Assembly (NCBI RefSeq): GCF_001310085.1
Contig: NZ_CP012643.1
Location: 4,222,001-4,286,000 of the forward strand
DNA from: Rufibacter tibetensis
GTDB lineage: Bacteria; Bacteroidota; Bacteroidia; Cytophagales; Hymenobacteraceae
Length of the DNA: 64,000 nucleotides
Direction of reading: 5' to 3'
A program made the translations under genes and the position numbers. Numbering within the stretch: the stretch's first letter is position 1; every line of letters starts with the position of its first letter. Under the pieces are notes generated by a model. It was not told where the DNA came from, did not search any database, and saw nothing but the letters and a program-made list of their open reading frames with translations. Below, piece by piece: positions 1 to 64,000 of the stretch.

Positions 1-690
1 AAGGGCCTGGTTATAGGAAGGGGAGGAGTTTAACCAGAAGGTTTGCGTAAGCGTGTCTGACACCGTGAGGTGCTTCAAAACACCTATTTTGGAATCCCCT
101 TCCCGCGCTTCTACAACCACTGCGCCGGCACCATCTGAATAGATCATGCTATCCCGGTCATAAGCATCAGATACCCTGGACAAAGTTTCGGTACCAATCA
201 CCAAAATTCTTTTGGCGTCGCCGGACTGCAGGTAATAGTGGGCCTGGATGAGGGCCTGCAGCCAACCGGGGCACCCGAAGGGCAAGTCATACGCCACCGT
301 GTACGGGTTGGCGATTTTGAGTTTGTGCTTGATTCTGGCAGCCAGCGGAGGCATCATGTCTACCCTGCGGGAGCAGGCTTTCACGTCTCCGAAGTTGTGG
401 GCTACAATGATGTAATCTAATGTTTCAGGGTCAATGCCCGCGTTCTGGATGGCTTCCTGCGCCGCCAAACACCCTAAGTCTGAGGCTACCTGGTCTTCGG
501 CGGCGTACCTTCTTTCCTGAATGCCGGTAATCTGCTGAAATTTCTGGATGATGACCTCGTTTGCGTTGGGCAATCTTTTCCCGGTGGCATCAAAGAATTC
601 ATTTTCAAGGAAGGCCTCGTTGGCCACAACATTGACTGGAAGGTATCTTCCAGAACCGGTAATAACAGTAGAAAGCGTATGCGGTGACAT
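1..690 (-). CDS. 3-oxoacyl-ACP synthase III (KAS III/FabH-like), 3' end cut by window
   Basis: The minus strand is open from an ATG at 690 to the window edge, giving the first 230 residues of a thiolase-fold ketosynthase. The start reads MSPHTLSTVITGSGRYLP, the usual KAS III opening (ITGxGxYLP). The nucleophile region reads YDLPFGCPGWLQAL near residue 150, so the active-site Cys is present; the His and Asn of the Cys-His-Asn triad would lie beyond the edge. KAS III enzymes condense an acyl-CoA with malonyl-ACP to start fatty acid chains. The phrase FGCPGW differs from the ACSGF form of housekeeping FabH, so a paralogue acting on a special starter or in a secondary pathway is possible. No partner gene is visible on this side. 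Confidence 0.85.
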   Translation of the reverse strand, partial: MSPHTLSTVITGSGRYLPVNVVANEAFLENEFFDATGKRLPNANEVIIQKFQQITGIQERRYAAEDQVASDLGCLAAQEAIQNAGIDPETLDYIIVAHNFGDVKACSRRVDMMPPLAARIKHKLKIANPYTVAYDLPFGCPGWLQALIQAHYYLQSGDAKRILVIGTETLSRVSDAYDRDSMIYSDGAGAVVVEAREGDSKIGVLKHLTVSDTLTQTFWLNSSPSYNQAL

Positions 691-1012
691 AAAGGGTGGT
701 ATGGTGTAATGGAACGGGCAACAGAATTTATAGCCGCAGGAAACCTTTTATTTCAAGACTATACACTATTGGTATATAACCGTAGGCTCAAGTCTTTGGC
801 TCTGCAACCTCAAAGTGCAGATTATTTTTCAGAATGAGAAATGAGGGTAGGCTTAAAGTAGTAGCCTAAGAGGTACCAGTGGCATGTTGTTTTTCTGGTA
901 ATTCAACAAAAACGCCTTTTAAACAAGAACAGAAAGTAATTCTGTGGTATCTAACAGAAGAAAATTTGAAAGAAACGAGCTTGAGATTCTAAAAATATGG
1001 ATGAAATGCCAC
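691..1012. other. intergenic region
   Basis: This stretch separates the KAS III gene from a tiny membrane-protein gene. It is AT-rich and has no convincing reading frame. A short hairpin of TAGGCT with AGCCTA lies near 850-872. Nothing else could be identified. Confidence 0.4.
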
Positions 1013-1132
1013 TTAGTCAAAAATTAGCTTTGCGCCACCCAAAAAGATGAAAATCCATATTAAGCCTTTGATCAGGAAAAAGAGAAAACCTGCCATTCCC
1101 ATCCGTTTTAAGCCTTTTTTCCAGTTTGACAT
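1013..1132 (-). CDS. tiny single-pass membrane protein (39 aa)
   Basis: A 39-codon frame on the minus strand starts MSNWKKGLKRMGMAG and continues into one hydrophobic segment (FLFFLIKGLIWIFIFLGG, about residues 16-33), ending AKLIFD. The shape is a short basic amphipathic head (four Lys and one Arg in the first ten residues), one transmembrane helix and almost no tail. Very small proteins with a xGFLFFLIKGLxW core recur in Cytophagales and Flavobacteriia as far as I recall, usually unnamed. No function can be assigned. By the positive-inside rule the N terminus should be cytoplasmic. It lies downstream of the siderophore receptor on the same strand, 238 bases from the receptor stop, so co-transcription is possible but not shown. 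Confidence 0.6.
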   Translation of the reverse strand: MSNWKKGLKRMGMAGFLFFLIKGLIWIFIFLGGAKLIFD

Positions 1133-1370
1133 GGTTTTGAAAGTAAATAGTAGTTAAAAAGAAACCCAAGCATTACGAAGAAACACGTTTTACGTCAATT
1201 TTTCAAAAAGGGCTTTGTAATAGAGGAGAGTGGAAGTGCCTTTTCAGAGGCTACTGGAACTAACCAATTTTCTTATGCCCTTTTGATTTTCTTAGAACGA
1301 AGCAGCAGCTCAGGTTTATGTATTTAAACGAAAAGGGCACAACTTCAGGTAAGTTGCGCCTTCCTCATAT

Positions 1371-3791
1371 TTATAACTTGTACGCAATGGTAGCCATAAA
1401 CTGCCGAGGAGCAATCGGGTTGATGCTGTTGTCGTCGTGGCCATTGTAGGTGAACTTGTCCAGCAGGTTCGTCATTTTTAAGCGCAGGGAAAGCCGTTGA
1501 ATGCTGTAGCCTACGTGAGCATCAAACAAGACATAATCGGGTAAGGCAATCAGGCGGTACACATCATTGGCTACCGTGAGTCGGGTGTTTCTTCCGGCCA
1601 GACGCTCTCCAGCGTAAAAGGAGCTAAGTCCCAGGTTAAGGCCGCTTAATCGTGCGTTTTGGAACGTGTAGTACACACTGGCATTGGCGGTATGGGCCGG
1701 GTTGTAACGTAGTCGGTCATTCTCATAGTAGATGTTGCTTTTGGTATATCGGGTATCATTGTAGCTATAGCCTCCAATAAACGACAAGCCATTGATGCTT
1801 TTGCTCATCAGGTCCACTTCAACGCCCTTGCTCGTGATTTCACCTGCCAGTTCTCTAATGTTTGTGTTGGTGTTTGAGGTGCCATCAGCGGTAAATAAAG
1901 CAATTTGTGGAAAAGCGCTGTTCTTGATCTGGTACAAGGTAAGGTTAGCAGAAAGCAGCCCGTTGAACAACTCATTCTTCATACCTACTTCATATTGGTC
2001 AATGATGGAAGGGTCAAGCGGGTTGTTATAAATGTCTGTTCCGGTGTTAGGCGTGAAGGAGTTTGCGTAGCTGGCAAAAAGGGACATGTTGCTGGTAGGC
2101 TGGAACACGATACCGGCTCTTGGGCTGAAGGCATAATCATAAGAGGAGGAGGTGGTTCGGGTGTCGGTTCCTTTCACTACGGTGTTGCCTTCTCCTTCCA
2201 CGTCTATGGCACTGTAACGCATACCGGCTAACACTTTCCATTTCTCAGAAAGAGAGATCAGGTCCTGCACGTACACCCCAAAACGATTAGTTAGAGTTTT
2301 GGTATCATAGGTTCTTCTCCCGAAGCTGGGGATATTAGACCGTTGCTCGTACTTGTCTGCGTTGTAGATGTTTATTGTGTCATATGCCGCAATGCTAATG
2401 AAGGCGGGGGTTCTGGTATCATACCGGTCTGCATCTCCTCCTACTAAAAGGGTGTGCTCCATAAAGCCTGTTCTGAATTTACCCGTTATGTCCAACTGAG
2501 TCAGGTAGTACTTCTCGTTCGTAGCGGTTCGTTGTAACCCTCTGACCAGGTCACCATTGTAGGAGCCGTCTTTCGCTTTAATGAAGCCAGTAGGACGGGT
2601 GGTGCTGATTTGGTTTGCCTCATAGTTTTGGAACGAGTTAGTGCTTCTGATCTCCCAGTGCTGGTTGAGGCGGTGGGTGATGGTAGCCATGGCGCTTTTT
2701 TGCTCCACATTGTTTTCTGCAAAGGATACTCCTAAAAAGGTGTTTCTGGGTACCTGGGCAATCTGGTAGTTGATGGCACCCACCCCGTAGTCTGGGGTGC
2801 GGCTGTCTTTCAGGTAATCTCCCTCTAACAATATATCTGTTTTATCGCCTGCTTTCACCAAAAGAGAGGGGTTGATGTAAAAGCGTTCAGCAGTTACCCC
2901 ATCACGGAAACTACCGGAGTTTAGGTAGGTGGTGTTTAAACGGTAAGCTACTTTTTCACTGTTATTAATGGCGCCATACACATCTAAAGAAGGTTTGTAG
3001 TAGTCATAAGAACCTACCCGCATGCTTACTTCACCGCCATTCTCAAAGCGGGGCTTTTTGGTCACCAGGTTCAAAACCCCACCGGCGGCCACGTTTCCAA
3101 ATAAGATGGCGTTGCTGCCTTTCATTACTTCCACCCGCTCCAGGCTGGTCATTTCAGGCATCACGCTGTTATTGTAGCGCGATCCGTTTTTAAAGGTGTT
3201 GCTGCTGCTGAAAGCAAAGCCGCGGCCGGAAATTTCTTCCTGGGTTCCACCAGTGGTTCCTGATAAGTAAACGCCGTTTACGTTCTGTAGTACCTCGCTT
3301 AAAACCTGGGTTTGTTGCCTTTCCAGAACTTCACCACCTATCACGGTGACGCTTTGCGGAAGGTCCATAGGCTTGATAGGTACTTTGCCCACGCTTAAAG
3401 GCTTCTCGTTCAAGGTCTGTTTTCCGGTTACCACCACTTCACCTATGCGCTGATCTTTCTTCACTAAAGAAAAATCATGCATTACCGTCTTTCCATGAAA
3501 AACCCTCACGGTTTGTTCTAAGGCGTTAAACCCAATGCAAGTAGCTTGTAGGGTATAGTCTCCGGCTGGAACATTCCGGAACATAAAGGCACCTTCTTCT
3601 GAGGTGATGGTAGCTTTGTTTAACTCCACCAGCATGACACTTACATAGGCGGCGGGCTCTCCGTCGGAAGAAGTAACCCGTCCTCTAAGGCCGCCATGCT
3701 GGGCGAACGCAATAGAAGAACTTAAAAGAATTAAAAGGGCAAAGAGGACACTCTTTGATGAGGTGAGGGAGGGGGTGTATGAGTATTGCAT
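1371..3791 (-). CDS. TonB-dependent siderophore receptor
   Basis: This 806-residue protein begins with a signal peptide ending near SIAFAQ. A carboxypeptidase-like regulatory domain follows (about 31-115, starting HGGLRGRVTSSDGEPAAYVS). Next comes the plug domain (about 135-245, with PQSVTVIGGEVLERQQ and the NAILFGNVAAGGVLNLVTK box), then a 22-strand type barrel ending in the outer-membrane C-terminal signal FMATIAYKL. The plug wording is that of FhuA/FhuE/FpvA-type receptors for ferric siderophores, so ferric hydroxamate or similar chelates are the likely cargo. It would need TonB-ExbB-ExbD, which are not in this window. Two operator-like palindromes just upstream suggest metal-dependent repression. 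The exact ligand cannot be told from sequence. Confidence 0.9.
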   Translation of the reverse strand: MQYSYTPSLTSSKSVLFALLILLSSSIAFAQHGGLRGRVTSSDGEPAAYVSVMLVELNKATITSEEGAFMFRNVPAGDYTLQATCIGFNALEQTVRVFHGKTVMHDFSLVKKDQRIGEVVVTGKQTLNEKPLSVGKVPIKPMDLPQSVTVIGGEVLERQQTQVLSEVLQNVNGVYLSGTTGGTQEEISGRGFAFSSSNTFKNGSRYNNSVMPEMTSLERVEVMKGSNAILFGNVAAGGVLNLVTKKPRFENGGEVSMRVGSYDYYKPSLDVYGAINNSEKVAYRLNTTYLNSGSFRDGVTAERFYINPSLLVKAGDKTDILLEGDYLKDSRTPDYGVGAINYQIAQVPRNTFLGVSFAENNVEQKSAMATITHRLNQHWEIRSTNSFQNYEANQISTTRPTGFIKAKDGSYNGDLVRGLQRTATNEKYYLTQLDITGKFRTGFMEHTLLVGGDADRYDTRTPAFISIAAYDTINIYNADKYEQRSNIPSFGRRTYDTKTLTNRFGVYVQDLISLSEKWKVLAGMRYSAIDVEGEGNTVVKGTDTRTTSSSYDYAFSPRAGIVFQPTSNMSLFASYANSFTPNTGTDIYNNPLDPSIIDQYEVGMKNELFNGLLSANLTLYQIKNSAFPQIALFTADGTSNTNTNIRELAGEITSKGVEVDLMSKSINGLSFIGGYSYNDTRYTKSNIYYENDRLRYNPAHTANASVYYTFQNARLSGLNLGLSSFYAGERLAGRNTRLTVANDVYRLIALPDYVLFDAHVGYSIQRLSLRLKMTNLLDKFTYNGHDDNSINPIAPRQFMATIAYKL

Positions 3792-3806
3792 AAGATTATC
3801 TGTTTA

Positions 3807-3863
3807 TTTAGAATCAATCTAAACTGATGCAAACTAAACACCTATTTGGACTCATTCCAAATA
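3807..3863. promoter_or_regulatory. pair of operator-like palindromes upstream of the siderophore receptor
   Basis: Two inverted repeats of the same geometry lie 16-72 bases upstream of the receptor start. The first is TTTAGA-N5-TCTAAA at 3807-3823. The second is TATTTGGA-N5-TCCAAATA at 3843-3863. Both fit TTTRGA-N5-TCYAAA, as expected for a dimeric repressor. Iron-dependent control by a Fur- or DtxR-family protein is the natural guess for a siderophore receptor, but the regulator is not identified. Confidence 0.45.
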
Positions 3864-4185
3864 AGAAGATGAAATAAGTACCTTCTTTTCCGCAAAGTGA
3901 CTCCAATTTAGAATGGAATTGATCTTGCTCTGCTTATAAAATTAATATTAAAGTTTAAAAAGTAAATAATTAAAGCTTATCAGTCTTTGTATTATTCAAA
4001 AGATTAAAAAATATTTAAGTTGGGAACTTTTCTTTAAACTTAACATTAGGGTAAACTGAAAATTAATGTAGAATAAGAACTAAAAGACAGGTAGGCATGA
4101 AAAAGTAAAGGAAATCCCTACAACTAAAGAACTCTTAAATAACAAAACTTGGCCTATGCGGAAGTTTTGTATCAATAGCAGGTGT
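3864..4185. other. AT-rich intergenic region
   Basis: This region separates the receptor promoter from the end of the YjbR-type gene. It is very AT-rich. A further half-site TTTAGAAT lies near 3908. No gene, RNA or clear terminator is visible. Confidence 0.4.
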
Positions 4186-4530
4186 TTACAGCAAGCCTGC
4201 TGCTTTCAGGTCCTTTTTGGCTAGTTTACCTTTAATCAACTCGTAAGATTGGCGTACCAAATGAGTTAACCTGGTTAGGTCAAGCACGTTGGCATCTTCT
4301 ATGAGCACCCATTTATACCGCGCCAGGTAAGGAGCGGGCTTGATAGCTGGAGAAGAAATCAATTCTTCAAACTCCTCCTCTGTTACCTTCAAGGAAAACG
4401 TAAAGGGAGCCTCAAGCCTGGCCACACAGAACATTTTGCCTGCAATAGAGAAACACAAATCATGCTCCCACTTGATGTCTTCTGTGACGGCAGGAAAATA
4501 AAGGCAAAGGGAGCGAAGGGCTTCATAGTG
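4186..4530 (-). CDS. MmcQ/YjbR family protein
   Basis: This 114-residue protein starts MHYEALRSLCLYFPAVTED, the usual opening of the MmcQ/YjbR fold (a CyaY-like, double wing domain). The core FSIAGKMFCVARLEAPFTFSLKV and the segment ARYKWVLIEDAN match the family pattern of a phenolate- or DNA-binding-like sheet and a KxWxxV strand. The family has no settled biochemical role. An in-frame ATG eleven codons upstream (4563) exists, but homologous proteins begin at the Met used here, so I chose this start. It follows the ion channel gene on the same strand with an 87-base gap, so the two may be co-transcribed. Confidence 0.8.
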   Translation of the reverse strand, partial: HYEALRSLCLYFPAVTEDIKWEHDLCFSIAGKMFCVARLEAPFTFSLKVTEEEFEELISSPAIKPAPYLARYKWVLIEDANVLDLTRLTHLVRQSYELIKGKLAKKDLKAAGLL

Positions 4531-4617
4531 CATAGGACTACAAAGAATGTAAAACAAGTCCACAAGTCACTGTGCTTTGGGACTGTTTATCCAAAAGCTT
4601 GTCATAAGGAGCGAGCT

Positions 4618-5442
4618 CTACTGCACACTTACTACTTTGTGGCCGCAGTTGCTGCAGAAATTGTCAGTTTTTCTTAGGGTTTGCTGGCAGTTGCCGCACA
4701 ATAAAGGAGTGGTGGGCTCGTCTTCCGGAGATTTGATTCTAGATAACTCAACCGTGACAATGCCGGTGGGCACCGCAATGATGGCATACCCCATAAGCAT
4801 CACCAGAGAAGATATGATCTGGCCCAGCGGGGTGCGTGGGGTAATGTCTCCGTACCCCACGGTGGTAATGGTCACAATGGCCCAATAGATGCTCTGTGGA
4901 ATACTGGTGAACCCGTTTTCTTCACCTTCCACCACATAAATGATGGTGCCTACAATCAAAACCAAGGTGAACACAGCAACTATAAAAACTGTGATTTTGT
5001 GCAGACTTGCCACCAACGCCCTTGTGATAAGTTGGGCATTCTCTACATAACTGGTCAGCTTGAGTATTCTGAAAACGCGGAGTAAACGCAAAACCCTAAT
5101 GGTCATGATGTACCGCAGGGTAGGTGCGAAGAACGCCAGGTACGTGGGAATAATAGATAAAAAGTCTATGATACCATAGAAGCTGAACATGTACTTCAAG
5201 GGCCTGGGGTTGCTATACACCCGTAGCACATACTCAACGGTAAAAATGATGGTGAAAAACCACTCCAATCCCTTGAAGAGAACATTGGCCAACTGCCGGT
5301 AGGCCGGCACACTTTCCAAACAGACCGTAAGGGTAGAAAGCAAGATCATCCAGAGCAGCACCACGTCAAAATTCCTTCCGGCCGGTGTGTCGGTGCCGTG
5401 AATGATGATGTAGAGCCGTTCTCGTAGACTAGTCTTCCCCAT
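4618..5442 (-). CDS. voltage-gated-type potassium channel with C-terminal zinc ribbon
   Basis: The 274-residue protein has six predicted membrane segments. An S4-like helix carries regularly spaced arginines (RVLRLLRVFRILKL, 116-129), and the pore loop has the potassium selectivity filter TTVGYGD (193-199). This is the bacterial Kv/KvAP-like layout (ion_trans family). After S6 the tail holds two CxxC pairs, C249/C252 and C263/C266, in CGNCQQTLRKTDNFCSNCG, a zinc-ribbon knuckle. That domain would sit in the cytoplasm and could act as a metal or redox sensor, or as a tetramer clamp; this is inference. The YjbR-type gene lies just downstream. Confidence 0.9.
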   Translation of the reverse strand: MGKTSLRERLYIIIHGTDTPAGRNFDVVLLWMILLSTLTVCLESVPAYRQLANVLFKGLEWFFTIIFTVEYVLRVYSNPRPLKYMFSFYGIIDFLSIIPTYLAFFAPTLRYIMTIRVLRLLRVFRILKLTSYVENAQLITRALVASLHKITVFIVAVFTLVLIVGTIIYVVEGEENGFTSIPQSIYWAIVTITTVGYGDITPRTPLGQIISSLVMLMGYAIIAVPTGIVTVELSRIKSPEDEPTTPLLCGNCQQTLRKTDNFCSNCGHKVVSVQ

Positions 5443-5842
5443 TTTTTATTTCTTCTTTAATTCTACTCTAAGAGTTAGTTAACAAGTCACATGTAAACTT
5501 TGCGTTTATATGCAAAAGCCTACTCAAAGATAAGATAACAACTACACAGCTCACATCAAGAAAGCATCATTGACGCTTACGCAGGAGCCTGCCTCGGTTT
5601 AATCTAAGTTTTCTGAAAAGGTGTCTTAAACAGTTGGCTATACCCTGGAAAGCTGTAGAGGGTTGTAGAAGGCAGGAGCGGAGAAGGAGTATCGCTTTTC
5701 TAACCCTGGCTCATTGACATCTTTGATGAGGCCACAAAGGCCAAGGTAAACGAAGCAAAGAACCTATAATAAGGACCTTATCCTTATCTTTGCAAAACGT
5801 ACCGCCCAGTTCCATTCCCCGCAGCTACCCTTTTTTACTCTT
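5443..5842. other. divergent promoter region between channel and GHL10 genes
   Basis: This 400-base stretch separates two divergent genes and should hold both promoters. A copy of the dispersed GTTTTCTGAAAAG...TTAAACAG motif lies at about 5608-5633. The TAnnTTTG element for the rightward gene is listed separately. No further gene is visible. Confidence 0.5.
5785..5792 (+). promoter_or_regulatory. candidate -7 element (TATCTTTG)
   Basis: TATCTTTG matches the Bacteroidota -7 consensus TAnnTTTG. It sits 50 bases upstream of the GHL10 gene start. No clear -33 TTTG was found at the ideal distance. Confidence 0.5.
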
Positions 5843-7684
5843 ATGCTGAAGCACCTTTGTTCCCTTTTCGCGCTTGCTTTTTTATTGTCCCTCTTCCCCG
5901 CCTCAGCGCAGCAACTACCTAACCGGGAGTTCAGAGGAGTTTGGGTGGCTACCGTAGCTAACCTGGATTGGCCGGTAAGAGGGGCTTCGGCTGAAAGCCA
6001 GAAAGCAGCCCTGCGGACAATGTTTGACAAGATCAAGGAAGCCAATCTGAATGTGGTGTTCTTCCAGGTAAGAACGGAGTGTGATGCGTTTTACAAGTCC
6101 AGCAATGAGCCTTGGTCCAGGTTTTTGACGGGCGTTCAGGGCAAAGACCCAGGGTACGATCCTTTGGCTTTCGCCATAGAGGAAGCCCATGCCCGCGGAC
6201 TGGAATTACATGCCTGGTTTAATCCTTACCGGGTTAGCACAGTGCCTAACCCCGCCGTGTACAACGCCCAACACGTGTCTAAGGCAAGACCAGAATGGCT
6301 GTTGAGTTTCCCTAACGGGAAAAAGATCCTGAACCCTGGTCTGCCTGAGGTTCGGCAATACATCACCTCCATTATAAAAGAAGTAACCCAGAACTATGAC
6401 ATTGACGGGGTGCACTTTGACGATTATTTCTACCCTTACCCCGAGGGTACTTTCTTAGGGATTGCCCAGGAAGATGCCCAGACTTACCGGCAGTACGGGG
6501 CAGACTTCACTAACATCAAAGACTGGCGCAGGCACAACGTGAATGAGACCATGCGCCTTGTAAACGCCCAGATCAAGGCTTTGAAGCCCCACGTACGGTT
6601 TGGGGTAAGCCCCTTCGGGATCTGGAAGAACGGGGAGCCAGCCGGTACCTCGGGCATGGATGCCTACAATGCCATTTACGCCGATGCCCTCCACTGGCTG
6701 GACAACCACTACCTGGATTATGTGACGCCTCAATTGTATTGGGCCATAGGTGGACGTCAGGATTACCGGAAGCTCTTATACTGGTGGTCAGAAAAGGCGT
6801 ACAACGCTTCGCGCCACCTGTACCCAGGCCACATTGTGCACCAGACCGGCTTCACCACCGAGGAAGTGCCCCATCAGATTGAAATCACCCGTTCTAACCA
6901 GGCCAAGAACGCCTTGGGTAGTGTCATCTTCCGGGCGGCAAATCTGGAAAAAAACACGCATCTTATCTCCACCTCGTTCAAGGCGGCTACGTTCCGGCTT
7001 CCTGCGGCACCCCCGGCCATGGAATGGATTGGCGGGAAAGCGCCCGTGGCTCCCTCAGAGTTAACGGTCACGTTGAACGAAGCCACCGGCAACTATGAAG
7101 TGAAATGGACTCGTCATCCGGGCAACACGTACCCGTTCAAGCGCTATCTCCTGTACACTACCAGCTTCATGCCTGCTACGGGTGCCCTGACCCCAGACGG
7201 ATCAGTAAGAGCTTTCACCTCGTCTGAAACCGTGACCATTGCGGCAGCCGATGTTCCTTCGCCCACTTCTTTCTGGGCAGTGACAGAACTTAGCCCTTCT
7301 AACATGGAAAGCGCTTTAAGTAATGTAGTGGTAATGGGCAGTGCCGCACCTGTTTTAGCGCATCAGGGAGGAGTGTTAAATACAACACCAGAACAGATTT
7401 TTGGGCAACCTAACCTGGATGTTCCCGCTACTGTCACTTCGCCAGTGGTGCCTACCTCTACCTCAAACAATCTTTACGTTTCCATCAGCCTTAAGAAAAA
7501 AGCAGCCGTGAAAGCGGACCTGTACACCATGGACCGGAAGAAAAAGACCAAGGTGTTGAAAGAGAAGTTTAAGGCCGGAAAGCATACCTTAACCATACCG
7601 AGGGGAAAATTAGCCGCGGGTACCTATTTGCTGGTGCTGGAATATGGCGGGGAGAGGTCAGTGCAGAAGGTGGAGTTTATCTAA
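5843..7684 (+). CDS. glycoside hydrolase-like 10 (GHL10/DUF187) secreted protein
   Basis: The 613-residue protein has a clear signal peptide (MLKHLCSLFALAFLLSLFPASAQ). It then enters a GHL10 TIM barrel at REFRGVWVATVANLDWP, a signature of the family. Other barrel markers are YDIDGVHFDDYFYPYP, near residue 190, with acidic residues in the expected catalytic place, and DYVTPQLYW. The barrel ends around residue 380. The C-terminal part looks like a fibronectin-type segment followed by a short beta domain. Relatives include YngK of Bacillus and divisome-associated glycosidases such as DigH of E. coli, which cleaves denuded peptidoglycan glycan. A role in cell-wall or polysaccharide turnover in the periplasm is likely; the substrate is not shown. 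Confidence 0.88.
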   Translation: MLKHLCSLFALAFLLSLFPASAQQLPNREFRGVWVATVANLDWPVRGASAESQKAALRTMFDKIKEANLNVVFFQVRTECDAFYKSSNEPWSRFLTGVQGKDPGYDPLAFAIEEAHARGLELHAWFNPYRVSTVPNPAVYNAQHVSKARPEWLLSFPNGKKILNPGLPEVRQYITSIIKEVTQNYDIDGVHFDDYFYPYPEGTFLGIAQEDAQTYRQYGADFTNIKDWRRHNVNETMRLVNAQIKALKPHVRFGVSPFGIWKNGEPAGTSGMDAYNAIYADALHWLDNHYLDYVTPQLYWAIGGRQDYRKLLYWWSEKAYNASRHLYPGHIVHQTGFTTEEVPHQIEITRSNQAKNALGSVIFRAANLEKNTHLISTSFKAATFRLPAAPPAMEWIGGKAPVAPSELTVTLNEATGNYEVKWTRHPGNTYPFKRYLLYTTSFMPATGALTPDGSVRAFTSSETVTIAAADVPSPTSFWAVTELSPSNMESALSNVVVMGSAAPVLAHQGGVLNTTPEQIFGQPNLDVPATVTSPVVPTSTSNNLYVSISLKKKAAVKADLYTMDRKKKTKVLKEKFKAGKHTLTIPRGKLAAGTYLLVLEYGGERSVQKVEFI

Positions 7685-7782
7685 TTAGAACTGGTAGCCA
7701 AGGGTAAGCTGATTTACCCATCTTAAGATTTTCTTTCTGAATCAATTTGAAGGGAGCTGGTAAAGACGGCATCTGAGTAAAC

Positions 7783-8517
7783 TTATTTGTCTTTGAAAAG
7801 GGTGTTGCCCTTAATCAACCAGGATAACCCGAAGGCTTCTACCGCTAGTGCCTCCATCCAGAAGGTGAGGTGGTACCTGGTGTAAAACTCTTCATCCATC
7901 AGGTTTGCCCCATCACCCAAGCCTATCACCAGAATGGAAACCACGATGATGACCCCGCAGAGGCGGTAGATTCTGTTTCTGGTAATTTTACCTTTTCCTC
8001 TGTTTTCGGGCTGTTTATCAGATTTTGTGAACAAAAAGAAAGACATGTAGGCCAGGCAAAGGAGAAACAAACCCGCAGAAAAGTAATGCACTATTTCCCG
8101 AGCTTGGCTGGGTTCCAGAACTGTGACGCAATAGCTTAAACCTTCCTCGCCACAGACGTTGCATAGGTTTGAGGTAGGAACCAACAAGACCAGCAGCGCA
8201 AAGACTCCGGCTGCCAGAGACACATAGAAATCAATGGGTTCTTCCCCTTTATAGACAATCAGGAAAATTGCCAGCAGACTTAGAATGATGGTGAAGATGG
8301 TTCCGGCTTGGGTGAAGAAGTAATGGCTGATGGAGTCAAGTGGCGATAGGAGTCTGTTTTCCAGGAAAAGGTACAACCACAGCAAGAGGGGCAACGACAT
8401 GCCCATTATCCCGATCAGCTTACGGAGGGTGTACCCGTTGGTCACCCAAACATCACTTGCCGACTCATACTCAAGGTTCAAGGCTTTGTCAAGGCTAGAC
8501 GGAGTAGTGTTTTCCAT
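7783..8517 (-). CDS. polytopic membrane protein of unknown function
   Basis: The 244-residue protein has about six hydrophobic segments separated by short loops and a charged N-terminal 30 residues. A CNVCGEEGLSYC stretch lies in the third loop, so four Cys cluster there and could form disulfides on the periplasmic side or bind metal. The overall pattern resembles DUF998-type membrane proteins, but I would not claim membership. It stands alone between a convergent GHL10 gene and a long non-coding stretch. No function is proposed. Confidence 0.7.
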   Translation of the reverse strand: MENTTPSSLDKALNLEYESASDVWVTNGYTLRKLIGIMGMSLPLLLWLYLFLENRLLSPLDSISHYFFTQAGTIFTIILSLLAIFLIVYKGEEPIDFYVSLAAGVFALLVLLVPTSNLCNVCGEEGLSYCVTVLEPSQAREIVHYFSAGLFLLCLAYMSFFLFTKSDKQPENRGKGKITRNRIYRLCGVIIVVSILVIGLGDGANLMDEEFYTRYHLTFWMEALAVEAFGLSWLIKGNTLFKDK

Positions 8518-8918
8518 AGTAGCTAGAGGGTAGGTGGCTATAAAAGTATTCCAGAAAGTGAGTCAGACCAAAGAGTCTCTAAACCTGTAAGGAATGTACT
8601 AAATACCTTTAAATGTTTAGGGGCAGTTTTAGATAAACTGCCCCTAAACATTCAGTATTGCCTCAAAGCATTTGGTAAAATTTCAATAGGGTAGAGGGCT
8701 TAGCGGTTGGTGCCATCCTTTGTTTGGAGACGGCAACTGTTGCCAAGGCAGCTATAAACCTAGCAGGTTGTTACTGAACCATTGGAAACTTAAGTAGTTT
8801 AGAGAATAGGGGCTTCTGAAATACTTCTCCAGCGTAGATTTACTTAAACACCTCCTCTACCGACTTTGTAGGAGACCCGCCAGTTGATAAGTTAATTACT
8901 TACAGTTTTGCTTTATTT
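8518..8918. other. non-coding stretch at the edge of the accessory region
   Basis: This stretch lies upstream of the membrane-protein gene. Apart from the strong hairpin at 8612-8652 I see no gene or RNA. Fragments of frames exist in the 8700-8900 part, but none is recognisable. Confidence 0.4.
8612..8652. terminator. 18-bp perfect hairpin
   Basis: An 18-base arm at 8612-8629 pairs perfectly with 8635-8652 around a 5-base loop. The core is GTTTAGGGGCAGTTT. Neither side has a long T run, so it is an imperfect rho-independent terminator or a stand-alone structured element. It lies far (over 550 bases) downstream of the outer-membrane protein gene that ends at 9222. Confidence 0.4.
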
Positions 8919-9151
8919 TTAGGCTGTTTTAAGATAAATAGGCTGCACATCCCAGCCTATGACCTTGGAGGTAACCTGCTGCTTGTCTTTGAGGCTGATT
9001 CTCCTTATTTGTAATCTACAGTGTTGACCGGTATGGCTTCAACTTTCACCATAAGGTCTTTTCCTTACGCAGTTGGTATTTCTTTCTCAAACTGGATAAA
9101 GCTATCGGCTTCCTTAATTTGTAATGACGTTCTAAATCCAATTGCTTTCAT
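8919..9151 (-). pseudogene. remnant of a zinc-type alcohol dehydrogenase (quinone oxidoreductase family)
   Basis: On the minus strand from 9151 the translation reads MKAIGFRTSLQIKEADSFIQ, then, after an in-frame stop, GKDLMVKVEAIPVNTVDYK. After a one-base frame change it continues with DKQQVTSKVIGWDV. This is the N-terminal GroES-like part of zinc-binding alcohol dehydrogenase family proteins (typical wording MKAIGF...E/KGRDLLVKVEAISVNPVDYKIR...VIGWDAAG). At least one stop codon and one frameshift break it, and the whole Rossmann domain is missing. Similarity fades near 8945. It is a decayed gene fragment, not an expressed enzyme. Confidence 0.7.
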
Positions 9152-9221
9152 AGCATCTGGTGTTAATGGTAGCTTTTAGTAATAGATAGTAACTCTAAAA
9201 ACTGGTTTAAATTCATTCTTG

Positions 9222-10502
9222 TTAGAACTGAATTCCAACCTGAAACAGGACTTCAGTCCGGTAAGTATCAATTGGTCCTTGGCCGGTTTCATACGTTACA
9301 CCTAAAGAGAAAGGGCTTTTCCCTTTTTTAAAGTCAATCCCGGCGCCTCCAATAAAATATGCCCTGAAAGGCTTTACCTCATACTTGTGGGAAAATTTTT
9401 CTATGTAAACAGTTTCCTGACTCGCGGAGCCATTTAGTGGAACAGAACGATAGTCGTAAACACCCTTCTGAGTCAGATAGAAGGCACCTCCCGGTCCTGC
9501 CTTTATATATGGAAAGATAGAGGCGTTACTCCGGTAAAAGGAATACTTGAGCATCATAGGAACCTTTAGGGCGGTAAACTGTATGTCCGTACGGTAGCTA
9601 TATCGGAGAGGGGCAATCGTTAACTCTTCGTAAGACTTATATTTAGTGAAACTAAGCGCAGGAGCAAACTGGAGGAAGTATTTGTTTTCACCTAAAAAAT
9701 TAAAACTAAGATCAATCAGAGCTCCTACTTCATAGGCGAAGCTCTTCTTTTTAAAGTCAAGAAATTTCTTATAATCATAGTCACTGATATACATATTATA
9801 AGGAGGCGTATCTAAGTGGGAGAGCCCTCCAGAGGCAAACATGCCAATCTTTGTTTTTACTTTCTTTGCAGGTTCCGTTACATATTGCACATATGTTTGA
9901 GCGGGTGAACTAAGCTCTTGATATGCCTTCGCCAGAGCTACTAAATCCTTTACATCACAAGATGTTCTTTCAATTCTTTTGTAAAGGGAAGGTTGATCCC
10001 ACATTAAATATTTTAACTGACCTCTGAACTTCTCTGGCGCTGCCTTATCAAGGTCATAATCAATCCTGCTTAAGGAACCCGCATATTTTTTATGATGGTC
10101 AAGTTCTATGAGGAGGGTGTCTTTTTGTAGAAAATAATGCTCTTTGTTCTCTTCTTTATAGTAGTAGATGCTGATGATCCCTTGTGAGGCAGACTCAATA
10201 AACGTCTGGTGCTCTATTGGATAGTCAAACGTATTGCTTGATATGTAATACTTCCCATCAATAAACCGGTAAGCCTTGATCTGGTCAGGGGTATACGTTT
10301 CTTTCTCCTGATCATAGTCTTTTTTAAAGACGCAGTTCTTTGCATTGGCAATATCACTCCTGAAATTAATCAACCCTTTTATGGTATCACCTTTTGTAGT
10401 GATTAGATAACCCGGCCTGAAATCTGTTTGTGCTTTTGCTTCTAAAAAGGTAAAAATACATACTACAAGAGTGAAGGCTTTTTTAAAATAGAAAGGGTTC
10501 AT
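9222..10502 (-). CDS. outer-membrane beta-barrel protein with unknown N-terminal domain
   Basis: The 426-residue protein has a signal peptide ending near FLEAKAQ. Residues 26-210 form a lysine- and tyrosine-rich domain beginning FRPGYLITTKGDTIKGLI. This opening is frequent in Bacteroidota proteins of unknown role. From about residue 215 the pattern becomes alternating hydrophobic strands (IGMFASGGLSHL, FLQFAPALSF, YIKAGPGGAFYL, FSLGVTYETGQG) and ends with VLFQVGIQF, an outer-membrane insertion signal. This is the PorT/outer-membrane beta-barrel (OMP_b-brl) style. The gene is AT-rich compared with the core genes around the window and lies in the accessory stretch. Function is not known. Confidence 0.7.
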   Translation of the reverse strand: MNPFYFKKAFTLVVCIFTFLEAKAQTDFRPGYLITTKGDTIKGLINFRSDIANAKNCVFKKDYDQEKETYTPDQIKAYRFIDGKYYISSNTFDYPIEHQTFIESASQGIISIYYYKEENKEHYFLQKDTLLIELDHHKKYAGSLSRIDYDLDKAAPEKFRGQLKYLMWDQPSLYKRIERTSCDVKDLVALAKAYQELSSPAQTYVQYVTEPAKKVKTKIGMFASGGLSHLDTPPYNMYISDYDYKKFLDFKKKSFAYEVGALIDLSFNFLGENKYFLQFAPALSFTKYKSYEELTIAPLRYSYRTDIQFTALKVPMMLKYSFYRSNASIFPYIKAGPGGAFYLTQKGVYDYRSVPLNGSASQETVYIEKFSHKYEVKPFRAYFIGGAGIDFKKGKSPFSLGVTYETGQGPIDTYRTEVLFQVGIQF

Positions 10503-10777
10503 TTATAAAATTTGTGATGGATAAGGTGCGAAGATATCTAAAAAGGGAAAGTATATAGATATAATTATTTGAAGTGCCTCATTTTAGTTTTGACCCTTTC
10601 TGGCGCAAGCGTTTGCTATTGACTTAGGTATTCCTGCTTATGACTTGTATTCTAAAAAGAAGGCCTAAAACATAAGTATTAATGGACACTTGTGCCTGGC
10701 AAAACACTTGAAATGCAGAAGAATGTTAAACCTGAACAGGTGCTAAGGAAACGTGCAGTACCTCTAAACTTATATTG

Positions 10778-11143
10778 TTACCCTTTTCGTAGAATCTTCT
10801 CCAGCCTTCTTCCTTTCGCTAGTTCGTCTACCAATTTGTCTAAGTACCGAACTTGTCTTGTCAACGGGTTTTCAATTTCTTCAATCTTATAGCCGCAGAT
10901 GGTGCCGGTGATCAGGTGGGCATTGGGGTTTAGGTGGGCCTCCCGGAAGAAGGTCTCAAAGGTCGCTTTTTCATTGACCAGTTCCTGCAGCTTTTGGTCA
11001 TCATACCCCGTGAGCCAGGTGATGACCTGGTACAGTTCTTCTTTGGTGCGGCCTTTGCGCTCCACTTTGGTGACGTAGTGCGGGTAGACCGAGGAAAAGG
11101 TCATGCTGGCCATTCTGGCGTCGTGCTCGGGCATTGGTTTCAT
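10778..11143 (-). CDS. DUF2200 family protein
   Basis: The 121-residue protein matches DUF2200 along its length. It has HDARMASMTFSSVYPHYV at the start, RKGRTKEELYQVITWLTGYD, then NPNAHLITGTICGYKIEEI, and RYLDKLVDELAKGRRLEKIL at the end. The family is common in Bacteria, small, cytoplasmic and uncharacterised; some members are annotated as TfoX-like neighbours without proof. A second in-frame Met at residue 4 (start 11134) is an equally likely start, since related proteins begin MxxHD. The gene stands between an intergenic stretch and a broken SRPBCC gene. Confidence 0.85.
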   Translation of the reverse strand: MKPMPEHDARMASMTFSSVYPHYVTKVERKGRTKEELYQVITWLTGYDDQKLQELVNEKATFETFFREAHLNPNAHLITGTICGYKIEEIENPLTRQVRYLDKLVDELAKGRRLEKILRKG

Positions 11144-11272
11144 GCTATTTCAATCTTTCCTCTTGTCCTTTTCTATTCACCAGATTTTGGTAGTCCCGCT
11201 AGAGTCTTGTGGGGAAGCCTAAGCTCTGCGGTTTATTGGCTATATTAAGAAAAAGAAAGTGAAAACGGAACC

Positions 11273-11655
11273 TTACAGCACCACCCGCTTTTCAATAGCG
11301 AGCAGCTCCTGCCGCTTTCCGCCACTTCTTTGATCACCCGGTTCCGCTCCAAAAGCAGGTGCGTCCTATACTGCTTTAGAAAAAGGTAATCTGCCAGATT
11401 GCCTAGCAAACCCAAGGACGAGGTATAGTGGAATACATCCGTCATGCGGGTAGCCTCTCCGGCTATTGCCTCGAACCTATGTTCATGCCGGAAGCTTTTG
11501 AAAGCCGCGGTGAGCATTTTATCTGCAAAGAAACAGAGCCGTTCAAATGCCGTAATGTGGCTGCTCAACTTTTGCCGAACACCCTGGTTGCAATATGTGC
11601 TTCTTTGATCCTGAAAATTCATAGGTTTCATCACTTTTTTAGGGCATTTCATCAC
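11273..11655 (-). pseudogene. 5'-truncated and frameshifted SRPBCC family gene
   Basis: The readable frame gives RQKLSSHITAFERLCFFADK, AAFKSFRHEHRFEAI, MTDVFHYTSSLGLLGNLADY and LFLKQYRTHLLLERNRVIKE. This matches the C-terminal two-thirds of SRPBCC-type proteins (START/Bet v1 fold, about 155 residues). The first 50 or so residues, including the usual N-terminal strand, are missing and replaced by unrelated sequence. Near the 3' end, after EVAESG, the proper reading (QELLAIEKRVVL, stop at 11273-11275) needs a one-base frame change; without it the frame runs on to 11245. The gene is most likely inactive. It lies among other decayed genes. Confidence 0.65.
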
Positions 11656-11756
11656 ATTTAGTTGTTGCTATTTAAAATCATCCATATTCTTACTTCTACA
11701 AACCCTTTACTTAAATAGTAACGGTAATTAATAATCATTAACCAAAATTCAGTATC

Positions 11757-12833
11757 ATGAAAACAATTCTTTTTTGCGGTTTTTTCTTTATTGCTATCAG
11801 TTTGAAAGCTCAGGAATTTCAGACCAAAAAAATGGACAGCTTATTTTTTTTGTTAGAAAAATATGACAAAGCGATGGGCAGTTTATCGGTCTATCATAAG
11901 GGCGAAAGGATATATCAAAAAGCAATTGGCTACTCCGATGTAGATGAAAAAATTAAAGCAACTGTTAATACGAAATACAGGATTGGTTCCCTTTCCAAAA
12001 TGTTTACCGCTACTCTTGTAATGCAGTTAATTGAAGAAGGTAAATTATCTTTAGAAACAAAATTGTCTAAGTTTTACCCCGAATTACCGAACTCAGATCA
12101 AATAACAATACAGCACCTCCTACAACATACAAGTGGTATTTATGATATAATAAAAACTCAAAATTTCAAAGAGTGGATGGTAGAAAAAAGAAGTAAGGAC
12201 GAATTGTTGTCCAAAATCAAAGAAAACAGCAGTTTATTCTCTCCAGGGGAAAAAAGAGACTATTCCAATACAAATTATATAATATTAACTTTCATTCTTG
12301 AAGATATTGAAAATAAAGATTTCGCTAAAATTCTGGAAAAGCGAATCCTTAAACCACTTAAGTTAAGAAATACTTATTACTGGGAAAAACCAGACCCAAA
12401 AAATCTAGAATCAAGTTCCTACGAAAAAAAAGATAGCGTGTGGGAAAAACCTTCACATATTCACTTAAGCATTCCCCGTGGAGCGGGAGGGATCATCTCA
12501 ACTCCAGAAGATCTGAATAAGTTTATTAACGGCCTTTTTGATGGAAAATTAGTAAATGAAAATTCCCTTGCGATAATGAAGAAACAACCTGGAATTGGAA
12601 TGTATCCTATTCCTTTCTTAAAGGAAGAAGAAATGATTGGCCACACCGGAGGTATGGATGCGTTTAGATCTCTTCTGGTTTACCTGCCTAAACAAGACAT
12701 GTCTCTTGCATTTTCCTTTAACGGGGTTGGCTATTCTTCCAAAGAATTATTGGAGGGAATCTTAAAGATTGTATCAAATAAGGAATATGATTTTCCACAA
12801 TTTGATTCTGTAAATTCGGGGGAGAACAGGTGA
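11757..12833 (+). CDS. serine hydrolase (class C beta-lactamase/penicillin-binding-protein family)
   Basis: The 358-residue protein has a signal peptide (MKTILFCGFFFIAISLKAQ). The three family motifs are present: SxxK as GSLSKMF near residue 79, YxN as YSNTNY near 169, and HTGG near 295 in place of KTG. This is the Pfam beta-lactamase family, which includes esterases, D-aminopeptidases and DD-peptidases more often than true beta-lactamases. Codon use is strikingly AT-rich (many aaa, aat, tta), unlike the trp or OmpA genes, so recent acquisition is likely. It is probably secreted to the periplasm. The true substrate is not deducible. Confidence 0.85.
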   Translation: MKTILFCGFFFIAISLKAQEFQTKKMDSLFFLLEKYDKAMGSLSVYHKGERIYQKAIGYSDVDEKIKATVNTKYRIGSLSKMFTATLVMQLIEEGKLSLETKLSKFYPELPNSDQITIQHLLQHTSGIYDIIKTQNFKEWMVEKRSKDELLSKIKENSSLFSPGEKRDYSNTNYIILTFILEDIENKDFAKILEKRILKPLKLRNTYYWEKPDPKNLESSSYEKKDSVWEKPSHIHLSIPRGAGGIISTPEDLNKFINGLFDGKLVNENSLAIMKKQPGIGMYPIPFLKEEEMIGHTGGMDAFRSLLVYLPKQDMSLAFSFNGVGYSSKELLEGILKIVSNKEYDFPQFDSVNSGENR

Positions 12834-12993
12834 TGCCTGAACTTGCTTTCTTTGACTGTAGGATTTAAAAAAAACAGACCAAAAACAGAAAACTAGGGCG
12901 TTCAACTTTTTTATCCGCCTGCTTTTTGCTCTAATTATGGAAAAAAGGCCGAAAACGAACATAGAATAGTAGGGTTGCAAGCATTTTGCCTCC
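12834..12993. other. intergenic region with dispersed motif
   Basis: This follows the serine hydrolase. A copy of the dispersed AAACAGACCAAAAACAGAAAAC motif occurs at about 12871-12893. No gene is visible. Confidence 0.35.
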
Positions 12994-13207
12994 CTATTTG
13001 CTCAAACGTAATGTCAATTTCACTTCTGTGACTTCTACTTTATCTGCTCGTCAAAATCAGACGGCACCTGCTTTCTTTTCTAAGCTTATTTAAATATTTC
13101 TGCTGGTTTTCTTCTGCGGCTTTTGCAACACCAGCTGAATTTTCTTTTACTTCTGCTACTCTTGCTGATATTTTTTTCTGCCGTGCCAGCTGGTAAAAAG
13201 TTATTCC
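12994..13207 (-). pseudogene. coding-like remnant, possible broken coiled-coil gene
   Basis: On the minus strand a frame without a start reads YQLARQKKISARVAEVKENS and GVAKAAEENQQKYLNKLRKE. After frame changes and stops it continues ADKVEVTEVKLTLRLSK. The heptad-like Ala/Leu pattern and third-position codon bias look like former coding DNA. I do not recognise the family. It begins immediately beyond the attC-like site, so it may be what is left of a neighbouring cassette. Confidence 0.3.
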
Positions 13208-13213
13208 ACTTAC

Positions 13214-13264
13214 GCACAACGTACTTGGCTATGGTGTGTTTATGCACTATAGACTTTGTTAGGC
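13214..13264 (-). other. attC-like recombination site at the 3' end of a gene cassette
   Basis: Read on the minus strand, this 51-base site starts with GCCTAAC (13258-13264, matching RYYYAAC) and ends with GTTGTGC (13214-13220, close to GTTRRRY). Between them CTATAGTG and CACCATAG form an imperfect inner stem. It overlaps the last codons and stop of the 226-residue gene, as in integron cassettes. The 5' border of the same gene carries GTTAGGC (13935-13941), the exact complement of GCCTAAC. That is what excision and closure of a cassette circle would need. Confidence 0.45.
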
Positions 13265-13920
13265 TTTCGTTTTTTTTTGATTAAAAGCACGATTTTGGTA
13301 ATTACTAATACACCGAAAATAAACCACAAAATTGGGTATAGTAAAATAATAAAGTCATAATGATGCCTTCCTTCTAATCTAAAACTTTCTACCTTTTTTA
13401 ACTTGACTGTTGCGCTTAAAGGTTTTTGATTCCTTCCTTTTAAATAATAATCAATTTCAAAATCTTCAGATGCAGCTTGGGTGTATTTAAACCAGTTAGA
13501 AACTTCTATTCGCTGATTAGGACAAATTGTGATTTTATGTGATTTTAGGAGACTTTCAGGAACAATCATACCATAAGAGTCAAACTCAAGTTGCTGCATA
13601 TCCGCTATCTTAGTTCCTGTATTACTTAGCTTTATTCTTTTCCCATTTACAAGTTCAACTATTTGTACGGATAAGCTATCAATAGTGAAGCAATCGTTAG
13701 CAACAACCAAATAAGTGTGACTTCCTACTATCTGACTATCTGCATTTATGAAGTGTTCAGATTCAAACGATAGATTATCTGAGAGTTTAATCCAATTGTC
13801 TTCTGCTGCTCCTTTCTGCTTAATGGTTGTTTCCCAAATACCCCTTGAGTTCATTAGATAAAAAATACCTAATGACGTAATGAGAAGTAAAATTAAAATT
13901 TTATCCTTAAGGATTTTCAT
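13240..13920 (-). CDS. hypothetical membrane-anchored protein in a cassette-like unit
   Basis: The 226-residue protein has an N-terminal membrane anchor or signal (about residues 7-24, KILILLLITSLGIFYLM). An extracytoplasmic domain rich in Asn, Asp and beta-prone residues follows. A second membrane helix (about 190-213, FIILLYPILWFIFGVLVIT) leads to a Lys/Arg-rich tail (KKKRKPNK). I do not recognise the family. The gene is very AT-rich. Its stop codon lies inside the attC-like site, and its start lies 15 bases after a GTTAGGC border, so it occupies almost the entire 0.7-kb unit, as cassette genes do. No integrase is present in the window. Confidence 0.6.
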   Translation of the reverse strand: MKILKDKILILLLITSLGIFYLMNSRGIWETTIKQKGAAEDNWIKLSDNLSFESEHFINADSQIVGSHTYLVVANDCFTIDSLSVQIVELVNGKRIKLSNTGTKIADMQQLEFDSYGMIVPESLLKSHKITICPNQRIEVSNWFKYTQAASEDFEIDYYLKGRNQKPLSATVKLKKVESFRLEGRHHYDFIILLYPILWFIFGVLVITKIVLLIKKKRKPNKVYSA

Positions 13921-13934
13921 AAATTATAAATGCA

Positions 13935-13941
13935 GCCTAAC
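13935..13941 (-). other. 5' cassette border (GTTAGGC)
   Basis: On the minus strand GTTAGGC fits GTTRRRY, the integron crossover box. It lies just upstream of the cassette-like gene. It pairs perfectly with GCCTAAC at the other end of the unit. The remainder of the site upstream of it is short and only weakly palindromic. Confidence 0.4.
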
Positions 13942-14123
13942 TACTGTATATAAGGAGTTGCTCCGGTTATTTGAACTTTATCTATACCAAACTATCCTGT
14001 TTACAGACGTAATTTTTTAATAAATGGAATTGGATTAACGAATATAATATATATGAATAAGCTAATAAATAAAGTTCTTATTTAGGTCTGCTTTGTTTAA
14101 AACAGACCAAAATAAGAAAACTC

Positions 14124-17066
14124 CTACCTCAACGCCTCATACAACACCTCAATTGGGTGTTGCGCGTCTCGGCCGGTACCATCGTGGATTTGGTGGCGAC
14201 AGCTAGTGCCGGGGGCGGCGATGATGACATCGGCGGGTTGTTGGCGGACGGTAGGGAAGAGCACCAGTTCGCCTACTTTCATGGAGACCTCATAATGCTC
14301 GGCTTCATACCCGAAGGAGCCAGCCATACCGCAGCAACCCGATGGAATGACTTCTACCTTGTAATTGGCAGGTAAGCTCAGCATCTGCTGGGTGTACAGC
14401 ACGCTGGAAAGCGCCTTCTGGTGGCAGTGGCCGTGCAGTTTAATCAGGCGGGCCTCGTTTTTGAAGAGATCCTTCTCAATGTTCTTGTTCAGGATTTCAC
14501 GCGCAATAAACTCATCAAATTGCAGGCAGTGAATAGAAAGCTTTTTGGCGTCTTCCAGTTGGTCTTCTTCTACCAAATCAAGATACTCATCACGGAAGGA
14601 GAGAATACAGCTGGGTTCAATGCCTATGAGTGGAGTTTCAGAAGAGATTAGTTTGTGCAACATAGCCACGTTCTTCTGGGCCAGTTTCTTGGCTTCGCGC
14701 ACCAGACCCTTAGACAGGTAGGTGCGGCCGCTTTCTTCGTGCTCCGGTAGCACCACTTCATAGCCCAGTTTTTCCAGCAGCAGCACCGCTTTAATACCAA
14801 TAGGCGTGTCATTGTAGTTGGTGAACTCGTCGCAGAACAGGTACACCTTCTTTTTAAAGACCTTGCACTCTTTCAGTTTCTCTTTCTGGTGCTTTTTAAA
14901 CCAGCTGCGCAGCGTGGTTTTGTGCAGCAACGGCAAGGTGCGCTCCGGCGCGAAACCTACCGCTTTCTTGAAGGCTTTGGCCGTAAAATCGTTTTTGAAG
15001 AGCAGGTTGTAGGCACCCGGCAGGAGTGCCGCCAGTTTGTTCGCGTTGTTGAAATTACTGATGAGGCGCGTACGGAACGGAATGCCGTTGGCATCATAGT
15101 AATGTTGCAGGAACTCGGCTTTCAGCTTGGCTACGTCTACGTTAGAAGGGCACTCAGACTTGCAGCCTTTGCAGGAAAGGCACAGATCCATGGCATCCTT
15201 GATTTCGTGATGGTCAAAGCGGTTGGCTTTAGGCGAGCGGGTCAGGAACTCGCGCATCACGTTGGCCCGTCCGCGGGTGGTGTCTTTCTCATTGCGGGTC
15301 ACCATGTAGCTAGGGCACATGGTACCGCCGGTGAGGTGCGTTTTACGGCAGTCGCCGGAGCCATTGCAAAGCTCAGCGGCTCTGAGCACGCCACCTGCCT
15401 GGCTGAACTTGAACACCGTGTCAAACTCCGGGGTCTCCTGTCCGGGCTCATAGCGCAGGAAGGTGTTCATAGACGGTGTGTTCACAATCTTGCCCGGGTT
15501 GAAGATGTTGGCCGGGTCCCACACGCGCTTCACTTCTTCCAGCAGTTTGTAGTTTTCCTCGCCAATCATGAACGGGATAAACTCGCCGCGCAGACGACCA
15601 TCGCCGTGCTCGCCGCTCAGAGAGCCGCGGTATTTCTTCACCAGGTGGGCAATCTCGGTGGCAATGTCCCGGAACAGCTTATTGCCTTCCTCGGTCTTCA
15701 GGTCAATGATAGGCCGCAGGTGCAGCTCACCGGTACCGGCGTGGGCATAGTGCACGCAGTACAAGCCGTATTGCTCCAGCGTGAGGTTAAACTCCCAGAT
15801 GAACTCTGGCAAATCTGCTACATCAACTGCGGTATCTTCAATCACCGCCACTGGTTTAGCATCTCCTGGTATGTTAGACAACAACCCGAGGCCCGCTTTT
15901 CTAAGGGTCCAGACTTTCTTGGTGTCAGAACCCAGTACCAGCGGATAGTGGTAGCCCAGTTTATTTTCTTCTAAGTCTTTAATTAGCGCATTGGCTCTTT
16001 CCTGAATGGCGGCCTGGGTATGGTCGGTGAATTCCACCACCAGAATAGCACCCGGGTCGCCCTGCACGAAGAAGCGGTTCTGGCTTTGCTCAATGTTGGT
16101 TTTGGTACACTCCAGTACGTAGTGGTCCATGAGCTCACTTGCGCTTGGGTTATGGTGCAGCGCCACCAGGTTCGCCCTGAGGGATTCATCTACGGTCTCA
16201 CAGTGAATACACAGCAAGCCAATTTCCTTTGGCGGAAGTGGGTCTGCGTGTAGTTTTATCTCGGTGAGGAACGCCAGCGTACCCTCAGAACCGGCAATCA
16301 GTTTACAGAAGTTGAACGGCTCTTTGCCGGGGGTAAACGGCTCGGTTTCGAGCAGCAGGTCAATGGCATATCCGGTGTTCCGGCGCTGCACGCTGGGCTT
16401 CGGAAACTCCGCCCGTATGTTCTCCTGCGTTTGCCCGTGGCTCAGCATGGCCTTGGTGGCCTGGTAAATGCGCGTCTCTAAATCACCAGAGTTATTCTCG
16501 CCGCGGCATTTGGCCTCAAACTCTTCCAGCGTCAATGCGCTGAATTCCGCCTCAGTACCATCGCTCAGAAGGGCTTTCACGCTGAGCAGGTGTTCGCGCG
16601 CACTGCCGTACACAATGGAATTGGAACCGCAGGAATTGTTTCCCACCATACCGCCAATCATGGCGCGGTTAGCGGTAGACGTCTCCGGCCCGAAGTACAG
16701 GCCATGCTGCCGCAGGAACATGTTCAGCTCATCTCTAATCACGCCCGGCTCCACGCGCACCCAGCCTTCTTCAGGGTTTACCTCCAGAATCTTGGTGAAC
16801 GTTCTGGACACGTCTACCACAATGCCAGCCCCCACTACCTGGCCCGCCAAAGACGTACCTGCCGTTCGTGGAATGAGGGAGGTGCCCTCCAGTTTCGCGA
16901 ATAAGATCAGCGTTTTAAGATCCTGAATGGAGGCAGGAAACGCCACCGCCAAAGGTTTCTCTCGGTACGCCGAGGCATCGGTGGCATACAGGGTTAGGTA
17001 GGTATTATCGTAATGAAGTTCTCCTTCTAATTTATGGGCGAGGTGTAGTAATTTCTCTGGTCTCAT
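14124..17066 (-). CDS. FAD-binding and Fe-S-binding 2-hydroxy-acid dehydrogenase (GlcD-GlcF fusion, YdiJ-like)
   Basis: The 980-residue protein joins two units. Residues 1-470 are a PCMH-type FAD domain (IPRTAGTSLAGQVVGAGIVVD, GGMVGNNSCGSNS) and a FAD-oxidase C-terminal domain with HYAHAGTGELHLRP and LSGEHGDGRLRGEF. Residues 540-700 hold a 4Fe-4S dicluster domain with CNGSGDCRKTHLTGGTMCPS and CLSCKGCKSECPSNVD. The end has CCG/heterodisulfide-reductase-type motifs (GHCHQKAL, PSGCCGMAGSFGYE). The fusion is the YdiJ/D-lactate or D-2-hydroxyglutarate dehydrogenase type, membrane-associated and donating electrons to the quinone pool. The exact substrate cannot be fixed. It is a single transcription unit with typical core-genome codon use, in contrast to the cassette region just downstream. 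Confidence 0.9.
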   Translation of the reverse strand: MRPEKLLHLAHKLEGELHYDNTYLTLYATDASAYREKPLAVAFPASIQDLKTLILFAKLEGTSLIPRTAGTSLAGQVVGAGIVVDVSRTFTKILEVNPEEGWVRVEPGVIRDELNMFLRQHGLYFGPETSTANRAMIGGMVGNNSCGSNSIVYGSAREHLLSVKALLSDGTEAEFSALTLEEFEAKCRGENNSGDLETRIYQATKAMLSHGQTQENIRAEFPKPSVQRRNTGYAIDLLLETEPFTPGKEPFNFCKLIAGSEGTLAFLTEIKLHADPLPPKEIGLLCIHCETVDESLRANLVALHHNPSASELMDHYVLECTKTNIEQSQNRFFVQGDPGAILVVEFTDHTQAAIQERANALIKDLEENKLGYHYPLVLGSDTKKVWTLRKAGLGLLSNIPGDAKPVAVIEDTAVDVADLPEFIWEFNLTLEQYGLYCVHYAHAGTGELHLRPIIDLKTEEGNKLFRDIATEIAHLVKKYRGSLSGEHGDGRLRGEFIPFMIGEENYKLLEEVKRVWDPANIFNPGKIVNTPSMNTFLRYEPGQETPEFDTVFKFSQAGGVLRAAELCNGSGDCRKTHLTGGTMCPSYMVTRNEKDTTRGRANVMREFLTRSPKANRFDHHEIKDAMDLCLSCKGCKSECPSNVDVAKLKAEFLQHYYDANGIPFRTRLISNFNNANKLAALLPGAYNLLFKNDFTAKAFKKAVGFAPERTLPLLHKTTLRSWFKKHQKEKLKECKVFKKKVYLFCDEFTNYNDTPIGIKAVLLLEKLGYEVVLPEHEESGRTYLSKGLVREAKKLAQKNVAMLHKLISSETPLIGIEPSCILSFRDEYLDLVEEDQLEDAKKLSIHCLQFDEFIAREILNKNIEKDLFKNEARLIKLHGHCHQKALSSVLYTQQMLSLPANYKVEVIPSGCCGMAGSFGYEAEHYEVSMKVGELVLFPTVRQQPADVIIAAPGTSCRHQIHDGTGRDAQHPIEVLYEALR

Positions 17067-17476
17067 GTACTTGCATCGGTTTCAGAATGCTGAAGCTCGC
17101 CGGAAGGCGGTACAAAGTTAGATTCTGGGCACCGGATTATTTAACTAACAGGTTCTTTTGTAGTAAAAGCAACTCTTTCATAGGTCAAACAGACCCACAG
17201 AGCAGATATTGCCCTTCTGCATACAGGTTTCCCTAATGTAAGGCAGCACGGGGGAAACTCAAAAGAAGAATGTGCGCGCTTTACAATTTCTGAGGTAGAT
17301 AGAGGTTCTTCTTTCGGCGTGTTTTCTGGAAAACACCTCTGAAAGTATATGGAATAAGCGGGTGTAAAGGTTAGATCAACTTAAGGAATAGTGTATTTTT
17401 TGATTGGGGGGGTAGTAGAGGATGTTTGGAGTCAAAGTATAAAAGTAATACCGCAGTAATACCGCATATTTCAGAG
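17067..17476. other. intergenic region upstream of the dehydrogenase
   Basis: This contains the presumed promoter region of the dehydrogenase gene. A copy of the dispersed motif, here a perfect small palindrome GTGTTTTC-TG-GAAAACAC, starts at 17320. No gene is visible. Confidence 0.4.
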
Positions 17477-17664
17477 ATTCTCCCCTTGAGGGGAGATAAA
17501 GAGGGGTGTTTACACAGGAGAGTTACTTCTGCTAAAGAGCTTTTTCTTAGTGTGCTCTTGTTCAAGAATACCAAGGTATGCAAGATCAGCAGAAGTAAAC
17601 ACCCCTCTACAGAGCTGCGCTCGCTGCCTCAAACTCTCATTTGGGCAATCCTCAAGGGGAGAAT
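17477..17664. repeat. 188-bp nested inverted-repeat element
   Basis: Three perfect inverted-repeat arm pairs are nested with the same centre. The outer pair is ATTCTCCCCTTGAGG (17477-17491) with its complement at 17650-17664. The middle pair is AGAGGGGTGTTTAC (17500-17513) with 17595-17608. The inner pair is ACTTCTGCT (17525-17533) with 17588-17596. The element has no reading frame and no evident target-site duplication. It resembles a MITE or other small non-autonomous dispersed element, or a large structured RNA. Confidence 0.55.
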
Positions 17665-17819
17665 TTTCCTTTTTATATAATATTAAACCCTATTCAGAGG
17701 TTTGCATCTCAATTTTGCTTTTCGAAAGTAAAATAGCGTTAAAAAGAAAACCGTCCCAGTCCCGTTTTTAGAAAACAGGCCCAGAACGGCTTTCTGCAAA
17801 TTGGGGGATATACTAAAAA

Positions 17820-20699
17820 TTAAAAACCTCTTCCGCCACCTGGGTACCCACCGCCCGGACGATTCATGTCATTGTTAGGGCGAGCACCGCTACCACCAAA
17901 CATCCGTAAGTTGTAGTTGAAGCTCAGCATGAAGTAGCGCTGTAATACGGTAGTTTGCACATCTTCAATGTACGCGTTGGTGATGTTACGCTGGATGCTG
18001 GTGTTCTCGCCCAGAATGTCAAAGGCTGACAACCGGATCTCGGCCTGACGGTCCTTCAGGAATTTGTACCCGATGCTGCCGTTCCAAAGCAGGAAGGTGG
18101 GGTCAATGCCTTCAGACAAACCGCCGGTGAACTGGTGGTTTACATCTGAGGTAATGGTTAATCCTTTCCAGAGAATCCAGTTTAGTCTGAATTGGCTGCT
18201 CTGGTTGTAGTACTCATTGTTCTGGGTAGGACGTTGCGTGTACTTGGCTCGGTTAAACGACCCGTTGGTGGAAACCAGGAAGTCTAAGTTCTCGCTGATG
18301 TTTGAGCTCAAAACAATACCGCCACCCACGTTGGCGGTGGTAGTGGTATTCTCCGCAAAGTCAAGCAGACCCGGGGTGTTGTTGTAAGTGGCAAAGCCGT
18401 TCAGGTTCACGTTTGATTTAATGAATGGCAACGGAAGGCCGTAGTTCGCGAAAGAGCGCAGCGTGTACTGGCCTTGCAAGTTCACCGGGCGGTTCAACTG
18501 CTGATTCCCTATCAACTGATTCTCTTCCGGCAAAAGGCTGTTGCTTCTGAAGGTAAGAGTTTGTCTGCCTATAAAGTCCTGCGCCGCAGATCCGCCCAGC
18601 ACGAAGAAGAAGGAAGAGGACCGGCCTGGATTAGCAGCTGAGTACCGTATGTTGAAGTTGTGGTTAAAGCTTTGCTCCAACCCTGGGTTTCCCTGGTTCC
18701 AGATAAGGGAGTTCGATTTGTCAATGGCATTTTGCAACTGGTCTACGCCAGGTGTTTGGTTACGGCCATTGTAGAAGATCCGGATGTTACGGTCCTGGTT
18801 GAAATTGTAACGGATCATGGCAAAAGGCAGCACGTTGTGGTAGTTGTACTCCGGATTGATGGGGGTAGGATACAGCTGATCGGTCTGCATGTTCAGGAAC
18901 TGATAGCGCGCATTCAGCATCACCTGGAAATCAGGAGTATTGTAGCGCCAGCCGGTTCCAAAAGACTGAGTCATGGTTTGGTTCTCTACCGTACTGGACT
19001 GACCCGCCAGCAGGTTGTCATAGCTACTGGTAGCTTCGTCCCGCTCAAAGGTACGGCGGTCGCCGTCTGAATCTGAGTAGGAAGTAGAGTAGGAAAGCTG
19101 TAACTGAGTTTTAGGCGTCAGGGGTTCGGTGTAATTCAGGTTGGCCCCCACGTTCATGCCTTTGTTGTCCAGAATGGAGATCTGGTCTTGCGCCTCGCTA
19201 GCTTCCATGGCGCCTTCAGAGGCCCGGTTTGTGGTCAAAGAAGTTAGTTTGCTATCTCCTTCGTTCTGGTTGTAGCCGGTGTTCACGTCTAAGCTGATGG
19301 TGCGGCCACGTTTTGGGAATCTGTGTTGGAAGAGAATGTTGTTATTGAAGTTCAGTCCGATAAGATCTGACTCAAACAAGTTGCTAAGGGTAGTGAACGG
19401 GTACCCGGATATAGTGTTTCCTTCATCGAAACTGCTGCCGTTATTGGTCTGGAAACTCAGGCGGGGACGGATGATGATGGAATTGGCAGAGTCAATGGTA
19501 TAGGTCACGCGCAAATTCATGCGGTGGTTCTGGTTGGTAGTCAACGCGTTACCGTTTTGACGGTACAGGTTTTCCTGGGTTTCTTCCACCCCGTACTGCC
19601 TGAACAAAGAGTAGTTGGAGTTGGTGTTGGAGTGGTTGAAGAAGTAACTGCCTTGTACATCTACTTTTTTACCCCACTTGTCTAAGTAGTTCAACCCGAT
19701 GGCATTGGTGCGGGCAATTCCGTTGTTGGTGTTCACCAAAAAGTCACTGGTACCGTTTCCGCCGCCCCAGTTGCCTCCGCCACCGCCACGTGGTCCACCA
19801 CCGCCTCCGCCGCCACGGTTTCCGCCCCTTGCGGAGGCACTGGCTACTCCCACTAAATCTTCTGAAGAGAAGTTCTGCTCATTCACATTATTGCTTAAGC
19901 CTACAATGGAGATTCTACGATCCCCCTCAAACTGATTGATGTTTCCGCTGATACGGAAACGGTTGTCTGTTCCGGCGCCGGCACTAATGCGACCGAAACG
20001 ACCGGTTCTGAACTCAGGTTTGGTCACAATGTTGATGGTTTTCTGTTCGTTTCCGTCATTGAAGCCGGTAAACTGAGACTGGTCGCTCTGGCGGTCAAAC
20101 ACCTGAATCTTCGAGATCACCTCAGCCGGTAAGTTTTTCAACACCGCGCTGGGGTCTTCCCCAAAAAACTCTTTTCCGTCTACCAACACCCGCTGTACCT
20201 GCTGTCCCTGGGCTTGTATCTGGCCGTTCTGGATGGTGATGCCCGGCATTTTCTGAATCAGGTTCTCTGCGTTTGCGTCTTTGTTAACCTTAAAAGCCGC
20301 CGAATTCATTTCAGCGGTATCTGCTTTCTGGATCACGGTGGCGGCGCGGCCAACCACTTCCACTTCTTTCAGTTGCGTGGCTCCTTGTCCTAAGGTAAGG
20401 GTACCTACGTTGATGGGAGCACCTGTGGCGGTGATGGACCGGTATAGATCTCTGAATCCCAGGTATGTGATTTTTAAAACAAAGCGCCCGTTCTGGATTC
20501 CGGCAATGGCAAACCTGCCTTCCACATCTGTGGAGGCACCTTTGTACACCGATGAATCCTGCGCATTTAGAAGGGCCACGGTGGCACCAATGAGGGGAGA
20601 ACCTGCGCCCACTGCCTGCCCGGTAATAGAAGTAGACTGACTATACCCTAAAAAAGAGATAGTAAGAAGTAAGAAAAAGAGTAAAGATGTTTTTTTCAT
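17820..20699 (-). CDS. TonB-receptor-like outer-membrane beta-barrel protein
   Basis: The 959-residue protein has a signal peptide ending LGYSQ. A carboxypeptidase-like regulatory domain (TSITGQAVGAGSPLIGATVAL, about 23-105) is followed by a plug-like segment (about 120-240, with ENLIQKMPGITIQNGQI and RVLVDGKEFFGEDPSAVLKNLP), then a long barrel of the OMP_b-brl_3 type. A glycine-rich loop (about 285-315, with GGGGGGG runs) and a glycine-rich tail ending GGGYPGGGRGF stand out. Such proteins share the TonB-receptor fold but lack a clear SusC signature. Their ligand is usually unknown; peptide or metal-peptide uptake has been proposed for some. Here it stands alone without a SusD partner. Confidence 0.85.
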   Translation of the reverse strand: MKKTSLLFFLLLTISFLGYSQSTSITGQAVGAGSPLIGATVALLNAQDSSVYKGASTDVEGRFAIAGIQNGRFVLKITYLGFRDLYRSITATGAPINVGTLTLGQGATQLKEVEVVGRAATVIQKADTAEMNSAAFKVNKDANAENLIQKMPGITIQNGQIQAQGQQVQRVLVDGKEFFGEDPSAVLKNLPAEVISKIQVFDRQSDQSQFTGFNDGNEQKTINIVTKPEFRTGRFGRISAGAGTDNRFRISGNINQFEGDRRISIVGLSNNVNEQNFSSEDLVGVASASARGGNRGGGGGGGPRGGGGGNWGGGNGTSDFLVNTNNGIARTNAIGLNYLDKWGKKVDVQGSYFFNHSNTNSNYSLFRQYGVEETQENLYRQNGNALTTNQNHRMNLRVTYTIDSANSIIIRPRLSFQTNNGSSFDEGNTISGYPFTTLSNLFESDLIGLNFNNNILFQHRFPKRGRTISLDVNTGYNQNEGDSKLTSLTTNRASEGAMEASEAQDQISILDNKGMNVGANLNYTEPLTPKTQLQLSYSTSYSDSDGDRRTFERDEATSSYDNLLAGQSSTVENQTMTQSFGTGWRYNTPDFQVMLNARYQFLNMQTDQLYPTPINPEYNYHNVLPFAMIRYNFNQDRNIRIFYNGRNQTPGVDQLQNAIDKSNSLIWNQGNPGLEQSFNHNFNIRYSAANPGRSSSFFFVLGGSAAQDFIGRQTLTFRSNSLLPEENQLIGNQQLNRPVNLQGQYTLRSFANYGLPLPFIKSNVNLNGFATYNNTPGLLDFAENTTTTANVGGGIVLSSNISENLDFLVSTNGSFNRAKYTQRPTQNNEYYNQSSQFRLNWILWKGLTITSDVNHQFTGGLSEGIDPTFLLWNGSIGYKFLKDRQAEIRLSAFDILGENTSIQRNITNAYIEDVQTTVLQRYFMLSFNYNLRMFGGSGARPNNDMNRPGGGYPGGGRGF

Positions 20700-20753
20700 C
20701 GCCTAATGGTTTCGGTTTAGACCAAGCCCGACCCCATAGGTTTAATGCTCACA

Positions 20754-20804
20754 TAAAAAAATCTGTTTAGAGCCTTCTTTTGAAGAGTAAGGCTCTAAAC
20801 AGAT
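20754..20804 (-). terminator. rho-independent terminator of the alpha/beta hydrolase gene
   Basis: A 16-bp perfect stem, ATCTGTTTAGAGCCTT at 20761-20776 with 20789-20804, is followed on the minus strand by seven T residues. It lies 74 bases past the hydrolase stop codon. Confidence 0.85.
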
Positions 20805-20877
20805 ACAGTGAAAGTGGAAGCTTTTACCTGTGCTTAAATGGAAGAAAGTTCCGGTAAGTAGGTTTTGCATTCATCTA

Positions 20878-21873
20878 CTACGCTTTCAAAAAGGCAAGCA
20901 GTGGTTGAATGAAACGGTTGTAAGCTTCAATGTGTGGCAGGTGCCCTACGTTGTCCAGTTCTATTAATTTGGCATTTGGTATTTTCCTGGCGGTTTCTTT
21001 CCCAAGGGTAGGGTAGTTGCCCAGTTTCTCCCTGATTGCAGCCGGGGCATTGGCTTTGCCCAAGGCGGTGCGGTCTCGCTGCCCAATAACCAGAAGGGTA
21101 GGCATTTTGAGTTGGTCAAACTCGTACACCACCGGTTGGGTGAAGATCATGTCATAGGTGAGGGCAGCGTTCCAGGCAATTTTAGGGTAGTCAGGTCCTA
21201 TGGTCCAGCCCGCTAACAGGTTTACCCACTGGTCGTACTCGGGTTTCCATTGGCCGCCGTAGTAGTTTTCCAGCTGGTATTTCTTGATGCCTTCCTGCGT
21301 CTGCTTCAGTTCACCGGCATACCATTTCTCTATCGACTGGTAAGGCACCCAACGTTTCCAGTCCTCTAAACCAATTGGGTTTTCTAAGATTAATTTTTCG
21401 GTCACCTCGGGGTACATCAAAGCAAAACGCGTGGCCAGCATGCCGCCCATGGAGTGGCCCAGCACTGAGGCTTTTTTAACTCCTAAGGTGTCTAATAAAC
21501 TTTTGGTATTCTGGGCCAGCATCTGAAACGAGTACTGGATGTTCTGCGGCTTGGACGATTTCCCGAACCCGATCTGGTCTGGCATGATTACGCGGTACCC
21601 GTTTTTGGCAAGGTCATTGGCCGTTTGCTGCCAATAAGATCCGTTGAAGTTTTTGCCGTGCAGCAGTACCACCGTTTTGCCGTTGGGTTTCTGCGGCTTC
21701 AGGTCCATGTACGCCATCCTGAACGCCTGCTGCTGTACCTTCACGGGGTGAAACGCCACTGGGAAAGGGTAGGTGTAATTGGTTAATTCAGCGTCTAAAG
21801 GTTTTAGCTGGGCTTGGGATGCTAGGGCGTTGAACAGAAAAAGTAAGAGGAGGGGAATTTTAAAAAGTCTCAT
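20878..21873 (-). CDS. secreted alpha/beta hydrolase
   Basis: The 331-residue protein has a signal peptide (MRLFKIPLLLLFLFNALASQAQ). The alpha/beta hydrolase core shows the oxyanion turn VVLLHGKNFNGSYW, then the nucleophile elbow GHSMGG (Ser near residue 142), an acid in the VIGQRDRTAL region, and the catalytic His in DNVGHLPHIEAY near residue 312. The wording is close to haloalkane-dehalogenase and epoxide-hydrolase relatives and to 2-hydroxymuconate-type hydrolases, but the substrate is unknown. The protein should be periplasmic. Its own terminator lies downstream and another upstream, so it is a one-gene unit. Confidence 0.88.
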   Translation of the reverse strand: MRLFKIPLLLLFLFNALASQAQLKPLDAELTNYTYPFPVAFHPVKVQQQAFRMAYMDLKPQKPNGKTVVLLHGKNFNGSYWQQTANDLAKNGYRVIMPDQIGFGKSSKPQNIQYSFQMLAQNTKSLLDTLGVKKASVLGHSMGGMLATRFALMYPEVTEKLILENPIGLEDWKRWVPYQSIEKWYAGELKQTQEGIKKYQLENYYGGQWKPEYDQWVNLLAGWTIGPDYPKIAWNAALTYDMIFTQPVVYEFDQLKMPTLLVIGQRDRTALGKANAPAAIREKLGNYPTLGKETARKIPNAKLIELDNVGHLPHIEAYNRFIQPLLAFLKA

Positions 21874-21890
21874 TGTAAAAAGTAAAAAAG

Positions 21891-21926
21891 CTATAAGGTT
21901 CTAAACGCAGCCTGCATTTAGAACCT
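21891..21926 (-). terminator. rho-independent terminator of the sugar dehydrogenase gene
   Basis: AGGTTCTAAA (21896-21905) pairs with TTTAGAACCT (21917-21926), and an inner GCAG/CTGC extends the stem. On the minus strand it is followed by a T-rich run. It lies 83 bases past the dehydrogenase stop codon. Confidence 0.75.
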
Positions 21927-22008
21927 GTTTTACGGAAAGAGGTACCAAAACGAAACAGGTAAGGGCTTCTTTTAGGTATCTTTTGTGAAACCGAGCAGGC
22001 AATGGAGG

Positions 22009-23325
22009 CTACTTAGCGGCCACCCGCCAGAGCGTTCCGCTGGCGTCATCGGCTACTAACAGGGAGCCATCCTGGAGCACAGCTACGCCCACGGGCCGTC
22101 CATGGACCTTCTTCTTGTCTTCCTCTGATATGAAGCCTGTCAGGAAATCCTCTGGTGGACCAATGGGTTTCCCGGCCTGAAAAGGAACAAACACTACTTT
22201 GTACCCCGACAACTCTGACCGGTTCCAGGAGCCGTGTTGCCCTATGAAGGCCCCACCCCGGTATTTGGCCGGGAAAGCAGACTTGTTATAGAAAGCTAGC
22301 CCTAAAGACGCGGTGTGGGCACCTAAGGGTACTTCCGGTACCAGGGTTTGTTTTACCAGATCTGGGCGCTGACCTTTCATTCTGGGGTCTTCGTTCGGAC
22401 CGAAATAAGCGTAGGGCCAACCGTAGAATCCGCCCTCTTTCACGCTGGTAAGGTAATCGGGCACCAGTTCATCGCCTAGTTCATCGCGCTCGTTTACGGC
22501 TGTCCAGAGCACGTTGCTTCCCGGTGCCCAGCCCATGCCTACCGGGTTACGGAGGCCACTGGCGAAAACCCGCCCCCCAGACCCGTCGGGGTTTATTTCC
22601 AGGATGTTGGCGCGTCTCACTTCGTTTTCCATTCCATTTTCGCCATTGTTGCTGCCAGAACCCACCGAGATGTAGATTTTGGAGCCGTCTGCGTTGGCGA
22701 TGAGGTTACGGGTCCAGTGGTTGTTATAGCCGCCGGCCGGTAATTCCAATATCTTTTCGCCCCGACCAGTGATTTGGTTCTGGCCCTGGTTGTAAGGGTA
22801 GCGCCACAGACCGTCGGTGTTGGCTACATAAAAATAATCGTTTAGCACCAGCATCCCGAAGGGTTGTTTCAGCCCCCGCAAAAACACGTGTTGCTGTTCT
22901 GGCTCGCCATCCTGGTTTTCGTCTCTGAGCAGGATGATCCGGTTGGGGCTACGGCCTATGTTCTGGGACTTGGCCTGGCCTGATTTTATGGCTTCTTTAC
23001 GCTCTTTGCCTTTCTTCTCTGAAGTGGCTTCGGCCACAAACACATCTCCGTTTGGACCCACATAAATCCAGCGGGGATTCTGCAGGTTATCAGCAAACTT
23101 GTTTACCCTGAAAGCAGAAGGAGCCGTAGGGGTTTTGCCGCGCCACCCTATAACCTCGCTGTAGTTCTTCACCGATTCTGTGGCATAGGGCTGCGGAAGT
23201 TTCAGCTGGTTAATGGTTCCTGTAGTGGAGGAGGAGGTAGCGCCTTCTTTCTTTCCATCTGTATTACAGGCAGAAATTAAAGCACAGAGCAGAAGGCAGG
23301 AAGCAGGTAACCGTAGTTTATTCAT
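22009..23325 (-). CDS. PQQ-dependent sugar dehydrogenase-like lipoprotein (sorbosone/glucose dehydrogenase family)
   Basis: The 438-residue protein begins with a lipoprotein signal (LPASCLLLCALISAC, lipobox Cys near residue 20). A six-bladed beta-propeller follows, with the marks of the soluble aldose/L-sorbosone dehydrogenase family: NLQNPRWIYVGPNGDVFVAE, GLKQPFGMLVLNDYFYVANT, ARRANILEINPDGS-like wording (VRRANILEINPDG), FASGLRNPVGMGWAP, GGFYGWPYAYFG and HGSWNRSELSGYKV. Family members oxidise sugars in the periplasm with PQQ as cofactor. Whether this organism makes PQQ cannot be told here. It is monocistronic. Confidence 0.87.
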   Translation of the reverse strand: MNKLRLPASCLLLCALISACNTDGKKEGATSSSTTGTINQLKLPQPYATESVKNYSEVIGWRGKTPTAPSAFRVNKFADNLQNPRWIYVGPNGDVFVAEATSEKKGKERKEAIKSGQAKSQNIGRSPNRIILLRDENQDGEPEQQHVFLRGLKQPFGMLVLNDYFYVANTDGLWRYPYNQGQNQITGRGEKILELPAGGYNNHWTRNLIANADGSKIYISVGSGSNNGENGMENEVRRANILEINPDGSGGRVFASGLRNPVGMGWAPGSNVLWTAVNERDELGDELVPDYLTSVKEGGFYGWPYAYFGPNEDPRMKGQRPDLVKQTLVPEVPLGAHTASLGLAFYNKSAFPAKYRGGAFIGQHGSWNRSELSGYKVVFVPFQAGKPIGPPEDFLTGFISEEDKKKVHGRPVGVAVLQDGSLLVADDASGTLWRVAAK

Positions 23326-23544
23326 GGGAGCGGGGCGGGTGTATCCGTATAAAGTCTATGTATATACGCTGATAGCAGAAGAAGTTAAGGACTACCACTT
23401 GTCAGGTGGTGTGCAAAGATGGGCTTTGAGGCCGTTTTGGCAAAATCAACTTCTAAAGGAACGCTGCCAACCCCGGTTTTAGTAAGTGAACCGAAGATTG
23501 TAATTGAGCTGTCGCTCGCCTGTCTTTGAGTAACCAACCGTGTA

Positions 23545-23585
23545 AAATCAAATGGCCAGTAGTTCTGCTACTGGCCATTTGATTT
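23545..23585. terminator. strong hairpin downstream of the 158-aa gene
   Basis: An 18-bp perfect stem (23545-23562 with 23568-23585, core ATGGCCAGTAG) has a 5-base loop. The arm ends are A/T-rich on both sides, so it can serve as a terminator for the minus-strand gene that ends at 23604. Confidence 0.7.
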
Positions 23586-23603
23586 TGATTAGGTATGTAA
23601 ATT

Positions 23604-24080
23604 CTAGAACTTCAGGTTCAACCCAAGTCCGTTGCCGGTGAAGCCGAGTTTGAAATCAACGGGGTTCATGCTGGTTTGGGTAAGCCCGTTGTTGTAGATT
23701 CTGATTGCGTTTTGGGTGTGTTTTGTAAAAGAGGAGGAAAAAGGAAGGGAAAGTGCCAAAACACCGGCCCCAATGCCCGCCAGGCTCCAGTTTGGTTTGC
23801 CGCCACCTATGGCGGTACCCAGCGGATAGCCCACCAGGAACCCGCCGGCATACCCAAGGGCAGACACAAAGCCCGCTTTGCTTTTGGCGATCTTCATTTC
23901 TTTGTACGCCTCTGGGTTGGACTTGGTCAGTTCCATTAGTTGGTTAAGGTTCAGGTTTTCCCCGTTTTGCCGGAACACTGGGGAGAAGCCTTTTTTCACT
24001 TCAATGGTGTCTGTTGGGCTTTGGGCAAACAGCTTAAAGCAACTCACAAGCATGAGACAGATGAGTAAGGTTTTTTTCAT
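23604..24080 (-). CDS. exported protein of unknown function
   Basis: The 158-residue protein has a signal peptide (MKKTLLICLMLVSCFKLFAQ). The mature part begins SPTDTIEVKKGFSPVFRQNG. Two glycine-rich hydrophobic stretches (about 71-91, SALGYAGGFLVGYPLGTAIGG, and about 97-115) resemble glycine-zipper membrane segments. It ends FTGNGLGLNLKF, which could be an outer-membrane C-terminal strand. Bacteroidota genomes hold many paralogues of this shape with no assigned role. It has its own terminator and no linked partner. Confidence 0.6.
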   Translation of the reverse strand: MKKTLLICLMLVSCFKLFAQSPTDTIEVKKGFSPVFRQNGENLNLNQLMELTKSNPEAYKEMKIAKSKAGFVSALGYAGGFLVGYPLGTAIGGGKPNWSLAGIGAGVLALSLPFSSSFTKHTQNAIRIYNNGLTQTSMNPVDFKLGFTGNGLGLNLKF

Positions 24081-24295
24081 AAATAGAAAGGGTTTGTAGG
24101 GTTGGTATATAGCCCCTATTTACAAAAGAAAAACGAAAACTCCGCCAACCTACTCCTCAGAAAAAGAGCAAATTGACGGAGCTGATGGGGTTAACTTTAT
24201 TTGGGGTAAAAGAAATGTTATTTAAAACAAACCGATTCTTACTACCTGAGGCTTATACAAATTGTCCAACCTAGGACTACAAGAGAAACTTAGGA

Positions 24296-25183
24296 TTAGG
24301 CTTCTCCCATCATAAGGCCTTCAATGGTGTGGGCCTGCACAATGGGCTCTAAGGTATCTACCAATCTAAAGGTCAGGTGTTGCTTGACGCTTTCGGGCAA
24401 TTTTTCAAAAAAGGCGCGGGTAACTTGCAGGTCATGCCGCTCATGGTTAATGCCACCCGGAGCATCTACACCCAACACCAGGGCTGGCCGTGACTTATCT
24501 GAATGATTGGCTGTACCACGGTGAATGGTAAGCGCCGACCTAGCCGATATGTCTCCCATCTGCGGCATCTTTCGTTGGGCTCTTTCTTCATACCTTGGGT
24601 AGAAAGACTTAGGTGGGAACATGCCATGTTCAAATTCCACGGGCAAATCCCACTGGGTACTAGGGGCAATCTCAAAAGGGCCCATGTCTTCAAACACATC
24701 TACAGTGGTTAAGTTAAAGGCCAGGGAGTTGAGCCGGCGACCGATAATGGTGTCATCAGGAGCCGGGAAATCACGGTGCCAGGGCTGGTTCATGGCCCCA
24801 GGGTTAGGCACGTCAAAACCAATTTCCACTATCTTGTATTCGGGTCCTAGCACCGCTTCACACACGGTGGTTACCCAAGGGTGCGTGACCAGGTCAACAA
24901 AGCCTCTTATGTTTTCGGGGTGAATCTCAACATAGTGCCGTTTGGGGCCGCGGCCTACCGCTCCGCCCGGGCGTTGCAAGGCGGCTTCATACAATATCAG
25001 GATGTCTTCATGTAACTGTTGCACCCATTCCCGGCTGAAAGCACCCTTGTGGCCTATGATTCCTTCCCCATAAATGCCACCCATGATTTGGGCGAGGTCA
25101 TAAGAAGAGGCAGTACTGGCCTTGGGATTTACCTGCAGGGTGGCACTGTTTTTGTCTTGATTTTCTTGCCAGCTATTTTCCAT
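24296..25183 (-). CDS. phytanoyl-CoA dioxygenase (PhyH) family protein
   Basis: The 295-residue protein has the 2-oxoglutarate/Fe(II) dioxygenase core of the PhyH family. The metal ligands appear as the HxD motif in QPWHRDFPAPDD (near residue 137) and the distal His in LTIHRGTANHSDKSRPAL (near residue 227). The Arg just after it (SRPAL) would bind 2-oxoglutarate. PhyH relatives hydroxylate lipids, betaine-like compounds or natural products. No biosynthetic neighbours point to the substrate. The protein is cytoplasmic with no signal peptide. A matching TAnnTTTG promoter lies just upstream. Confidence 0.85.
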   Translation of the reverse strand: MENSWQENQDKNSATLQVNPKASTASSYDLAQIMGGIYGEGIIGHKGAFSREWVQQLHEDILILYEAALQRPGGAVGRGPKRHYVEIHPENIRGFVDLVTHPWVTTVCEAVLGPEYKIVEIGFDVPNPGAMNQPWHRDFPAPDDTIIGRRLNSLAFNLTTVDVFEDMGPFEIAPSTQWDLPVEFEHGMFPPKSFYPRYEERAQRKMPQMGDISARSALTIHRGTANHSDKSRPALVLGVDAPGGINHERHDLQVTRAFFEKLPESVKQHLTFRLVDTLEPIVQAHTIEGLMMGEA

Positions 25184-25205
25184 GTTTCCTTCCGCAACGG
25201 TCCTT

Positions 25206-25213
25206 CAAATATA
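25206..25213 (-). promoter_or_regulatory. candidate -7 element (TATATTTG)
   Basis: On the minus strand TATATTTG fits TAnnTTTG and sits 22 bases upstream of the PhyH start codon. No clear -33 box was seen. Confidence 0.5.
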
Positions 25214-25577
25214 AGTAAACAAAGTGAGTACTGCTTTTTGAAACGACAGGGGGAGGGTTTTGTTACGGAGGAATACTGGCAAGAAGCTGGTTCCAGGCAG
25301 GTATTTAAGATGTTTGGATTTAAGAAAGGAAGATTTTTTGGGTAGAAGTACGAATTTGTATTAATTGAAGTAGTCTATTCAATATTATCCAGTATCTTTC
25401 CTGCTTCAACTGAACTGATAAAGGAAGAAAGCTACTGCGTATGGTTTAGGGAAGAATCAGGTATAAAGTGGGATAGGAGTAAATACTATACTTTTTGTGA
25501 TAAGTACTCCATTTATAATAGGGTAGGTAATCTGTGTAATATTTTGTCGTATATGAGGGCTGAGAATATAATTTACG
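25214..25577. other. AT-rich divergent intergenic region
   Basis: This region separates the PhyH gene and a small rightward gene. I see no structured RNA or remnant gene in it. Confidence 0.35.
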
Positions 25578-25847
25578 ATGGAGAGAAAAGATGAAATTTT
25601 ATCCACTCTTCTTGGTAAAGTGGGGGGTAACAAAGAACCAGAGGATCATCCTACACCGTGCAATGTAGTTGCGGACCTCACGCATTTGCCTTTAGATTAC
25701 GTTATTTCACTTAGCCAGGAACTTGCCGAAGAGGGATTCATTGCTATCAGCACTTTGCATGATCCACCACTTCTTTATCTAACCTTGCCCGGGGTGGCGC
25801 GGGCACGCCGGCACTACAATTTAGGTCAGGATAAACTATCTGCTTAA
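25578..25847 (+). CDS. small winged-helix-like protein of unknown function
   Basis: The 89-residue protein reads like a compact winged helix. An N-terminal helix (MERKDEILSTLLGKVG) is followed by a second helix and a recognition-type helix (LDYVISLSQELAEEGFIAIS). A wing-like strand pair (LHDPPLLYLTLPGVARARRH) closes it. This arrangement is common in MarR/PadR-like or plasmid-type regulators, but no family signature is certain. The protein lacks a signal peptide. It converges with the minus-strand gene that ends at 25871, only 23 bases away. Codon use is that of the core genome, which supports a real gene. Confidence 0.5.
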   Translation: MERKDEILSTLLGKVGGNKEPEDHPTPCNVVADLTHLPLDYVISLSQELAEEGFIAISTLHDPPLLYLTLPGVARARRHYNLGQDKLSA

Positions 25848-25870
25848 GCTTATCTTTATTTTTCTTCTTT

Positions 25871-26227
25871 TCAGTTTTTCTTTAAGTCAGTTTCCTTAAG
25901 GAAATAGATAAGAATTGATTTGGTAAAGCTGAGGCCTTCTTCCACATCACCGTATTCTACCTGCTTTTTCGCGAACTCCAATTTCATAAGGCAATAATTG
26001 ATGACGTGGCAATAGTCATCCTCGGGGTACCCTTGCTGCAGGCTGCGCAGAAGGTCCAAAGCTTCGCGCAGATTGTCTACCAAGGGTAGGGTGATGCGAT
26101 GCTTTTCCTCGGGAAGCCCTTCCAGCTCCTCCAGGTTCTTTATGATCTGGCGTAAAGCCTGTGAAATAATATCCTTTTCTTTCATGACATCCGTTTTAGG
26201 CATGTTTTCCGAAATAAAGTCTAGCAA
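25871..26227 (-). CDS. small helical protein of unknown function
   Basis: The 118-residue frame is rich in Glu, Lys and Leu and predicted to be all-helical (EKDIISQALRQIIKNLEELE, TLPLVDNLREALDLLRSLQQ, KLEFAKKQVEYGDVEEGLSF). It has no signal peptide or membrane segment. A second Met at residue 15 (MKEKDIIS, start 26185) may be the true start, since the first 14 residues are less regular. I recognise no family. A tiny frame lies 25 bases upstream on the same strand and may belong to the same transcript. Confidence 0.55.
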   Translation of the reverse strand: MLDFISENMPKTDVMKEKDIISQALRQIIKNLEELEGLPEEKHRITLPLVDNLREALDLLRSLQQGYPEDDYCHVINYCLMKLEFAKKQVEYGDVEEGLSFTKSILIYFLKETDLKKN

Positions 26228-26252
26228 CTTCCAAATAAGTTAGCCAGCACTC

Positions 26253-26324
26253 TTACACGTAGTCCATCTCCTTTTCACCGGGCAACCATTTGCCGCGGTA
26301 TTCATCAGTCCAGCTAAATCGCAT
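26253..26324 (-). CDS. possible 23-residue micro-ORF or 3' gene remnant
   Basis: The frame reads MRFSWTDEYRGKWLPGEKEM and ends DYV. Its codon choice is like the core genome. The frame stays open upstream for about ten codons without an ATG (a TTG is at 26339), so it may instead be the tail of a decayed gene. No function is proposed. Confidence 0.3.
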   Translation of the reverse strand: MRFSWTDEYRGKWLPGEKEMDYV

Positions 26325-26339
26325 TAAAATGGTGACCAA

Positions 26340-26813
26340 GTATACGCCAATGCTTCACTAGGAATTGTGAAGAGAACAAGGTGTTGATTGGATATTTCTT
26401 ACTCTGTTCCTTGATTCTATTCTATTTTTTTAATAGTGCAGGGAGTTTGTGTGAATATTTATAAAAAAATATAAAACCATTCAAAAGGCTTCCAATAGAA
26501 GCCACCTTTTTTCCCAGATTTGATTGTTTTCAACTATTGATGTATCTCTTGTAAGTGACTTGAATTTTTTGGCAAAGGGGGAAGAAATGAGGTGCTATCA
26601 GGAAATGGAAAATCAAGCCTATGTGAATACTTTCTCTAAGGTATCTGGCAGTACGCTAAAGCATTTTAACAGGTACATCTAAACCACTTCTAACAGGTTC
26701 TACCAAAAGGTAAGTTGAAGATAGTTCTAAATACAGGGTTTGTGCGTGTTACCGGTTTAGCTTTTTGCATATTTTCCAAATAGAAGCCTAAAACAAGATA
26801 GGTTTGAAAACAC
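26340..26813. other. non-coding region downstream of the phe operon
   Basis: This AT-rich stretch has no gene. A copy of the dispersed motif (TTTTCCAAATAGAAGCCTAA, then AACA) lies at about 26772-26795. The operon terminator follows. Confidence 0.4.
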
Positions 26814-26842
26814 AAAACCCCGGCTATCATAGCCGGGGTTTT
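26814..26842. terminator. rho-independent terminator of the phe operon
   Basis: AAAACCCCGGCTA (26814-26826) and TAGCCGGGGTTTT (26830-26842) form a 13-bp perfect stem with a 3-base loop. The flanking A and T runs make it work in both directions. It lies 107 bases past the last gene of the operon. Confidence 0.85.
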
Positions 26843-26948
26843 AGAGTTGAACTGAAGAAAATTTGGTAAAAACTTTATGTAAGTTGATTATACCCTTTGT
26901 GCAAGATTTATCTTACTAGATGATCTTCTTCCTCCTGTAAATTCTTAC

Positions 26949-28052
26949 TTAAATATTCACTTTAGCAGTATCTGCAGCCGCCTGTACGTGTAGAGAATTC
27001 TGGTGAATTTCCTGGAAGATGGCTTTTACAAATACTTCTTCCAGACCTTCGCGGGCGGCGGCTTTGAGGCGTTGCTCCATTACCTGTTCCCAGCGACCGG
27101 TCTGCAGCAGGTTCATTTTATTTTCTTTCTTTAAAATACCAATCTGCTTGGCTACTGAAGAACGACGGGCCAGTACGTTGATCAACTCATTGTCCAGGTA
27201 GTCAATCAGGTTACGGAGCTCGCTAAGTTCTTCTTCGTTTTGCGTAGCTGTAGCAGAAACACGTTCAACAACAAGAGATGCCAATAGTTGAGCCAATCCT
27301 TCAGGAGTTACCTGCTGTGCCGCATCGCTAAGCGCTACGTCAGGGTTGCAGTGGGTTTCAATCATGAGGCCGTCTACCTGCAGGTTTAACGCCTCCTGGC
27401 TTATTTGCTGCAGCAAAGAGCGTTTTCCGGCAATGTGGCTTGGATCACAGATCAACGGAATCTCAGGCAGAAGTTTCTTGAACTCATAAGCCATGTTCCA
27501 TTTTGGGTGGTTTCTGTACGGACGAGAATCGAAGGCAGAGAAGCCACGGTGAATGGCTGCCAAGTCAGTGATGCCAGCACGGTTTAAACGCTCCAGAGCA
27601 CCCAACCAAAGCTGCAGGTCTGGGTTTACCGGGTTCTTCACTAATACGGGTACATCTACGCCTTCCAGCGCATCAGCAATTTCCTGTACTGAGAAAGGGT
27701 TTACCGTGGTGCGAGCACCAACCCAAAGAATATCTACGCCTTGTTTAAGGGCATCGTTCACGTGTTCAGCAGTGGCTACTTCGCAGGCAGTTAGAAGCCC
27801 AGTTTCCTCTTTTACCGTTTTCAGCCATTTCAAGCCCACTTTGCCTATTCCTTCAAATGCACCAGGACGGGTACGAGGCTTCCAGATACCAGCCCGGAAG
27901 ATGGTTACTTCAGGTACTGCTTGCAAGCCGCGGGCGGTAGCCAACATTTGTTCTTCGCTTTCGGCGCTGCAAGGGCCGGCAATGATTAACGGTTGCCCGT
28001 CTGCCCGTTTGAAAACTGTTTTAGGAGACAGGTCTAAATGCTTCGTACTCAT
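26949..28052 (-). CDS. bifunctional DAHP synthase / chorismate mutase (type II)
   Basis: The 367-residue protein fuses two enzymes. Residues 1-270 are a type I-beta DAHP synthase (IIAGPCSAESEEQM, WKPRTRPGAFEGIG, GARTTVNPFSVQEIADAL, LICDPSHIAGKRS, MIETHCNPDVALSDA), which joins PEP and erythrose 4-phosphate at the head of the shikimate pathway. Residues 280-355 are an AroQ-type chorismate mutase (LRNLIDYLDNELINVLARRS, VAKQIGILKKENKM), which makes prephenate. Start ATG at 28052 overlaps the aminotransferase stop by four bases, so translation is coupled. The fused mutase makes this isozyme specific to the Phe/Tyr branch, consistent with the Phe/Tyr-rich leader at the head of the operon. The mutase domain often binds prephenate for feedback control. 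Confidence 0.93.
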   Translation of the reverse strand: MSTKHLDLSPKTVFKRADGQPLIIAGPCSAESEEQMLATARGLQAVPEVTIFRAGIWKPRTRPGAFEGIGKVGLKWLKTVKEETGLLTACEVATAEHVNDALKQGVDILWVGARTTVNPFSVQEIADALEGVDVPVLVKNPVNPDLQLWLGALERLNRAGITDLAAIHRGFSAFDSRPYRNHPKWNMAYEFKKLLPEIPLICDPSHIAGKRSLLQQISQEALNLQVDGLMIETHCNPDVALSDAAQQVTPEGLAQLLASLVVERVSATATQNEEELSELRNLIDYLDNELINVLARRSSVAKQIGILKKENKMNLLQTGRWEQVMEQRLKAAAREGLEEVFVKAIFQEIHQNSLHVQAAADTAKVNI

Positions 28053-29242
28053 AAAGAAATTTCGGTTTTGGCCGAGGTTAAATGTTTTGAAATTCTGTTT
28101 GTAGCTTCTTCAATCTTGGTTTCTGGCATACAGAGGGATACTCTTAGATAGCGCTCTCCTTGCGTCCCGAATATTTTACCTGGGGTAAGAAAGACCCCGG
28201 CTTCGTATAGTATTTGGTCTAAAAATGCTTCTACGTCTGTAACGGACTCCGGTACCCGGGCCCAGACAAACATACCCACCGCGTTTTTTTGATAGGAACA
28301 CCCCAGAAGGTCTAACAGTTCATATACCTTCTGTCTGCGTTGGGCATATACCTGATTTCGGGCGTCGTGCCAGGCATCTGAATTAGAAAGTGCCTGAATG
28401 GCCGCATGCTGCACCGGCTGGAACATGCCTGAGTCCAGGTTGCTTTTCACCCGTAGCACGCACTGCAAATAATCCTGGCGGCCTAACACCATGCCCACGC
28501 GCCAGCCTGCCATGTTATGTGACTTGCTTAAGGAGTTGAACTCAAGGCAACATTCTTTAGCGTCTGGTAAGGAAAGTAAACTCAGTGGCTTTTCATGGGG
28601 CAGAACCAGGCTGTACGGGTTATCATTTGCCAGCAGGAATTTGTGCTTCAAAGCTAAATGTACCAGTTTTTGCAGCGCCCCTGCCGTGGCCTCAGCACCC
28701 GTGGGCATGTGCGGGTAATTCACCCACATCAGCTTTACGTCTCCTGCGCTTAACAGCTGCTCTAGTTCTTGGGCATCTGGCAACCAGCCGTTCGCTTCTT
28801 TCAAGGTGTAGAATACCGGCTCAGCACCTACCAATTTGGCCGCCGCCGAGTAAGCGGGGTAACCTGGGTTGGGCACCAGTACTTTATCCCCGGGGTTCAG
28901 GAAGGCCATAGACACATGGAAGATGCCTTCCTTGGAACCCATTAACGGAAGTATTTCCTGGTCTGGGTCTAGCGTCACATTGTACGTTTGGTTGTACCAA
29001 CGGGCAATGGCTTGCCGCAATGGGGCAATAGAGTTATAAGGTTGGTACCCGTGTACTCCAGAACTCATGCTGGTTTTCACCAGGGCATTGATGGTTTCCT
29101 CAGAAGGGTCCATGTCTGGGTCGCCAATGCCCAGATTGATAATGTTGCGCCCTTGCGCATTGAGAGCACGTACTTCAGCCAGTTTGCGGGAGAAGTAGTA
29201 CTCCTGCACCTGCTGTAATCTATTGGCGCTAGGAATGATCAT
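28049..29242 (-). CDS. class I/II PLP-dependent aminotransferase (aromatic branch)
   Basis: The 397-residue protein is a fold-type I aminotransferase. It has NLGIGDPDMDPSEETI near the start, the PLP-binding NYPHMPTGA region near residue 175, and the Schiff-base Lys in FNSLSKSHNMAGWRVG near residue 240. A substrate-carboxylate Arg lies in GERYLRVSLCMP. Wording is close to LL-diaminopimelate and aspartate aminotransferases. Its place between prephenate dehydratase and DAHP synthase/chorismate mutase argues that it makes phenylalanine and tyrosine from their keto acids, or acts on prephenate. It overlaps both neighbours by four bases (stop/start ATGA type). Confidence 0.88.
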   Translation of the reverse strand: MIIPSANRLQQVQEYYFSRKLAEVRALNAQGRNIINLGIGDPDMDPSEETINALVKTSMSSGVHGYQPYNSIAPLRQAIARWYNQTYNVTLDPDQEILPLMGSKEGIFHVSMAFLNPGDKVLVPNPGYPAYSAAAKLVGAEPVFYTLKEANGWLPDAQELEQLLSAGDVKLMWVNYPHMPTGAEATAGALQKLVHLALKHKFLLANDNPYSLVLPHEKPLSLLSLPDAKECCLEFNSLSKSHNMAGWRVGMVLGRQDYLQCVLRVKSNLDSGMFQPVQHAAIQALSNSDAWHDARNQVYAQRRQKVYELLDLLGCSYQKNAVGMFVWARVPESVTDVEAFLDQILYEAGVFLTPGKIFGTQGERYLRVSLCMPETKIEEATNRISKHLTSAKTEISL

Positions 29243-30132
29243 GCTAATTCTGATTGGGCTGTTAAAATAGAAGACAGGCAGCCTGCCAAACGATCCTGCG
29301 GAAGCGGCGCCTCGGCTTTAGGGTAGAGGCCCAGGATGGTGTGGGTAGGAGCAACCGTTTCCAGAGCGGCCAGCGCCCGGGTAATACAAGCAGCTTGCTC
29401 GCCTTCCAGTTCCAACACCCATTCTTCGGGTTGGCCCGGGTTAGGGGAAGGAAGTGGCTGTAACATGGTTAGATCCAGAGCACAGTCATCCAGTTTTTCC
29501 AGCAAGGTGTCCAACGAGAACTTTACCACTGGGTAAGGAAGGAGCAACGTAGCCTTGTTGGCCTTTTTAGCCGGAACTTCCCGGGAAAGCACCACAAACC
29601 TGGTGTAGTTCTCTACATCATTGGCTACGTTTTGGTGCAACACTTCCAACCCGTACAACTCAGCGGCTTTGCGGCTGGCAATAGCTGCCACCCCTTCAAT
29701 CTGCTCAGCCTTGATCAAGCGGGCAGTATCAGCGGTGTCAGAAGTTTCTTTGGTGGTAACGCTGGTCAGGCCATCCAAATAATCGCAGCACTGAAGCAGA
29801 GCAATAGGGTGGGACCATACTTGTTTAATGTCTTCCAGTTTCTGGCCCGGTAATGCCATCAGAGTCTGATCCAGCAACAACCACCGCTCTGCGGTGATGG
29901 AAAAGCCGAACTGGTCCATGAGCCGGTAGTTGGGCAACAACGGGCCGGCTAATGAGTTCTGCACCGCCATCACCGCAGAATCTGCCAACCCAGACTCCAG
30001 GGTCTGACATAGCTCAATGAAAGACGCGCAGGGTAGCGTGCTGATGGTGGCAGATGGGAACAGCTCTTTAGCGGCTGTTTCATGGAAGGAGGCGGGGCCT
30101 CCCTGGATGGCAATTTTTAAGGCTCTGTTCAT
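29239..30132 (-). CDS. pheA: prephenate dehydratase
   Basis: The 297-residue protein converts prephenate to phenylpyruvate, the committed step to phenylalanine. The dehydratase domain (about 5-185) shows KIAIQGGPASFHETAA at the start, PCASFIELCQTLESGLADSA, VMAVQNSLAGPLLPNY, and the catalytic Thr-Arg-Phe in ENYTRFVVLSRE. The C-terminal 90 residues stand where the regulatory ACT domain belongs. The usual GALxxxL and ESRP phenylalanine-binding motifs are not evident (FSLDTLLEKLDDCALDLTML), so feedback control may be altered. It is the first gene of the operon. Its ATG lies five bases after the T run of a terminator, which is part of an attenuator. Confidence 0.92.
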   Translation of the reverse strand: MNRALKIAIQGGPASFHETAAKELFPSATISTLPCASFIELCQTLESGLADSAVMAVQNSLAGPLLPNYRLMDQFGFSITAERWLLLDQTLMALPGQKLEDIKQVWSHPIALLQCCDYLDGLTSVTTKETSDTADTARLIKAEQIEGVAAIASRKAAELYGLEVLHQNVANDVENYTRFVVLSREVPAKKANKATLLLPYPVVKFSLDTLLEKLDDCALDLTMLQPLPSPNPGQPEEWVLELEGEQAACITRALAALETVAPTHTILGLYPKAEAPLPQDRLAGCLSSILTAQSELA

Positions 30133-30136
30133 AACG

Positions 30137-30162
30137 AAAAAAGCCCCGCTTTAGGCGGGGCT
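30137..30162 (-). terminator. attenuator terminator in front of pheA
   Basis: On the minus strand AGCCCCGC (30155-30162) pairs with GCGGGGCT (30142-30149) around a 5-base loop and is followed by six T residues. The T run ends five bases before the pheA ATG. A full terminator placed here must be bypassed for pheA to be expressed, so it is a control site. Confidence 0.85.
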
Positions 30163-30214
30163 CTGAGGTTTTTCTTATTGTTTCTTAACGCAAAGTCTTA
30201 CCTGTTGAGCCCCG
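30156..30214 (-). promoter_or_regulatory. antiterminator pairing of the phe attenuator
   Basis: CGGGGCTC (30207-30214), inside the last codons of the leader peptide (Pro-Gly-Leu), is the exact complement of GAGCCCCG (30156-30163), the 5' arm of the terminator. Pairing of these eight bases prevents terminator formation. A ribosome that reaches the leader stop covers CGGGGCTC and lets the terminator form; one stalled at the aromatic codons leaves it free. Confidence 0.75.
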
Positions 30215-30266
30215 GCTGAGGTCCAAAAAAGTAAAAACCATAAAAGTAAGAGTTGCGCTGAATCAT
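30198..30266 (-). CDS. pheL: phe operon leader peptide (22 aa, Phe/Tyr-rich)
   Basis: The short frame starts MIQRNS, continues with YFYGFYFF (codons 7-14, seven of eight residues aromatic) and ends GPQPGLNR. Its stop lies 35 bases before the terminator stem. An upstream in-frame ATG at 30293 lies inside the promoter element TATGTTTG and so cannot be translated from that promoter; the ATG at 30266 is therefore the start. The layout matches the pheL-type control peptides of enteric bacteria: translation through Phe and Tyr codons senses the charging of both tRNAs. The symbol is assigned by analogy. Confidence 0.8.
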   Translation of the reverse strand: MIQRNSYFYGFYFFGPQPGLNR

Positions 30267-30286
30267 TTTCTTATCTTTAAGATGCT

Positions 30287-30318
30287 CAAACATACTAGGC
30301 GAGCTTTTGACTTCCAAA
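30287..30318 (-). promoter_or_regulatory. promoter of the phe operon (TTTG-N20-TATGTTTG)
   Basis: On the minus strand TTTG (30315-30318) and TATGTTTG (30287-30294) are separated by 20 bases, close to the Bacteroidota sigma-A consensus. The leader peptide start lies about 20 bases downstream of the -7 box. Confidence 0.75.
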
Positions 30319-30466
30319 CCTTTTAGAATAAATATTTTAAAAAATTTATTAAAACACTTGTTAGTTTGAGGAAAACTAATTTATTACAAACACTTGTTTG
30401 AGAAATTGAAACAACAATTGTTTATGAAGTATTGCCATAAAAGGATCAAAAACAACGCTATTTTGG
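30319..30466. other. upstream region of the phe promoter with a direct repeat
   Basis: A 20-21 base direct repeat, AATTTATT-(a/aca..)-AAACACTTGTT, occurs at 30343-30362 and 30378-30398. It lies upstream of the -33 box. CAAAC-ACTT-GTTTG within the second copy is near-palindromic. It may be an activator or repressor site. Confidence 0.4.
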
Positions 30467-31102
30467 TTATATGTTCTTTTGATCTTTAGCCCGTTGGGCT
30501 AAAACCTTCCGCAGGTTCTGAAAGGTTTTGGTAGGTCCCGTAGCTACAGTGGCATTCACTAACCACGCCGGAACAGAGCCGCCTGGGTTCACCTTAAAGG
30601 TATAGTCAATTTTGATGTTCCCTTTGGGAAGAGCAGTGATTTCCCAAACTGCTAAGGAGGAGGGTATCCTGACAAGGTCTTTCTTTTGGGGTATGTAATC
30701 TTTTATACTCTTTACCTCAACCCGGGCTTGGTTGTTTTTTGTAGCGGGTGTAAAATTTGCCTCTACTACCATATCCCGGTCGGTGAGAGGCCAAGGCATG
30801 TCGGCTTCTGTATAATAAATGAGGCTGTTCTCGCTTTTACGTTTCAGGAGCTGGGTTTTCTTGTTCAGGTACACCCAATTAGAATGATGCTCTACATCTT
30901 TCAGCAAATTGACCAGGTTGTTGGCCGTACCTGGTAACTCACACACCACTCGTATCTCTTTTAAGGGATTGTCTTTTACTTGCCGGGTGTACACTTCAAT
31001 GCCATCTTCCTTTTTCTGAAGTTCCCATTTACTCTGGCTGTAGCCTACAGAACAAAGGAACAGTAGCCCCACCAATCCACCCATTGCTTTGTTTCTCCTC
31101 AT
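30467..31102 (-). CDS. secreted START-domain protein
   Basis: The 211-residue protein has a signal peptide (MRRNKAMGGLVGLLFLCSVG, cleavage after YSQ). The rest is a START/lipid-transfer domain: KWELQKKEDGIEVYTRQV, KEIRVVCELPGTANNLVNLL, LKDVEHHSNWVYLNKKTQLL, YYTEADMPWPLTDRDMVVEA and GSVPAWLVNATVATGPTKTF are standard strands and helices of this family. It probably binds a hydrophobic ligand in the periplasm. A longer frame begins at 31159, but the Met at 31102 starts a clean signal peptide, so I chose it. It reads toward the phe promoter region. Confidence 0.85.
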   Translation of the reverse strand: MRRNKAMGGLVGLLFLCSVGYSQSKWELQKKEDGIEVYTRQVKDNPLKEIRVVCELPGTANNLVNLLKDVEHHSNWVYLNKKTQLLKRKSENSLIYYTEADMPWPLTDRDMVVEANFTPATKNNQARVEVKSIKDYIPQKKDLVRIPSSLAVWEITALPKGNIKIDYTFKVNPGGSVPAWLVNATVATGPTKTFQNLRKVLAQRAKDQKNI

Positions 31103-31348
31103 GTGTTTTGTCTTCTTTATCTTTAGGCTCTTCAATTGTATTCGCAGGTGATATTCCAAATATTACCACAGTCAGCGGTCACTTATTTCTATTAACGAGA
31201 TCACTTTGTATTCTGCGTTAACCCTTACCTATAATTTTAAAAGCCTCTTATAACTGCGTTATTATAGATTTATTATTTCTTTTTGTCGGCAGTATAGGTC
31301 TTGCCTTAGGTTGTTTTCAATAGCGTACACGTTTCTTGTTTGTTTTTC

Positions 31349-32242
31349 TTAAAGGATATAAAAACCATTTGGCTGAACAGGCTCTGGAATATCAGGCTCA
31401 TTTAACAACTGTTTTATATTGATTTCTATTGTTCTGGCAATAGCTGTGACCGAGGTATCACTAGGCCGATTACGGAAAGGATCTTGTAAATGGTACGCAG
31501 TTTTTTCAAGTAAAAGAAAGACCGAAGAAAGAACTATTAACAAGGGTAGTTCAAAAATGAGGGGTATCTCCCGTAAAGAGATAGAAAGGGTAATTACAAA
31601 AAGGTAAATAGCAAAGTGCAGAAATAAACGGTACGTTTTTGGGAAAACAGTGCCATTGATTCTTTCTGCTTTTCCCATAGAATCAACCATTCTTACCAAG
31701 GTAGAATCAAGCTGAATGTGTTTGAAAGTATCTATTTCATTCGTCTGATACAGATTCTTAATCGTCAAGGCATTTAGTTGTGCTATGGCTAAGGGTTTGT
31801 TCTTATGATCTGTAATGTAGAGCAAGTCCTTTTCCTTCAAGTATTCATCTAAACCTTCTAGTGGATTTAAACCTCTTAGCGTTCTGCCTAAGGAATAACA
31901 CCAGGCAATTTGCCGATAACCCATCAACTTGATAACCGGATTAGACGCGTCTTGCAAGAAAGATTGTAGCTGAATGACAAAGCTTCTGGAGTCGTTTACA
32001 ATAGCTCCCCAAACTTTTCTTGCTTCCCACCATCGGTCGTACGACTGGCTTATTTTAAAAGATAAAAGCACCGTAATAGCAGTACCCAAAAAGGCCGGAA
32101 TATTACCGGGCATTTCCGGTATATTCTCTATAAAGGCAGAGGATAAAAAGTGAGCACAAATACCAATAAAAATGATGATGACCAGATCCTTTTTTATTTT
32201 GTTGAAAATATAAGAAGCAGGTATCCTTTTCTCTAAAAGCAT
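31349..32242 (-). CDS. bestrophin family ion channel
   Basis: The 297-residue protein begins MLLEKRIPASYIFNKIKKDL, the standard start of bacterial bestrophins. The family core SFKISQSYDRWWEARKVWGA is present near residue 75, with four main hydrophobic segments in total. Bestrophins form pentameric anion or cation channels in the inner membrane; some bacterial ones are sodium- or chloride-selective. The longer frame starts 19 codons upstream, but the chosen Met matches family starts. It is followed downstream by non-coding sequence and preceded by the RNase P RNA gene on the same strand. Confidence 0.88.
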   Translation of the reverse strand: MLLEKRIPASYIFNKIKKDLVIIIFIGICAHFLSSAFIENIPEMPGNIPAFLGTAITVLLSFKISQSYDRWWEARKVWGAIVNDSRSFVIQLQSFLQDASNPVIKLMGYRQIAWCYSLGRTLRGLNPLEGLDEYLKEKDLLYITDHKNKPLAIAQLNALTIKNLYQTNEIDTFKHIQLDSTLVRMVDSMGKAERINGTVFPKTYRLFLHFAIYLFVITLSISLREIPLIFELPLLIVLSSVFLLLEKTAYHLQDPFRNRPSDTSVTAIARTIEINIKQLLNEPDIPEPVQPNGFYIL

Positions 32243-32427
32243 AATCTTACCAATATAGGATGAAGCTCTGTTTTGAAGAACTACCCCAAAGCACACCATA
32301 CTTTGGAAAGTTTTCTAAATTCCTGAATATACGGGTGAAGCAAAACAAGGGGTTTCTCAAATCCTGTTGCTGTAGCGCAAACTGGGGAGTAAACCTGAGG
32401 AAGGAATATAAGGAGAGGGAAAATAAA

Positions 32428-32818
32428 AAATCAGCAAGCCTGTAAGCCGGGTTTTGTCCTCTGCCAAATGGCAAATGGCTTATCATTTATCTAGACCCAT
32501 CCTCACGGAGGGGCTCCATCAACCTACCCGCTGACATCGGACGAGCAGCCCTTAGCCTCTCCCAAAGGAAAGGCGCTGTCAGCCTATTTGGTCTTTCAAC
32601 TCCTGAGGTTTACCCAGCCGGACTAGTTGCCTAGCCGCTGGTGCGCTCTTACCGCACCTTTTCACCCTTACCGGCAAAACCGGCGGTACTTTTCTGTGGC
32701 ACTGGCTGTCACCTGGCTGTCGCCCGCCAGGTGCCTTCCCGTTAGGAAGCAGGATGCTCTGCGTTGCCCGGACTTTCCTCCCCGCCCGAAGACGCAGCGA
32801 TAAGCCAGCTTGCTGATT
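32428..32818 (-). ncRNA. rnpB: RNase P RNA (bacterial type A)
   Basis: On the minus strand the conserved blocks of RNase P RNA are plain. The 5' side has GGCGGGGAGGAAAGTCCGGG, the middle has the P15-like CTTACCGGCAAAACCGGCGG complement and GGTAAGGGTGAAAAGGTGCG, and the 3' side has ACAAAACCCGGCTTACAGGC. The two ends (AAATCAGCAAGC and GCTTGCTGATTT) pair as helix P1. The length, about 390 nt, fits. It is the catalytic RNA for tRNA 5' maturation. The exact ends are estimated from P1 and the promoter. Confidence 0.95.
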
Positions 32819-32823
32819 TTTTA

Positions 32824-32831
32824 CAAAGATA
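32824..32831 (-). promoter_or_regulatory. rnpB -7 element (TATCTTTG)
   Basis: TATCTTTG on the minus strand fits TAnnTTTG and ends about six bases before the presumed RNase P RNA 5' end. It supports the orientation of rnpB and the promoter consensus used elsewhere. Confidence 0.7.
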
Positions 32832-33193
32832 CGCCTTTCTCACAGATACTGGCGTCTATCCCTTGCCGTGATTTCTGATCCTTTATAGAAAACAGGGCTT
32901 AATAAGCTTTTTTCAATTTAAGACACTCAACCACCAAAAGTCAGATTCACCTGTTTTTAAATGAAATCTCTATCCTAGACTTCGCCTTATGATTCTTTAT
33001 TGGTGCTTTAGTTTCATTTTCATTAAAACACCCTGAAAGCTTCTTTTTAGATTGTTCTTTTTCAGGTGTTTGTCTTTGAACATTTGTTTTTTGTATATGG
33101 CTTTCTCTTATATTTATCTGCATTTGAGAACACAGGTGTCAGGTGGTCAGTAGATAAGGGCAAGGCCGCAAAGGGTAGATAAAACTCACTTCT
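32832..33193. other. divergent intergenic region (rnpB / pyruvate kinase-like gene)
   Basis: This region is AT-rich with runs of pyrimidines. A copy of the dispersed motif (TAGAAAACAGGGCTTAATAAG) lies at about 32886-32906. No gene is seen. Confidence 0.4.
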
Positions 33194-35044
33194 ATGGAAA
33201 ACATAACCGAAGATTCCTTAGTGAACCTGTTGAATCAGGTAGAAGTGCTTTTGCAAGGGGCAGATACCTTGGAGAAAGCGTATGCTTCGCAGATAAACAC
33301 TGTGCATCCAGCCTTCAGGGAAAGCAGCAAAAACCTGATGCATTACCTGGCCCTCCGGAAACATGACAACCGAGACCTCCAGTTACAGTTATCCAGCCTG
33401 GGGCTTTCTTCCCTAGGGCGTGCCGAAAGCCACGTGTTGACCACGTTGCTGGCGGTCCGGAACCAACTGCGGTTACTTTTGGGGCATATTACCAAAACGC
33501 CTCAGGAAATTGTAGCGGTTCCTTCTGCGGTTTCGCCCCTTCAGTCTCAGATTACCGCCTTATTAGGAAAGGCTACGCCGGAAAGGAAAGGACGCATCAT
33601 GATTACTTTTTCCTCAGACATCGCTGAGGATTATGGCATGGTGCGAGATCTGATTGAAGGCGGAATGAACTGCGCGCGTATTAACTGCGCCCATGATGAT
33701 AAAACGGTTTGGGAGAAAATGGTGCGGCACATCAAGAAAGCCGAAAAGGAAGTAGGCCGCGACTGCAGTATTTTATTTGACTTAATGGGCCCTAAATTGA
33801 GAACGGGCCCCCTAAAACCAGGTCCCAAAGTAGTGGCCATTCACCCTAAAATAGATGAGGTAGGAGAGATCCTTTCGCCCGCCAAAGTATGGCTCACGTG
33901 TAAGGGCGGTTCGGCCCCAAGCCGGGTAGACCTAACGTTAAAGGTATCGGCTGAATGGTTGTCGCATGCAACAGTAGGTAGTGCCATCACCTTCAAGGAC
34001 ACCCGCCGCAGAAGAAGGACCTTCACCGTTGTACAGAAAAAGAGCAGCGGCATCTTAGTACAACTGCCTAAGTCGGCTTACCTCAGTACCGGCACCCAGC
34101 TCCAGTTAGAAACCTCCACGGGGGAGAAATGCACTGAAACTATTGGTGATCTGCCCGCCATGGTGATACCCCTAAACTTGAAGGTAGGGCAGGATCTTTT
34201 ACTGCATAGGGAGCCCATTCCTGGGGAGCCCGCCCGATATGACAAAGAGGGCAACCAGGTAGAACCCGCTCATATCTCCTGCACGCTGCCCGAAGTGTTT
34301 ACGCGGGTGAAGGTAGGGGAACCCATCTTGTTTGACGACGGCGAGATTGAAGGTGTAATTGAAGAAGTGTCTCCGGATGTACTGCGGGTAAAGATCACCG
34401 CTGCAGATGAGGCCGGAAGCAAATTACGCCCGGACAAAGGCATCAACTTACCTGAAAGCGACCTGCAACTACACAGACTCACTGAGAAAGATCGCGAAGA
34501 TCTGGCCAGTGTGGTGAAGCACGCTGATGTCATTAACCTGTCTTTTGTAAGTCACCCAGAGATGGTGGAGGAACTGCAGCAGGCCTTGGTAGACCACAAG
34601 GCAGAGCACATTGGCATCATGCTTAAAATTGAAACCAAGGCCGCTTTCAGCAATCTGCCCCACCTGCTGCTCACCCTCATGCTGAAACACCCGGCCGGGA
34701 TCATGATCGCCCGCGGAGACCTGGCTGTAGAGTTAGGGTGGAGACGCTTAGCCGAAGTGCAGGAAGAGATTCTCTGGATTACCGAGGCCGCCCACTTACC
34801 CGTGGTTTGGGCTACCCAGGTGCTGGAAAAACTAACCAAAAAGGGCCGACCATCCCGCGCTGAAATCACGGATGCCGCCATGGCCCAACGCGCTGATTGC
34901 GTCATGCTCAACAAAGGTCCTCACATCTTAAAATCCATTTCCCTGCTAGATGACATCATGAAACGCATGCAGGAACACCAATACAAGAAAACGTCTCTGC
35001 TCCGGATGCTGCACGTTTCAGAATTGGATGGGCAGTTAAATTAG
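33194..35044 (+). CDS. atypical pyruvate kinase-like protein
   Basis: The 616-residue protein has an unusual N-terminal helical extension (about 1-125). A pyruvate kinase barrel follows: GRIMITFSSDIAEDYGMVRD and LIEGGMNCARINCAHDD correspond to strand 1 and the Asn-phosphate loop. LFDLMGPKLRTG, IGIMLKIETKAAFSNL (Lys and Glu for PEP and Mg) and GIMIARGDLAVELGW are also present. WATQVLEKLTKKGRPSRAEI is the helix with the TQ and RPTRAE motifs. The family MLSGETA box reads MLNKGPH here, and the C-terminal allosteric domain is absent. A large insertion (about 205-405) occupies the B-domain position. Activity as pyruvate kinase is uncertain; a related phosphotransfer role is possible. The start codon follows a long non-coding leader. 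Confidence 0.75.
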   Translation: MENITEDSLVNLLNQVEVLLQGADTLEKAYASQINTVHPAFRESSKNLMHYLALRKHDNRDLQLQLSSLGLSSLGRAESHVLTTLLAVRNQLRLLLGHITKTPQEIVAVPSAVSPLQSQITALLGKATPERKGRIMITFSSDIAEDYGMVRDLIEGGMNCARINCAHDDKTVWEKMVRHIKKAEKEVGRDCSILFDLMGPKLRTGPLKPGPKVVAIHPKIDEVGEILSPAKVWLTCKGGSAPSRVDLTLKVSAEWLSHATVGSAITFKDTRRRRRTFTVVQKKSSGILVQLPKSAYLSTGTQLQLETSTGEKCTETIGDLPAMVIPLNLKVGQDLLLHREPIPGEPARYDKEGNQVEPAHISCTLPEVFTRVKVGEPILFDDGEIEGVIEEVSPDVLRVKITAADEAGSKLRPDKGINLPESDLQLHRLTEKDREDLASVVKHADVINLSFVSHPEMVEELQQALVDHKAEHIGIMLKIETKAAFSNLPHLLLTLMLKHPAGIMIARGDLAVELGWRRLAEVQEEILWITEAAHLPVVWATQVLEKLTKKGRPSRAEITDAAMAQRADCVMLNKGPHILKSISLLDDIMKRMQEHQYKKTSLLRMLHVSELDGQLN

Positions 35045-35069
35045 TGAGTGAGTGAGTGAGTGAGTGAGT
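35044..35069 (+). repeat. tetranucleotide microsatellite (GTGA)6.5
   Basis: Six and a half perfect GTGA units begin at the last base of the pyruvate kinase-like stop codon. Just downstream a 16-base direct repeat, AAGGCTTTTTCTCCAC, occurs at 35093-35108 and 35111-35126. Confidence 0.9.
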
Positions 35070-35200
35070 TGCGCTTTTAAGCTGATATAAATAAGGCTTT
35101 TTCTCCACAAAAGGCTTTTTCTCCACTTTGTCCTCCTGAATGGAACCTATGGGCGAACTAGAACTGCCTTTACTCTTTGCTTATTTAGCCACTAAATACA

Positions 35201-35247
35201 AGAAGCGATTAGAAGCCGTTTCTACAAAACAGCCTCTAATCGCTTCT
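35201..35247. terminator. bidirectional terminator between convergent genes
   Basis: AGAAGCGATTAGA (35201-35213) pairs perfectly with 35235-35247; the inner part of the stem is imperfect. It lies between two convergent genes and can end both. Confidence 0.65.
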
Positions 35248-35286
35248 CCTAAAATAACATGCCCTTCGCAGGCAGTATACCGAATC

Positions 35287-36246
35287 TTACTTCAAAGAAA
35301 CCTTCGTAGCCCCGTACCCGAACTTCTCTTTGCGGGCATCTTCGTAGAACTTGATGTGTGGGTTCCGGCTGAGCACCTTCTGGATTTCCTTCTTCAGAAC
35401 GCCGTTCCCGGTGCCATGGATGAAGATGATTTCATGCATGTTGGTGGCAATGGCTCGGTCCAGGTTGTCCTGGAAAACACGTAATTGGTGGCGCAGAATC
35501 TCTGAATTGCTCATCAGTTTTGGGTCTTCATTAGGCAAGAGCACCTCAATGTGCAGGTCCACCTCATGATTTGGGACCGCCACTTTGTTTGCCTCTGTCT
35601 GGGCTCCTGATTCGGTAAGTTGCTCCTGTATTTTGTCCGGGTCCACCATCAGTGGTTTTGAATCCAATTGGAAGACGTAGCCTTCCTTCTGCAGGACCGG
35701 TGCCGTTTTCTTGCTCTTGTAGAAAGAGGAAGCCTTGAACTTGAGCTTGCGGATAACCGGCTCCAGGAGCATATTGGCGCCGGTTTTATGCTGCAGGTAT
35801 TGAACTACCAGATCAGGCCATTTCTCGAAGTCGTTCAGGTGCAGGTGGGTGACAGGTTTGGTTTTCTTCGGGGGAAGTTTATCGTTGTTCTGGGCACGGT
35901 ATACTTTCTCTGTTTCTTCGCCATACGTGAACAGCAGGTCAAATTCAGAGTTGTTCACGATGTGGACGGCCAGCAATTCAGGGGTTTGGTGCACCAAGGC
36001 TACGTAAATGCCCGCCACCGCCGTGGAAGGCACCACCGGAGCTTCCTTTTTCTTCACGGGTTCTGGAGCTGGCGCATTCCGGAACATTTCCGCTTCCTCC
36101 GGGGCAATGACCACCACCTCGCGGCGCATCACCGGAATGGTGAAATCATTGTCAATGGCCACTTCCACCAGGTTGTTGTCCAGGAAGCGGGTAATTACGC
36201 CTTGTTCTTTGCCGTGCATCAGCCGCACGCGGTCGCCTATGTTCAT
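35287..36246 (-). CDS. DUF2027 and Smr domain protein
   Basis: The 319-residue protein starts with a KOW-like strand (MNIGDRVRLMHGKEQGVITR), goes on with DUF2027 (about 70-200), and ends with an Smr domain. The latter shows EVDLHIEVLLPN (DLHG-type motif as DLHI), FQDNLDRAIATNMHEIIFIHGTGNGVLKKEI and FGYGATKV. Smr domains, named after the MutS2 C-terminus, are nucleases on DNA or on mRNA in ribosome rescue; the HGxGxG loop is present here as HGTGNG. The DUF2027-Smr pairing is characteristic of Bacteroidota. A TAnnTTTG element (TATCTTTG) is found at 36299-36306 upstream. Cytoplasmic. Confidence 0.88.
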   Translation of the reverse strand: MNIGDRVRLMHGKEQGVITRFLDNNLVEVAIDNDFTIPVMRREVVVIAPEEAEMFRNAPAPEPVKKKEAPVVPSTAVAGIYVALVHQTPELLAVHIVNNSEFDLLFTYGEETEKVYRAQNNDKLPPKKTKPVTHLHLNDFEKWPDLVVQYLQHKTGANMLLEPVIRKLKFKASSFYKSKKTAPVLQKEGYVFQLDSKPLMVDPDKIQEQLTESGAQTEANKVAVPNHEVDLHIEVLLPNEDPKLMSNSEILRHQLRVFQDNLDRAIATNMHEIIFIHGTGNGVLKKEIQKVLSRNPHIKFYEDARKEKFGYGATKVSLK

Positions 36247-36298
36247 ATTCGTTTTAATCTGGTATTGGGAAAACAGGCTATAAAGAGAAGCCTTAGGG

Positions 36299-36306
36299 CA
36301 AAGATA
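36299..36306 (-). promoter_or_regulatory. candidate -7 element (TATCTTTG)
   Basis: TATCTTTG on the minus strand is 53 bases upstream of the DUF2027-Smr start. It matches TAnnTTTG exactly. Confidence 0.5.
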
Positions 36307-36470
36307 CGCAAAAGGAACAGGAGGGGAGGAAAGAGTTCTTTACGGTTGCTTTCCTGGTTTTTCTCTGCTGAACGACAGGACCCAGAAGGGATTGGGATCT
36401 AGGTTTTGCTCTCTCAGGCAACCGTGGCAGGTAGGAACCGTTCAAAAAGGTGAACCAGAAAAATAAATTT

Positions 36471-37124
36471 ATGCAAGAACCTTGGATCATTGCCCCAGCC
36501 CCGTGGAGTTTGACTGGTGATGGCATCATCTGGCTTTATACCTTTCCAAAGTCCTTTAATGAGCAATACGGGTTTCTGGCTGATTTTCAGAAAACGACCT
36601 ACAAAGCAGGCATAGGGGCCGTACTCCTCATGAACTACCATACTTCAGACGTAGGTCCTTACCAGGAGTTGTTGTTTATGCCGGCCTTGTTCAAGATAAA
36701 AGGGAAACTGTGCTTTTCAGTTTCTAAAATATATGTCTCTACTGATGCCAGTGCCTGGAACGGGCGGGTGAACTGGGGTATTCCCAAAGAACTAGCCGAT
36801 TTCAAGATGAACAGGTTGCCAAACGGACTGTTAACCGCTGAAGTACAGCAGGACGACCAAACTTTTTTCTCCACCCAGCTAATTCCTGTAGGTCCTCAAC
36901 TTCCCATCAACTCCGTTGTGGTTCCGGGTACCAGGATTGTGCAGCAGCATGAAAACAAGTTTCTGTTCACCAAGCCTGAGGTTCAGGGACAAGGCCAATT
37001 GGCGCTGAACAAAAACATTTGGGCAGATGAACGCTTCTTCCCCCCAGTCCACAACCTGACGCATTTTGCGGCAATCTCCTTGAATAATTTCAAAATGGCT
37101 TTTCCGGTGGCGGAAGCTTTGTAA
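36471..37124 (+). CDS. acetoacetate decarboxylase-like protein
   Basis: The 217-residue protein has the acetoacetate decarboxylase fold: IIAPAPWSLTGDGIIWLY, then VGPYQELLFMPALF (the GxYxEL motif), FSVSKIYVSTDASAWNGRVN and WGIPKELADF (the family GREIWGxPKKL box). The Lys of PKELA occupies the place of the Schiff-base pair. Homologous bacterial proteins are annotated only as ADC family and often are not true decarboxylases. A GTG-initiated frame begins at 36450, seven codons upstream; the ATG at 36471 after AAATAAATTT is the better start. It converges with the DUF2279 gene. Confidence 0.8.
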   Translation: MQEPWIIAPAPWSLTGDGIIWLYTFPKSFNEQYGFLADFQKTTYKAGIGAVLLMNYHTSDVGPYQELLFMPALFKIKGKLCFSVSKIYVSTDASAWNGRVNWGIPKELADFKMNRLPNGLLTAEVQQDDQTFFSTQLIPVGPQLPINSVVVPGTRIVQQHENKFLFTKPEVQGQGQLALNKNIWADERFFPPVHNLTHFAAISLNNFKMAFPVAEAL

Positions 37125-37151
37125 ATAGAAAGCGTTCTAGCTCTGGTAAAC

Positions 37152-38093
37152 CTAATAGTGCAGCGCGTGCATTTTCCAACCTTTTCGGCCATTGTACTCC
37201 AACGCAGGGGCTGGGAACTTGAAAATGGACAGAACATAGAAGGCGCTCCGCAGGAATTTGCTTTGGGTAGGAATGGCTTGCCAGTTGAGGTCCACGCTTA
37301 GATAATACTGTCGGTAGGCCTCTAAGCCAATGGTTCGGTTGGTATCTGGGTCATTGAACACCATTTCCTCGGCCCCGTACCCCACAGCCGGGTTCAGCCA
37401 TTTGGGGAATCTGCTTTGTGAAGGGAGAAATTTGGCCAGGTTCACACTAATCCAATAGGTTTGCCCATTGTAGTCTTTCAGAAACTCCTGAGAAGCACCG
37501 TTGCCCAGCACGTTAGGCCGAAGCGGCGCATAACGGGTGCGGTGAAAAGAATATTTAGGGATAAGCCGGTTCTCGCCCCATGCCAGTTGCTGGCCTATGA
37601 CAGCAAGAGAACCGGCGGCATTGGCGGCAATGTCTGAAAGGGAGGCCCCATAGGCAGGGGAGCGGCCGTCAAAATATTCTATGGGCGTTTGCAGCACAAA
37701 GCCTAAGGCGCCGCCGTACCAGATGCCTTTATTTTCCGGTACTCCCGCTTTTAGTAACAAATCCACGCCCAGTCGGCTTTCATGAAAGGCCCCCCAGAAA
37801 TGGCCTGCTTTATCCATTTGCTTCCATTCCTTTGAGTCATCAAACCAATGAAAGGAGGTGCGGTCTTTTTCCTTGTACCAAGCCTCGTTCAGCAGGGCCA
37901 ATCCGCTGATGTATACGGCGGCTCCTCCGGCGGCATACCAGGGAAGACGTCGGCTGAACCTGTTCACCGAATCCTGGCCAATCCCTGTTTCTAGGGTATA
38001 GGTAGATTGTGCCTTCGCCCCAAATGAAAAGGGCCCTGCCAGAAAGAAGAGCAGCGGAAGAAGAAGTCTGATGAGGAAGGTTCTGGTCAGCAC
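37152..38093 (-). CDS. DUF2279 family protein
   Basis: The 313-residue protein has a signal peptide (LTRTFLIRLLLPLLFFLAGP, cleavage near FGAKAQ). It shows a hydrophobic turn (WYAAGGAAVYISGLALL) and the DUF2279 core: DKAGHFWGAFHESRLGVDLL, GGALGFVLQTPIEYFDGRSP, YGASLSDIAANAAGSLAV. The family is found in envelopes of Bacteroidota and Proteobacteria (YfiM-like) and is predicted to be a membrane or periplasmic helical protein; no activity is established. Its start faces the trp leader region, so it and the trp operon share a divergent promoter area of about 105 bases. Confidence 0.87.
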   Translation of the reverse strand: MLTRTFLIRLLLPLLFFLAGPFSFGAKAQSTYTLETGIGQDSVNRFSRRLPWYAAGGAAVYISGLALLNEAWYKEKDRTSFHWFDDSKEWKQMDKAGHFWGAFHESRLGVDLLLKAGVPENKGIWYGGALGFVLQTPIEYFDGRSPAYGASLSDIAANAAGSLAVIGQQLAWGENRLIPKYSFHRTRYAPLRPNVLGNGASQEFLKDYNGQTYWISVNLAKFLPSQSRFPKWLNPAVGYGAEEMVFNDPDTNRTIGLEAYRQYYLSVDLNWQAIPTQSKFLRSAFYVLSIFKFPAPALEYNGRKGWKMHALHY

Positions 38094-38164
38094 AGAGTAA
38101 ATGTACGTAATGTGCCCTCTTATTGTCTAGTTTGAGGAAAATGTATATTTTTTCTGCCCTTTTC

Positions 38165-38194
38165 TTGCAATTCATTTTCTGGCCCCTACATTTG
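38165..38194 (+). promoter_or_regulatory. promoter of the trp operon (TTG-N19-TACATTTG)
   Basis: TTG at 38165-38167 and TACATTTG at 38187-38194 are 19 bases apart, a good Bacteroidota promoter. The first leader ATG lies only four bases after the -7 box, so the leader peptide mRNA would be leaderless or nearly so. Confidence 0.7.
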
Positions 38195-38198
38195 CAAC

Positions 38199-38252
38199 AT
38201 GAACAAGACGCAATTCACGCACAATGCCTGGTGGCACACACATCAAAACTGA
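38199..38252 (+). CDS. trpL: trp leader peptide 1 (17 aa, Trp-Trp)
   Basis: The frame reads MNKTQFTHNAWWHTHQN and stops at 38250-38252. Adjacent Trp codons lie at 38229-38234. A 10-bp antiterminator strand starts one base after the stop codon. The peptide has no features of a functional protein and fits the role of a control peptide that senses tryptophanyl-tRNA. The symbol is assigned by analogy with enteric trpL. Confidence 0.8.
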   Translation: MNKTQFTHNAWWHTHQN

Positions 38253-38253
38253 T

Positions 38254-38325
38254 GGGTGAACCGCTTGCTGTGCAGAAATGCAGTTTAATACAAGGCTCGG
38301 ATTCACCCGGGCCTTTGGTGTTTTT
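38254..38325 (+). promoter_or_regulatory. trp attenuator 1
   Basis: Terminator: AAGGCTCGG (38292-38300) pairs with CCGGGCCTT (38307-38315, one T-G pair), followed by a T-rich tail with TTTTT at 38321-38325. Antiterminator: GGGTGAACCG (38254-38263), right after the first leader stop, pairs with CGGATTCACCC (38298-38308, one bulged A). The two structures share bases and exclude each other. Confidence 0.65.
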
Positions 38326-38357
38326 AATGCGTCCAGAATCAATACATAAAAGAAAAA

Positions 38358-38417
38358 ATGAAGCAGGTAATCTCTACCGGAATGAATTGTTGGTGGCACC
38401 AGTCGGAAGATTCGTGA
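38358..38417 (+). CDS. trpL: trp leader peptide 2 (19 aa, Trp-Trp)
   Basis: The frame reads MKQVISTGMNCWWHQSEDS and stops at 38415-38417. Adjacent Trp codons lie at 38391-38396, in a TGGTGGCAC block shared with leader 1. An internal Met (38382) would give an 11-residue variant. Its stop codon overlaps the first base of the second antiterminator strand. Confidence 0.78.
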   Translation: MKQVISTGMNCWWHQSEDS

Positions 38418-38496
38418 ACAGCAGGCCATTGCCTACCCAAAACTTGCCTATACTATAAAAGGCTTGCTGTTCAACCTAAACAGCAAGCCTTTTTTT
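38417..38496 (+). promoter_or_regulatory. trp attenuator 2
   Basis: Terminator: GGCTTGCTGTT (38461-38471) pairs with AACAGCAAGCC (38479-38489), extended by A-T pairs, and seven T residues (38490-38496) follow. It ends ten bases before the trpE ATG. Antiterminator: AACAGCAGGCC (38417-38427), at the end of leader 2, pairs over all 11 bases with the terminator 5' arm (one G-T pair). This is a complete control switch. Confidence 0.82.
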
Positions 38497-38506
38497 ATTC
38501 GTTTTT

Positions 38507-39919
38507 ATGAAGACCTACACCTTACAAACGCAATACCGCCAACTCTTAGCTGACACCGTAACGCCGGTGGGCATTTACCTGCAACTCCGCGATAAATACC
38601 GCAATTGTCTCCTGCTGGAAAGCTCAGACTACCATGGCCACGAAAACAGCTTCACTTACATCTGCTGCGAACCCATTGCCGAGTTCAGGCTCAAAGACAG
38701 TTTGCTTCGCCAAACCTACCCGGACGGAACGGTAGAGGAGCAGGAATTGACGCAGAAGCGCGATGCCGTGCAAATGCTCCAAACGTATTGCGAGTCATTT
38801 AAATCTGAGCCGGGCCCCTTCGGGTTTATCCAGAATGGGTTGTTTGGGTACATGTCGTTTGAGGCGGTGCAGTATTATGAGACCCTGAACCTACGGGAGA
38901 AAGATACGGCGCACGAAGACATGCCCGAGATTTTGTACCAGGCGTTCCGGTTTGTCATTGCCATAGATCACTTCAAAAACGAACTGTACATTTTTGAGCA
39001 CTCTTTTGGAAATGAGCCCCAAAACGATGGCCTTGATGAACTGGAAACCCACATCCGGAACAAGAACTTCCCGGCCTTTCATTTCTCCACCTCCGGTGAG
39101 GAAACCACAAACCAAACAGATGAGGAATTTCTGCGGGTCATTGAAGAAGGCAAGCGCCACTGCCACCTGGGCAATGTGTTCCAGATCGTGTTGTCGCGGC
39201 GGTTTTCGCAGGCGTTTCAAGGCGATGAGTTCAACGTGTACCGCGCGTTGCGTTCCATCAACCCTTCGCCGTACCTGTTCTACTTTGACTACGGCAACTT
39301 TAAAATTTTCGGCTCTTCGCCAGAGGCCCAGCTGACTATCAAAAGCGACACCGCTACCATTTACCCTATTGCGGGCACTTTCAAACGTACCGGCAACGAC
39401 CAGAAAGATGCTGAGCTGGCGCAAAAGCTATACGATGACCCGAAGGAAAACTCAGAGCACGTGATGCTGGTGGACCTGGCCCGTAACGACCTCAGCCGCC
39501 ATGGCGATCAGGTAAAAGTGGAGGTTTTCAAAGAGGTGCAGTACTACTCGCATGTGATTCACCTGGTGTCTAAAGTGACGGCCCAATTGCCGCAGGCGCA
39601 CGGCTCCATTCAGATGGTCGCTGACACATTTCCGGCAGGTACGTTATCCGGGGCACCTAAGCACCGGGCCCTTACCCTGATAGATGAATTGGAGCCTACC
39701 GGCCGCGGGTATTATGGTGGCTGCATCGGGTACCTGGGTTTCGGGGGTGATTTCAACCATGCCATTATGATCCGCTCGTTCCTGAGTGTCAAAAATAAAT
39801 TGTATTTTCAGGCGGGGGCAGGCGTGGTGGCAAAGTCAGACACGGTCAGCGAACTTAATGAAGTGCACCATAAATTAGCCGCCCTGCGCAAGGCTTTGGA
39901 AAAAGCCGCTACTATTTAA
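38507..39919 (+). CDS. trpE: anthranilate synthase component I
   Basis: The 470-residue protein makes anthranilate from chorismate and ammonia supplied by TrpG. The N-terminal domain has LLLESSDYHGHENSFTYICC; its LLES motif is the tryptophan feedback site. The catalytic domain shows GNVFQIVLSRRFSQAF, SPYLFYFDYGNFKIFGSSPE, IYPIAGTFKRTGNDQKDAEL, HVMLVDLARNDLSRHGD, and AGTLSGAPKHRALTLIDELE, all standard. It is the first enzyme gene of the trp operon and lies directly behind the tandem attenuators. The short stretch between it and trpG (100 bases) shows no structure. Confidence 0.95.
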   Translation: MKTYTLQTQYRQLLADTVTPVGIYLQLRDKYRNCLLLESSDYHGHENSFTYICCEPIAEFRLKDSLLRQTYPDGTVEEQELTQKRDAVQMLQTYCESFKSEPGPFGFIQNGLFGYMSFEAVQYYETLNLREKDTAHEDMPEILYQAFRFVIAIDHFKNELYIFEHSFGNEPQNDGLDELETHIRNKNFPAFHFSTSGEETTNQTDEEFLRVIEEGKRHCHLGNVFQIVLSRRFSQAFQGDEFNVYRALRSINPSPYLFYFDYGNFKIFGSSPEAQLTIKSDTATIYPIAGTFKRTGNDQKDAELAQKLYDDPKENSEHVMLVDLARNDLSRHGDQVKVEVFKEVQYYSHVIHLVSKVTAQLPQAHGSIQMVADTFPAGTLSGAPKHRALTLIDELEPTGRGYYGGCIGYLGFGGDFNHAIMIRSFLSVKNKLYFQAGAGVVAKSDTVSELNEVHHKLAALRKALEKAATI

Positions 39920-40019
39920 AACGTAAAGAAGGAAAAGTGTATTAAACCTGTTTTTGAGAAAAGTAGGGGTAAACGCTTAAGAGAGAACCTTAAATAGACC
40001 AGACAAACCCTTTAGTGCC

Positions 40020-40643
40020 ATGAAAATTCTTGTCTTAGATAACTACGATTCCTTTACCTACAACCTGGTGCAGTTGCTCCGGGAGTTGGGGTACGCTGAT
40101 CAACTAGAGGTACACCGCAACGACCAGATCAGCCTGGAAGAAGTGGAAAATTTTGATATCATCTTACTTTCTCCGGGTCCGGGTGTACCTAGTGAGGCTG
40201 GTATTATGCCCGCGCTTCTAAAGCGGTACGCACCTACCAAACGCATCATGGGGGTGTGTTTGGGACACCAGGCCATTGCCGAAGCGTTCGGGGCGGAGTT
40301 GTCTAACCTGAAGGAGGTTTTTCATGGCGTGTCGGCTACCATGCGGGTGGTCAACAACAAAGAGCCTATGTTTAAGCAGCTGCCGTCTTCCTTCAATGTG
40401 GCCCGTTACCATTCCTGGACAGTTGTGCCTGAGTCTGTGCCGACTGATTTGAAAATCACAGCAGTGGACGAGACCGGTGAGGTAATGGCCATTCGGCACA
40501 GCCAGTATGACGTGTGCGGCGTGCAGTTTCACCCGGAGTCCATCTTAACAGATTACGGCAAGGAGATGATGCTAAACTGGTTGCAGAACCCCACCAAGCG
40601 CGTGGACCAGTGGACTACCTATGCCGCCTCTTTAGTTCTATGA
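40020..40643 (+). CDS. trpG: anthranilate synthase component II (glutamine amidotransferase)
   Basis: The 207-residue class I amidotransferase supplies ammonia to TrpE. It starts MKILVLDNYDSFTYNLVQLL, has the oxyanion loop SPGPGVPSEAG, the nucleophile Cys in GVCLGHQAIAEAFGA near residue 80, and the His-Glu pair in VQFHPESILTDYG near 172. The stop overlaps the trpD start by four bases (ATGA), so the two are translationally coupled. It is close in length to the E. coli amidotransferase domain. Confidence 0.95.
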   Translation: MKILVLDNYDSFTYNLVQLLRELGYADQLEVHRNDQISLEEVENFDIILLSPGPGVPSEAGIMPALLKRYAPTKRIMGVCLGHQAIAEAFGAELSNLKEVFHGVSATMRVVNNKEPMFKQLPSSFNVARYHSWTVVPESVPTDLKITAVDETGEVMAIRHSQYDVCGVQFHPESILTDYGKEMMLNWLQNPTKRVDQWTTYAASLVL

Positions 40644-41626
40644 AACAAGTACTGCAACAACTCATTGATCATAAAGCCCTCTCCAAGGAAACTGCCAAAC
40701 AGGTGCTCCTGAACATTGGCCGGGGCCAGTACAACAGCAGCCAGATGGCGGCCTTCATGACCGTTTACCTCATGCGCAACATTACCGTGCACGAGCTGGA
40801 AGGTTTCCGGGAAGCTATGCTGGAACTTTGCCTGCTACCAGAACTTGGTACTGATCAGGTGATTGACCTGTGTGGCACCGGTGGCGATGGCAAAGACACG
40901 TTCAACATCTCTACGTTAGCTTCCTTTGTAGTGGCCGGGGCAGGGTACAAGGTGGCCAAGCACGGCAACACCGGGGTTTCGTCTATCTGCGGTTCCTCTA
41001 ACGTGATGGCGCATTTAGGCTATACCTTTACCAATGACAGCACCACGCTGCGTACCAAACTGGAACAGGCCAACCTTTGCTTTCTGCACGCGCCTTTGTT
41101 CCATCCGGCCATGAAAGAGGTGGCGCCCATCAGGAAAGAGCTGGGCGTAAAAACCTTCTTCAACATGCTGGGACCCATGATCAATCCGGCCAAGCCGCAC
41201 TTCCAGATGGTGGGCGTGTTCAGCCTGGAGTTGTTGCGCCTGTACACGTACCTGTACCAGCAAACCGGCAAGCGCTTTGTGTTGCTGCACGCGCTGGATG
41301 GGTATGATGAAGTGTCCTTAACCGGTCCGTTTAAAATGGTTACCCCGGAGGGAGAACAGATTTTGCAGCCATCCGACCTGGGGCTGCCTACTTACCAGGA
41401 AAGTGACCTGGCCGGAGGAAGCACCATTGAAGCTTCGGCAGAAATCTTCATGAAAGTGCTGGAGGGCCGTGGCACTCCTGCCCAGAAAGATGCTGTGATA
41501 GCCAACGCAGGCCTGGGCATTTACTGCTCAGATGAACGCCTCACCTTACAAGAATCATTACAAAAAGCCCGTCAGTCCCTTGAAACTGGTCTGGCGCTTA
41601 AAACTTTAAATACTTTATTAGCTTAA
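40640..41626 (+). CDS. trpD: anthranilate phosphoribosyltransferase
   Basis: The 328-residue protein joins anthranilate to PRPP. Family signatures are DLCGTGGDGKDTFNIST near residue 75, VAKHGNTGVSSICGSSNVM, HPAMKEVAPIRKELGVKTFF and LGPMINPA. The start at 40640 overlaps the trpG stop. A longer open frame upstream (from 40514) overlaps trpG and was rejected as start. TrpC follows after seven bases. Confidence 0.95.
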   Translation: MKQVLQQLIDHKALSKETAKQVLLNIGRGQYNSSQMAAFMTVYLMRNITVHELEGFREAMLELCLLPELGTDQVIDLCGTGGDGKDTFNISTLASFVVAGAGYKVAKHGNTGVSSICGSSNVMAHLGYTFTNDSTTLRTKLEQANLCFLHAPLFHPAMKEVAPIRKELGVKTFFNMLGPMINPAKPHFQMVGVFSLELLRLYTYLYQQTGKRFVLLHALDGYDEVSLTGPFKMVTPEGEQILQPSDLGLPTYQESDLAGGSTIEASAEIFMKVLEGRGTPAQKDAVIANAGLGIYCSDERLTLQESLQKARQSLETGLALKTLNTLLA

Positions 41627-41633
41627 CCTTTGT

Positions 41634-42458
41634 ATGGCATCCACCATTTTAGATAACATCATTGCGCACAAACGGAAGGAAGTAACCGACCGAAAAAGTC
41701 TGGTGCCCACTGCTTTATTAGAACGCAGCATCTATTTTTCTTCACAACCGGTGTCGCTCCGCAAGTATGTGCAGCGGCCCGATCTGAACGGGATCATTGC
41801 CGAGTACAAGCGTAAATCTCCCTCAAAAGGAACCATCAATGCCTACGCGCCGGTAGAGCGTACCTCTATTGGGTACATGCAGGCAGGTGCCTCAGCACTG
41901 TCTATCTTAACAGATGCCAACTTCTTTGGTGGCAAGAACGAAGACCTGACTACTGCCCGTAAATTCAATTTCTGCCCCATTCTCCGGAAAGACTTCGTGG
42001 TAGAAGAGTACCAGATCTTGGAAGCAAAGTCTATTGGCGCCGATGCTATTTTATTGATCGCTGCGGTGCTGTCTAAAGAAGAGGTAAGCAATCTTGCACA
42101 GTTTGCCCATTCTCTGGGTTTGGAAGTTCTGCTGGAAGTACACAACCGTGAGGAATTGGAGCGTACGGTAACTCCGCATGTAGATTTGATAGGCGTGAAC
42201 AATCGTAACCTACATGATTTCTCTGTAAGTGTACAAACTTCCATAGACCTGGCTGGTTTTATACCAGACGAGTTTGTGAAGGTATCAGAAAGCGGGTTAA
42301 GCGAGCCAGCCACTATCCTGGAGTTGCGGCAGCACGGGTTTGAAGGCTTCCTAATGGGAGAGGCCTTCATGCGCCAGAGCCGGCCAGAGAAAGCGTGCCA
42401 TGAATTTGTGGAGGAACTGAAGAAATTAAGGGCTGGTGCGCCAACCTTTTCCATCTAA
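41634..42458 (+). CDS. trpC: indole-3-glycerol phosphate synthase
   Basis: The 274-residue TIM barrel closes the indole ring. It shows MASTILDNIIAHKRKEVTDR, IAEYKRKSPSKG (catalytic Lys), SILTDANFFGGKNEDLTTAR, FCPILRKDFVVEEYQILEAK (second catalytic Lys), GVNNRNLHDFSVSV and VSESGLSEPATI with the closing phosphate loop. It is a separate gene here; in enterics it is fused to TrpF. Confidence 0.94.
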   Translation: MASTILDNIIAHKRKEVTDRKSLVPTALLERSIYFSSQPVSLRKYVQRPDLNGIIAEYKRKSPSKGTINAYAPVERTSIGYMQAGASALSILTDANFFGGKNEDLTTARKFNFCPILRKDFVVEEYQILEAKSIGADAILLIAAVLSKEEVSNLAQFAHSLGLEVLLEVHNREELERTVTPHVDLIGVNNRNLHDFSVSVQTSIDLAGFIPDEFVKVSESGLSEPATILELRQHGFEGFLMGEAFMRQSRPEKACHEFVEELKKLRAGAPTFSI

Positions 42459-42672
42459 TCCGTTCAAAGCAATCCGGTGTCATTAGGGGATAATCTGCTG
42501 CCATTACAGTAAAGCGTAGATTCTTCCTCTAAAGGGTACTACCTTTGTTTTCAGTTACTTTTGTAAAAAGAAGCTTAAAACAGAAAACCGCCCGTTGCAG
42601 CCAGGTAACTCCTGAGTTCGACACTGGCAAAAGCATATTAGCACAACAGACAAACAAATAAAAAAACCAGGA
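42459..42672. other. intercistronic region in the trp operon with candidate internal promoter
   Basis: The 214-base gap is much longer than other gaps of the operon. Two TAnnTTTG elements occur: TACCTTTG at 42540-42547 and TACTTTTG at 42556-42563. A copy of the dispersed motif (TTTTGTAAAAAGAAGCTTAA, then AACAG) follows at about 42559-42583. An internal promoter for trpFBA and aroF is plausible. Confidence 0.45.
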
Positions 42673-43308
42673 ATGCCATACAGGAATTTGAAAATAAAGG
42701 TGTGCGGCATGAAGTACAGCGAGAACATTGAGGAACTCCTGATGCTTCAGCCAGACTTTGTAGGCTTTATTTTCTATGAGAAGTCTCCAAGATTCATCAC
42801 TACGCAATGGGCTGTTTTCTCCTCTGTTTTCCCAAAAGACACCCGAAAGGTGGGTGTGTTTGTGGACGAGGAGGTAGACGTAATGTTGCAGAAGGTAACC
42901 GAGATGGGGCTGGAGGTGGTGCAGTTGCACGGGCAGGAATCACCCCAGGTTTGCCTGGAGTTGCAGGATTCTGGTCTTACTGTCATGAAGGCCTTCAGGG
43001 TGGGAACAGACTTCGACTTTACTGAGTTAAGCTATTACCAGAACTGCTGCAACTTCTTTCTATTTGATGCTAGCGGCGCCAACCCTGGCGGCAACGGGGT
43101 ACGCTTCAACTGGGAGTTGCTGAAGAACTACACGTTGGATGTTCCTTTCTTTTTAAGCGGCGGTATAGATTTAGAGCACCTGGAGGAAATAAAAGCCCTG
43201 CAGTTACCGCACCTGTACGGAGTTGATTTGAACAGCAAGTTTGAAATTCAGCCGGGTCTGAAAGACGTGAACCGGTTAAAAGGATTTATGGAAGGCTTAC
43301 GTAATTAG
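42673..43308 (+). CDS. trpF: phosphoribosylanthranilate isomerase
   Basis: The 211-residue TIM barrel isomerises phosphoribosylanthranilate before ring closure by TrpC. Signatures are LKIKVCGMKYSENIEEL (catalytic Cys), PDFVGFIFYEKSPRFI, VGVFVDEEVDVML, VVQLHGQESPQVC, LFDASGANPGGNGVRFNWEL and FFLSGGIDLEHLEEI, with the catalytic Asp in LFDAS. It comes after a long gap, probably with its own promoter. Confidence 0.94.
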   Translation: MPYRNLKIKVCGMKYSENIEELLMLQPDFVGFIFYEKSPRFITTQWAVFSSVFPKDTRKVGVFVDEEVDVMLQKVTEMGLEVVQLHGQESPQVCLELQDSGLTVMKAFRVGTDFDFTELSYYQNCCNFFLFDASGANPGGNGVRFNWELLKNYTLDVPFFLSGGIDLEHLEEIKALQLPHLYGVDLNSKFEIQPGLKDVNRLKGFMEGLRN

Positions 43309-43377
43309 CCACTGTTTATAAAGAAGTTAAGGAAAGTTGATGAAAGTTTAACTTCCGCTACTATATAGCTTACATAC

Positions 43378-44574
43378 ATGGAATACGGAGTAAATGAACG
43401 CGGCTACTATGGCCAATTTGGTGGGGCTTTTATCCCTGAAATGCTGTACCCTAACGTGGAAGAGCTTCGGGAAAAGTACCTGAGCATTATTCAGGAACCA
43501 GCCTTTCAGGAAGAGTTGCAGGACCTGCTGCGTGACTACGTAGGAAGGCCTACGCCTTTGTACCACGCCAAGCGGCTTTCAGAAAAGTACAACACTAAAA
43601 TCTACCTCAAGCGCGAGGACCTGAACCATACGGGCGCCCATAAAATCAACAACACCGTGGGGCAAATCTTATTAGCCAAACGGCTAGGCAAGAAACGCAT
43701 CATCGCGGAGACCGGTGCCGGTCAGCACGGCGTGGCTACCGCTACTGTTTGCGCCCTGGCTGGGTTAGAGTGTATTGTGTACATGGGCAAGATTGACACG
43801 GAGCGCCAGCGCCCTAACGTGGAAAAGATGCGGCTATTAGGGGCAACCGTGGTACCTGTGACTTCCGGTTCCCAAACCTTGAAAGACGCCACCAACGAAG
43901 CTATCCGGGACTGGATCAACCATCCGGAAGATACTCACTACATCATTGGTTCTGTAGTAGGTCCGCACCCGTACCCAGACATGGTCGCCCGTTTTCAATC
44001 CGTTATCTCAGAAGAGATCAGAAAACAGATGCTGGAGAAGGAAGGACGTGAGTTGCCCGATTACGTGGTGGCCTGCGTAGGCGGTGGCTCTAACGCCGCC
44101 GGTGCATTCTTCCATTTCCTGGATGAGCCTTCGGTGAGGTTGATTGCTGTGGAGGCAGCTGGCTTGGGAGTAGATTCGGGTCATTCAGCGGCTACTTCTA
44201 TTTTGGGTAAGACAGGTATTATTCACGGCAGCAAAACACTGCTGATGCAAACCGAAGACGGTCAGATTACCGAACCGTATTCTATCTCTGCTGGTTTGGA
44301 TTACCCAGGTGTGGGACCGCAGCACGCGCACCTTGCTCAAACTGGCCGCGCTCAGTTTATTGCCATCACCGATGCAGATGCCATGGAAGCCCTACGCGAA
44401 CTTAGCCGCTTGGAAGGAATCATCCCGGCTATTGAAAGCTCACACGCGTTGGCCGCCCTGAAAGAAATCAATGCTGGTCCAAACGATGTGGTGGTGCTTA
44501 ACCTATCCGGCCGCGGCGACAAAGACCTTAATACCATTCTCACATACTTTGAAGAACAAGATGCCTCAAAATAG
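43378..44574 (+). CDS. trpB: tryptophan synthase beta chain
   Basis: The 398-residue PLP enzyme condenses indole with serine. Its PLP Lys lies in [20 protein letters not shown] near residue 88, the catalytic Glu in [20 protein letters not shown], and the phosphate loop in [40 protein letters not shown] is the standard COMM-domain partner. It starts [20 protein letters not shown]. The length is that of TrpB1 proteins. The trpA start lies 14 bases inside its 3' end. Confidence 0.96.
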
Positions 44575-45340
44575 ACTCACGCGCCTATTTCAGGAGAAAA
44601 GCGGAAATCTACTCAATATCTATTTCACCGCCGGTTACCCTAAATTGGAAGACACCGTCACTATTCTGGAGGAACTGGAAGCTGCCGGAGCCGATTTAGT
44701 GGAGATTGGCATGCCCTTCTCAGACCCCTTAGCCGATGGTCCTACTATTCAAGCCAGCAACCAAGTGGCGCTAGAAAACGGGATGTCTATCAAGAAGTTA
44801 TTGAACCAGCTAGTTCAGGTGCGGGAGCGGGTTTCATTGCCGTTGATTTTGATGGGATACCTGAACCCAGTCATGCAGTACGGCTTTGAGCGGTTCTGCG
44901 AAGAGGCCGCCAGAGTAGGGGTAGACGGCTTAATTTTACCGGACCTACCGTTTGCCGAGTATGAAGAAGAGTACAAACCAGTACTTGAGAAGTACGGCCT
45001 CAGCTTGATTTTCCTCATCACCCCGCAAACTTCTGAAGCCCGCATCCGGCAAATTGACGCTTTGACCAATTCGTTTATCTATATGGTGTCCAGTGCCAGC
45101 ACTACTGGTAGCCAGGTACAGGCCAGTGATTCGCAGCAGGCGTATTTCTCTAAAGTGCAGAAGCTAGGCTTGAAGAATCCATTATTGATTGGGTTCGGGA
45201 TCAGCGACAAGCCTTCCTTTGAACTGGCTTGCCAATCGGCCCATGGAGCCATTATTGGCAGTGCCTTTATAAAAGCCCTGCAGAAACCATCTGAGGTTCG
45301 GGAAAACGTAAGGTCCTTTTTGCAGTCTATTAAAGGGTAG
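44561..45340 (+). CDS. trpA: tryptophan synthase alpha chain
   Basis: The 260-residue TIM barrel cleaves indole glycerol phosphate. It shows [40 protein letters not shown] (catalytic Glu), [15 protein letters not shown] (catalytic Asp) and IGSAFIKAL. The start [13 protein letters not shown] at 44561 is 14 bases inside trpB, suggesting coupling; the longer frame from 44471 is a trpB overlap. AroF follows after 89 bases. Confidence 0.94.
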
Positions 45341-45429
45341 ATTTCCAAATCTAGTGAGTAAGCGGAGGTCTAGAACAAACATCATCTAAATCTCTCATCT
45401 ACCTTGATTCATTTTTCAAAACACAAGAG

Positions 45430-46443
45430 ATGCTGATTCAACTACATACTAATATAACCCCGGTAGAGAAGGCCGCCATCATAAGCAAGGCCGGGGAACT
45501 GAAATACAAAACAACAGAGGTGGTAACTCAGGCGGGGCATTACCTGGTGGGCACCGGTAAAGCCGAGTTTGACGTGCGGATCATCGGCAATTTGCCAGGC
45601 ATCAAAGACATCCATATTGTGTCAGACGATTATAGGTTAGTTTCCAGAAAATGGAAAGTAAACCCTACAGTGATTGATTTCGGAGATGGATTGCAGGTAA
45701 AAGAAGGGGAGTTCACCATCATGGCCGGACCTTGCTCTATTGAGAATGAAGACCAGATAGAGAAAACCATCAACCATTTGGTCAGCCAAAATGTGCGCTT
45801 TATGCGCGGCGGAGTTTTCAAACCACGTTCATCACCGTATTCTTTCCGGGGCTTAGGCATTGAAGGACTGAAGTTATTTTATGAAATGTGCCGTGCTCAA
45901 GGCATTAAGATTGTGACCGAAGTGATGCAAGTGTCACAGATTGCAGAAATGGAGCCTTACACCGATGTGTTCCAGGTAGGAGCCAGAAACACCCAAAACT
46001 TTAACTTATTAGATGAACTGGGCAAAGTAGACAAACCGGTTCTGTTGAAACGCGGCATCTCTGGCACCATTGATGAACTTTTATACTCTGCGGAGTACAT
46101 CTTCTCTGGCGGCAACGAAAAACTGATGCTCTGCGAACGCGGCATTAGAACCTATGAAACGGCCAGCCGAAACACCCTTGATTTGAATGCCATTCCTATT
46201 CTAAAAGAGAAGACGCACTTACCCGTGATTGTAGACCCTTCGCACGGAATCGGGATCAGGGAATACGTAGAACCAATGGCTTTGGCCGCGATCATGGCCG
46301 GGGCTGATGGCATTATCTATGAAACCCATGAGAAACCTGAAGAAGCGGCCTCAGACGGTGCTCAGACCCTTAGTTTCTCTGAGTCTGAACGCTTGATCCG
46401 GAAAATGAGAAAAACTTTTGAATTGCGGAAAGAGCTGGCCTAA
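45430..46443 (+). CDS. aroF: 3-deoxy-7-phosphoheptulonate synthase (DAHP synthase), Thermotoga type
   Basis: The 337-residue protein carries an N-terminal ferredoxin-like regulatory domain (about 1-65, MLIQLHTNITPVEKAAIISK). The DAHP synthase barrel follows, with EGEFTIMAGPCSIENEDQIE, MRGGVFKPRSSPYSFRGLGI, FQVGARNTQNFNLLDEL, KPVLLKRGISGTIDELLYS, VIVDPSHGIGIREYVEPMAL and GIIYETHEKPEEAASDGAQT. It makes the first shikimate intermediate and lies at the end of the trp operon, so it is the Trp-responsive isozyme. The other DAHP synthase in the window is fused to chorismate mutase in the phe operon. Confidence 0.93.
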   Translation: MLIQLHTNITPVEKAAIISKAGELKYKTTEVVTQAGHYLVGTGKAEFDVRIIGNLPGIKDIHIVSDDYRLVSRKWKVNPTVIDFGDGLQVKEGEFTIMAGPCSIENEDQIEKTINHLVSQNVRFMRGGVFKPRSSPYSFRGLGIEGLKLFYEMCRAQGIKIVTEVMQVSQIAEMEPYTDVFQVGARNTQNFNLLDELGKVDKPVLLKRGISGTIDELLYSAEYIFSGGNEKLMLCERGIRTYETASRNTLDLNAIPILKEKTHLPVIVDPSHGIGIREYVEPMALAAIMAGADGIIYETHEKPEEAASDGAQTLSFSESERLIRKMRKTFELRKELA

Positions 46444-46571
46444 GTTGCTTTTTATCTTAGACCAGGGCTCCTCTTTAGCATGTAAACGTAAGTAGATGTT
46501 CTGCCTCAACAAATAAAAACTATAAAATCTTCTTGCATTTCAATTAAAGAAATTCTATATTAGTCTCAGTT

Positions 46572-46664
46572 ATGAAAACATTCGCCCTAATTCTAATGAT
46601 TGTCAATCGCAAACCGTACGCACAGCGTCTCGGAGCAAGGACGATTTTGGGTGAATCAAAATAA
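46572..46664 (+). CDS. possible 30-residue leader peptide upstream of the hydroxylase-like gene
   Basis: The frame starts MKTFALILMIVNRKPYAQRL and ends GARTILGESK. It lies 128 bases after aroF and precedes a terminator. A promoter-like TTG-N20-TATATTAG lies just upstream. CGGAGCAAGG (46631-46640), in codons 20-23, can pair with the 5' arm of the terminator. No amino acid is enriched enough to name the sensed tRNA, so this is a weak candidate. Confidence 0.3.
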   Translation: MKTFALILMIVNRKPYAQRLGARTILGESK

Positions 46665-46692
46665 ACAGATTCAAATTTAATTAACCCAATAT

Positions 46693-46729
46693 AAAGCCTG
46701 GCTCCGAAATACGGAGCCAGGCTTTTTTT
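46693..46729 (+). terminator. terminator between aroF and the hydroxylase-like gene
   Basis: AAAGCCTGGCTCCG (46693-46706) pairs with CGGAGCCAGGCTTT (46712-46725), and seven T residues follow (46723-46729). It ends the trp operon. It also stands only 13 bases before the next gene, which has no room for a promoter of its own, so read-through or attenuation must feed that gene. Confidence 0.85.
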
Positions 46730-46742
46730 ATGTAAAAATGCC

Positions 46743-47498
46743 ATGTATCAGCAACAGTACCACCAGTACACCATCCAGCAGCAACAGACCTGGAACATTT
46801 TGTACACCAAGCGGGCAGAAGCACTTTCGGCCACGGTATCTGCGCCCTTCTGGGCAGGTATTAACGCGCTGGAACTGAAGGCTTATTTTATTCCAGATTT
46901 CCAGAAAGTCAACTTCTTACTGAAGCGGCTTAATGAATGGGAGGTAGTGGCAGTAGAAGAACCGCTTCGTCCGCGGCAGGTGTTGGCCCGGTGGGCAAAG
47001 CAGAAGTTTCCGGCGGTCACCTCTTTACGGGTGCACCCAGACGCAAACTTGTGTTTGCAAGGAAATCAGGACTTGTTTCAGGATGTGTTTGGGCAGTTGC
47101 CCTGGTTGCTGGTACCAGAAGTTGCAGACTTCATGCAGCGGGTTGGACAATTGTCTGTGCAGGCCAAAGATCCGGCTGCTACTGAGTTACTATGGCGCTT
47201 GGTGCAGCACGTACTTGGCAATGGACTCTTGCGTGATCCTGAAGGCAAAGTGACCTTGTTTGGTTTCCACTTGGTATCTTCTACTAGTGAAGCCAATCTG
47301 GCTTTTGCTAGGGAAGATGCATGGAAGCCTATTATGCTGGAGGAAATCTTGGGCCAGCCCTTTAAAGAAGGGGAAAGACCAAGCACCTACTTTGTGTTAG
47401 AAGCTCTTTCTGACTTAACCCAACTTGTGGAGCAGTTGGAGAAAGAGGGAGTTCCAGTGGTGGAGATTCCAGCTCAGTGGAGCTTGTTAGTTGGCTGA
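46743..47498 (+). CDS. phenylalanine 4-hydroxylase-like protein lacking the iron ligands (probable pseudoenzyme)
   Basis: The 251-residue protein follows the bacterial aromatic amino acid hydroxylase pattern: YHQYTIQQQQTWNILYTKR, then YFIPDFQKVNFLLKRLNEWE, WEVVAVEEPLRPRQVLARWA, KFPAVTSLRVHPD and GNQDLFQDVFGQLPWLLVPE. In real enzymes the last block is EPDxFHDxFGHVPLL, whose two His bind iron. Here both are Gln (Q113 and Q118). The third ligand, Glu in YWYTVEFGL, is Gln in LLWRLVQHVL (Q155). With all three iron ligands replaced it should not hydroxylate phenylalanine by the known chemistry. It might bind phenylalanine, a pterin or a protein partner. It stands just past the trp operon. Confidence 0.75.
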   Translation: MYQQQYHQYTIQQQQTWNILYTKRAEALSATVSAPFWAGINALELKAYFIPDFQKVNFLLKRLNEWEVVAVEEPLRPRQVLARWAKQKFPAVTSLRVHPDANLCLQGNQDLFQDVFGQLPWLLVPEVADFMQRVGQLSVQAKDPAATELLWRLVQHVLGNGLLRDPEGKVTLFGFHLVSSTSEANLAFAREDAWKPIMLEEILGQPFKEGERPSTYFVLEALSDLTQLVEQLEKEGVPVVEIPAQWSLLVG

Positions 47499-47588
47499 TA
47501 ATTTCCTCTATGACCTTATTTTTTTCAAATAGTAATCCTAAAAAGGAAAGTAGAAAGGAGCTACTCTTGTGAAGTTGTATTCTATTGA

Positions 47589-47644
47589 AAAGCCTCCTGT
47601 TTAGCGCTTGATTTATCAAAATCAGCCGCTAAACAGGAGGCTTT
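47589..47644. terminator. bidirectional terminator between convergent genes
   Basis: AAAGCCTCCTGTTTAGCG (47589-47606) pairs perfectly with 47627-47644 over 18 bases. A and T runs flank it on both sides. Confidence 0.85.
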
Positions 47645-47663
47645 CTTTTACTCTGGTAAATAG

Positions 47664-48344
47664 TTACAAAACTTCCTTCAGTACCTTCCATACGTTGTTC
47701 GCCAGTATTTTCTGCCCTTCGGCAGTGGGGTGAACCCCATCGGGTAGGTTAAGGGAGCGTACTCCGCCCACGCCTTCCAGCAGGAAAGGGACTAAGGCCA
47801 TGTTGTTCTCATTGGCTAACTGCCGGAAAATAACCCGGAATTCACTCGCGTATTTACCGCCCATATTGGGTGGTACTTCCATGCCTGCCATCACCAGTTT
47901 AGCTTCGGGGTACTTGGCTTTTACTTTATCAATAATAGCCTCTAAGTTCTTCTTCGTTTCAGTAGGCGGAATTCCTCTTAGTCCGTCATTGGCCCCAAGT
48001 TCCAGCACAAACACATCCACGGGTTGGCGTAGCAACCAGTCAATCCGGTTCTTTCCGCCCGCCGATGTTTCTCCGCTTAAGCCTGCGTTGATGGCCTTGT
48101 AGTTGAGGCCCAGAGAATCTATTTTTTTCTGAATCAAAGCAGGAAATGACTCTGACGGATTTAAGCCGTAGCCGGCGGTAAGGCTGTTGCCAAAAAAGAG
48201 GATGTTTTTCATAGGTGCAGGGGCCTTGGTTCCTGTTTCTTCTTTTGCGCCATTTTTAGTTTCAGCTGGACTGTCCCCGTTTCCGGAACAACCAGTGCTT
48301 AACCAGGCAAAGAACAACAGGTAAAAGATTGAAAGCTTATACAT
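47664..48344 (-). CDS. SGNH/GDSL-type lipoprotein esterase (TesA/arylesterase-like)
   Basis: The 226-residue protein is a lipoprotein (LFFAWLSTGC, lipobox Cys near residue 19). The SGNH blocks are ILFFGNSLTAGYG (Ser nucleophile, here GNS instead of GDS), the Gly block INAGLSGETSAGG, VFVLELGANDGLRG (Asn) and DGVHPTAEGQKILANN (Asp-His). It is close to TesA, the E. coli acyl-CoA thioesterase I/protease I. It is divergent from the ABC genes homologous to YbbA and YbbP, the same neighbourhood as in E. coli (tesA-ybbA-ybbP), which supports the assignment. Confidence 0.88.
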   Translation of the reverse strand: MYKLSIFYLLFFAWLSTGCSGNGDSPAETKNGAKEETGTKAPAPMKNILFFGNSLTAGYGLNPSESFPALIQKKIDSLGLNYKAINAGLSGETSAGGKNRIDWLLRQPVDVFVLELGANDGLRGIPPTETKKNLEAIIDKVKAKYPEAKLVMAGMEVPPNMGGKYASEFRVIFRQLANENNMALVPFLLEGVGGVRSLNLPDGVHPTAEGQKILANNVWKVLKEVL

Positions 48345-48497
48345 GGTATTCTGATTTCTTGTTCTCTTGCAAATAAAGTACTTCTAACTCTGTTATAGCG
48401 TTTGAGGTTTAAACATTATAATTTAAAACCAGTTCTGTAATTTGCCATCTCCTTATACGGCAACAAAACCCTTACTTTTCTTATATACCCTTTGCTT

Positions 48498-49190
48498 GTG
48501 AACCCCATTCTGCATATTCAGGATTTAACCAAAACTTACCAGAGCACTGACCATACGTTAACGGTGCTGGACAACATAAATTTTTCAGTGGAGGAAGGCT
48601 CTACTATTTCCATCATTGGACCCTCCGGGAGCGGAAAAACTACTCTTTTGGGGCTTTGTGCCGGACTGGACCGCTCCAGTTCTGGGATAGTAGAATTAAA
48701 CGGTATCAGGTTGGACACCCTCAGCGAAGATGCCCGGGCGCAGGTAAGAAACCAATACGTGGGCTTTATCTTTCAAAACTTCCAACTGCTGCCTACGCTC
48801 ACCGCGTTGGAAAACGTGATGGTACCCTTAGAACTGAGAGGAGAAAAAAACATCAAGCCCCAAGCCTTAGAGCTGTTGGACAAGGTGGGCTTAGCCGAGC
48901 GGGCACACCATTATCCAACTCAACTATCAGGTGGTGAGCAGCAGCGGGTGTCATTAGCCCGTGCTTTCTCCAACAAACCCAAGATTCTCTTCACCGATGA
49001 ACCCACTGGTAACCTGGATGCCGAGACCAGTGAAAAGGTGGTGAAACTTATCTTCGACCTAAACCGTGAGGCAGGAACTACCCTGGTGCTAGTAACCCAT
49101 GATGCCGAACTCGCTGCCAAAACCCAGCGAATACTACGGGTAAAGGGCGGCAAGTTAGTCTCAGATGAAAGAACCGGTGTAGCTGTTTAA
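48498..49190 (+). CDS. ABC transporter ATP-binding protein (YbbA/LolD-like)
   Basis: The 230-residue ATPase has Walker A GPSGSGKTT near residue 42, the Q-loop region GFIFQNFQLLPTLTALENVM, the signature LSGGEQQRVSLARAF and Walker B ILFTDEPTGNLD. The wording is that of the MacB/LolD/FtsE group. It should pair with the large permease encoded downstream. A GTG at 48498 is taken as start; a TTG two codons upstream would also work, and there is no ATG in range. Confidence 0.9.
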   Translation: MNPILHIQDLTKTYQSTDHTLTVLDNINFSVEEGSTISIIGPSGSGKTTLLGLCAGLDRSSSGIVELNGIRLDTLSEDARAQVRNQYVGFIFQNFQLLPTLTALENVMVPLELRGEKNIKPQALELLDKVGLAERAHHYPTQLSGGEQQRVSLARAFSNKPKILFTDEPTGNLDAETSEKVVKLIFDLNREAGTTLVLVTHDAELAAKTQRILRVKGGKLVSDERTGVAV

Positions 49191-49349
49191 ATCCTGAGCG
49201 AGTGGTTTGATTGAACTCAGGTTAAACAGTAGTCGGGTCTAAAAATCATAATAAGGCAGGTGAGCTAAGAGGCTGTTTTTTGAAATACTCACCTGAAGTA
49301 AAAGTTGAGGTCTGTTCTGTCTCACCTTAACTATAAGTATTTTATCTAC

Positions 49350-51887
49350 ATGAATAAACTCAATTTTCCGTGGTTGGTGCAGATGGCTTGGCGAGATAGC
49401 CGCCGGAACCGCTCGCGGTTATTCCTTTTCATTTCCTCCATCATTCTGGGTATAGCCGCGTTGGTGGCCATCTTCTCTTTTGGCTATAACCTGAGGGAAG
49501 ACATTGACGACCAGGCCAAGGAAATGATTGGGGCTGATCTGGTCATCACCAGCAACCGGCCTGTGAACCCCTCCATGCTTCCGCTTCTGGATTCCTTGGG
49601 TAATCGTCGGTCCAAAGAGCGAAGCTTTGCCTCTATGATCCTGTTCCCGAAAAACCAGGGAACAAGGCTGGTCCAGATCCGTGCGCTGGAAGGGCAGTTC
49701 CCGTACTATGGTGCCTTAGAGACTTCCCCCGCTAGTGCCGCTCAAACCTTCCGGAACGGGCAGCAAGCCATAGTGGACAAAACGCTGATGCTTCAGTTTG
49801 ATGCCCGGGTGGGAGATTCTATTAAAGTAGGAGAGGTGACTTTCCAGATTGCGGGTATCCTGAACAAGGCCCCTGGGCAGACGGGCATTTCGGCCACGGT
49901 GGCCCCAGCCGTATACATTCCATTGCGGTACCTTCCCCAAACCGGATTAGAGCAGAAAGGCAGCCGCATCAACTATCTTTACTACTACAAATATGATACC
50001 CCGGTAGACACCAAAAAGCTGGTAGAGAAACTGGAGCCCAGGTTGGAAAAGGAGGCTTTGAACACCGAAACCATAGAAACGCAACGGGATGAAATGGGTC
50101 GTTCTTTCAGGGATCTCACCAGTTTTCTGGCGTTGGTAGGCTTCATTGCTTTGTTATTGGGCAGCATTGGCGTGGCCAGCGCCATTCACGTGTACATACG
50201 GGAGAAACTACGTTCCATTGCCATTCTCCGGTGTTTGGGGGTAAGTGCCACGCAAGCTTTCCTGATCTATGTCATTCAAATCTTAGGCATAGGGTTACTG
50301 GGCTCCATCATAGGAGCTATATTAGGGACGGTGGTGCAGCAGGTGTTGCCTCAGGTGCTCCAAGACCTATTGCCAATAGAAATCACGGTAGGCATCTCCT
50401 GGCTGGCCATTCTGCAAGGCATAGGATTAGGCTTGATCATTTCGTTGCTGTTCTCCCTGTTGCCCTTGGTAAGCATCCGGAACGTGTCTCCGCTGAACAC
50501 CCTGCGTATCTCTTTAGAGAGCACCAGTTTGTTCAGAGATCCTTTAAAATGGCTGGTGTACGGGCTTATTCTGCTGTTCATCTTCGGGTTTACCTATTTA
50601 CAAACGGAGAAATGGAAAGAGGCTGGCTATTTTACCTTAGGCGTTTTGGTAGGTTTCCTGGTGTTGGCAGGTATTGCCTGGGTACTCATGTGGACCGTTC
50701 GCCGGTTTTTTCCAGAGTCGCTGAGCTATGTCTGGCGGCAGGGATTAGCCAATTTGTTCCGGCCCAACAACCAAACCTTGATTTTGATTGTCTCCATCGG
50801 TTTGGGTACGGCTTTCATCAGTACGCTTTACTTTGTGCAGGGCATTTTGCTCAACCAGGTGACCCTTTCGGCTAGTGAGAACCAGCCCAACATGGTGTTG
50901 TTTGACATACAGGGAGGGCAGCGGGTAGCTGTGGCGAACCTTACCCGACAGCAAGGGTTGCCGGTCATAGATGAGGTGCCCATTGTGACCATGCGCATTG
51001 AGGAAATCAATGGCTTAACCGCCGAACAGGTGAAAGAAGACAGCACCTCCGGTATTTCCCCACGGGCTTTTCAGCGCGAGATTCGGTCTACCTTCAGAAG
51101 CACCATTACCGACTCTGAAAAAGTCATTGACGGTACCTGGCGTGGAAAAGTAGCTTCTCAAACAGATACTGTTTATATCTCACTTGATGATCGTTATGCC
51201 GAGTGGATTAAAGTGGAAGTTGGAGACAAGATAGTGTTCAACGTACAAGGAGCTTTGATTCCAACAGTGGTGGGCAGCTTGCGCGAGGTAGACTGGAACC
51301 GTATTCAAACAAATTTTAGAGTGGTGTTCCCGGTAGGCGTGTTGGAAGCTGCTCCCCAGTTTCATGTGCTTATGACGAAGGTGCCCACAGCAGAGGCCTC
51401 GGCTAAATTCCAGCAGGCGGTGGTGCGGCAGTTCCCTAATGTCTCAATCATTGACCTGGAGCTAATTCTAAGTGTTATGGACGAACTGCTGGACAAGATT
51501 GGCTTTGTGATTCGGTTCATGGCAGCCTTTAGTATCATTACCGGGCTAGTGGTACTCATCTCTTCGGTGCTCATCAGCAAGTACCAGCGCATGCAGGAAA
51601 GCGTTTTGCTTCGCACCCTGGGAGCTAACCGAAATCAGATCTTCGCGATAACTGCGCTGGAGTATTTCTTCTTGGGTGCTTTGGCAGCCGGTACAGGAAT
51701 CGTGTTGTCTTTGGCAGGAAGCTGGGCATTGGCAAAGTATAGTTTTGAAACAGTCTTCACACCACAGTTATGGCCTGTCTTATTGCTGTTCCTGATGATT
51801 TCAGGCTTAACAGTTCTCATAGGCCTTTTTAATAGCCGGGCAGTGGTAAGCCAGTCGCCACTAGAGGTGCTTCGTTCAGAGGGGTAG
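49350..51887 (+). CDS. ABC transporter permease, FtsX-like (YbbP-like)
   Basis: The 845-residue protein begins MNKLNFPWLVQMAWRDSRRN. It has a long first membrane helix, a MacB-type periplasmic domain, then two blocks of three to four membrane helices with FtsX domains: SFLALVGFIALLLGSIGVAS, YIREKLRSIAILRCLGVSAT, and near the end FRIRFMAAFSIIT-like wording and RMQESVLLRTLGANRNQIFA. The layout (two FtsX units with a large extracytoplasmic domain) is that of YbbP and similar lipid or lipoprotein exporters. The frame is open 15 codons upstream to 49305, but the ATG at 49350 fits the family. Probable partner of the upstream ATPase. Confidence 0.88.
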   Translation: MNKLNFPWLVQMAWRDSRRNRSRLFLFISSIILGIAALVAIFSFGYNLREDIDDQAKEMIGADLVITSNRPVNPSMLPLLDSLGNRRSKERSFASMILFPKNQGTRLVQIRALEGQFPYYGALETSPASAAQTFRNGQQAIVDKTLMLQFDARVGDSIKVGEVTFQIAGILNKAPGQTGISATVAPAVYIPLRYLPQTGLEQKGSRINYLYYYKYDTPVDTKKLVEKLEPRLEKEALNTETIETQRDEMGRSFRDLTSFLALVGFIALLLGSIGVASAIHVYIREKLRSIAILRCLGVSATQAFLIYVIQILGIGLLGSIIGAILGTVVQQVLPQVLQDLLPIEITVGISWLAILQGIGLGLIISLLFSLLPLVSIRNVSPLNTLRISLESTSLFRDPLKWLVYGLILLFIFGFTYLQTEKWKEAGYFTLGVLVGFLVLAGIAWVLMWTVRRFFPESLSYVWRQGLANLFRPNNQTLILIVSIGLGTAFISTLYFVQGILLNQVTLSASENQPNMVLFDIQGGQRVAVANLTRQQGLPVIDEVPIVTMRIEEINGLTAEQVKEDSTSGISPRAFQREIRSTFRSTITDSEKVIDGTWRGKVASQTDTVYISLDDRYAEWIKVEVGDKIVFNVQGALIPTVVGSLREVDWNRIQTNFRVVFPVGVLEAAPQFHVLMTKVPTAEASAKFQQAVVRQFPNVSIIDLELILSVMDELLDKIGFVIRFMAAFSIITGLVVLISSVLISKYQRMQESVLLRTLGANRNQIFAITALEYFFLGALAAGTGIVLSLAGSWALAKYSFETVFTPQLWPVLLLFLMISGLTVLIGLFNSRAVVSQSPLEVLRSEG

Positions 51888-51898
51888 GTAGCAAGAAA

Positions 51899-51962
51899 GG
51901 AAAGGCCCTGCTTTGCGCCTTATTTCTAAAATATGGGCGTAAAGCAGGGCCTTTCCCTTTTT
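51899..51962 (+). terminator. terminator of the ABC transporter operon
   Basis: GGAAAGGCCCTGCTTTGCGC (51899-51918) pairs with 51937-51956 with one G-T pair, then T-rich bases follow. It also lies at the end of the minus-strand genes on the other side, so it is likely bidirectional. Confidence 0.85.
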
Positions 51963-52083
51963 AGTACCCGAGTCCTAGTTTTTGGTAAATAAAGCTGAAA
52001 AGCCACACCGGGCCAATAAGCAGGAGTTGGAGGTTTTTCAGGAAGGAGAGCTTCTCACCTTCAGTCTTATGCCTATTTTCCAA
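51961..52083 (-). CDS. possible 40-residue membrane peptide overlapping the upstream gene
   Basis: A frame starting with TTG at 52083 (inside the last codons of the larger gene) reads MENRHKTEGEKLSFLKNLQL and then LLIGPVWLFSFIYQKLGLGY. A charged head is followed by one hydrophobic segment. Codon choice is like the core genes and the frame ends right at the terminator. The frame is also open upstream without an ATG, so the start is uncertain. It may be a small membrane protein co-transcribed with the larger one. Confidence 0.35.
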   Translation of the reverse strand: MENRHKTEGEKLSFLKNLQLLLIGPVWLFSFIYQKLGLGY

Positions 52084-53578
52084 AGTGAACGGAAACTTTA
52101 TGCAGGCTGCTTCCCCTGTAAAAAGTAGGGCAGGAGTAAAAGGGGCTTAACTCGTAGTTTTTGAAAAATGCATCGGCTTTCTTCTTACTCAGAAACCATT
52201 GCCTGTTTAGCACCGCTGCTTCTTTGGTGTAATCTGTAATTATTGCTTGATTACGTAAGTGGCCTTCTGCTATAACCTTTGTTAGTACCCTTGCTGGAGC
52301 TTCCGTTTCATGGGTGTTTTCTGGGTATCTGCCAAAATGGTAGAAGAAGTAAGTGTCAAACGCATTCTTATCATGGAGGATCAGAACTGAACCAGGGTGT
52401 TGCTGAATATAGTTTGAGACACAGGCGTGATTAGAAAAAGTGTACAGGTGATTTGGTATCACACCGAAACTGGTGTTCCAAATAAATAAGGCAATCCCGA
52501 AGAGGAACAGATTTCTGGACTTCTTAATGTTGAGGCAACTTGCTAACAGAACTACCAGAAAAGGTACCATCACCATAAACTCCGCATTGCCCACGGCATA
52601 CCAGGCAAACAGCACCTGTAAGGCTAAAATTACAGCATGTGTTCGGTAGAAAGTGGAGTGGTGGAGAATGTTCGTTCTTCTTCGCTGTAGTAGTTCTTTC
52701 AACAAGTACAGGACGAAACCTGCTGTAACTAACCCATTTATTATGTAAAATGGATGATGGGTCAATAGAAATGGAATACGGCCATGAACTTCAAAAAAGG
52801 TCCGGAAGAAGGAGATACCTGTCAGCAGAAAGTTTTTGTAGGTAATCGTAGTTTCTACTCCGCCTTTGTAAAAAGCACTGAAAACAAACCTGTGTGCCTC
52901 TGTTAACCGAATGTCTTGGTAGAACATCACTAAGCCATAAACAAGTGGTACCACCAGAGCCGGCAGAAGGAACCTGAAAGCAGAAGCCAATTTGCATTTA
53001 TCCGCCAGAAGGAAAAAGAAGAATAGCCCCAACCACCAGAAGAAATGTACCTGGTGGTACAAGCAGGCAATAGAAGCCCACCAGCCACTCCAAAAGATAA
53101 AAGTACCTTTCCCTAACTGAAGGTACCGCAGGGCATACAGGCTGCCTAAAGAGGAAAAGAACAGGGGAATAAGGTACGTCTCGTTTTCGGTGGCGTAGCG
53201 CATTGTGCCAAAAGAGGCACCGGCCACTAGCAGCAAGGCGGCCTGCACTTTCACGTCTTTCTGCAGTAGAGCTATCATGCGCCAAAGAACGAACAGGCTT
53301 GTCCCAGCAAAAAAACTGTTCAGAAGCTTTAGCAGAGGCAAGGGCATGATGTAGACTCCCAAACTTTGAAGCAGAGAATAGAATGCTAGCGCTGTGATGT
53401 TGTAAAGCAAATGGTGGGGCTTCCACAGGTCTACGCGCCACCGTACACTGGCGGCATAGTCATAGGCATCTGTGGTGGAGTTCTGAGTAGGCAAAAAAGC
53501 ATACATCAGAAAAAGAAACAGGATAACAGAAATAGGTAGAAGTCGGCTCTGAAGTAAAGAAGAAGTACGAAGCGCCAT
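52073..53578 (-). CDS. polytopic membrane protein (GT-C-like)
   Basis: The 501-residue protein has about eleven hydrophobic segments and starts MALRTSSLLQSRLLPISVIL. The first periplasmic loop (NSTTDAYDYAASVRWRVDLW followed by KPHHLLYN) carries an Asp-Ala-Tyr-Asp motif like the acidic pair of GT-C fold glycosyltransferases (DUF2723 or ArnT type). The tail loop at the C-terminus is soluble. A glycosyltransferase role with a lipid-linked sugar donor is a reasonable guess, not proven. No cell-envelope biosynthesis neighbours are seen. It is transcribed toward the ABC terminator. Confidence 0.6.
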   Translation of the reverse strand: MALRTSSLLQSRLLPISVILFLFLMYAFLPTQNSTTDAYDYAASVRWRVDLWKPHHLLYNITALAFYSLLQSLGVYIMPLPLLKLLNSFFAGTSLFVLWRMIALLQKDVKVQAALLLVAGASFGTMRYATENETYLIPLFFSSLGSLYALRYLQLGKGTFIFWSGWWASIACLYHQVHFFWWLGLFFFFLLADKCKLASAFRFLLPALVVPLVYGLVMFYQDIRLTEAHRFVFSAFYKGGVETTITYKNFLLTGISFFRTFFEVHGRIPFLLTHHPFYIINGLVTAGFVLYLLKELLQRRRTNILHHSTFYRTHAVILALQVLFAWYAVGNAEFMVMVPFLVVLLASCLNIKKSRNLFLFGIALFIWNTSFGVIPNHLYTFSNHACVSNYIQQHPGSVLILHDKNAFDTYFFYHFGRYPENTHETEAPARVLTKVIAEGHLRNQAIITDYTKEAAVLNRQWFLSKKKADAFFKNYELSPFYSCPTFYRGSSLHKVSVHFGK

Positions 53579-53830
53579 GAATCTAAGTAGCAGAAGTCTT
53601 CTGCCTATATCCTTTTACTTCTTAAAGGTATTCCTTTCTGCCGATATTTCTTTTCAGCCGCATAACCAAAGTCATTTAACTAAAGGTGAATGTAGCTACC
53701 GTTTAAGTGCCGTTATATGAAAAAGTCCTTCAAAAGGAACTCCACTCCAGAAAATAGGGCAAACGGACTGGTTTTTGCCTGCCATTATTCAAATGTTTAC
53801 TTTTAAATAGAATACACTTTCAAGGTACAT

Positions 53831-55993
53831 ATGAAGAAAACACCCATTGCCGTATCAACGCTTTTGCTGGCCTCGTTGCTAGTGGGCAGCTGTACGAAAA
53901 AAACCACGTCATCAACTTCTGGCACTGCAAATAGCACCATGATGCCCGGCGAAGCGGCCGCAGTAAAAAATCAGGAGAACATAAACGTAACCCAGGTTTC
54001 GCCACCGCAGGTAATCACCGAAGATCCAAAGTTCAAGTTTGTCACTGAGCAGTTCGCAGACCTGCGCATCTTAAGGTACCAGGTACCCGGTTTTGAAAAA
54101 CTAACGGCTAAACAGAAGGAGTTGCTGTACTACCTGTATGAGGCAGCCTTGTCGGGACGGGACATCATCTATGACCAGAACTACAAGCATAACCTGCGTA
54201 TCCGTCGCACCTTAGACGCTATTGTGCAGAACAAGCGCGACCCGTCTACCTCACCAGACTGGGAGAAGTTCATGGAGTACACCAAACGGGTATGGTTCGC
54301 GAATGGTATTCACCACCACTACTCGGCAAACAAGATGCTTCCGGAGTTTAGCCAGGAATTTTTGGCAGCCTCCATCAAGAAAGTGCCAGCAAATAAACTT
54401 CCGCTGGTAAAAGGCGAAAGTGTAGAGACTTTCATCAAATGGATTACGCCCATCTTGTTTGATCCTAAACTAGACGCCAAACAGGTGAACAAGGCAGCCG
54501 GTGAAGACTTAATTAAAACCTCAGCGGTGAACTTCTATGAAGGAGTAACCCAGAAAGAGGTGGAGGCCTTTTACGCCAAGAAGGACGTGAAGAATGATCC
54601 TCGTCCCGTCTCCAACGGGTTGAACTCCAAAGTGGTAAAGGAAAACGGACAGGTGGTGGAGAAAGTCTGGAAAGCAGACGGCATGTACGGTCCCGCCATT
54701 CAGCGCATCATTTTCTGGCTGGAGAAAGCAGTAACCGTGGCCGAGAACGACAAGCAACGCCTTGCCCTGCAGAAGCTGGTGGACTTTTACCGAACCGGTG
54801 ACCTGAAAACGTTTGATGAGTACAACATTGCCTGGGTGCAGGATGTAGACTCACAGATTGACGTGGTGAACGGCTTTATAGAGGTCTATGATGACCCCTT
54901 GGGGCTAAAGGGTTCTTATGAATCGGTAGTGTCTTTCCGGGATGAGGAAGCCACCAAACGGATAAAAGCCATTGGGGACCAGGCACAGTGGTTTGAGGAC
55001 AATTCGCCGTTGCTGCTGCAGCACAAGAAAAAGAACGTGGTGGGCATCACGGCCAAAGTGATCACCACGGTAGTGGAAGGTGGCGATGCAGCCCCGGCTA
55101 CACCCATCGGGATTAACTTGCCCAATGCCAACTGGATCCGGAAAGAGCACGGCTCTAAGTCGGTGAACCTGGGCAACATTGTGCACGCCTACAATGAGTC
55201 AGCCAATACGGGCGGAAGTGCTTTGTCTGAGTTTGCCTTCAACCAGGAAGAGATAGACCGGGCAAAGAAATACGGCTCCCTGGCCAGCGACCTCCACACA
55301 GACATGCACGAGGTGATCGGGCACGCCTCGGGGCAGATCAACCCGGGAGTGGACACGCCCAAGCAAACCCTGAAGAACTACGCCAGCACCATGGAAGAAG
55401 GCCGGGCCGATCTTGTGGCGTTGTACTATGTCATGGACCCTAAGTTGGTGCAAATAGGCGTAATGCCTTCTCTGGAAGCTGGGAAAGCTGAATATGATGC
55501 TTACATCCGGAACGGCCTAATGACCCAGTTGGCTCGTCTGGCTCCCGGCGAAAAAATTGAGGAAGACCACATGCGCAACCGGCAGATGGTGGCTGCCTGG
55601 GCTTATGAGAAAGGGAAAAAAGACAATGTCATAGAGCGGATAACCCGAGAGGGCAAAACCTACTTTAAGGTGAATGACTATGCCAAGCTTCGGGAGCTCT
55701 TTGGGCAACTGTTACGCGAAACTCAACGCATCACCTCAGAAGGTGATTTTAAAGCCGCTGAGAAGCTGGTAGAGACGTACGGCGTGAAAGTAGATCAAGC
55801 CTTGCATAAAGAAGTACTGCAGCGGTACAGCAAGCTTAACATAGCACCTTACAACGGGTTCATTCAGCCAAAGCTAACACCGGTGGTGAAAGACGGGAAG
55901 ATTGTAGATGTGTTGTTGGTGTACCCAGACAACTTTACGCAGCAGATGCTGGAGTACGGCGAAGTGTACAACACGCTTCCGCATTATAACTAA
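53831..55993 (+). CDS. dipeptidyl-peptidase III family (M49) lipoprotein
   Basis: The 720-residue protein is a lipoprotein (MKKTPIAVSTLLLASLLVGS, lipobox Cys in VGSC). The zinc site is HEVIGH (HExxGH, near 493) and the second motif is MEEGRADLVALYYVM, which gives the third ligand. Both are diagnostic of family M49. DPP III removes dipeptides from the N-terminus of peptides; in Bacteroidota such proteins are sometimes misnamed dihydrofolate reductase. It should be attached to the outer or inner membrane, facing the periplasm. It has its own strong terminator. Confidence 0.88.
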   Translation: MKKTPIAVSTLLLASLLVGSCTKKTTSSTSGTANSTMMPGEAAAVKNQENINVTQVSPPQVITEDPKFKFVTEQFADLRILRYQVPGFEKLTAKQKELLYYLYEAALSGRDIIYDQNYKHNLRIRRTLDAIVQNKRDPSTSPDWEKFMEYTKRVWFANGIHHHYSANKMLPEFSQEFLAASIKKVPANKLPLVKGESVETFIKWITPILFDPKLDAKQVNKAAGEDLIKTSAVNFYEGVTQKEVEAFYAKKDVKNDPRPVSNGLNSKVVKENGQVVEKVWKADGMYGPAIQRIIFWLEKAVTVAENDKQRLALQKLVDFYRTGDLKTFDEYNIAWVQDVDSQIDVVNGFIEVYDDPLGLKGSYESVVSFRDEEATKRIKAIGDQAQWFEDNSPLLLQHKKKNVVGITAKVITTVVEGGDAAPATPIGINLPNANWIRKEHGSKSVNLGNIVHAYNESANTGGSALSEFAFNQEEIDRAKKYGSLASDLHTDMHEVIGHASGQINPGVDTPKQTLKNYASTMEEGRADLVALYYVMDPKLVQIGVMPSLEAGKAEYDAYIRNGLMTQLARLAPGEKIEEDHMRNRQMVAAWAYEKGKKDNVIERITREGKTYFKVNDYAKLRELFGQLLRETQRITSEGDFKAAEKLVETYGVKVDQALHKEVLQRYSKLNIAPYNGFIQPKLTPVVKDGKIVDVLLVYPDNFTQQMLEYGEVYNTLPHYN

Positions 55994-56019
55994 TCAAGGG
56001 TTTTCAGCTTCTTTTTCAG

Positions 56020-56083
56020 AAAACACCTCTAAAACAGAAAATGCCTGAGCTATGTCAGGCATTTTCTGTTTTAGAGGTGTTTT
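56020..56083. terminator. 29-bp perfect stem terminator between convergent genes
   Basis: The left arm 56020-56048 (AAAACACCTCTAAAACAGAA, then AATGCCTGA) pairs perfectly with 56055-56083 around a 6-base loop. It ends the M49 gene and the DinB gene. It contains the core of the dispersed motif. Confidence 0.85.
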
Positions 56084-56087
56084 GGTT

Positions 56088-56636
56088 TCAATGAATAGGA
56101 TTGGTCACGTTCTGATGAACCTTCCCGGCCAGCAGAACTTTGGAGGTAACCAATAGCTGACCTACGTGCCGTTGCGTGTGTTCAGCAGCATGGAAGAGAA
56201 GACCTAGTACAGTAGAAGGTATTTGGGACCGGCCCACGCCTCTGGTCTCTAAAAGGGTTTGTTCATCTGTAAATTTTATTTGCTCCAAGGCTTTGTCCAC
56301 CTGAAATGCAAATGATTTAACTAACGTATGTACCGTTGTGCCACCGGCTGGAGGAGCGCCTTCACTCTTAAGATAGGAGAGAGCCTCCGGAGACAATTGC
56401 TCCCCTCGGGCATAAGTAAACAAACGGTCCAAAACACCTGTGAGGTGCTGAAGGTGAAATCCCACCGATGCTAACCCTGCCGGCTTTTCCCAAAGGAGGT
56501 CTTCAGGAAATGTTATTAGGTAGTGTTCCACTTCTTCGCGGGCCTGCAACAAAGCATGGGCAACAGGTTGCAGCAGCGGCGGAACGCCAGGGAGGGGACC
56601 TCTTAGCCAGACTTCCAGTTTCTCTTCTTTTTCCAT
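56088..56636 (-). CDS. DinB family protein
   Basis: The 182-residue protein has the DinB four-helix-bundle pattern: a first helix (QPVAHALLQAREEVEHYLIT, then FPEDLLWEKP), a His in GLASVGFHLQHLTGVLDRL near 60, and HAAEHTQRHVGQLL near 150. The three His are the usual metal site. DinB members include damage-inducible proteins and bacillithiol or mycothiol transferases; most are uncharacterised. It lies between two terminators, so it is monocistronic. Confidence 0.85.
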   Translation of the reverse strand: MEKEEKLEVWLRGPLPGVPPLLQPVAHALLQAREEVEHYLITFPEDLLWEKPAGLASVGFHLQHLTGVLDRLFTYARGEQLSPEALSYLKSEGAPPAGGTTVHTLVKSFAFQVDKALEQIKFTDEQTLLETRGVGRSQIPSTVLGLLFHAAEHTQRHVGQLLVTSKVLLAGKVHQNVTNPIH

Positions 56637-56662
56637 GGTTTCTCTAAAACGACTCTAAAATA

Positions 56663-56692
56663 AAAAAGCCCGGTCAATTGACCGGGCTTTTT
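56663..56692. terminator. terminator of the ompA gene
   Basis: AAAAAGCCCGGTCAA (56663-56677) and TTGACCGGGCTTTTT (56678-56692) form a perfect palindrome with terminal A and T runs. It lies 21 bases from the OmpA stop codon and upstream of the DinB start. Confidence 0.85.
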
Positions 56693-56713
56693 CTATTCTT
56701 GCTCTTTTATCCG

Positions 56714-58207
56714 TTACTGGATGAAGAGGCGGAACTCAGCACGACGGTTTCTGGCTCGTCCTGCGTTCGTGGTATTTGGTGCTACTGGTCTTTCTTCCCC
56801 GAAACCTTCGGTGATGATACGGTCAGAAGCTACTCCTTTGGTGTTGGTCAAGTATGACTTGGCAGCGTCAGCTCTACGAACTGAAAGCTCCTGGTTGTAC
56901 TCGTTAGAACCAATGTGGTCAGCGTGTCCAGAGATACGCAAGTTGTAGTGCGGATATTTAGACAACATAGTAGACATTCTGTCTAGAGTAGGGTAAGAAG
57001 TTCTCTTCAGAACAGCTCTGTTGAACTCAAACTCAATTTTAGGAACGCGGGCCATATACGTGCTGTCTTCCACATCTAAGCCAGGGCAACCCATGTTAGC
57101 GGCAGAACCGGCAACATCTGGGCAACGGTCAACATCATCGTTTACACCGTCAGAATCACGGTCAACAACTACTGGACATCCGCTGGCATCTACACGAGTA
57201 CCGGCTGGTGTGTTAGGGCAAGTGTCGTTTTTGTCAGCAACACCGTCACCGTCTGCATCTGGACAACCTCTGGTTGCAACCGGACCAGCTTGGTCTGGGC
57301 ACTCATCTTCTGAGTCACGAACACCGTCACCGTCTTTATCTGGGCAACCTTCTAAAGCGGCAGTACCGGCTTCAGTAGGGCATTTGTCTTGGTAATCTGG
57401 AACACCGTCACCATCACCGTCAAGTGGGCAACCAGTTTTGTCTACTTGTACGCCAGCTGGAGTGTCTGGGCATTTGTCACGACGGTCAGAAACACCATCA
57501 CCATCAGTATCAGTTGCTTTTCCTAAACCAAAGGTCAAACCAAACTGGTGCTGCAGGTAGCGGTCGTTTAACTCATCAGAATCCTGAGGAGAGATACCGT
57601 CCAACATGTTGGTAGTAGGGTAGTTTAAGGTAGTCTGCGCGAACAGGCTGATTCCTTCGGTGATTTTGAACCCGATACCGGCACCACCAAAGTAGTTCAT
57701 GCGAAGTTGACCTTCGTCATATTTGAACTCGTTGGTTCCACCTGGTCTGGCTACTGGAAGATATGCTTCCACGCTGGCGTAATGCGCTCCAAGACCACCA
57801 ATCAGGTATGGCTGTAGAAAAGCAGTTTCGCTCAGGATCTTGCCGTTGTTCAGTTTCAACTTCAAGCCCAGGTTGGCAGTTCCTACTTCGTTGTCAAATC
57901 TGCCCGGACCAAAACCAGTTCTGTTGTAAGTAACTGTGCCTGATTCCTGCTTCATGTTGAAGTAGTTCAACTGCAACGCCACATCAAAAGACGGAGACAA
58001 GAATCTGTTGATGCCTAATCCACCCCCCCAGGTAGAATTACTCATGTCCCAGATATCGTTCCGAATGTTTGTGCGAGCTTGTATTGCGTTGGCGTAGATG
58101 GAGAGTCCCCAAGGCCTGTCTGCCGATTGGGCCTTTGTTTCTGATGGAGCCACCATAGACAGCAGCATCGCGCTGAGTACAGAAGCCTTAAGTAAGGTTT
58201 TTTTCAT
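56714..58207 (-). CDS. OmpA family outer-membrane protein with thrombospondin type 3 repeats
   Basis: The 497-residue protein has a signal peptide (ending TKAQ). Residues 28-230 form an OmpA-like barrel. Five to six thrombospondin type 3 calcium-binding repeats follow (about 235-370), such as DTDGDGVSDRRDKCPDTPAG. Residues 380-497 form the OmpA C-terminal peptidoglycan-binding domain with FNRAVLKRTSYPTLDRMS, LRISGHADHIGSNEYNQELS and RADAAKSYLTNTKGVASDRI. It anchors the outer membrane to the wall. The design (barrel - TSP3 - OmpA_C) is typical of the major OmpA-like proteins of Bacteroidota. Confidence 0.93.
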   Translation of the reverse strand: MKKTLLKASVLSAMLLSMVAPSETKAQSADRPWGLSIYANAIQARTNIRNDIWDMSNSTWGGGLGINRFLSPSFDVALQLNYFNMKQESGTVTYNRTGFGPGRFDNEVGTANLGLKLKLNNGKILSETAFLQPYLIGGLGAHYASVEAYLPVARPGGTNEFKYDEGQLRMNYFGGAGIGFKITEGISLFAQTTLNYPTTNMLDGISPQDSDELNDRYLQHQFGLTFGLGKATDTDGDGVSDRRDKCPDTPAGVQVDKTGCPLDGDGDGVPDYQDKCPTEAGTAALEGCPDKDGDGVRDSEDECPDQAGPVATRGCPDADGDGVADKNDTCPNTPAGTRVDASGCPVVVDRDSDGVNDDVDRCPDVAGSAANMGCPGLDVEDSTYMARVPKIEFEFNRAVLKRTSYPTLDRMSTMLSKYPHYNLRISGHADHIGSNEYNQELSVRRADAAKSYLTNTKGVASDRIITEGFGEERPVAPNTTNAGRARNRRAEFRLFIQ

Positions 58208-58432
58208 AGTTTTAAAGAGTTGTAATATAGTATTCTGGGCATATTTACCTCATTTTTGATAAAATGTTGCCTTTTGCCCTAAAAAAGAAATCCTAAAATT
58301 TGTTAAGTTATTATATATGAGACGTTTAATTTTTATAAAAGTTAAATTTATTATGCCTTTTTGTACTTATTCCTTTTAAATGTGAGGATCGGGAATTTCA
58401 TAAAAATGGAGATTTTATTAGAGAAGTTATAA
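58208..58432. other. AT-rich upstream region of ompA
   Basis: This is the promoter side of the OmpA gene. No exact TAnnTTTG box was seen; no gene is present. Confidence 0.35.
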
Positions 58433-58462
58433 AAAAAGGAGGGTTGTAATGCCCTCCTTTTT
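58433..58462 (-). terminator. terminator of ychF
   Basis: AAAAAGGAGGG (58433-58443) pairs with CCCTCCTTTTT (58452-58462). The T run serves the minus-strand YchF gene that ends at 58481. Confidence 0.8.
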
Positions 58463-58480
58463 CTAACAATTTATCTATTC

Positions 58481-59578
58481 TTACACATTGAATCTAAAGT
58501 GCATGATATCACCGTCTTGCACAACGTAATCTTTTCCTTCCAATGCCATTTTACCGGCTTCCTTGATTTTAGCTTCAGTTTTGTACTCCACGTAATCTTT
58601 GAGCTTGATTACTTCAGCTCTGATGAAGCCTTTTTCAAAGTCAGTATGAATGACACCGGCGGCCTGTGGTGCTTTCCAACCTTTCCGGATGGTCCAGGCA
58701 CGAACTTCTTTTGGTCCGGCGGTGAAATAAGTAACCAGGTCAAGTAAAGCATAGGAAGCTCTGATCAACTGGTTCAAGCCAGACTCTTTTAAGCCGTACT
58801 CGCCCAGAAACATTTCCTTTTCTTCTGGCTCTGTGAAATCAGCGATTTGCTCTTCTATGGCGGCAGAAATCACTACTACCTGGGCCTTCTCGTCTTTCAC
58901 GTGATCTTTCAGCGCATCTAAGAACTTGTTGCCAGTCAGGATAGATTCTTCATCAACGTTGGCCACATAGATCACTGGCTTAATGGTCAGCAACTGCAAG
59001 TCTTCTACAGACTCCAGGTCTTCTTCAGAATAGTCAAGGGAGCGGGCGTTCTTGCCGCTTTCCAGGTGTTCTTTGAAGCGTTGCAATGAGGCAAACTCTT
59101 TTTTAGCCTTGGCATCACCAGACTTGGCGGTACGCTCCACCTTGGCAATCTTCTTGTCAATGGACTCCAGGTCTTTCAGCTGAAGCTCAGTGTCAATTAC
59201 GTCTTTGTCAAACACGGGGTCAACACCGCCCGCCACGTGTACAATGTTAGGGTCGTCAAAGCATCGGATCACGTGGATGATGGCATCTACCTCCCTAATG
59301 TTGGCCAGGAACTTGTTGCCTAAGCCTTCGCCTTTACTGGCGCCTTTCACCAAACCGGCAATGTCTACAAACTCCATGACGGTAGGGAGCACACGCTCTG
59401 GTTTCACCAACTCTTCCAGCGTCTTCAAGCGTTCATCTGGCACGGTGATGACACCCACGTTGGGTTCAATAGTACAGAAAGGGTAGTTAGCCGATTCGGC
59501 TTTGGCATTTGACAAGGCATTGAACAGCGTAGATTTACCTACGTTTGGCAAACCCACTATTCCACAACGAAGTCCCAT
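58481..59578 (-). CDS. ychF: ribosome-associated ATPase YchF
   Basis: The 365-residue protein is the universal Obg-related ATPase. It begins MGLRCGIVGLPNVGKSTLFN (P-loop) and has NYPFCTIEPNVG, DIAGLVKGASKGEGLGNKFL, IIHVIRCFDDPN and, in the G4 position, IYVANVDEES (NxxE form that favours ATP). The C-terminal TGS domain spans about 280-365 (DLVTYFTAGPKEVRAWTIRK). YchF binds ribosomes and modulates the oxidative-stress response. A TATATTTG promoter lies upstream at 59666-59673. Confidence 0.95.
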   Translation of the reverse strand: MGLRCGIVGLPNVGKSTLFNALSNAKAESANYPFCTIEPNVGVITVPDERLKTLEELVKPERVLPTVMEFVDIAGLVKGASKGEGLGNKFLANIREVDAIIHVIRCFDDPNIVHVAGGVDPVFDKDVIDTELQLKDLESIDKKIAKVERTAKSGDAKAKKEFASLQRFKEHLESGKNARSLDYSEEDLESVEDLQLLTIKPVIYVANVDEESILTGNKFLDALKDHVKDEKAQVVVISAAIEEQIADFTEPEEKEMFLGEYGLKESGLNQLIRASYALLDLVTYFTAGPKEVRAWTIRKGWKAPQAAGVIHTDFEKGFIRAEVIKLKDYVEYKTEAKIKEAGKMALEGKDYVVQDGDIMHFRFNV

Positions 59579-59665
59579 ATTAATAAGGTTGGTCTAAATT
59601 CAAGGTTGATGTATCTGCTTCTGGTCCGATATAATATACCTAAGACTCTTTTTTAGAAGCGGGTG

Positions 59666-59673
59666 CAAATATA
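59666..59673 (-). promoter_or_regulatory. candidate -7 element of ychF (TATATTTG)
   Basis: TATATTTG on the minus strand matches TAnnTTTG and lies 88 bases upstream of the ychF start. The leader in between holds no clear hairpin. Confidence 0.5.
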
Positions 59674-59803
59674 CAGATTCCTTACCGGTCTACCGCCATA
59701 TTAGTAAAAGCCTTCAGACGCAGGCTGGAAGCGCCAATTTAAAAAGGTATTTTTTGTTGATTTTTGGAAAAGCAGTCCCAAAACAATTAAAAGCCGAAAT
59801 GAA

Positions 59804-59833
59804 AAGCGGCTGCTCTATCAAGAACAGCCGCTT
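59804..59833 (-). terminator. terminator of the tricorn-type protease gene
   Basis: AAGCGGCTG (59804-59812) pairs with CAGCCGCTT (59825-59833), with inner TCT/AGA pairs. On the minus strand the run of T following the stem is short. Confidence 0.6.
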
Positions 59834-59859
59834 AAAATAGGATAGACTTACTTAATTAC

Positions 59860-62800
59860 TTACTTAGTAGAAGATCCTGCTTCTTTTTCCCAGCCTTCTG
59901 GTCGGCGCCACTTTACAGGGGCAGCGGGTTCAGGTTTAAGTTTTATTTCTTTAGTTTTCAGGAGTTCCATTGCTTCAGCCACGGCGCGTTCCAGTTGCGG
60001 GTCTTTCCCGGCAATTACGTCAGCGGGTTTGTTTAGCACCTCAATGTCTGGGGCTACGCCTTCGCCCTCTACGGCCCATTCCCCGTTCGCATCCACAAAA
60101 CCACCGCGGGGTGCCACCATGCGGCCACCGTCAATAAAAGGAGGGGTGTCCCAGGTACCTACCAGCCCACCCCAGGTACGGGTACCTACAATAGGTCCAA
60201 TTTCCATTTTCCGGAACAAATAAGGCAGCAAGTCTCCGCCAGAGCCCGCCATTTCGTTCACGATCATCACCTTTGGCCCCCAGATGCCGGACATTGGGGT
60301 GGTGAATGGCCGATGGTCGCCTACCTTGCTGTTGAAGTACCCGTGCAGCTCTCGGCCCATAATGTCTACCATGTAATCGGCGGCAGAGCCCCCGCCGTTG
60401 TTGCGTTCATCAATGATGGCGCCTTGTTTGTCCTGTTGCCCGAAGTAATACCGGTTAAAGGAAGTATAGCCACCCTGACCCGTATTGGGCACATACACAT
60501 AGGCCAACTTGCCGCCCGAAAGCTCGTCCACTTTGCGGCGGTTGCCTTCAATCCAGGCAATCCGGCGGAGACCTGCTTCACTAGGAATGGGTACTACCGT
60601 GACCATGCGTGAGCCTTCCAAAGTTGGTTTGCTGTTGATGCGCAGCACGGTTTGGCGGTCGGCAGTTGCCTCAAACGATTTGTAGATGTTTTCCGGGGCT
60701 TTTACCGGAACGCCATTTACTTCCAGAATATAGTCTCCGGGTTTGATGTTCAGGCCCGGAGCCCGGAGCGGAGCACGCAGGTCTGGGTTCCAGGCTTCTC
60801 CGTTGTAAATCTTGCTGATGCGGTAAAAGCCTTTGTCTACTTCATAATCAGCGCCTAATAAACCTACTGGTACCCGTTTCACCTCAGGGAAATCACCACC
60901 CGAAGTGTAGGAGTGACCTACTGAAACTTCACCACCCAGAATGTCAATCAAATAATGGAGTTCTGACCGGTGCTTCACATGCTCTAGCCACGGGCTGTAC
61001 CATTCGTAAATTTTATTCCAGGGAGCCCCGTGTACATTGTTCACGTACAGGAAATCACGTTGGTAGCGCCAGCCTTCCCTGAAGATCTGCTTCCATTCGG
61101 CGGCTGGGTCTACCTTCACCTTCAGGTCAGTCAGTTTCAATTTACCTTCGCCTGCTTTTGGCACGGTAGCCGTGGGCACAATGCTCCAGGTACTGCCGCT
61201 GCGGTACAGCAGATTCTTCCGGTCAAAGGAAATGGAAGCGTCCATCACCTTAGTCAGGAACTCGGTAGACTTTACATCTTTCAGGCTGTACTTGTGCAGG
61301 TTTTCTCCTTCCTGGTTCAACACACTTTCCAGGTAAAAGACCTGACCTTCGGGTCCGGCAAGCAAGGCTGTGTAATTACGCTCCGGTACCTGAATGGGGA
61401 TAATGCGTTGACTTAGACCTTCCATGTCAATCTTCACCTGCACTAAGGGTTTTACTACTTTGGCTTCGCCTTTCTGGCCGCTTCTGGTTCTGGGCTCCTG
61501 TCCTTTCTTTTGCGGTGGAGTTTCCTGTAGGCCGGTGGTAGGTTGCTTCGGGTCGGTTTCCTCAGTTTGAGCCAACTCTTCATCACTGCGGGGCAGGAGT
61601 GGCGAAGGCGTGTCTTTGGACAACACAATCATGTATAAACTGCGGGTGACGGGCCGGTCATAGCTGCTCATGTCCAGCCAGCCGGTGTTCAGGCCGTAAT
61701 TGGTGCTGGCCAGAAAGTACAGGTACTTGCCGCTCTCGTCCCACACCGGAGAGAGGGCGTCGGCCATCTTATCGGTGAGCTGGTGGCTTTGGTTTGTTTC
61801 TACGTTGTGCACCTTCACCACTTTGAACTGGTTTGGCAGCAGGCGGGTATAGGCCAGCCATTTGCTGTCTGGTGACCACACCGGGTTCAGGGTGCGGTCT
61901 GGGTGCGCATATCCTTCGGTGTCGGCCTTCTTTATTTTGCCTGAGGCTACCTCCACATACCAAAGGTTATAATCAGTGTCTGTGAAGGCGATGTACTGGT
62001 TGTTGGGCGACCACTCGGGCTTAAAGAAAAAAGTAGGGTTGGGAATGGCGATGCTGCGGGGTTTGGTCAGGCCTTCCTGATCCCCAATCATAAGCTGGTA
62101 TTCGCCGCTGGCATCAGAAAACCAGGCAATCTTTTTACCGTCCGGTGACCAGGTAGGGTAGCGGTCGGCGGCTCCCGGATTATGGGAAATGTTTCGCCAA
62201 TCGCCCTCTTCTTTGGGAACTGTAAATACCTCGCCTCGAGCTTCAAACAAGGCGCGCTTTCCGCCGGGGCTTAAAGAAGCATGGGTCAGCTGAGTAGGCG
62301 TAATATCTGCCCAACGGGGCCGGGCCCAGTCAAAGTCGCCGCGCACTTCAATGGTGAGTTGCTTGGTTTCGTTTGTTTTGGGGTTAAGCAGATGCAGGTA
62401 GCCTGCCTGTTCATACACCAGCATGCCCGCGGCAGCATCCAGGTTCTTGGTGTCAAACTGCTTGTGAAAGGTATGTTGCTTTAGTTCTTTGGTATTCGGA
62501 TTATAAGACCAGATGTTGTTGGCGTAATCCCGTTCCGACAGGAAGTACACAATGCCGTCCATCCAAACCGGACTGGTGTGCCGCTCTTTGTTTGCCTGAG
62601 GCGTTTGTTGCAGTGCATAGGTTTTCAGGTCTACAATCCAGATAGGCTGAGCCTGCCCTCCGCGGTAGTTTCGCCATTCAGGGTCCCAGAAGGTGATGGG
62701 CTGGTAAGCCGCAAACTGCCCATCTTCTGATAACTCTCCGTTAGACGCCTGCGGTATTTTGAGGGCCTCGGGCATTCCCTGGTTTACAGAAACCGTGAAG

Positions 62801-63237
62801 AATTTAGAATTGGCGGTAGGGTGCCCGTCGCGGGCAGAGACAAACAGCACCGATTTGCCGTCTGGGGACCAGCCCGTGACATCATCATTGCCCGGGTGCC
62901 AGGTCAGGCGTTTCGGTTGGCCGCCTTCCACCGGAATTAGGTACACATCGGTATTGCCGTCGTACTGCCCGGTAAAGGCCAGCCATTTTCCGTCTGGGGA
63001 GAGGTGCGGGTTTGTTTCGGCGCCTTCATCAGAGGTCAGCCTTCGGGCGAAGCCCAGGTTGGTATTGTTGGACTGCCGGTCGGCTATCCAAATATCGTTG
63101 GCATACACAAAGGCGATATGGTTTGCGCTGATGGTGGGTTGGCGAAGGAGGCGCGTTCCCTGTGCCTGTGCCGTGGCAGGCAACGTACACAAGGCACTAC
63201 CCAGCACCGTCATTTGCAAGAGTCTTTTTATTACCAT
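59860..63237 (-). CDS. tricorn-type S41 family peptidase
   Basis: The 1125-residue protein has a signal peptide (KRLLQMTVLGSALCTLPATA, then QAQ). The N-terminal 540 residues form TolB-like/PD40 beta-propeller blades (LSPDGKWLAFTGQYDGNTDV, WSPDGKSVLFVSARDG, WSPDGKKIAWFSDASGEYQL). A PDZ domain (about 835-920, PGDYILEVNGVPVKAPEN) and an S41 protease domain follow. The nucleophile Ser lies in NEMAGSGGDLLPYLF near 1005; GAIIDERNNGGGSAADYM and GVAPDIEV are typical. It is a tricorn protease homologue that trims peptides. Here it is exported, so it works in the periplasm. Confidence 0.92.
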   Translation of the reverse strand: MVIKRLLQMTVLGSALCTLPATAQAQGTRLLRQPTISANHIAFVYANDIWIADRQSNNTNLGFARRLTSDEGAETNPHLSPDGKWLAFTGQYDGNTDVYLIPVEGGQPKRLTWHPGNDDVTGWSPDGKSVLFVSARDGHPTANSKFFTVSVNQGMPEALKIPQASNGELSEDGQFAAYQPITFWDPEWRNYRGGQAQPIWIVDLKTYALQQTPQANKERHTSPVWMDGIVYFLSERDYANNIWSYNPNTKELKQHTFHKQFDTKNLDAAAGMLVYEQAGYLHLLNPKTNETKQLTIEVRGDFDWARPRWADITPTQLTHASLSPGGKRALFEARGEVFTVPKEEGDWRNISHNPGAADRYPTWSPDGKKIAWFSDASGEYQLMIGDQEGLTKPRSIAIPNPTFFFKPEWSPNNQYIAFTDTDYNLWYVEVASGKIKKADTEGYAHPDRTLNPVWSPDSKWLAYTRLLPNQFKVVKVHNVETNQSHQLTDKMADALSPVWDESGKYLYFLASTNYGLNTGWLDMSSYDRPVTRSLYMIVLSKDTPSPLLPRSDEELAQTEETDPKQPTTGLQETPPQKKGQEPRTRSGQKGEAKVVKPLVQVKIDMEGLSQRIIPIQVPERNYTALLAGPEGQVFYLESVLNQEGENLHKYSLKDVKSTEFLTKVMDASISFDRKNLLYRSGSTWSIVPTATVPKAGEGKLKLTDLKVKVDPAAEWKQIFREGWRYQRDFLYVNNVHGAPWNKIYEWYSPWLEHVKHRSELHYLIDILGGEVSVGHSYTSGGDFPEVKRVPVGLLGADYEVDKGFYRISKIYNGEAWNPDLRAPLRAPGLNIKPGDYILEVNGVPVKAPENIYKSFEATADRQTVLRINSKPTLEGSRMVTVVPIPSEAGLRRIAWIEGNRRKVDELSGGKLAYVYVPNTGQGGYTSFNRYYFGQQDKQGAIIDERNNGGGSAADYMVDIMGRELHGYFNSKVGDHRPFTTPMSGIWGPKVMIVNEMAGSGGDLLPYLFRKMEIGPIVGTRTWGGLVGTWDTPPFIDGGRMVAPRGGFVDANGEWAVEGEGVAPDIEVLNKPADVIAGKDPQLERAVAEAMELLKTKEIKLKPEPAAPVKWRRPEGWEKEAGSSTK

Positions 63238-63515
63238 ATATCTGGGTTTAGTAGAGGTATTGAAGATAAAAATACTTTCTATAAATCAGGCATGTACCCG
63301 CATTATCTTGTTGTCCATCTCTTGTATTTTAAGCCTTGTTTTGAAAGAACAGCCACAAAACAGAAGGGCTCGTAAAGTATACCTTATTGATACCTATGTC
63401 TACTGAGGGTGGAGAGTATAGGGAAGCACTCAAAAGTTGTGTGCTTCCAGTTAAGTAACAGCTTAGGCAGCCATCGGATTTAGATGATCTGAAAACAAAA
63501 GAAACCATTGATATT
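63238..63515. other. divergent intergenic region
   Basis: A copy of the dispersed motif (TTGTTTTGAAAGAACAGCCA, then CAAAACAGAA) occurs at about 63337-63366, flanked by AGCCT and GGGCT. No gene is seen. Confidence 0.4.
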
Positions 63516-64000
63516 ATGGAGAAAAGAAAATTAGGTACCCAAGGCTTTACTGTTTCTGCGCTTGGTTTGGGGTGCATGGGCATGTCAGACTTCTACAGTA
63601 ACCGGGACGACCAGGAGTCAATCGCCACTATTCATCATGCCTTGGATTTGGGCATAGACTTTTTGGATACCGCCGACATGTATGGGGTAGGAGCCAATGA
63701 GGAATTGGTGGGAAAAGCCATTAAAGACAGACGCGACCAAGTAATCCTTGCTACTAAATTCGGGAATGTGCGCGATGAACAAGGCAACTTTATGGGCATC
63801 AACGGCACGCCCGAATACGTGCGTAAAGCATGTGAGGCCAGCCTCAAGCGATTAGGGGTTGACTACATTGACTTGTACTACCAGCATCGGGTGGACAAAC
63901 AAACCCCCATTGAAGAAACCGTAGGTGCCATGGCTGAACTGGTGAAAGAAGGGAAGGTGAGGTTCTTAGGTTTGTCAGAGGCCTCTGCTGCCACTATAAC
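63516..64000 (+). CDS. aldo/keto reductase, 3' end cut by window
   Basis: The readable 161 residues start [20 protein letters not shown] and follow the AKR pattern of the YakC/AKR13 group. The catalytic Asp and Tyr are in [14 protein letters not shown], the Lys in [10 protein letters not shown], and the His in [15 protein letters not shown]. The barrel continues beyond the edge. It uses NADPH to reduce aldehydes or ketones. It is divergent from the tricorn-type protease. Confidence 0.9.

What the first reader, a model, noticed from the sequence alone, without database searches (positions are those of the whole stretch)
38165..38507. Tandem trp attenuators with two Trp-Trp leader peptides in a Bacteroidota
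Between the promoter and trpE the sequence shows two separate leader peptides (MNKTQFTHNAWWHTHQN at 38199-38252 and MKQVISTGMNCWWHQSEDS at 38358-38417). Each has adjacent Trp codons followed by His, its own downstream terminator (38292-38325 and 38461-38496) and its own antiterminator strand at or just after the leader stop (38254-38263 and 38417-38427). The second antiterminator pairs over all 11 bases with the terminator 5' arm. Stalling at the Trp codons would free the antiterminator strand; finishing translation would cover it. This is the enteric trp logic, but doubled in series. Two checkpoints in series could sharpen the response to tryptophan shortage. I know of no description of tandem ribosome-mediated trp attenuators in Bacteroidota.
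Basis: partly seen in the sequence, partly recalled or inferred. Interest (0 to 1): 0.93.

Follow-up and report, generated by a model that had tools for sequence, protein, structure and literature searches.

The report
Two tryptophan attenuators in series
In this bacterium (genus Rufibacter) two complete tryptophan-sensing switches of the classic ribosome-stalling type appear to sit one after the other in front of the tryptophan-making genes, an arrangement kept across the genus and also seen in two distantly related bacteria.

Summary
Both Trp-Trp-His leader ORFs, both antiterminator strands and both terminator-like hairpins are at the stated coordinates, ahead of trpEGDCFBA and a DAHP synthase gene. 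All 15 of 16 held genomes of the genus (Rufibacter) that have this trpE keep both modules. With the transcript cut at region 3, a ribosome at the Trp codons lets 2:3 form in 15 of 15 for both modules; one at the stop codon prevents it. Single Trp leaders with terminators are common in Cytophagales and fit the known Bacteroid-trp idea (RF01692), so trp attenuation in Bacteroidota is not new. The doubling appears to be: in my survey it occurs otherwise only in Fulvivirga marina and one Flammeovirgaceae MAG. L1 resembles single attenuators of part of the sister genus, L2 the common Cytophagales type, so this is no fresh copy. L1 is probably almost leaderless, its U-tract is weaker, and its helices show conservation more than covariation. 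No transcript data exist here. Verdict: real, a new variant of a known kind.

The parts
38165..38167 (+). TTG, candidate -33 element
   Evidence: TTG starting exactly 22 bases before TAnnTTTG in 15 of 15 genus loci; that this is a -33 element is recalled
38187..38194 (+). TACATTTG, candidate -7 element (TAnnTTTG type of Bacteroidota)
   Evidence: TAnnTTTG exactly 4 bases before the leader-1 ATG in 15 of 15; none between the leader-1 Trp codons and trpE in any of the 15; motif named as Bacteroidetes promoter in PMC6414381 (passage)
38199..38252 (+). leader peptide 1 ORF (MNKTQFTHNAWWHTHQN), probably on a (nearly) leaderless RNA
38229..38237 (+). Trp-Trp-His codons of leader 1 (stall site; CAC is the start of region 1)
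   Evidence: TGGTGGCAC invariant in 15 of 15
38235..38258 (+). L1 helix 1:2 (protector), 9 pairs with bulges
   Evidence: 95.6% of cells paired, 1 of 9 pairs with a change on both sides
38254..38263 (+). L1 region 2, antiterminator strand GGGTGAACCG
   Evidence: pairs with 38298-38308; 98.0% of cells paired over 15 genomes, nearly invariant
38263..38271 (+). GCTTGCTGT in the L1 loop, identical to 38462-38470 in the L2 terminator 5' arm (unexplained)
38292..38325 (+). L1 terminator: stem 38292-38300 / 38307-38315, then TGGTGTTTTT
38358..38417 (+). leader peptide 2 ORF (MKQVISTGMNCWWHQSEDS), A-rich stretch before ATG
38391..38399 (+). Trp-Trp-His codons of leader 2
   Evidence: TGGTGGCA invariant in 15 of 15
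38397..38416 (+). L2 helix 1:2 (protector)
   Evidence: 88.3% of cells paired, 4 of 7 pairs with changes on both sides
38416..38427 (+). L2 region 2, antiterminator strand, begins inside the stop codon
   Evidence: 12 bp with 38461-38472; 95.0% of cells paired
38423..38434 (+). small hairpin AGGC-CATT-GCCT in the L2 loop
   Evidence: 86.4% of cells paired, no pair counted with changes on both sides; at the closing pair 3 not paired and 1 gapped of 15 as aligned
38457..38496 (+). L2 terminator, 15 pairs counting A-T pairs with the first Ts of a T7 tract
   Evidence: 98.7% of cells paired, one pair with changes on both sides
38507..39919 (+). trpE (regulated gene, first of trpE-G-D-C-F-B-A and a DAHP synthase to 46443)
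   Evidence: Pfam PF04715 and PF00425; downstream PF00117, PF00591, PF00218, PF00697, PF00291, PF00290, PF00793

Best explanation
Two complete ribosome-mediated transcription attenuators, both reading Trp-tRNA(Trp), lie in series on one transcript in front of the trp operon. Within each: if charged tRNA(Trp) is short, the ribosome on the leader ORF waits at the Trp-Trp codons, covers region 1, leaves region 2 free to capture region 3 as it is transcribed, and RNA polymerase passes. If Trp is plentiful, the ribosome reaches the stop codon, covers region 2, and region 3 pairs with region 4 to terminate. RNA polymerase must pass L1 and then L2 to reach trpE, so read-through should multiply. Shown by sequence: anatomy, conservation, helices, predicted switching. 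Inferred: that both hairpins terminate in the cell, that both ORFs are translated, that the effects multiply, and that L1 is started on a nearly leaderless RNA while L2 is started internally.
For: Both leaders in 15 of 15 genus loci; TGGTGGCA of both invariant. L2 1:2, small hairpin and 3:4 together have 5 pairs changed on both sides, reached by 0 of 500 shuffles; 2:3 helices 98.0% and 95.0% paired. Transcript cut at region 3, RNA masked up to 13 bases past the start of the A-site codon: ribosome at the second Trp codon gives 8.8-9.9 expected 2:3 pairs for L1 and 7.1-12.0 for L2 in 15 of 15; at stop 0-0.9 and 0-1.4. E. coli trpL control: 10.5 stalled; at stop 5.0, 4.6 and 0.5 with masks of 10, 13 and 16. 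Shuffles 0 of 1000 for each window module. One promoter motif before L1, none later, in 15 of 15. The operon is trp; no Pfam TrpR in the genome, while the same search rings in E. coli and B. subtilis of 14 controls. Doubling also in Fulvivirga marina and a Flammeovirgaceae MAG; in their four modules, with regions picked by hand, the stalled ribosome gives 6.3-8.4 pairs and the stop state 0 in three and 3.6 in one.
Against: No transcript, 3'-end, reporter or footprint data. Equilibrium folding of the whole module shows the terminator in nearly all stalled states, so the model needs co-transcriptional order. L1's U-tract is weak (TGGTGTTTTT here; GGCGTTTAATAG in L017, which fails a loose terminator rule). 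L1's 1:2+3:4 covariation is not beyond shuffles (2 double changes, 49 of 500); neither 2:3 helix covaries inside the genus. For L2, slid controls also reach 5 and 7 double-change pairs, though with only 42% and 40% of cells paired. Without any ribosome the L2 antiterminator is predicted to form in 7 of 15 genomes including the window, so L2 may fail open.
Confidence: 0.82

Rival explanations
1. Only L2 is a working attenuator; L1 is a leaky or decayed one kept for another reason, such as ribosome spacing or RNA stability.
For: L1 terminator tail is weak and interrupted; L1 3:4 shows little covariation. L2 is the type common in the family (R2 model 32.4-60.3 bits in 6 of 6 g3 loci searched).
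Against: L1 leader, WWH codons, 2:3 and the 3:4 core are nearly invariant over 15 genomes with TrpE down to 81% identity, and loci of the sister genus have one WWH attenuator that, in 4 of 6 searched, scores better with the L1 model.
Confidence: 0.2
2. The two modules answer to different things: L1 to Trp-tRNA and to whether translation starts at all (it fails closed), L2 mainly to Trp-tRNA (it fails open in some species).
For: Without a ribosome L1 has 0.7 or fewer expected 2:3 pairs in 14 of 15 (L016 4.0), while L2 has 6.4-11.9 in 7 of 15. L1 ATG is 4 bases after the -7 motif, L2 ATG is internal.
Against: L2's default is not conserved across the genus (8 of 15 predicted closed, 0-2.4 pairs); secondary-structure energies only.
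Confidence: 0.2
3. The modules talk to each other: GCTTGCTGT in the L1 loop, identical to part of the L2 terminator 5' arm, pairs with L2 region 2 or region 4.
For: 9-base identity in 9 of 15 genomes and 8 bases in 1, each reached by 0-1 of 2000 plain shuffles.
Against: 7 bases in 3 genomes (12-17 of 2000) and 5 in 2 (267 and 556 of 2000); no compensating change seen.
Confidence: 0.07
4. Coincidence: small ORFs and hairpins without function.
For: None beyond the lack of experiments.
Against: Conservation in 15 of 15 genomes, shuffles, and the same layout in a distant clade.
Confidence: 0.02

Closest known systems
Bacteroid-trp RNA, Rfam RF01692 (Weinberg et al. 2010, PMC2864571; table row seen)
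   Same: Leader upstream of trp genes of Bacteroidota with Trp-rich short ORF and terminator; rings before trpE in 5 of 5 Flavobacteriaceae loci among the 20 sources scanned.
   Different: Single in those loci. The model does not ring at gathering score in the window, in L003 or in the other 14 non-Flavobacteriaceae loci scanned, nor up to E = 10 in window 38090-38560.
Enteric trp attenuator, Rfam RF00513 Trp_leader
   Same: Adjacent Trp codons, 1:2, 2:3 and 3:4 helices in the same order, stop codon next to region 2; E. coli trpL behaves alike when stalled in the same calculation.
   Different: Single. The L1 stretch 38223-38320 scores 19.1 bits against a gathering score of 41, so not a member by the model. 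E. coli also has TrpR; none found here.
Salmonella mgtCBR leader (Lee and Groisman 2012, PMC3641672; passages read)
   Same: Two translated short ORFs in series in one leader, each coupled to attenuation.
   Different: There the two answer different signals (ATP and proline), and the authors call it a singular example; here both carry Trp-Trp and each has its own terminator-like hairpin.
Tandem riboswitches, e.g. metE leader of B. clausii (described in a PMC3641672 passage)
   Same: Two sensor units in series, with two expected terminators.
   Different: Direct sensing by RNA, and two different ligands, rather than a translating ribosome.

Membership tests
Ribosome-mediated (enteric-type) trp attenuator, as a mechanism | Short ORF with adjacent Trp codons before trpE | tested here: met
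   both ORFs in 15 of 15
Ribosome-mediated (enteric-type) trp attenuator, as a mechanism | The ORF is translated and the ribosome stalls at Trp codons when Trp is short | not testable with these tools
   no footprint data
Ribosome-mediated (enteric-type) trp attenuator, as a mechanism | Mutually exclusive 1:2/2:3/3:4 helices placed so that a stalled ribosome frees region 2 and a finishing one covers it | tested here: met
Ribosome-mediated (enteric-type) trp attenuator, as a mechanism | Intrinsic terminator that ends transcripts when Trp is plentiful | not testable with these tools
   terminator-like stems present; no transcript data
Rfam RF01692 Bacteroid-trp | Reaches gathering score of the model | tested here: not met
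   no match in the window at gathering or up to E = 10 in 38090-38560
Rfam RF01692 Bacteroid-trp | Trp-rich leader plus terminator upstream of trp genes in Bacteroidota | tested here: met
Rfam RF00513 Trp_leader | Reaches gathering score (41 bits) | tested here: not met
   19.1 bits for 38223-38320
Tandem attenuators (mgtCBR kind) | Two translated ORFs in one leader answering two different signals | tested here: not met
   both ORFs carry Trp-Trp-His in 15 of 15; signals themselves not measured

The most novel reading that the evidence does not exclude
A two-stage checkpoint with unlike stages: L1, started on an almost leaderless RNA, fails closed when no ribosome loads, and L2, started internally by a second ribosome, fails open in the window species. 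Together they would read both Trp-tRNA charging and translation initiation, giving a steeper and better-gated response than any single attenuator; by parsimony the doubling changed state three times on the TrpE tree, so it may be a recurrent design in Bacteroidota.
Probability: 0.2. Interest if true: 0.8.

Novelty: new variant of a known kind. Interest (0 to 1): 0.62.

Why it matters
Attenuators are usually described as single switches. Two in series reading the same charged tRNA, kept across a genus and present in a distant clade, make a natural test of whether serial termination steps sharpen a response or lower its noise. The survey also suggests that trp attenuation is far commoner in Bacteroidota than the one Rfam model shows.

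Tried and rejected
Equilibrium folding of whole modules did not separate the ribosome states; replaced by transcripts cut at region 3. The first E. coli control, used badly placed regions (2:3 at 7.6 in the stop state) and is not relied on; redid it.

Scanning 295 Bacteroidia genomes with RF01692 for doubled hits gave 14 genomes with E at most 0.001 (10 over the cut-off), each with one hit; strict filters were used and the model is too narrow here. The L2 model over the own genome gave 18 hits (150 of 2714 candidates scored): the element itself (136.5 bits), its own other strand (35.9), and 16 of 35.0 bits or less; the four of these held as loci (L281-L284) have no TGGTGG within 470 bases of the locus centre, the other 12 were not looked at. 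A second L1-model hit in G003 (36.4 bits, L287) has no TGGTGG on its strand.

Survey corrections: loci flagged as doubled by the first script but dropped on reading were L031, L156 and L158. A looser terminator rule applied to 25 loci with an extra W ORF flagged L213 and L031 only; in L213 the tail has no T run right after the stem, in L031 the extra ORF looks like the tail of another gene. Five Rufibacter loci (L003, L008, L009, L011, L017) were counted single because their L1 stem is followed by a short gap before the T run; the looser rule finds two in 14 of 15, missing L017. The orientation check flagged 49 loci because fetched stretches carry one base more; read in the right frame none of L149-L248 has an early stop. 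The Phe/Tyr ORF in the sister genus shows no clear terminator in the three loci printed (which stopped with an error on the fourth of four loci). One search stopped with a script error and was redone.

Full report
What is there. Before trpE (38507) stand two modules. L1: leader ORF 38199-38252 with Trp-Trp-His at 38229-38237, helix 1:2 at 38235-38258, antiterminator strand 38254-38263, terminator stem 38292-38315. L2: leader ORF 38358-38417 with Trp-Trp-His at 38391-38399, helix 1:2 at 38397-38416, antiterminator strand 38416-38427, terminator 38457-38493. The genes that follow are trpE, trpG, trpD, trpC, trpF, trpB, trpA and a DAHP synthase by Pfam. No Trp repressor family protein was found in the genome; the same search rings in 2 of 14 controls, E. 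coli and B. subtilis.

Conservation. Of 16 held genomes of the genus, 15 have this trpE at E at most 1e-150, and all 15 keep both leaders, starting at -292 to -317 and at -147 to -150 from trpE (in L012 the script lists a longer second ORF, with an ATG at the usual place inside it). TGGTGGCA is invariant in both. The 16th genome (G010) has no such trpE and no hit to the L1 model. In L004 and L005 the second leader has a third Trp codon and, by a one-base deletion, a later stop.

Helices. On the 15-sequence alignments the L2 structure (1:2, a small hairpin, 3:4) pairs in 94.1% of cells and has 5 pairs with changes on both sides, a number reached by 0 of 500 shuffles; four of the five are in 1:2. 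Slid controls gave 5 (slide -1) and 7 (slide -3) such pairs, but with only 41.8% and 40.4% of cells paired. L1's 1:2+3:4 pairs in 89.9% of cells with 2 double changes, reached by 49 of 500 shuffles, so it is conserved rather than shown by covariation. The 2:3 helices pair in 98.0% and 95.0% of cells and hardly vary, with no double change, as expected of strands that must pair with two partners. Across lineages the 2:3 partners differ together: GGGTGAACCG with CGG(A)TTCACCC in Rufibacter L1, GAACAGC with GCTGTTC in L2, GAACG with CGTTC and GAACAC with GTGTTC in other tandem carriers (read by eye, not tested statistically). The conserved His codon is explained: CAC is the 5' end of helix 1:2, pairing with GTG.

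Switching. I folded transcripts that end at region 3, masking RNA up to 13 bases past the start of the A-site codon. With the ribosome at the second Trp codon, 2:3 forms in 15 of 15 genomes for both modules (8.8-9.9 and 7.1-12.0 expected pairs). At the stop codon it does not (0-0.9 and 0-1.4). With no ribosome, L1 region 2 pairs upstream instead (2:3 at 0.7 or less in 14 of 15; L016 4.0), whereas L2 forms 2:3 in 7 of 15 (6.4-11.9), the window among them, and not in the other 8 (0-2.4). For the window, with masks of 10, 13 and 16 the L1 stop state gives 2.3, 0.7 and 0; with 8 it is ambiguous (5.8). E. coli trpL gives 10.5 stalled and 5.0, 4.6 and 0.5 at stop for masks of 10, 13 and 16. Dinucleotide shuffles: 0 of 1000 for each module. 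Whole-module equilibrium folds show the terminator in nearly every state, so the order of transcription matters.

Promoter. TAnnTTTG lies exactly 4 bases before the leader-1 ATG, with TTG starting 22 bases before that motif, in 15 of 15, and no TAnnTTTG follows between the leader-1 Trp codons and trpE. The motif is named as the Bacteroidetes-specific promoter sequence in PMC6414381 (passage); the -7 and -33 numbering is recalled. This implies that leader 1 begins on an almost leaderless RNA and that L2 is on the same transcript. In Flavobacterium psychrophilum 5.5% of the mRNAs examined were leaderless (PMC9723704, passage).

Distribution. I read the region upstream of trpE in 274 loci, mostly Cytophagales, which fall into 220 groups when loci sharing a 60-mer are merged; 201 of the 220 have at least one W-rich short ORF by a loose rule and 19 have none. 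In the earlier, stricter count (236 stretches after removing exact duplicates) a W leader with a terminator was found once in 194, twice in 15 and not in 27. After the corrections listed under Tried and rejected, two modules occur in the 15 Rufibacter loci, in Fulvivirga marina (L075 = L147) and in Flammeovirgaceae UBA1842 (L076 = L148), and in no other locus read. All 28 loci read from the family of F. marina list one W leader, L147 not being among them. On a TrpE tree of 76 rows that I chose, the tandem label needs three changes, and well-supported branches force three. The tool warns that three changes may be one gain and two losses; the carriers lie in two distant clades, and F. marina's nearest row (L249) has a single leader. 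So at least two origins are likely, three possible.

Origin. Covariance models of L1 (R1) and L2 (R2) were run on 67 sources. Among six sister-genus (g4) loci R1 beats R2 in four (L018-L020: 42-46 against 24-26 bits; L114: 35.4 against 20.4) and not clearly in two (L021 28.0 against 26.6, L022 24.8 against 26.6). Among six g3 loci of the same family R2 gives 32.4-60.3 bits, while R1 gives 13.0-22.8 in four and lists no match for two (L032, L209). So the Rufibacter pair probably joins two long-diverged types, and the sister genus may have lost L2. In F. marina both modules score alike with R2 (45.3 and 45.9; R1 23.3 and 29.6), which looks like a more recent duplication. The first module of UBA1842 scores well with both (41.0 and 44.6).

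What is known. Bacteroid-trp (RF01692) is a Rfam family from Weinberg et al. 2010 (PMC2864571; I saw the table row). A F. psychrophilum paper likens it to the E. coli trp leader and notes it before the trp operon there (PMC6414381, passages); strong clues for leader-peptide attenuation before amino-acid operons were reported in that species (PMC9723704, passage). RF01692 rings before trpE in five of the 20 loci scanned, all five Flavobacteriaceae, and in 14 of 295 Bacteroidia genomes, far fewer than carry such leaders in my survey. Tandem attenuators in print: of 14 papers holding 'tandem attenuator' I read passages of four; one is the Salmonella mgtCBR paper, with two different signals, called singular by its authors (PMC3641672), and three others mention Mg transporter leaders or cite it; the other ten were seen as a listing only. 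Searches for tandem or double attenuators with trp, leader peptide or Bacteroidota terms showed no trp case in the lists returned (the lists of 58 and 65 were cut at 20 of 44 and 30 of 136). Subscription papers, including comparative studies of attenuation cited in PMC4833913, could not be searched.

Verdict. The structure is real and conserved; that both modules are trp attenuators is highly likely; that they act as two gates in series follows from their order but is unmeasured. New variant of a known kind.

Noticed in passing
L054:1391-1464 (Xanthocytophaga flavus): A tRNA-Trp (CCA) gene lies between the single trp attenuator and trpE, so the attenuator may also govern tRNA-Trp supply (the only tRNA in 29 loci scanned).
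   Followed up: partly
L018 (-234 to -186), L019 (-132 to -84), L020 (-121 to -76), L113 (-135 to -87), before trpE: In 4 of 8 loci of the sister genus (g4) a conserved short ORF ending FRTNYYW(Q/R)G stands between the single WWH attenuator and trpE, in three of them near the L2 position; it may be a decayed or retuned second leader.
   Followed up: partly
window 38263-38271 and 38462-38470: GCTTGCTGT in the L1 loop equals part of the L2 terminator 5' arm in 9 of 15 genomes, fading in the others; possible cross-pairing or chance.
   Followed up: partly
trpE upstream regions of many Cytophagales loci: Single W-rich leaders with terminators before trpE are common (194 of 236 stretches by script) though RF01692 rings in few; a broader RNA family may be waiting to be described.
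   Followed up: partly
window 32427-32816, minus strand: Bacterial class A RNase P RNA, 270.7 bits.
   Followed up: no
G010: One same-genus genome has no trpE of this kind and no L1 hit: perhaps a tryptophan auxotroph or an assembly gap.
   Followed up: partly
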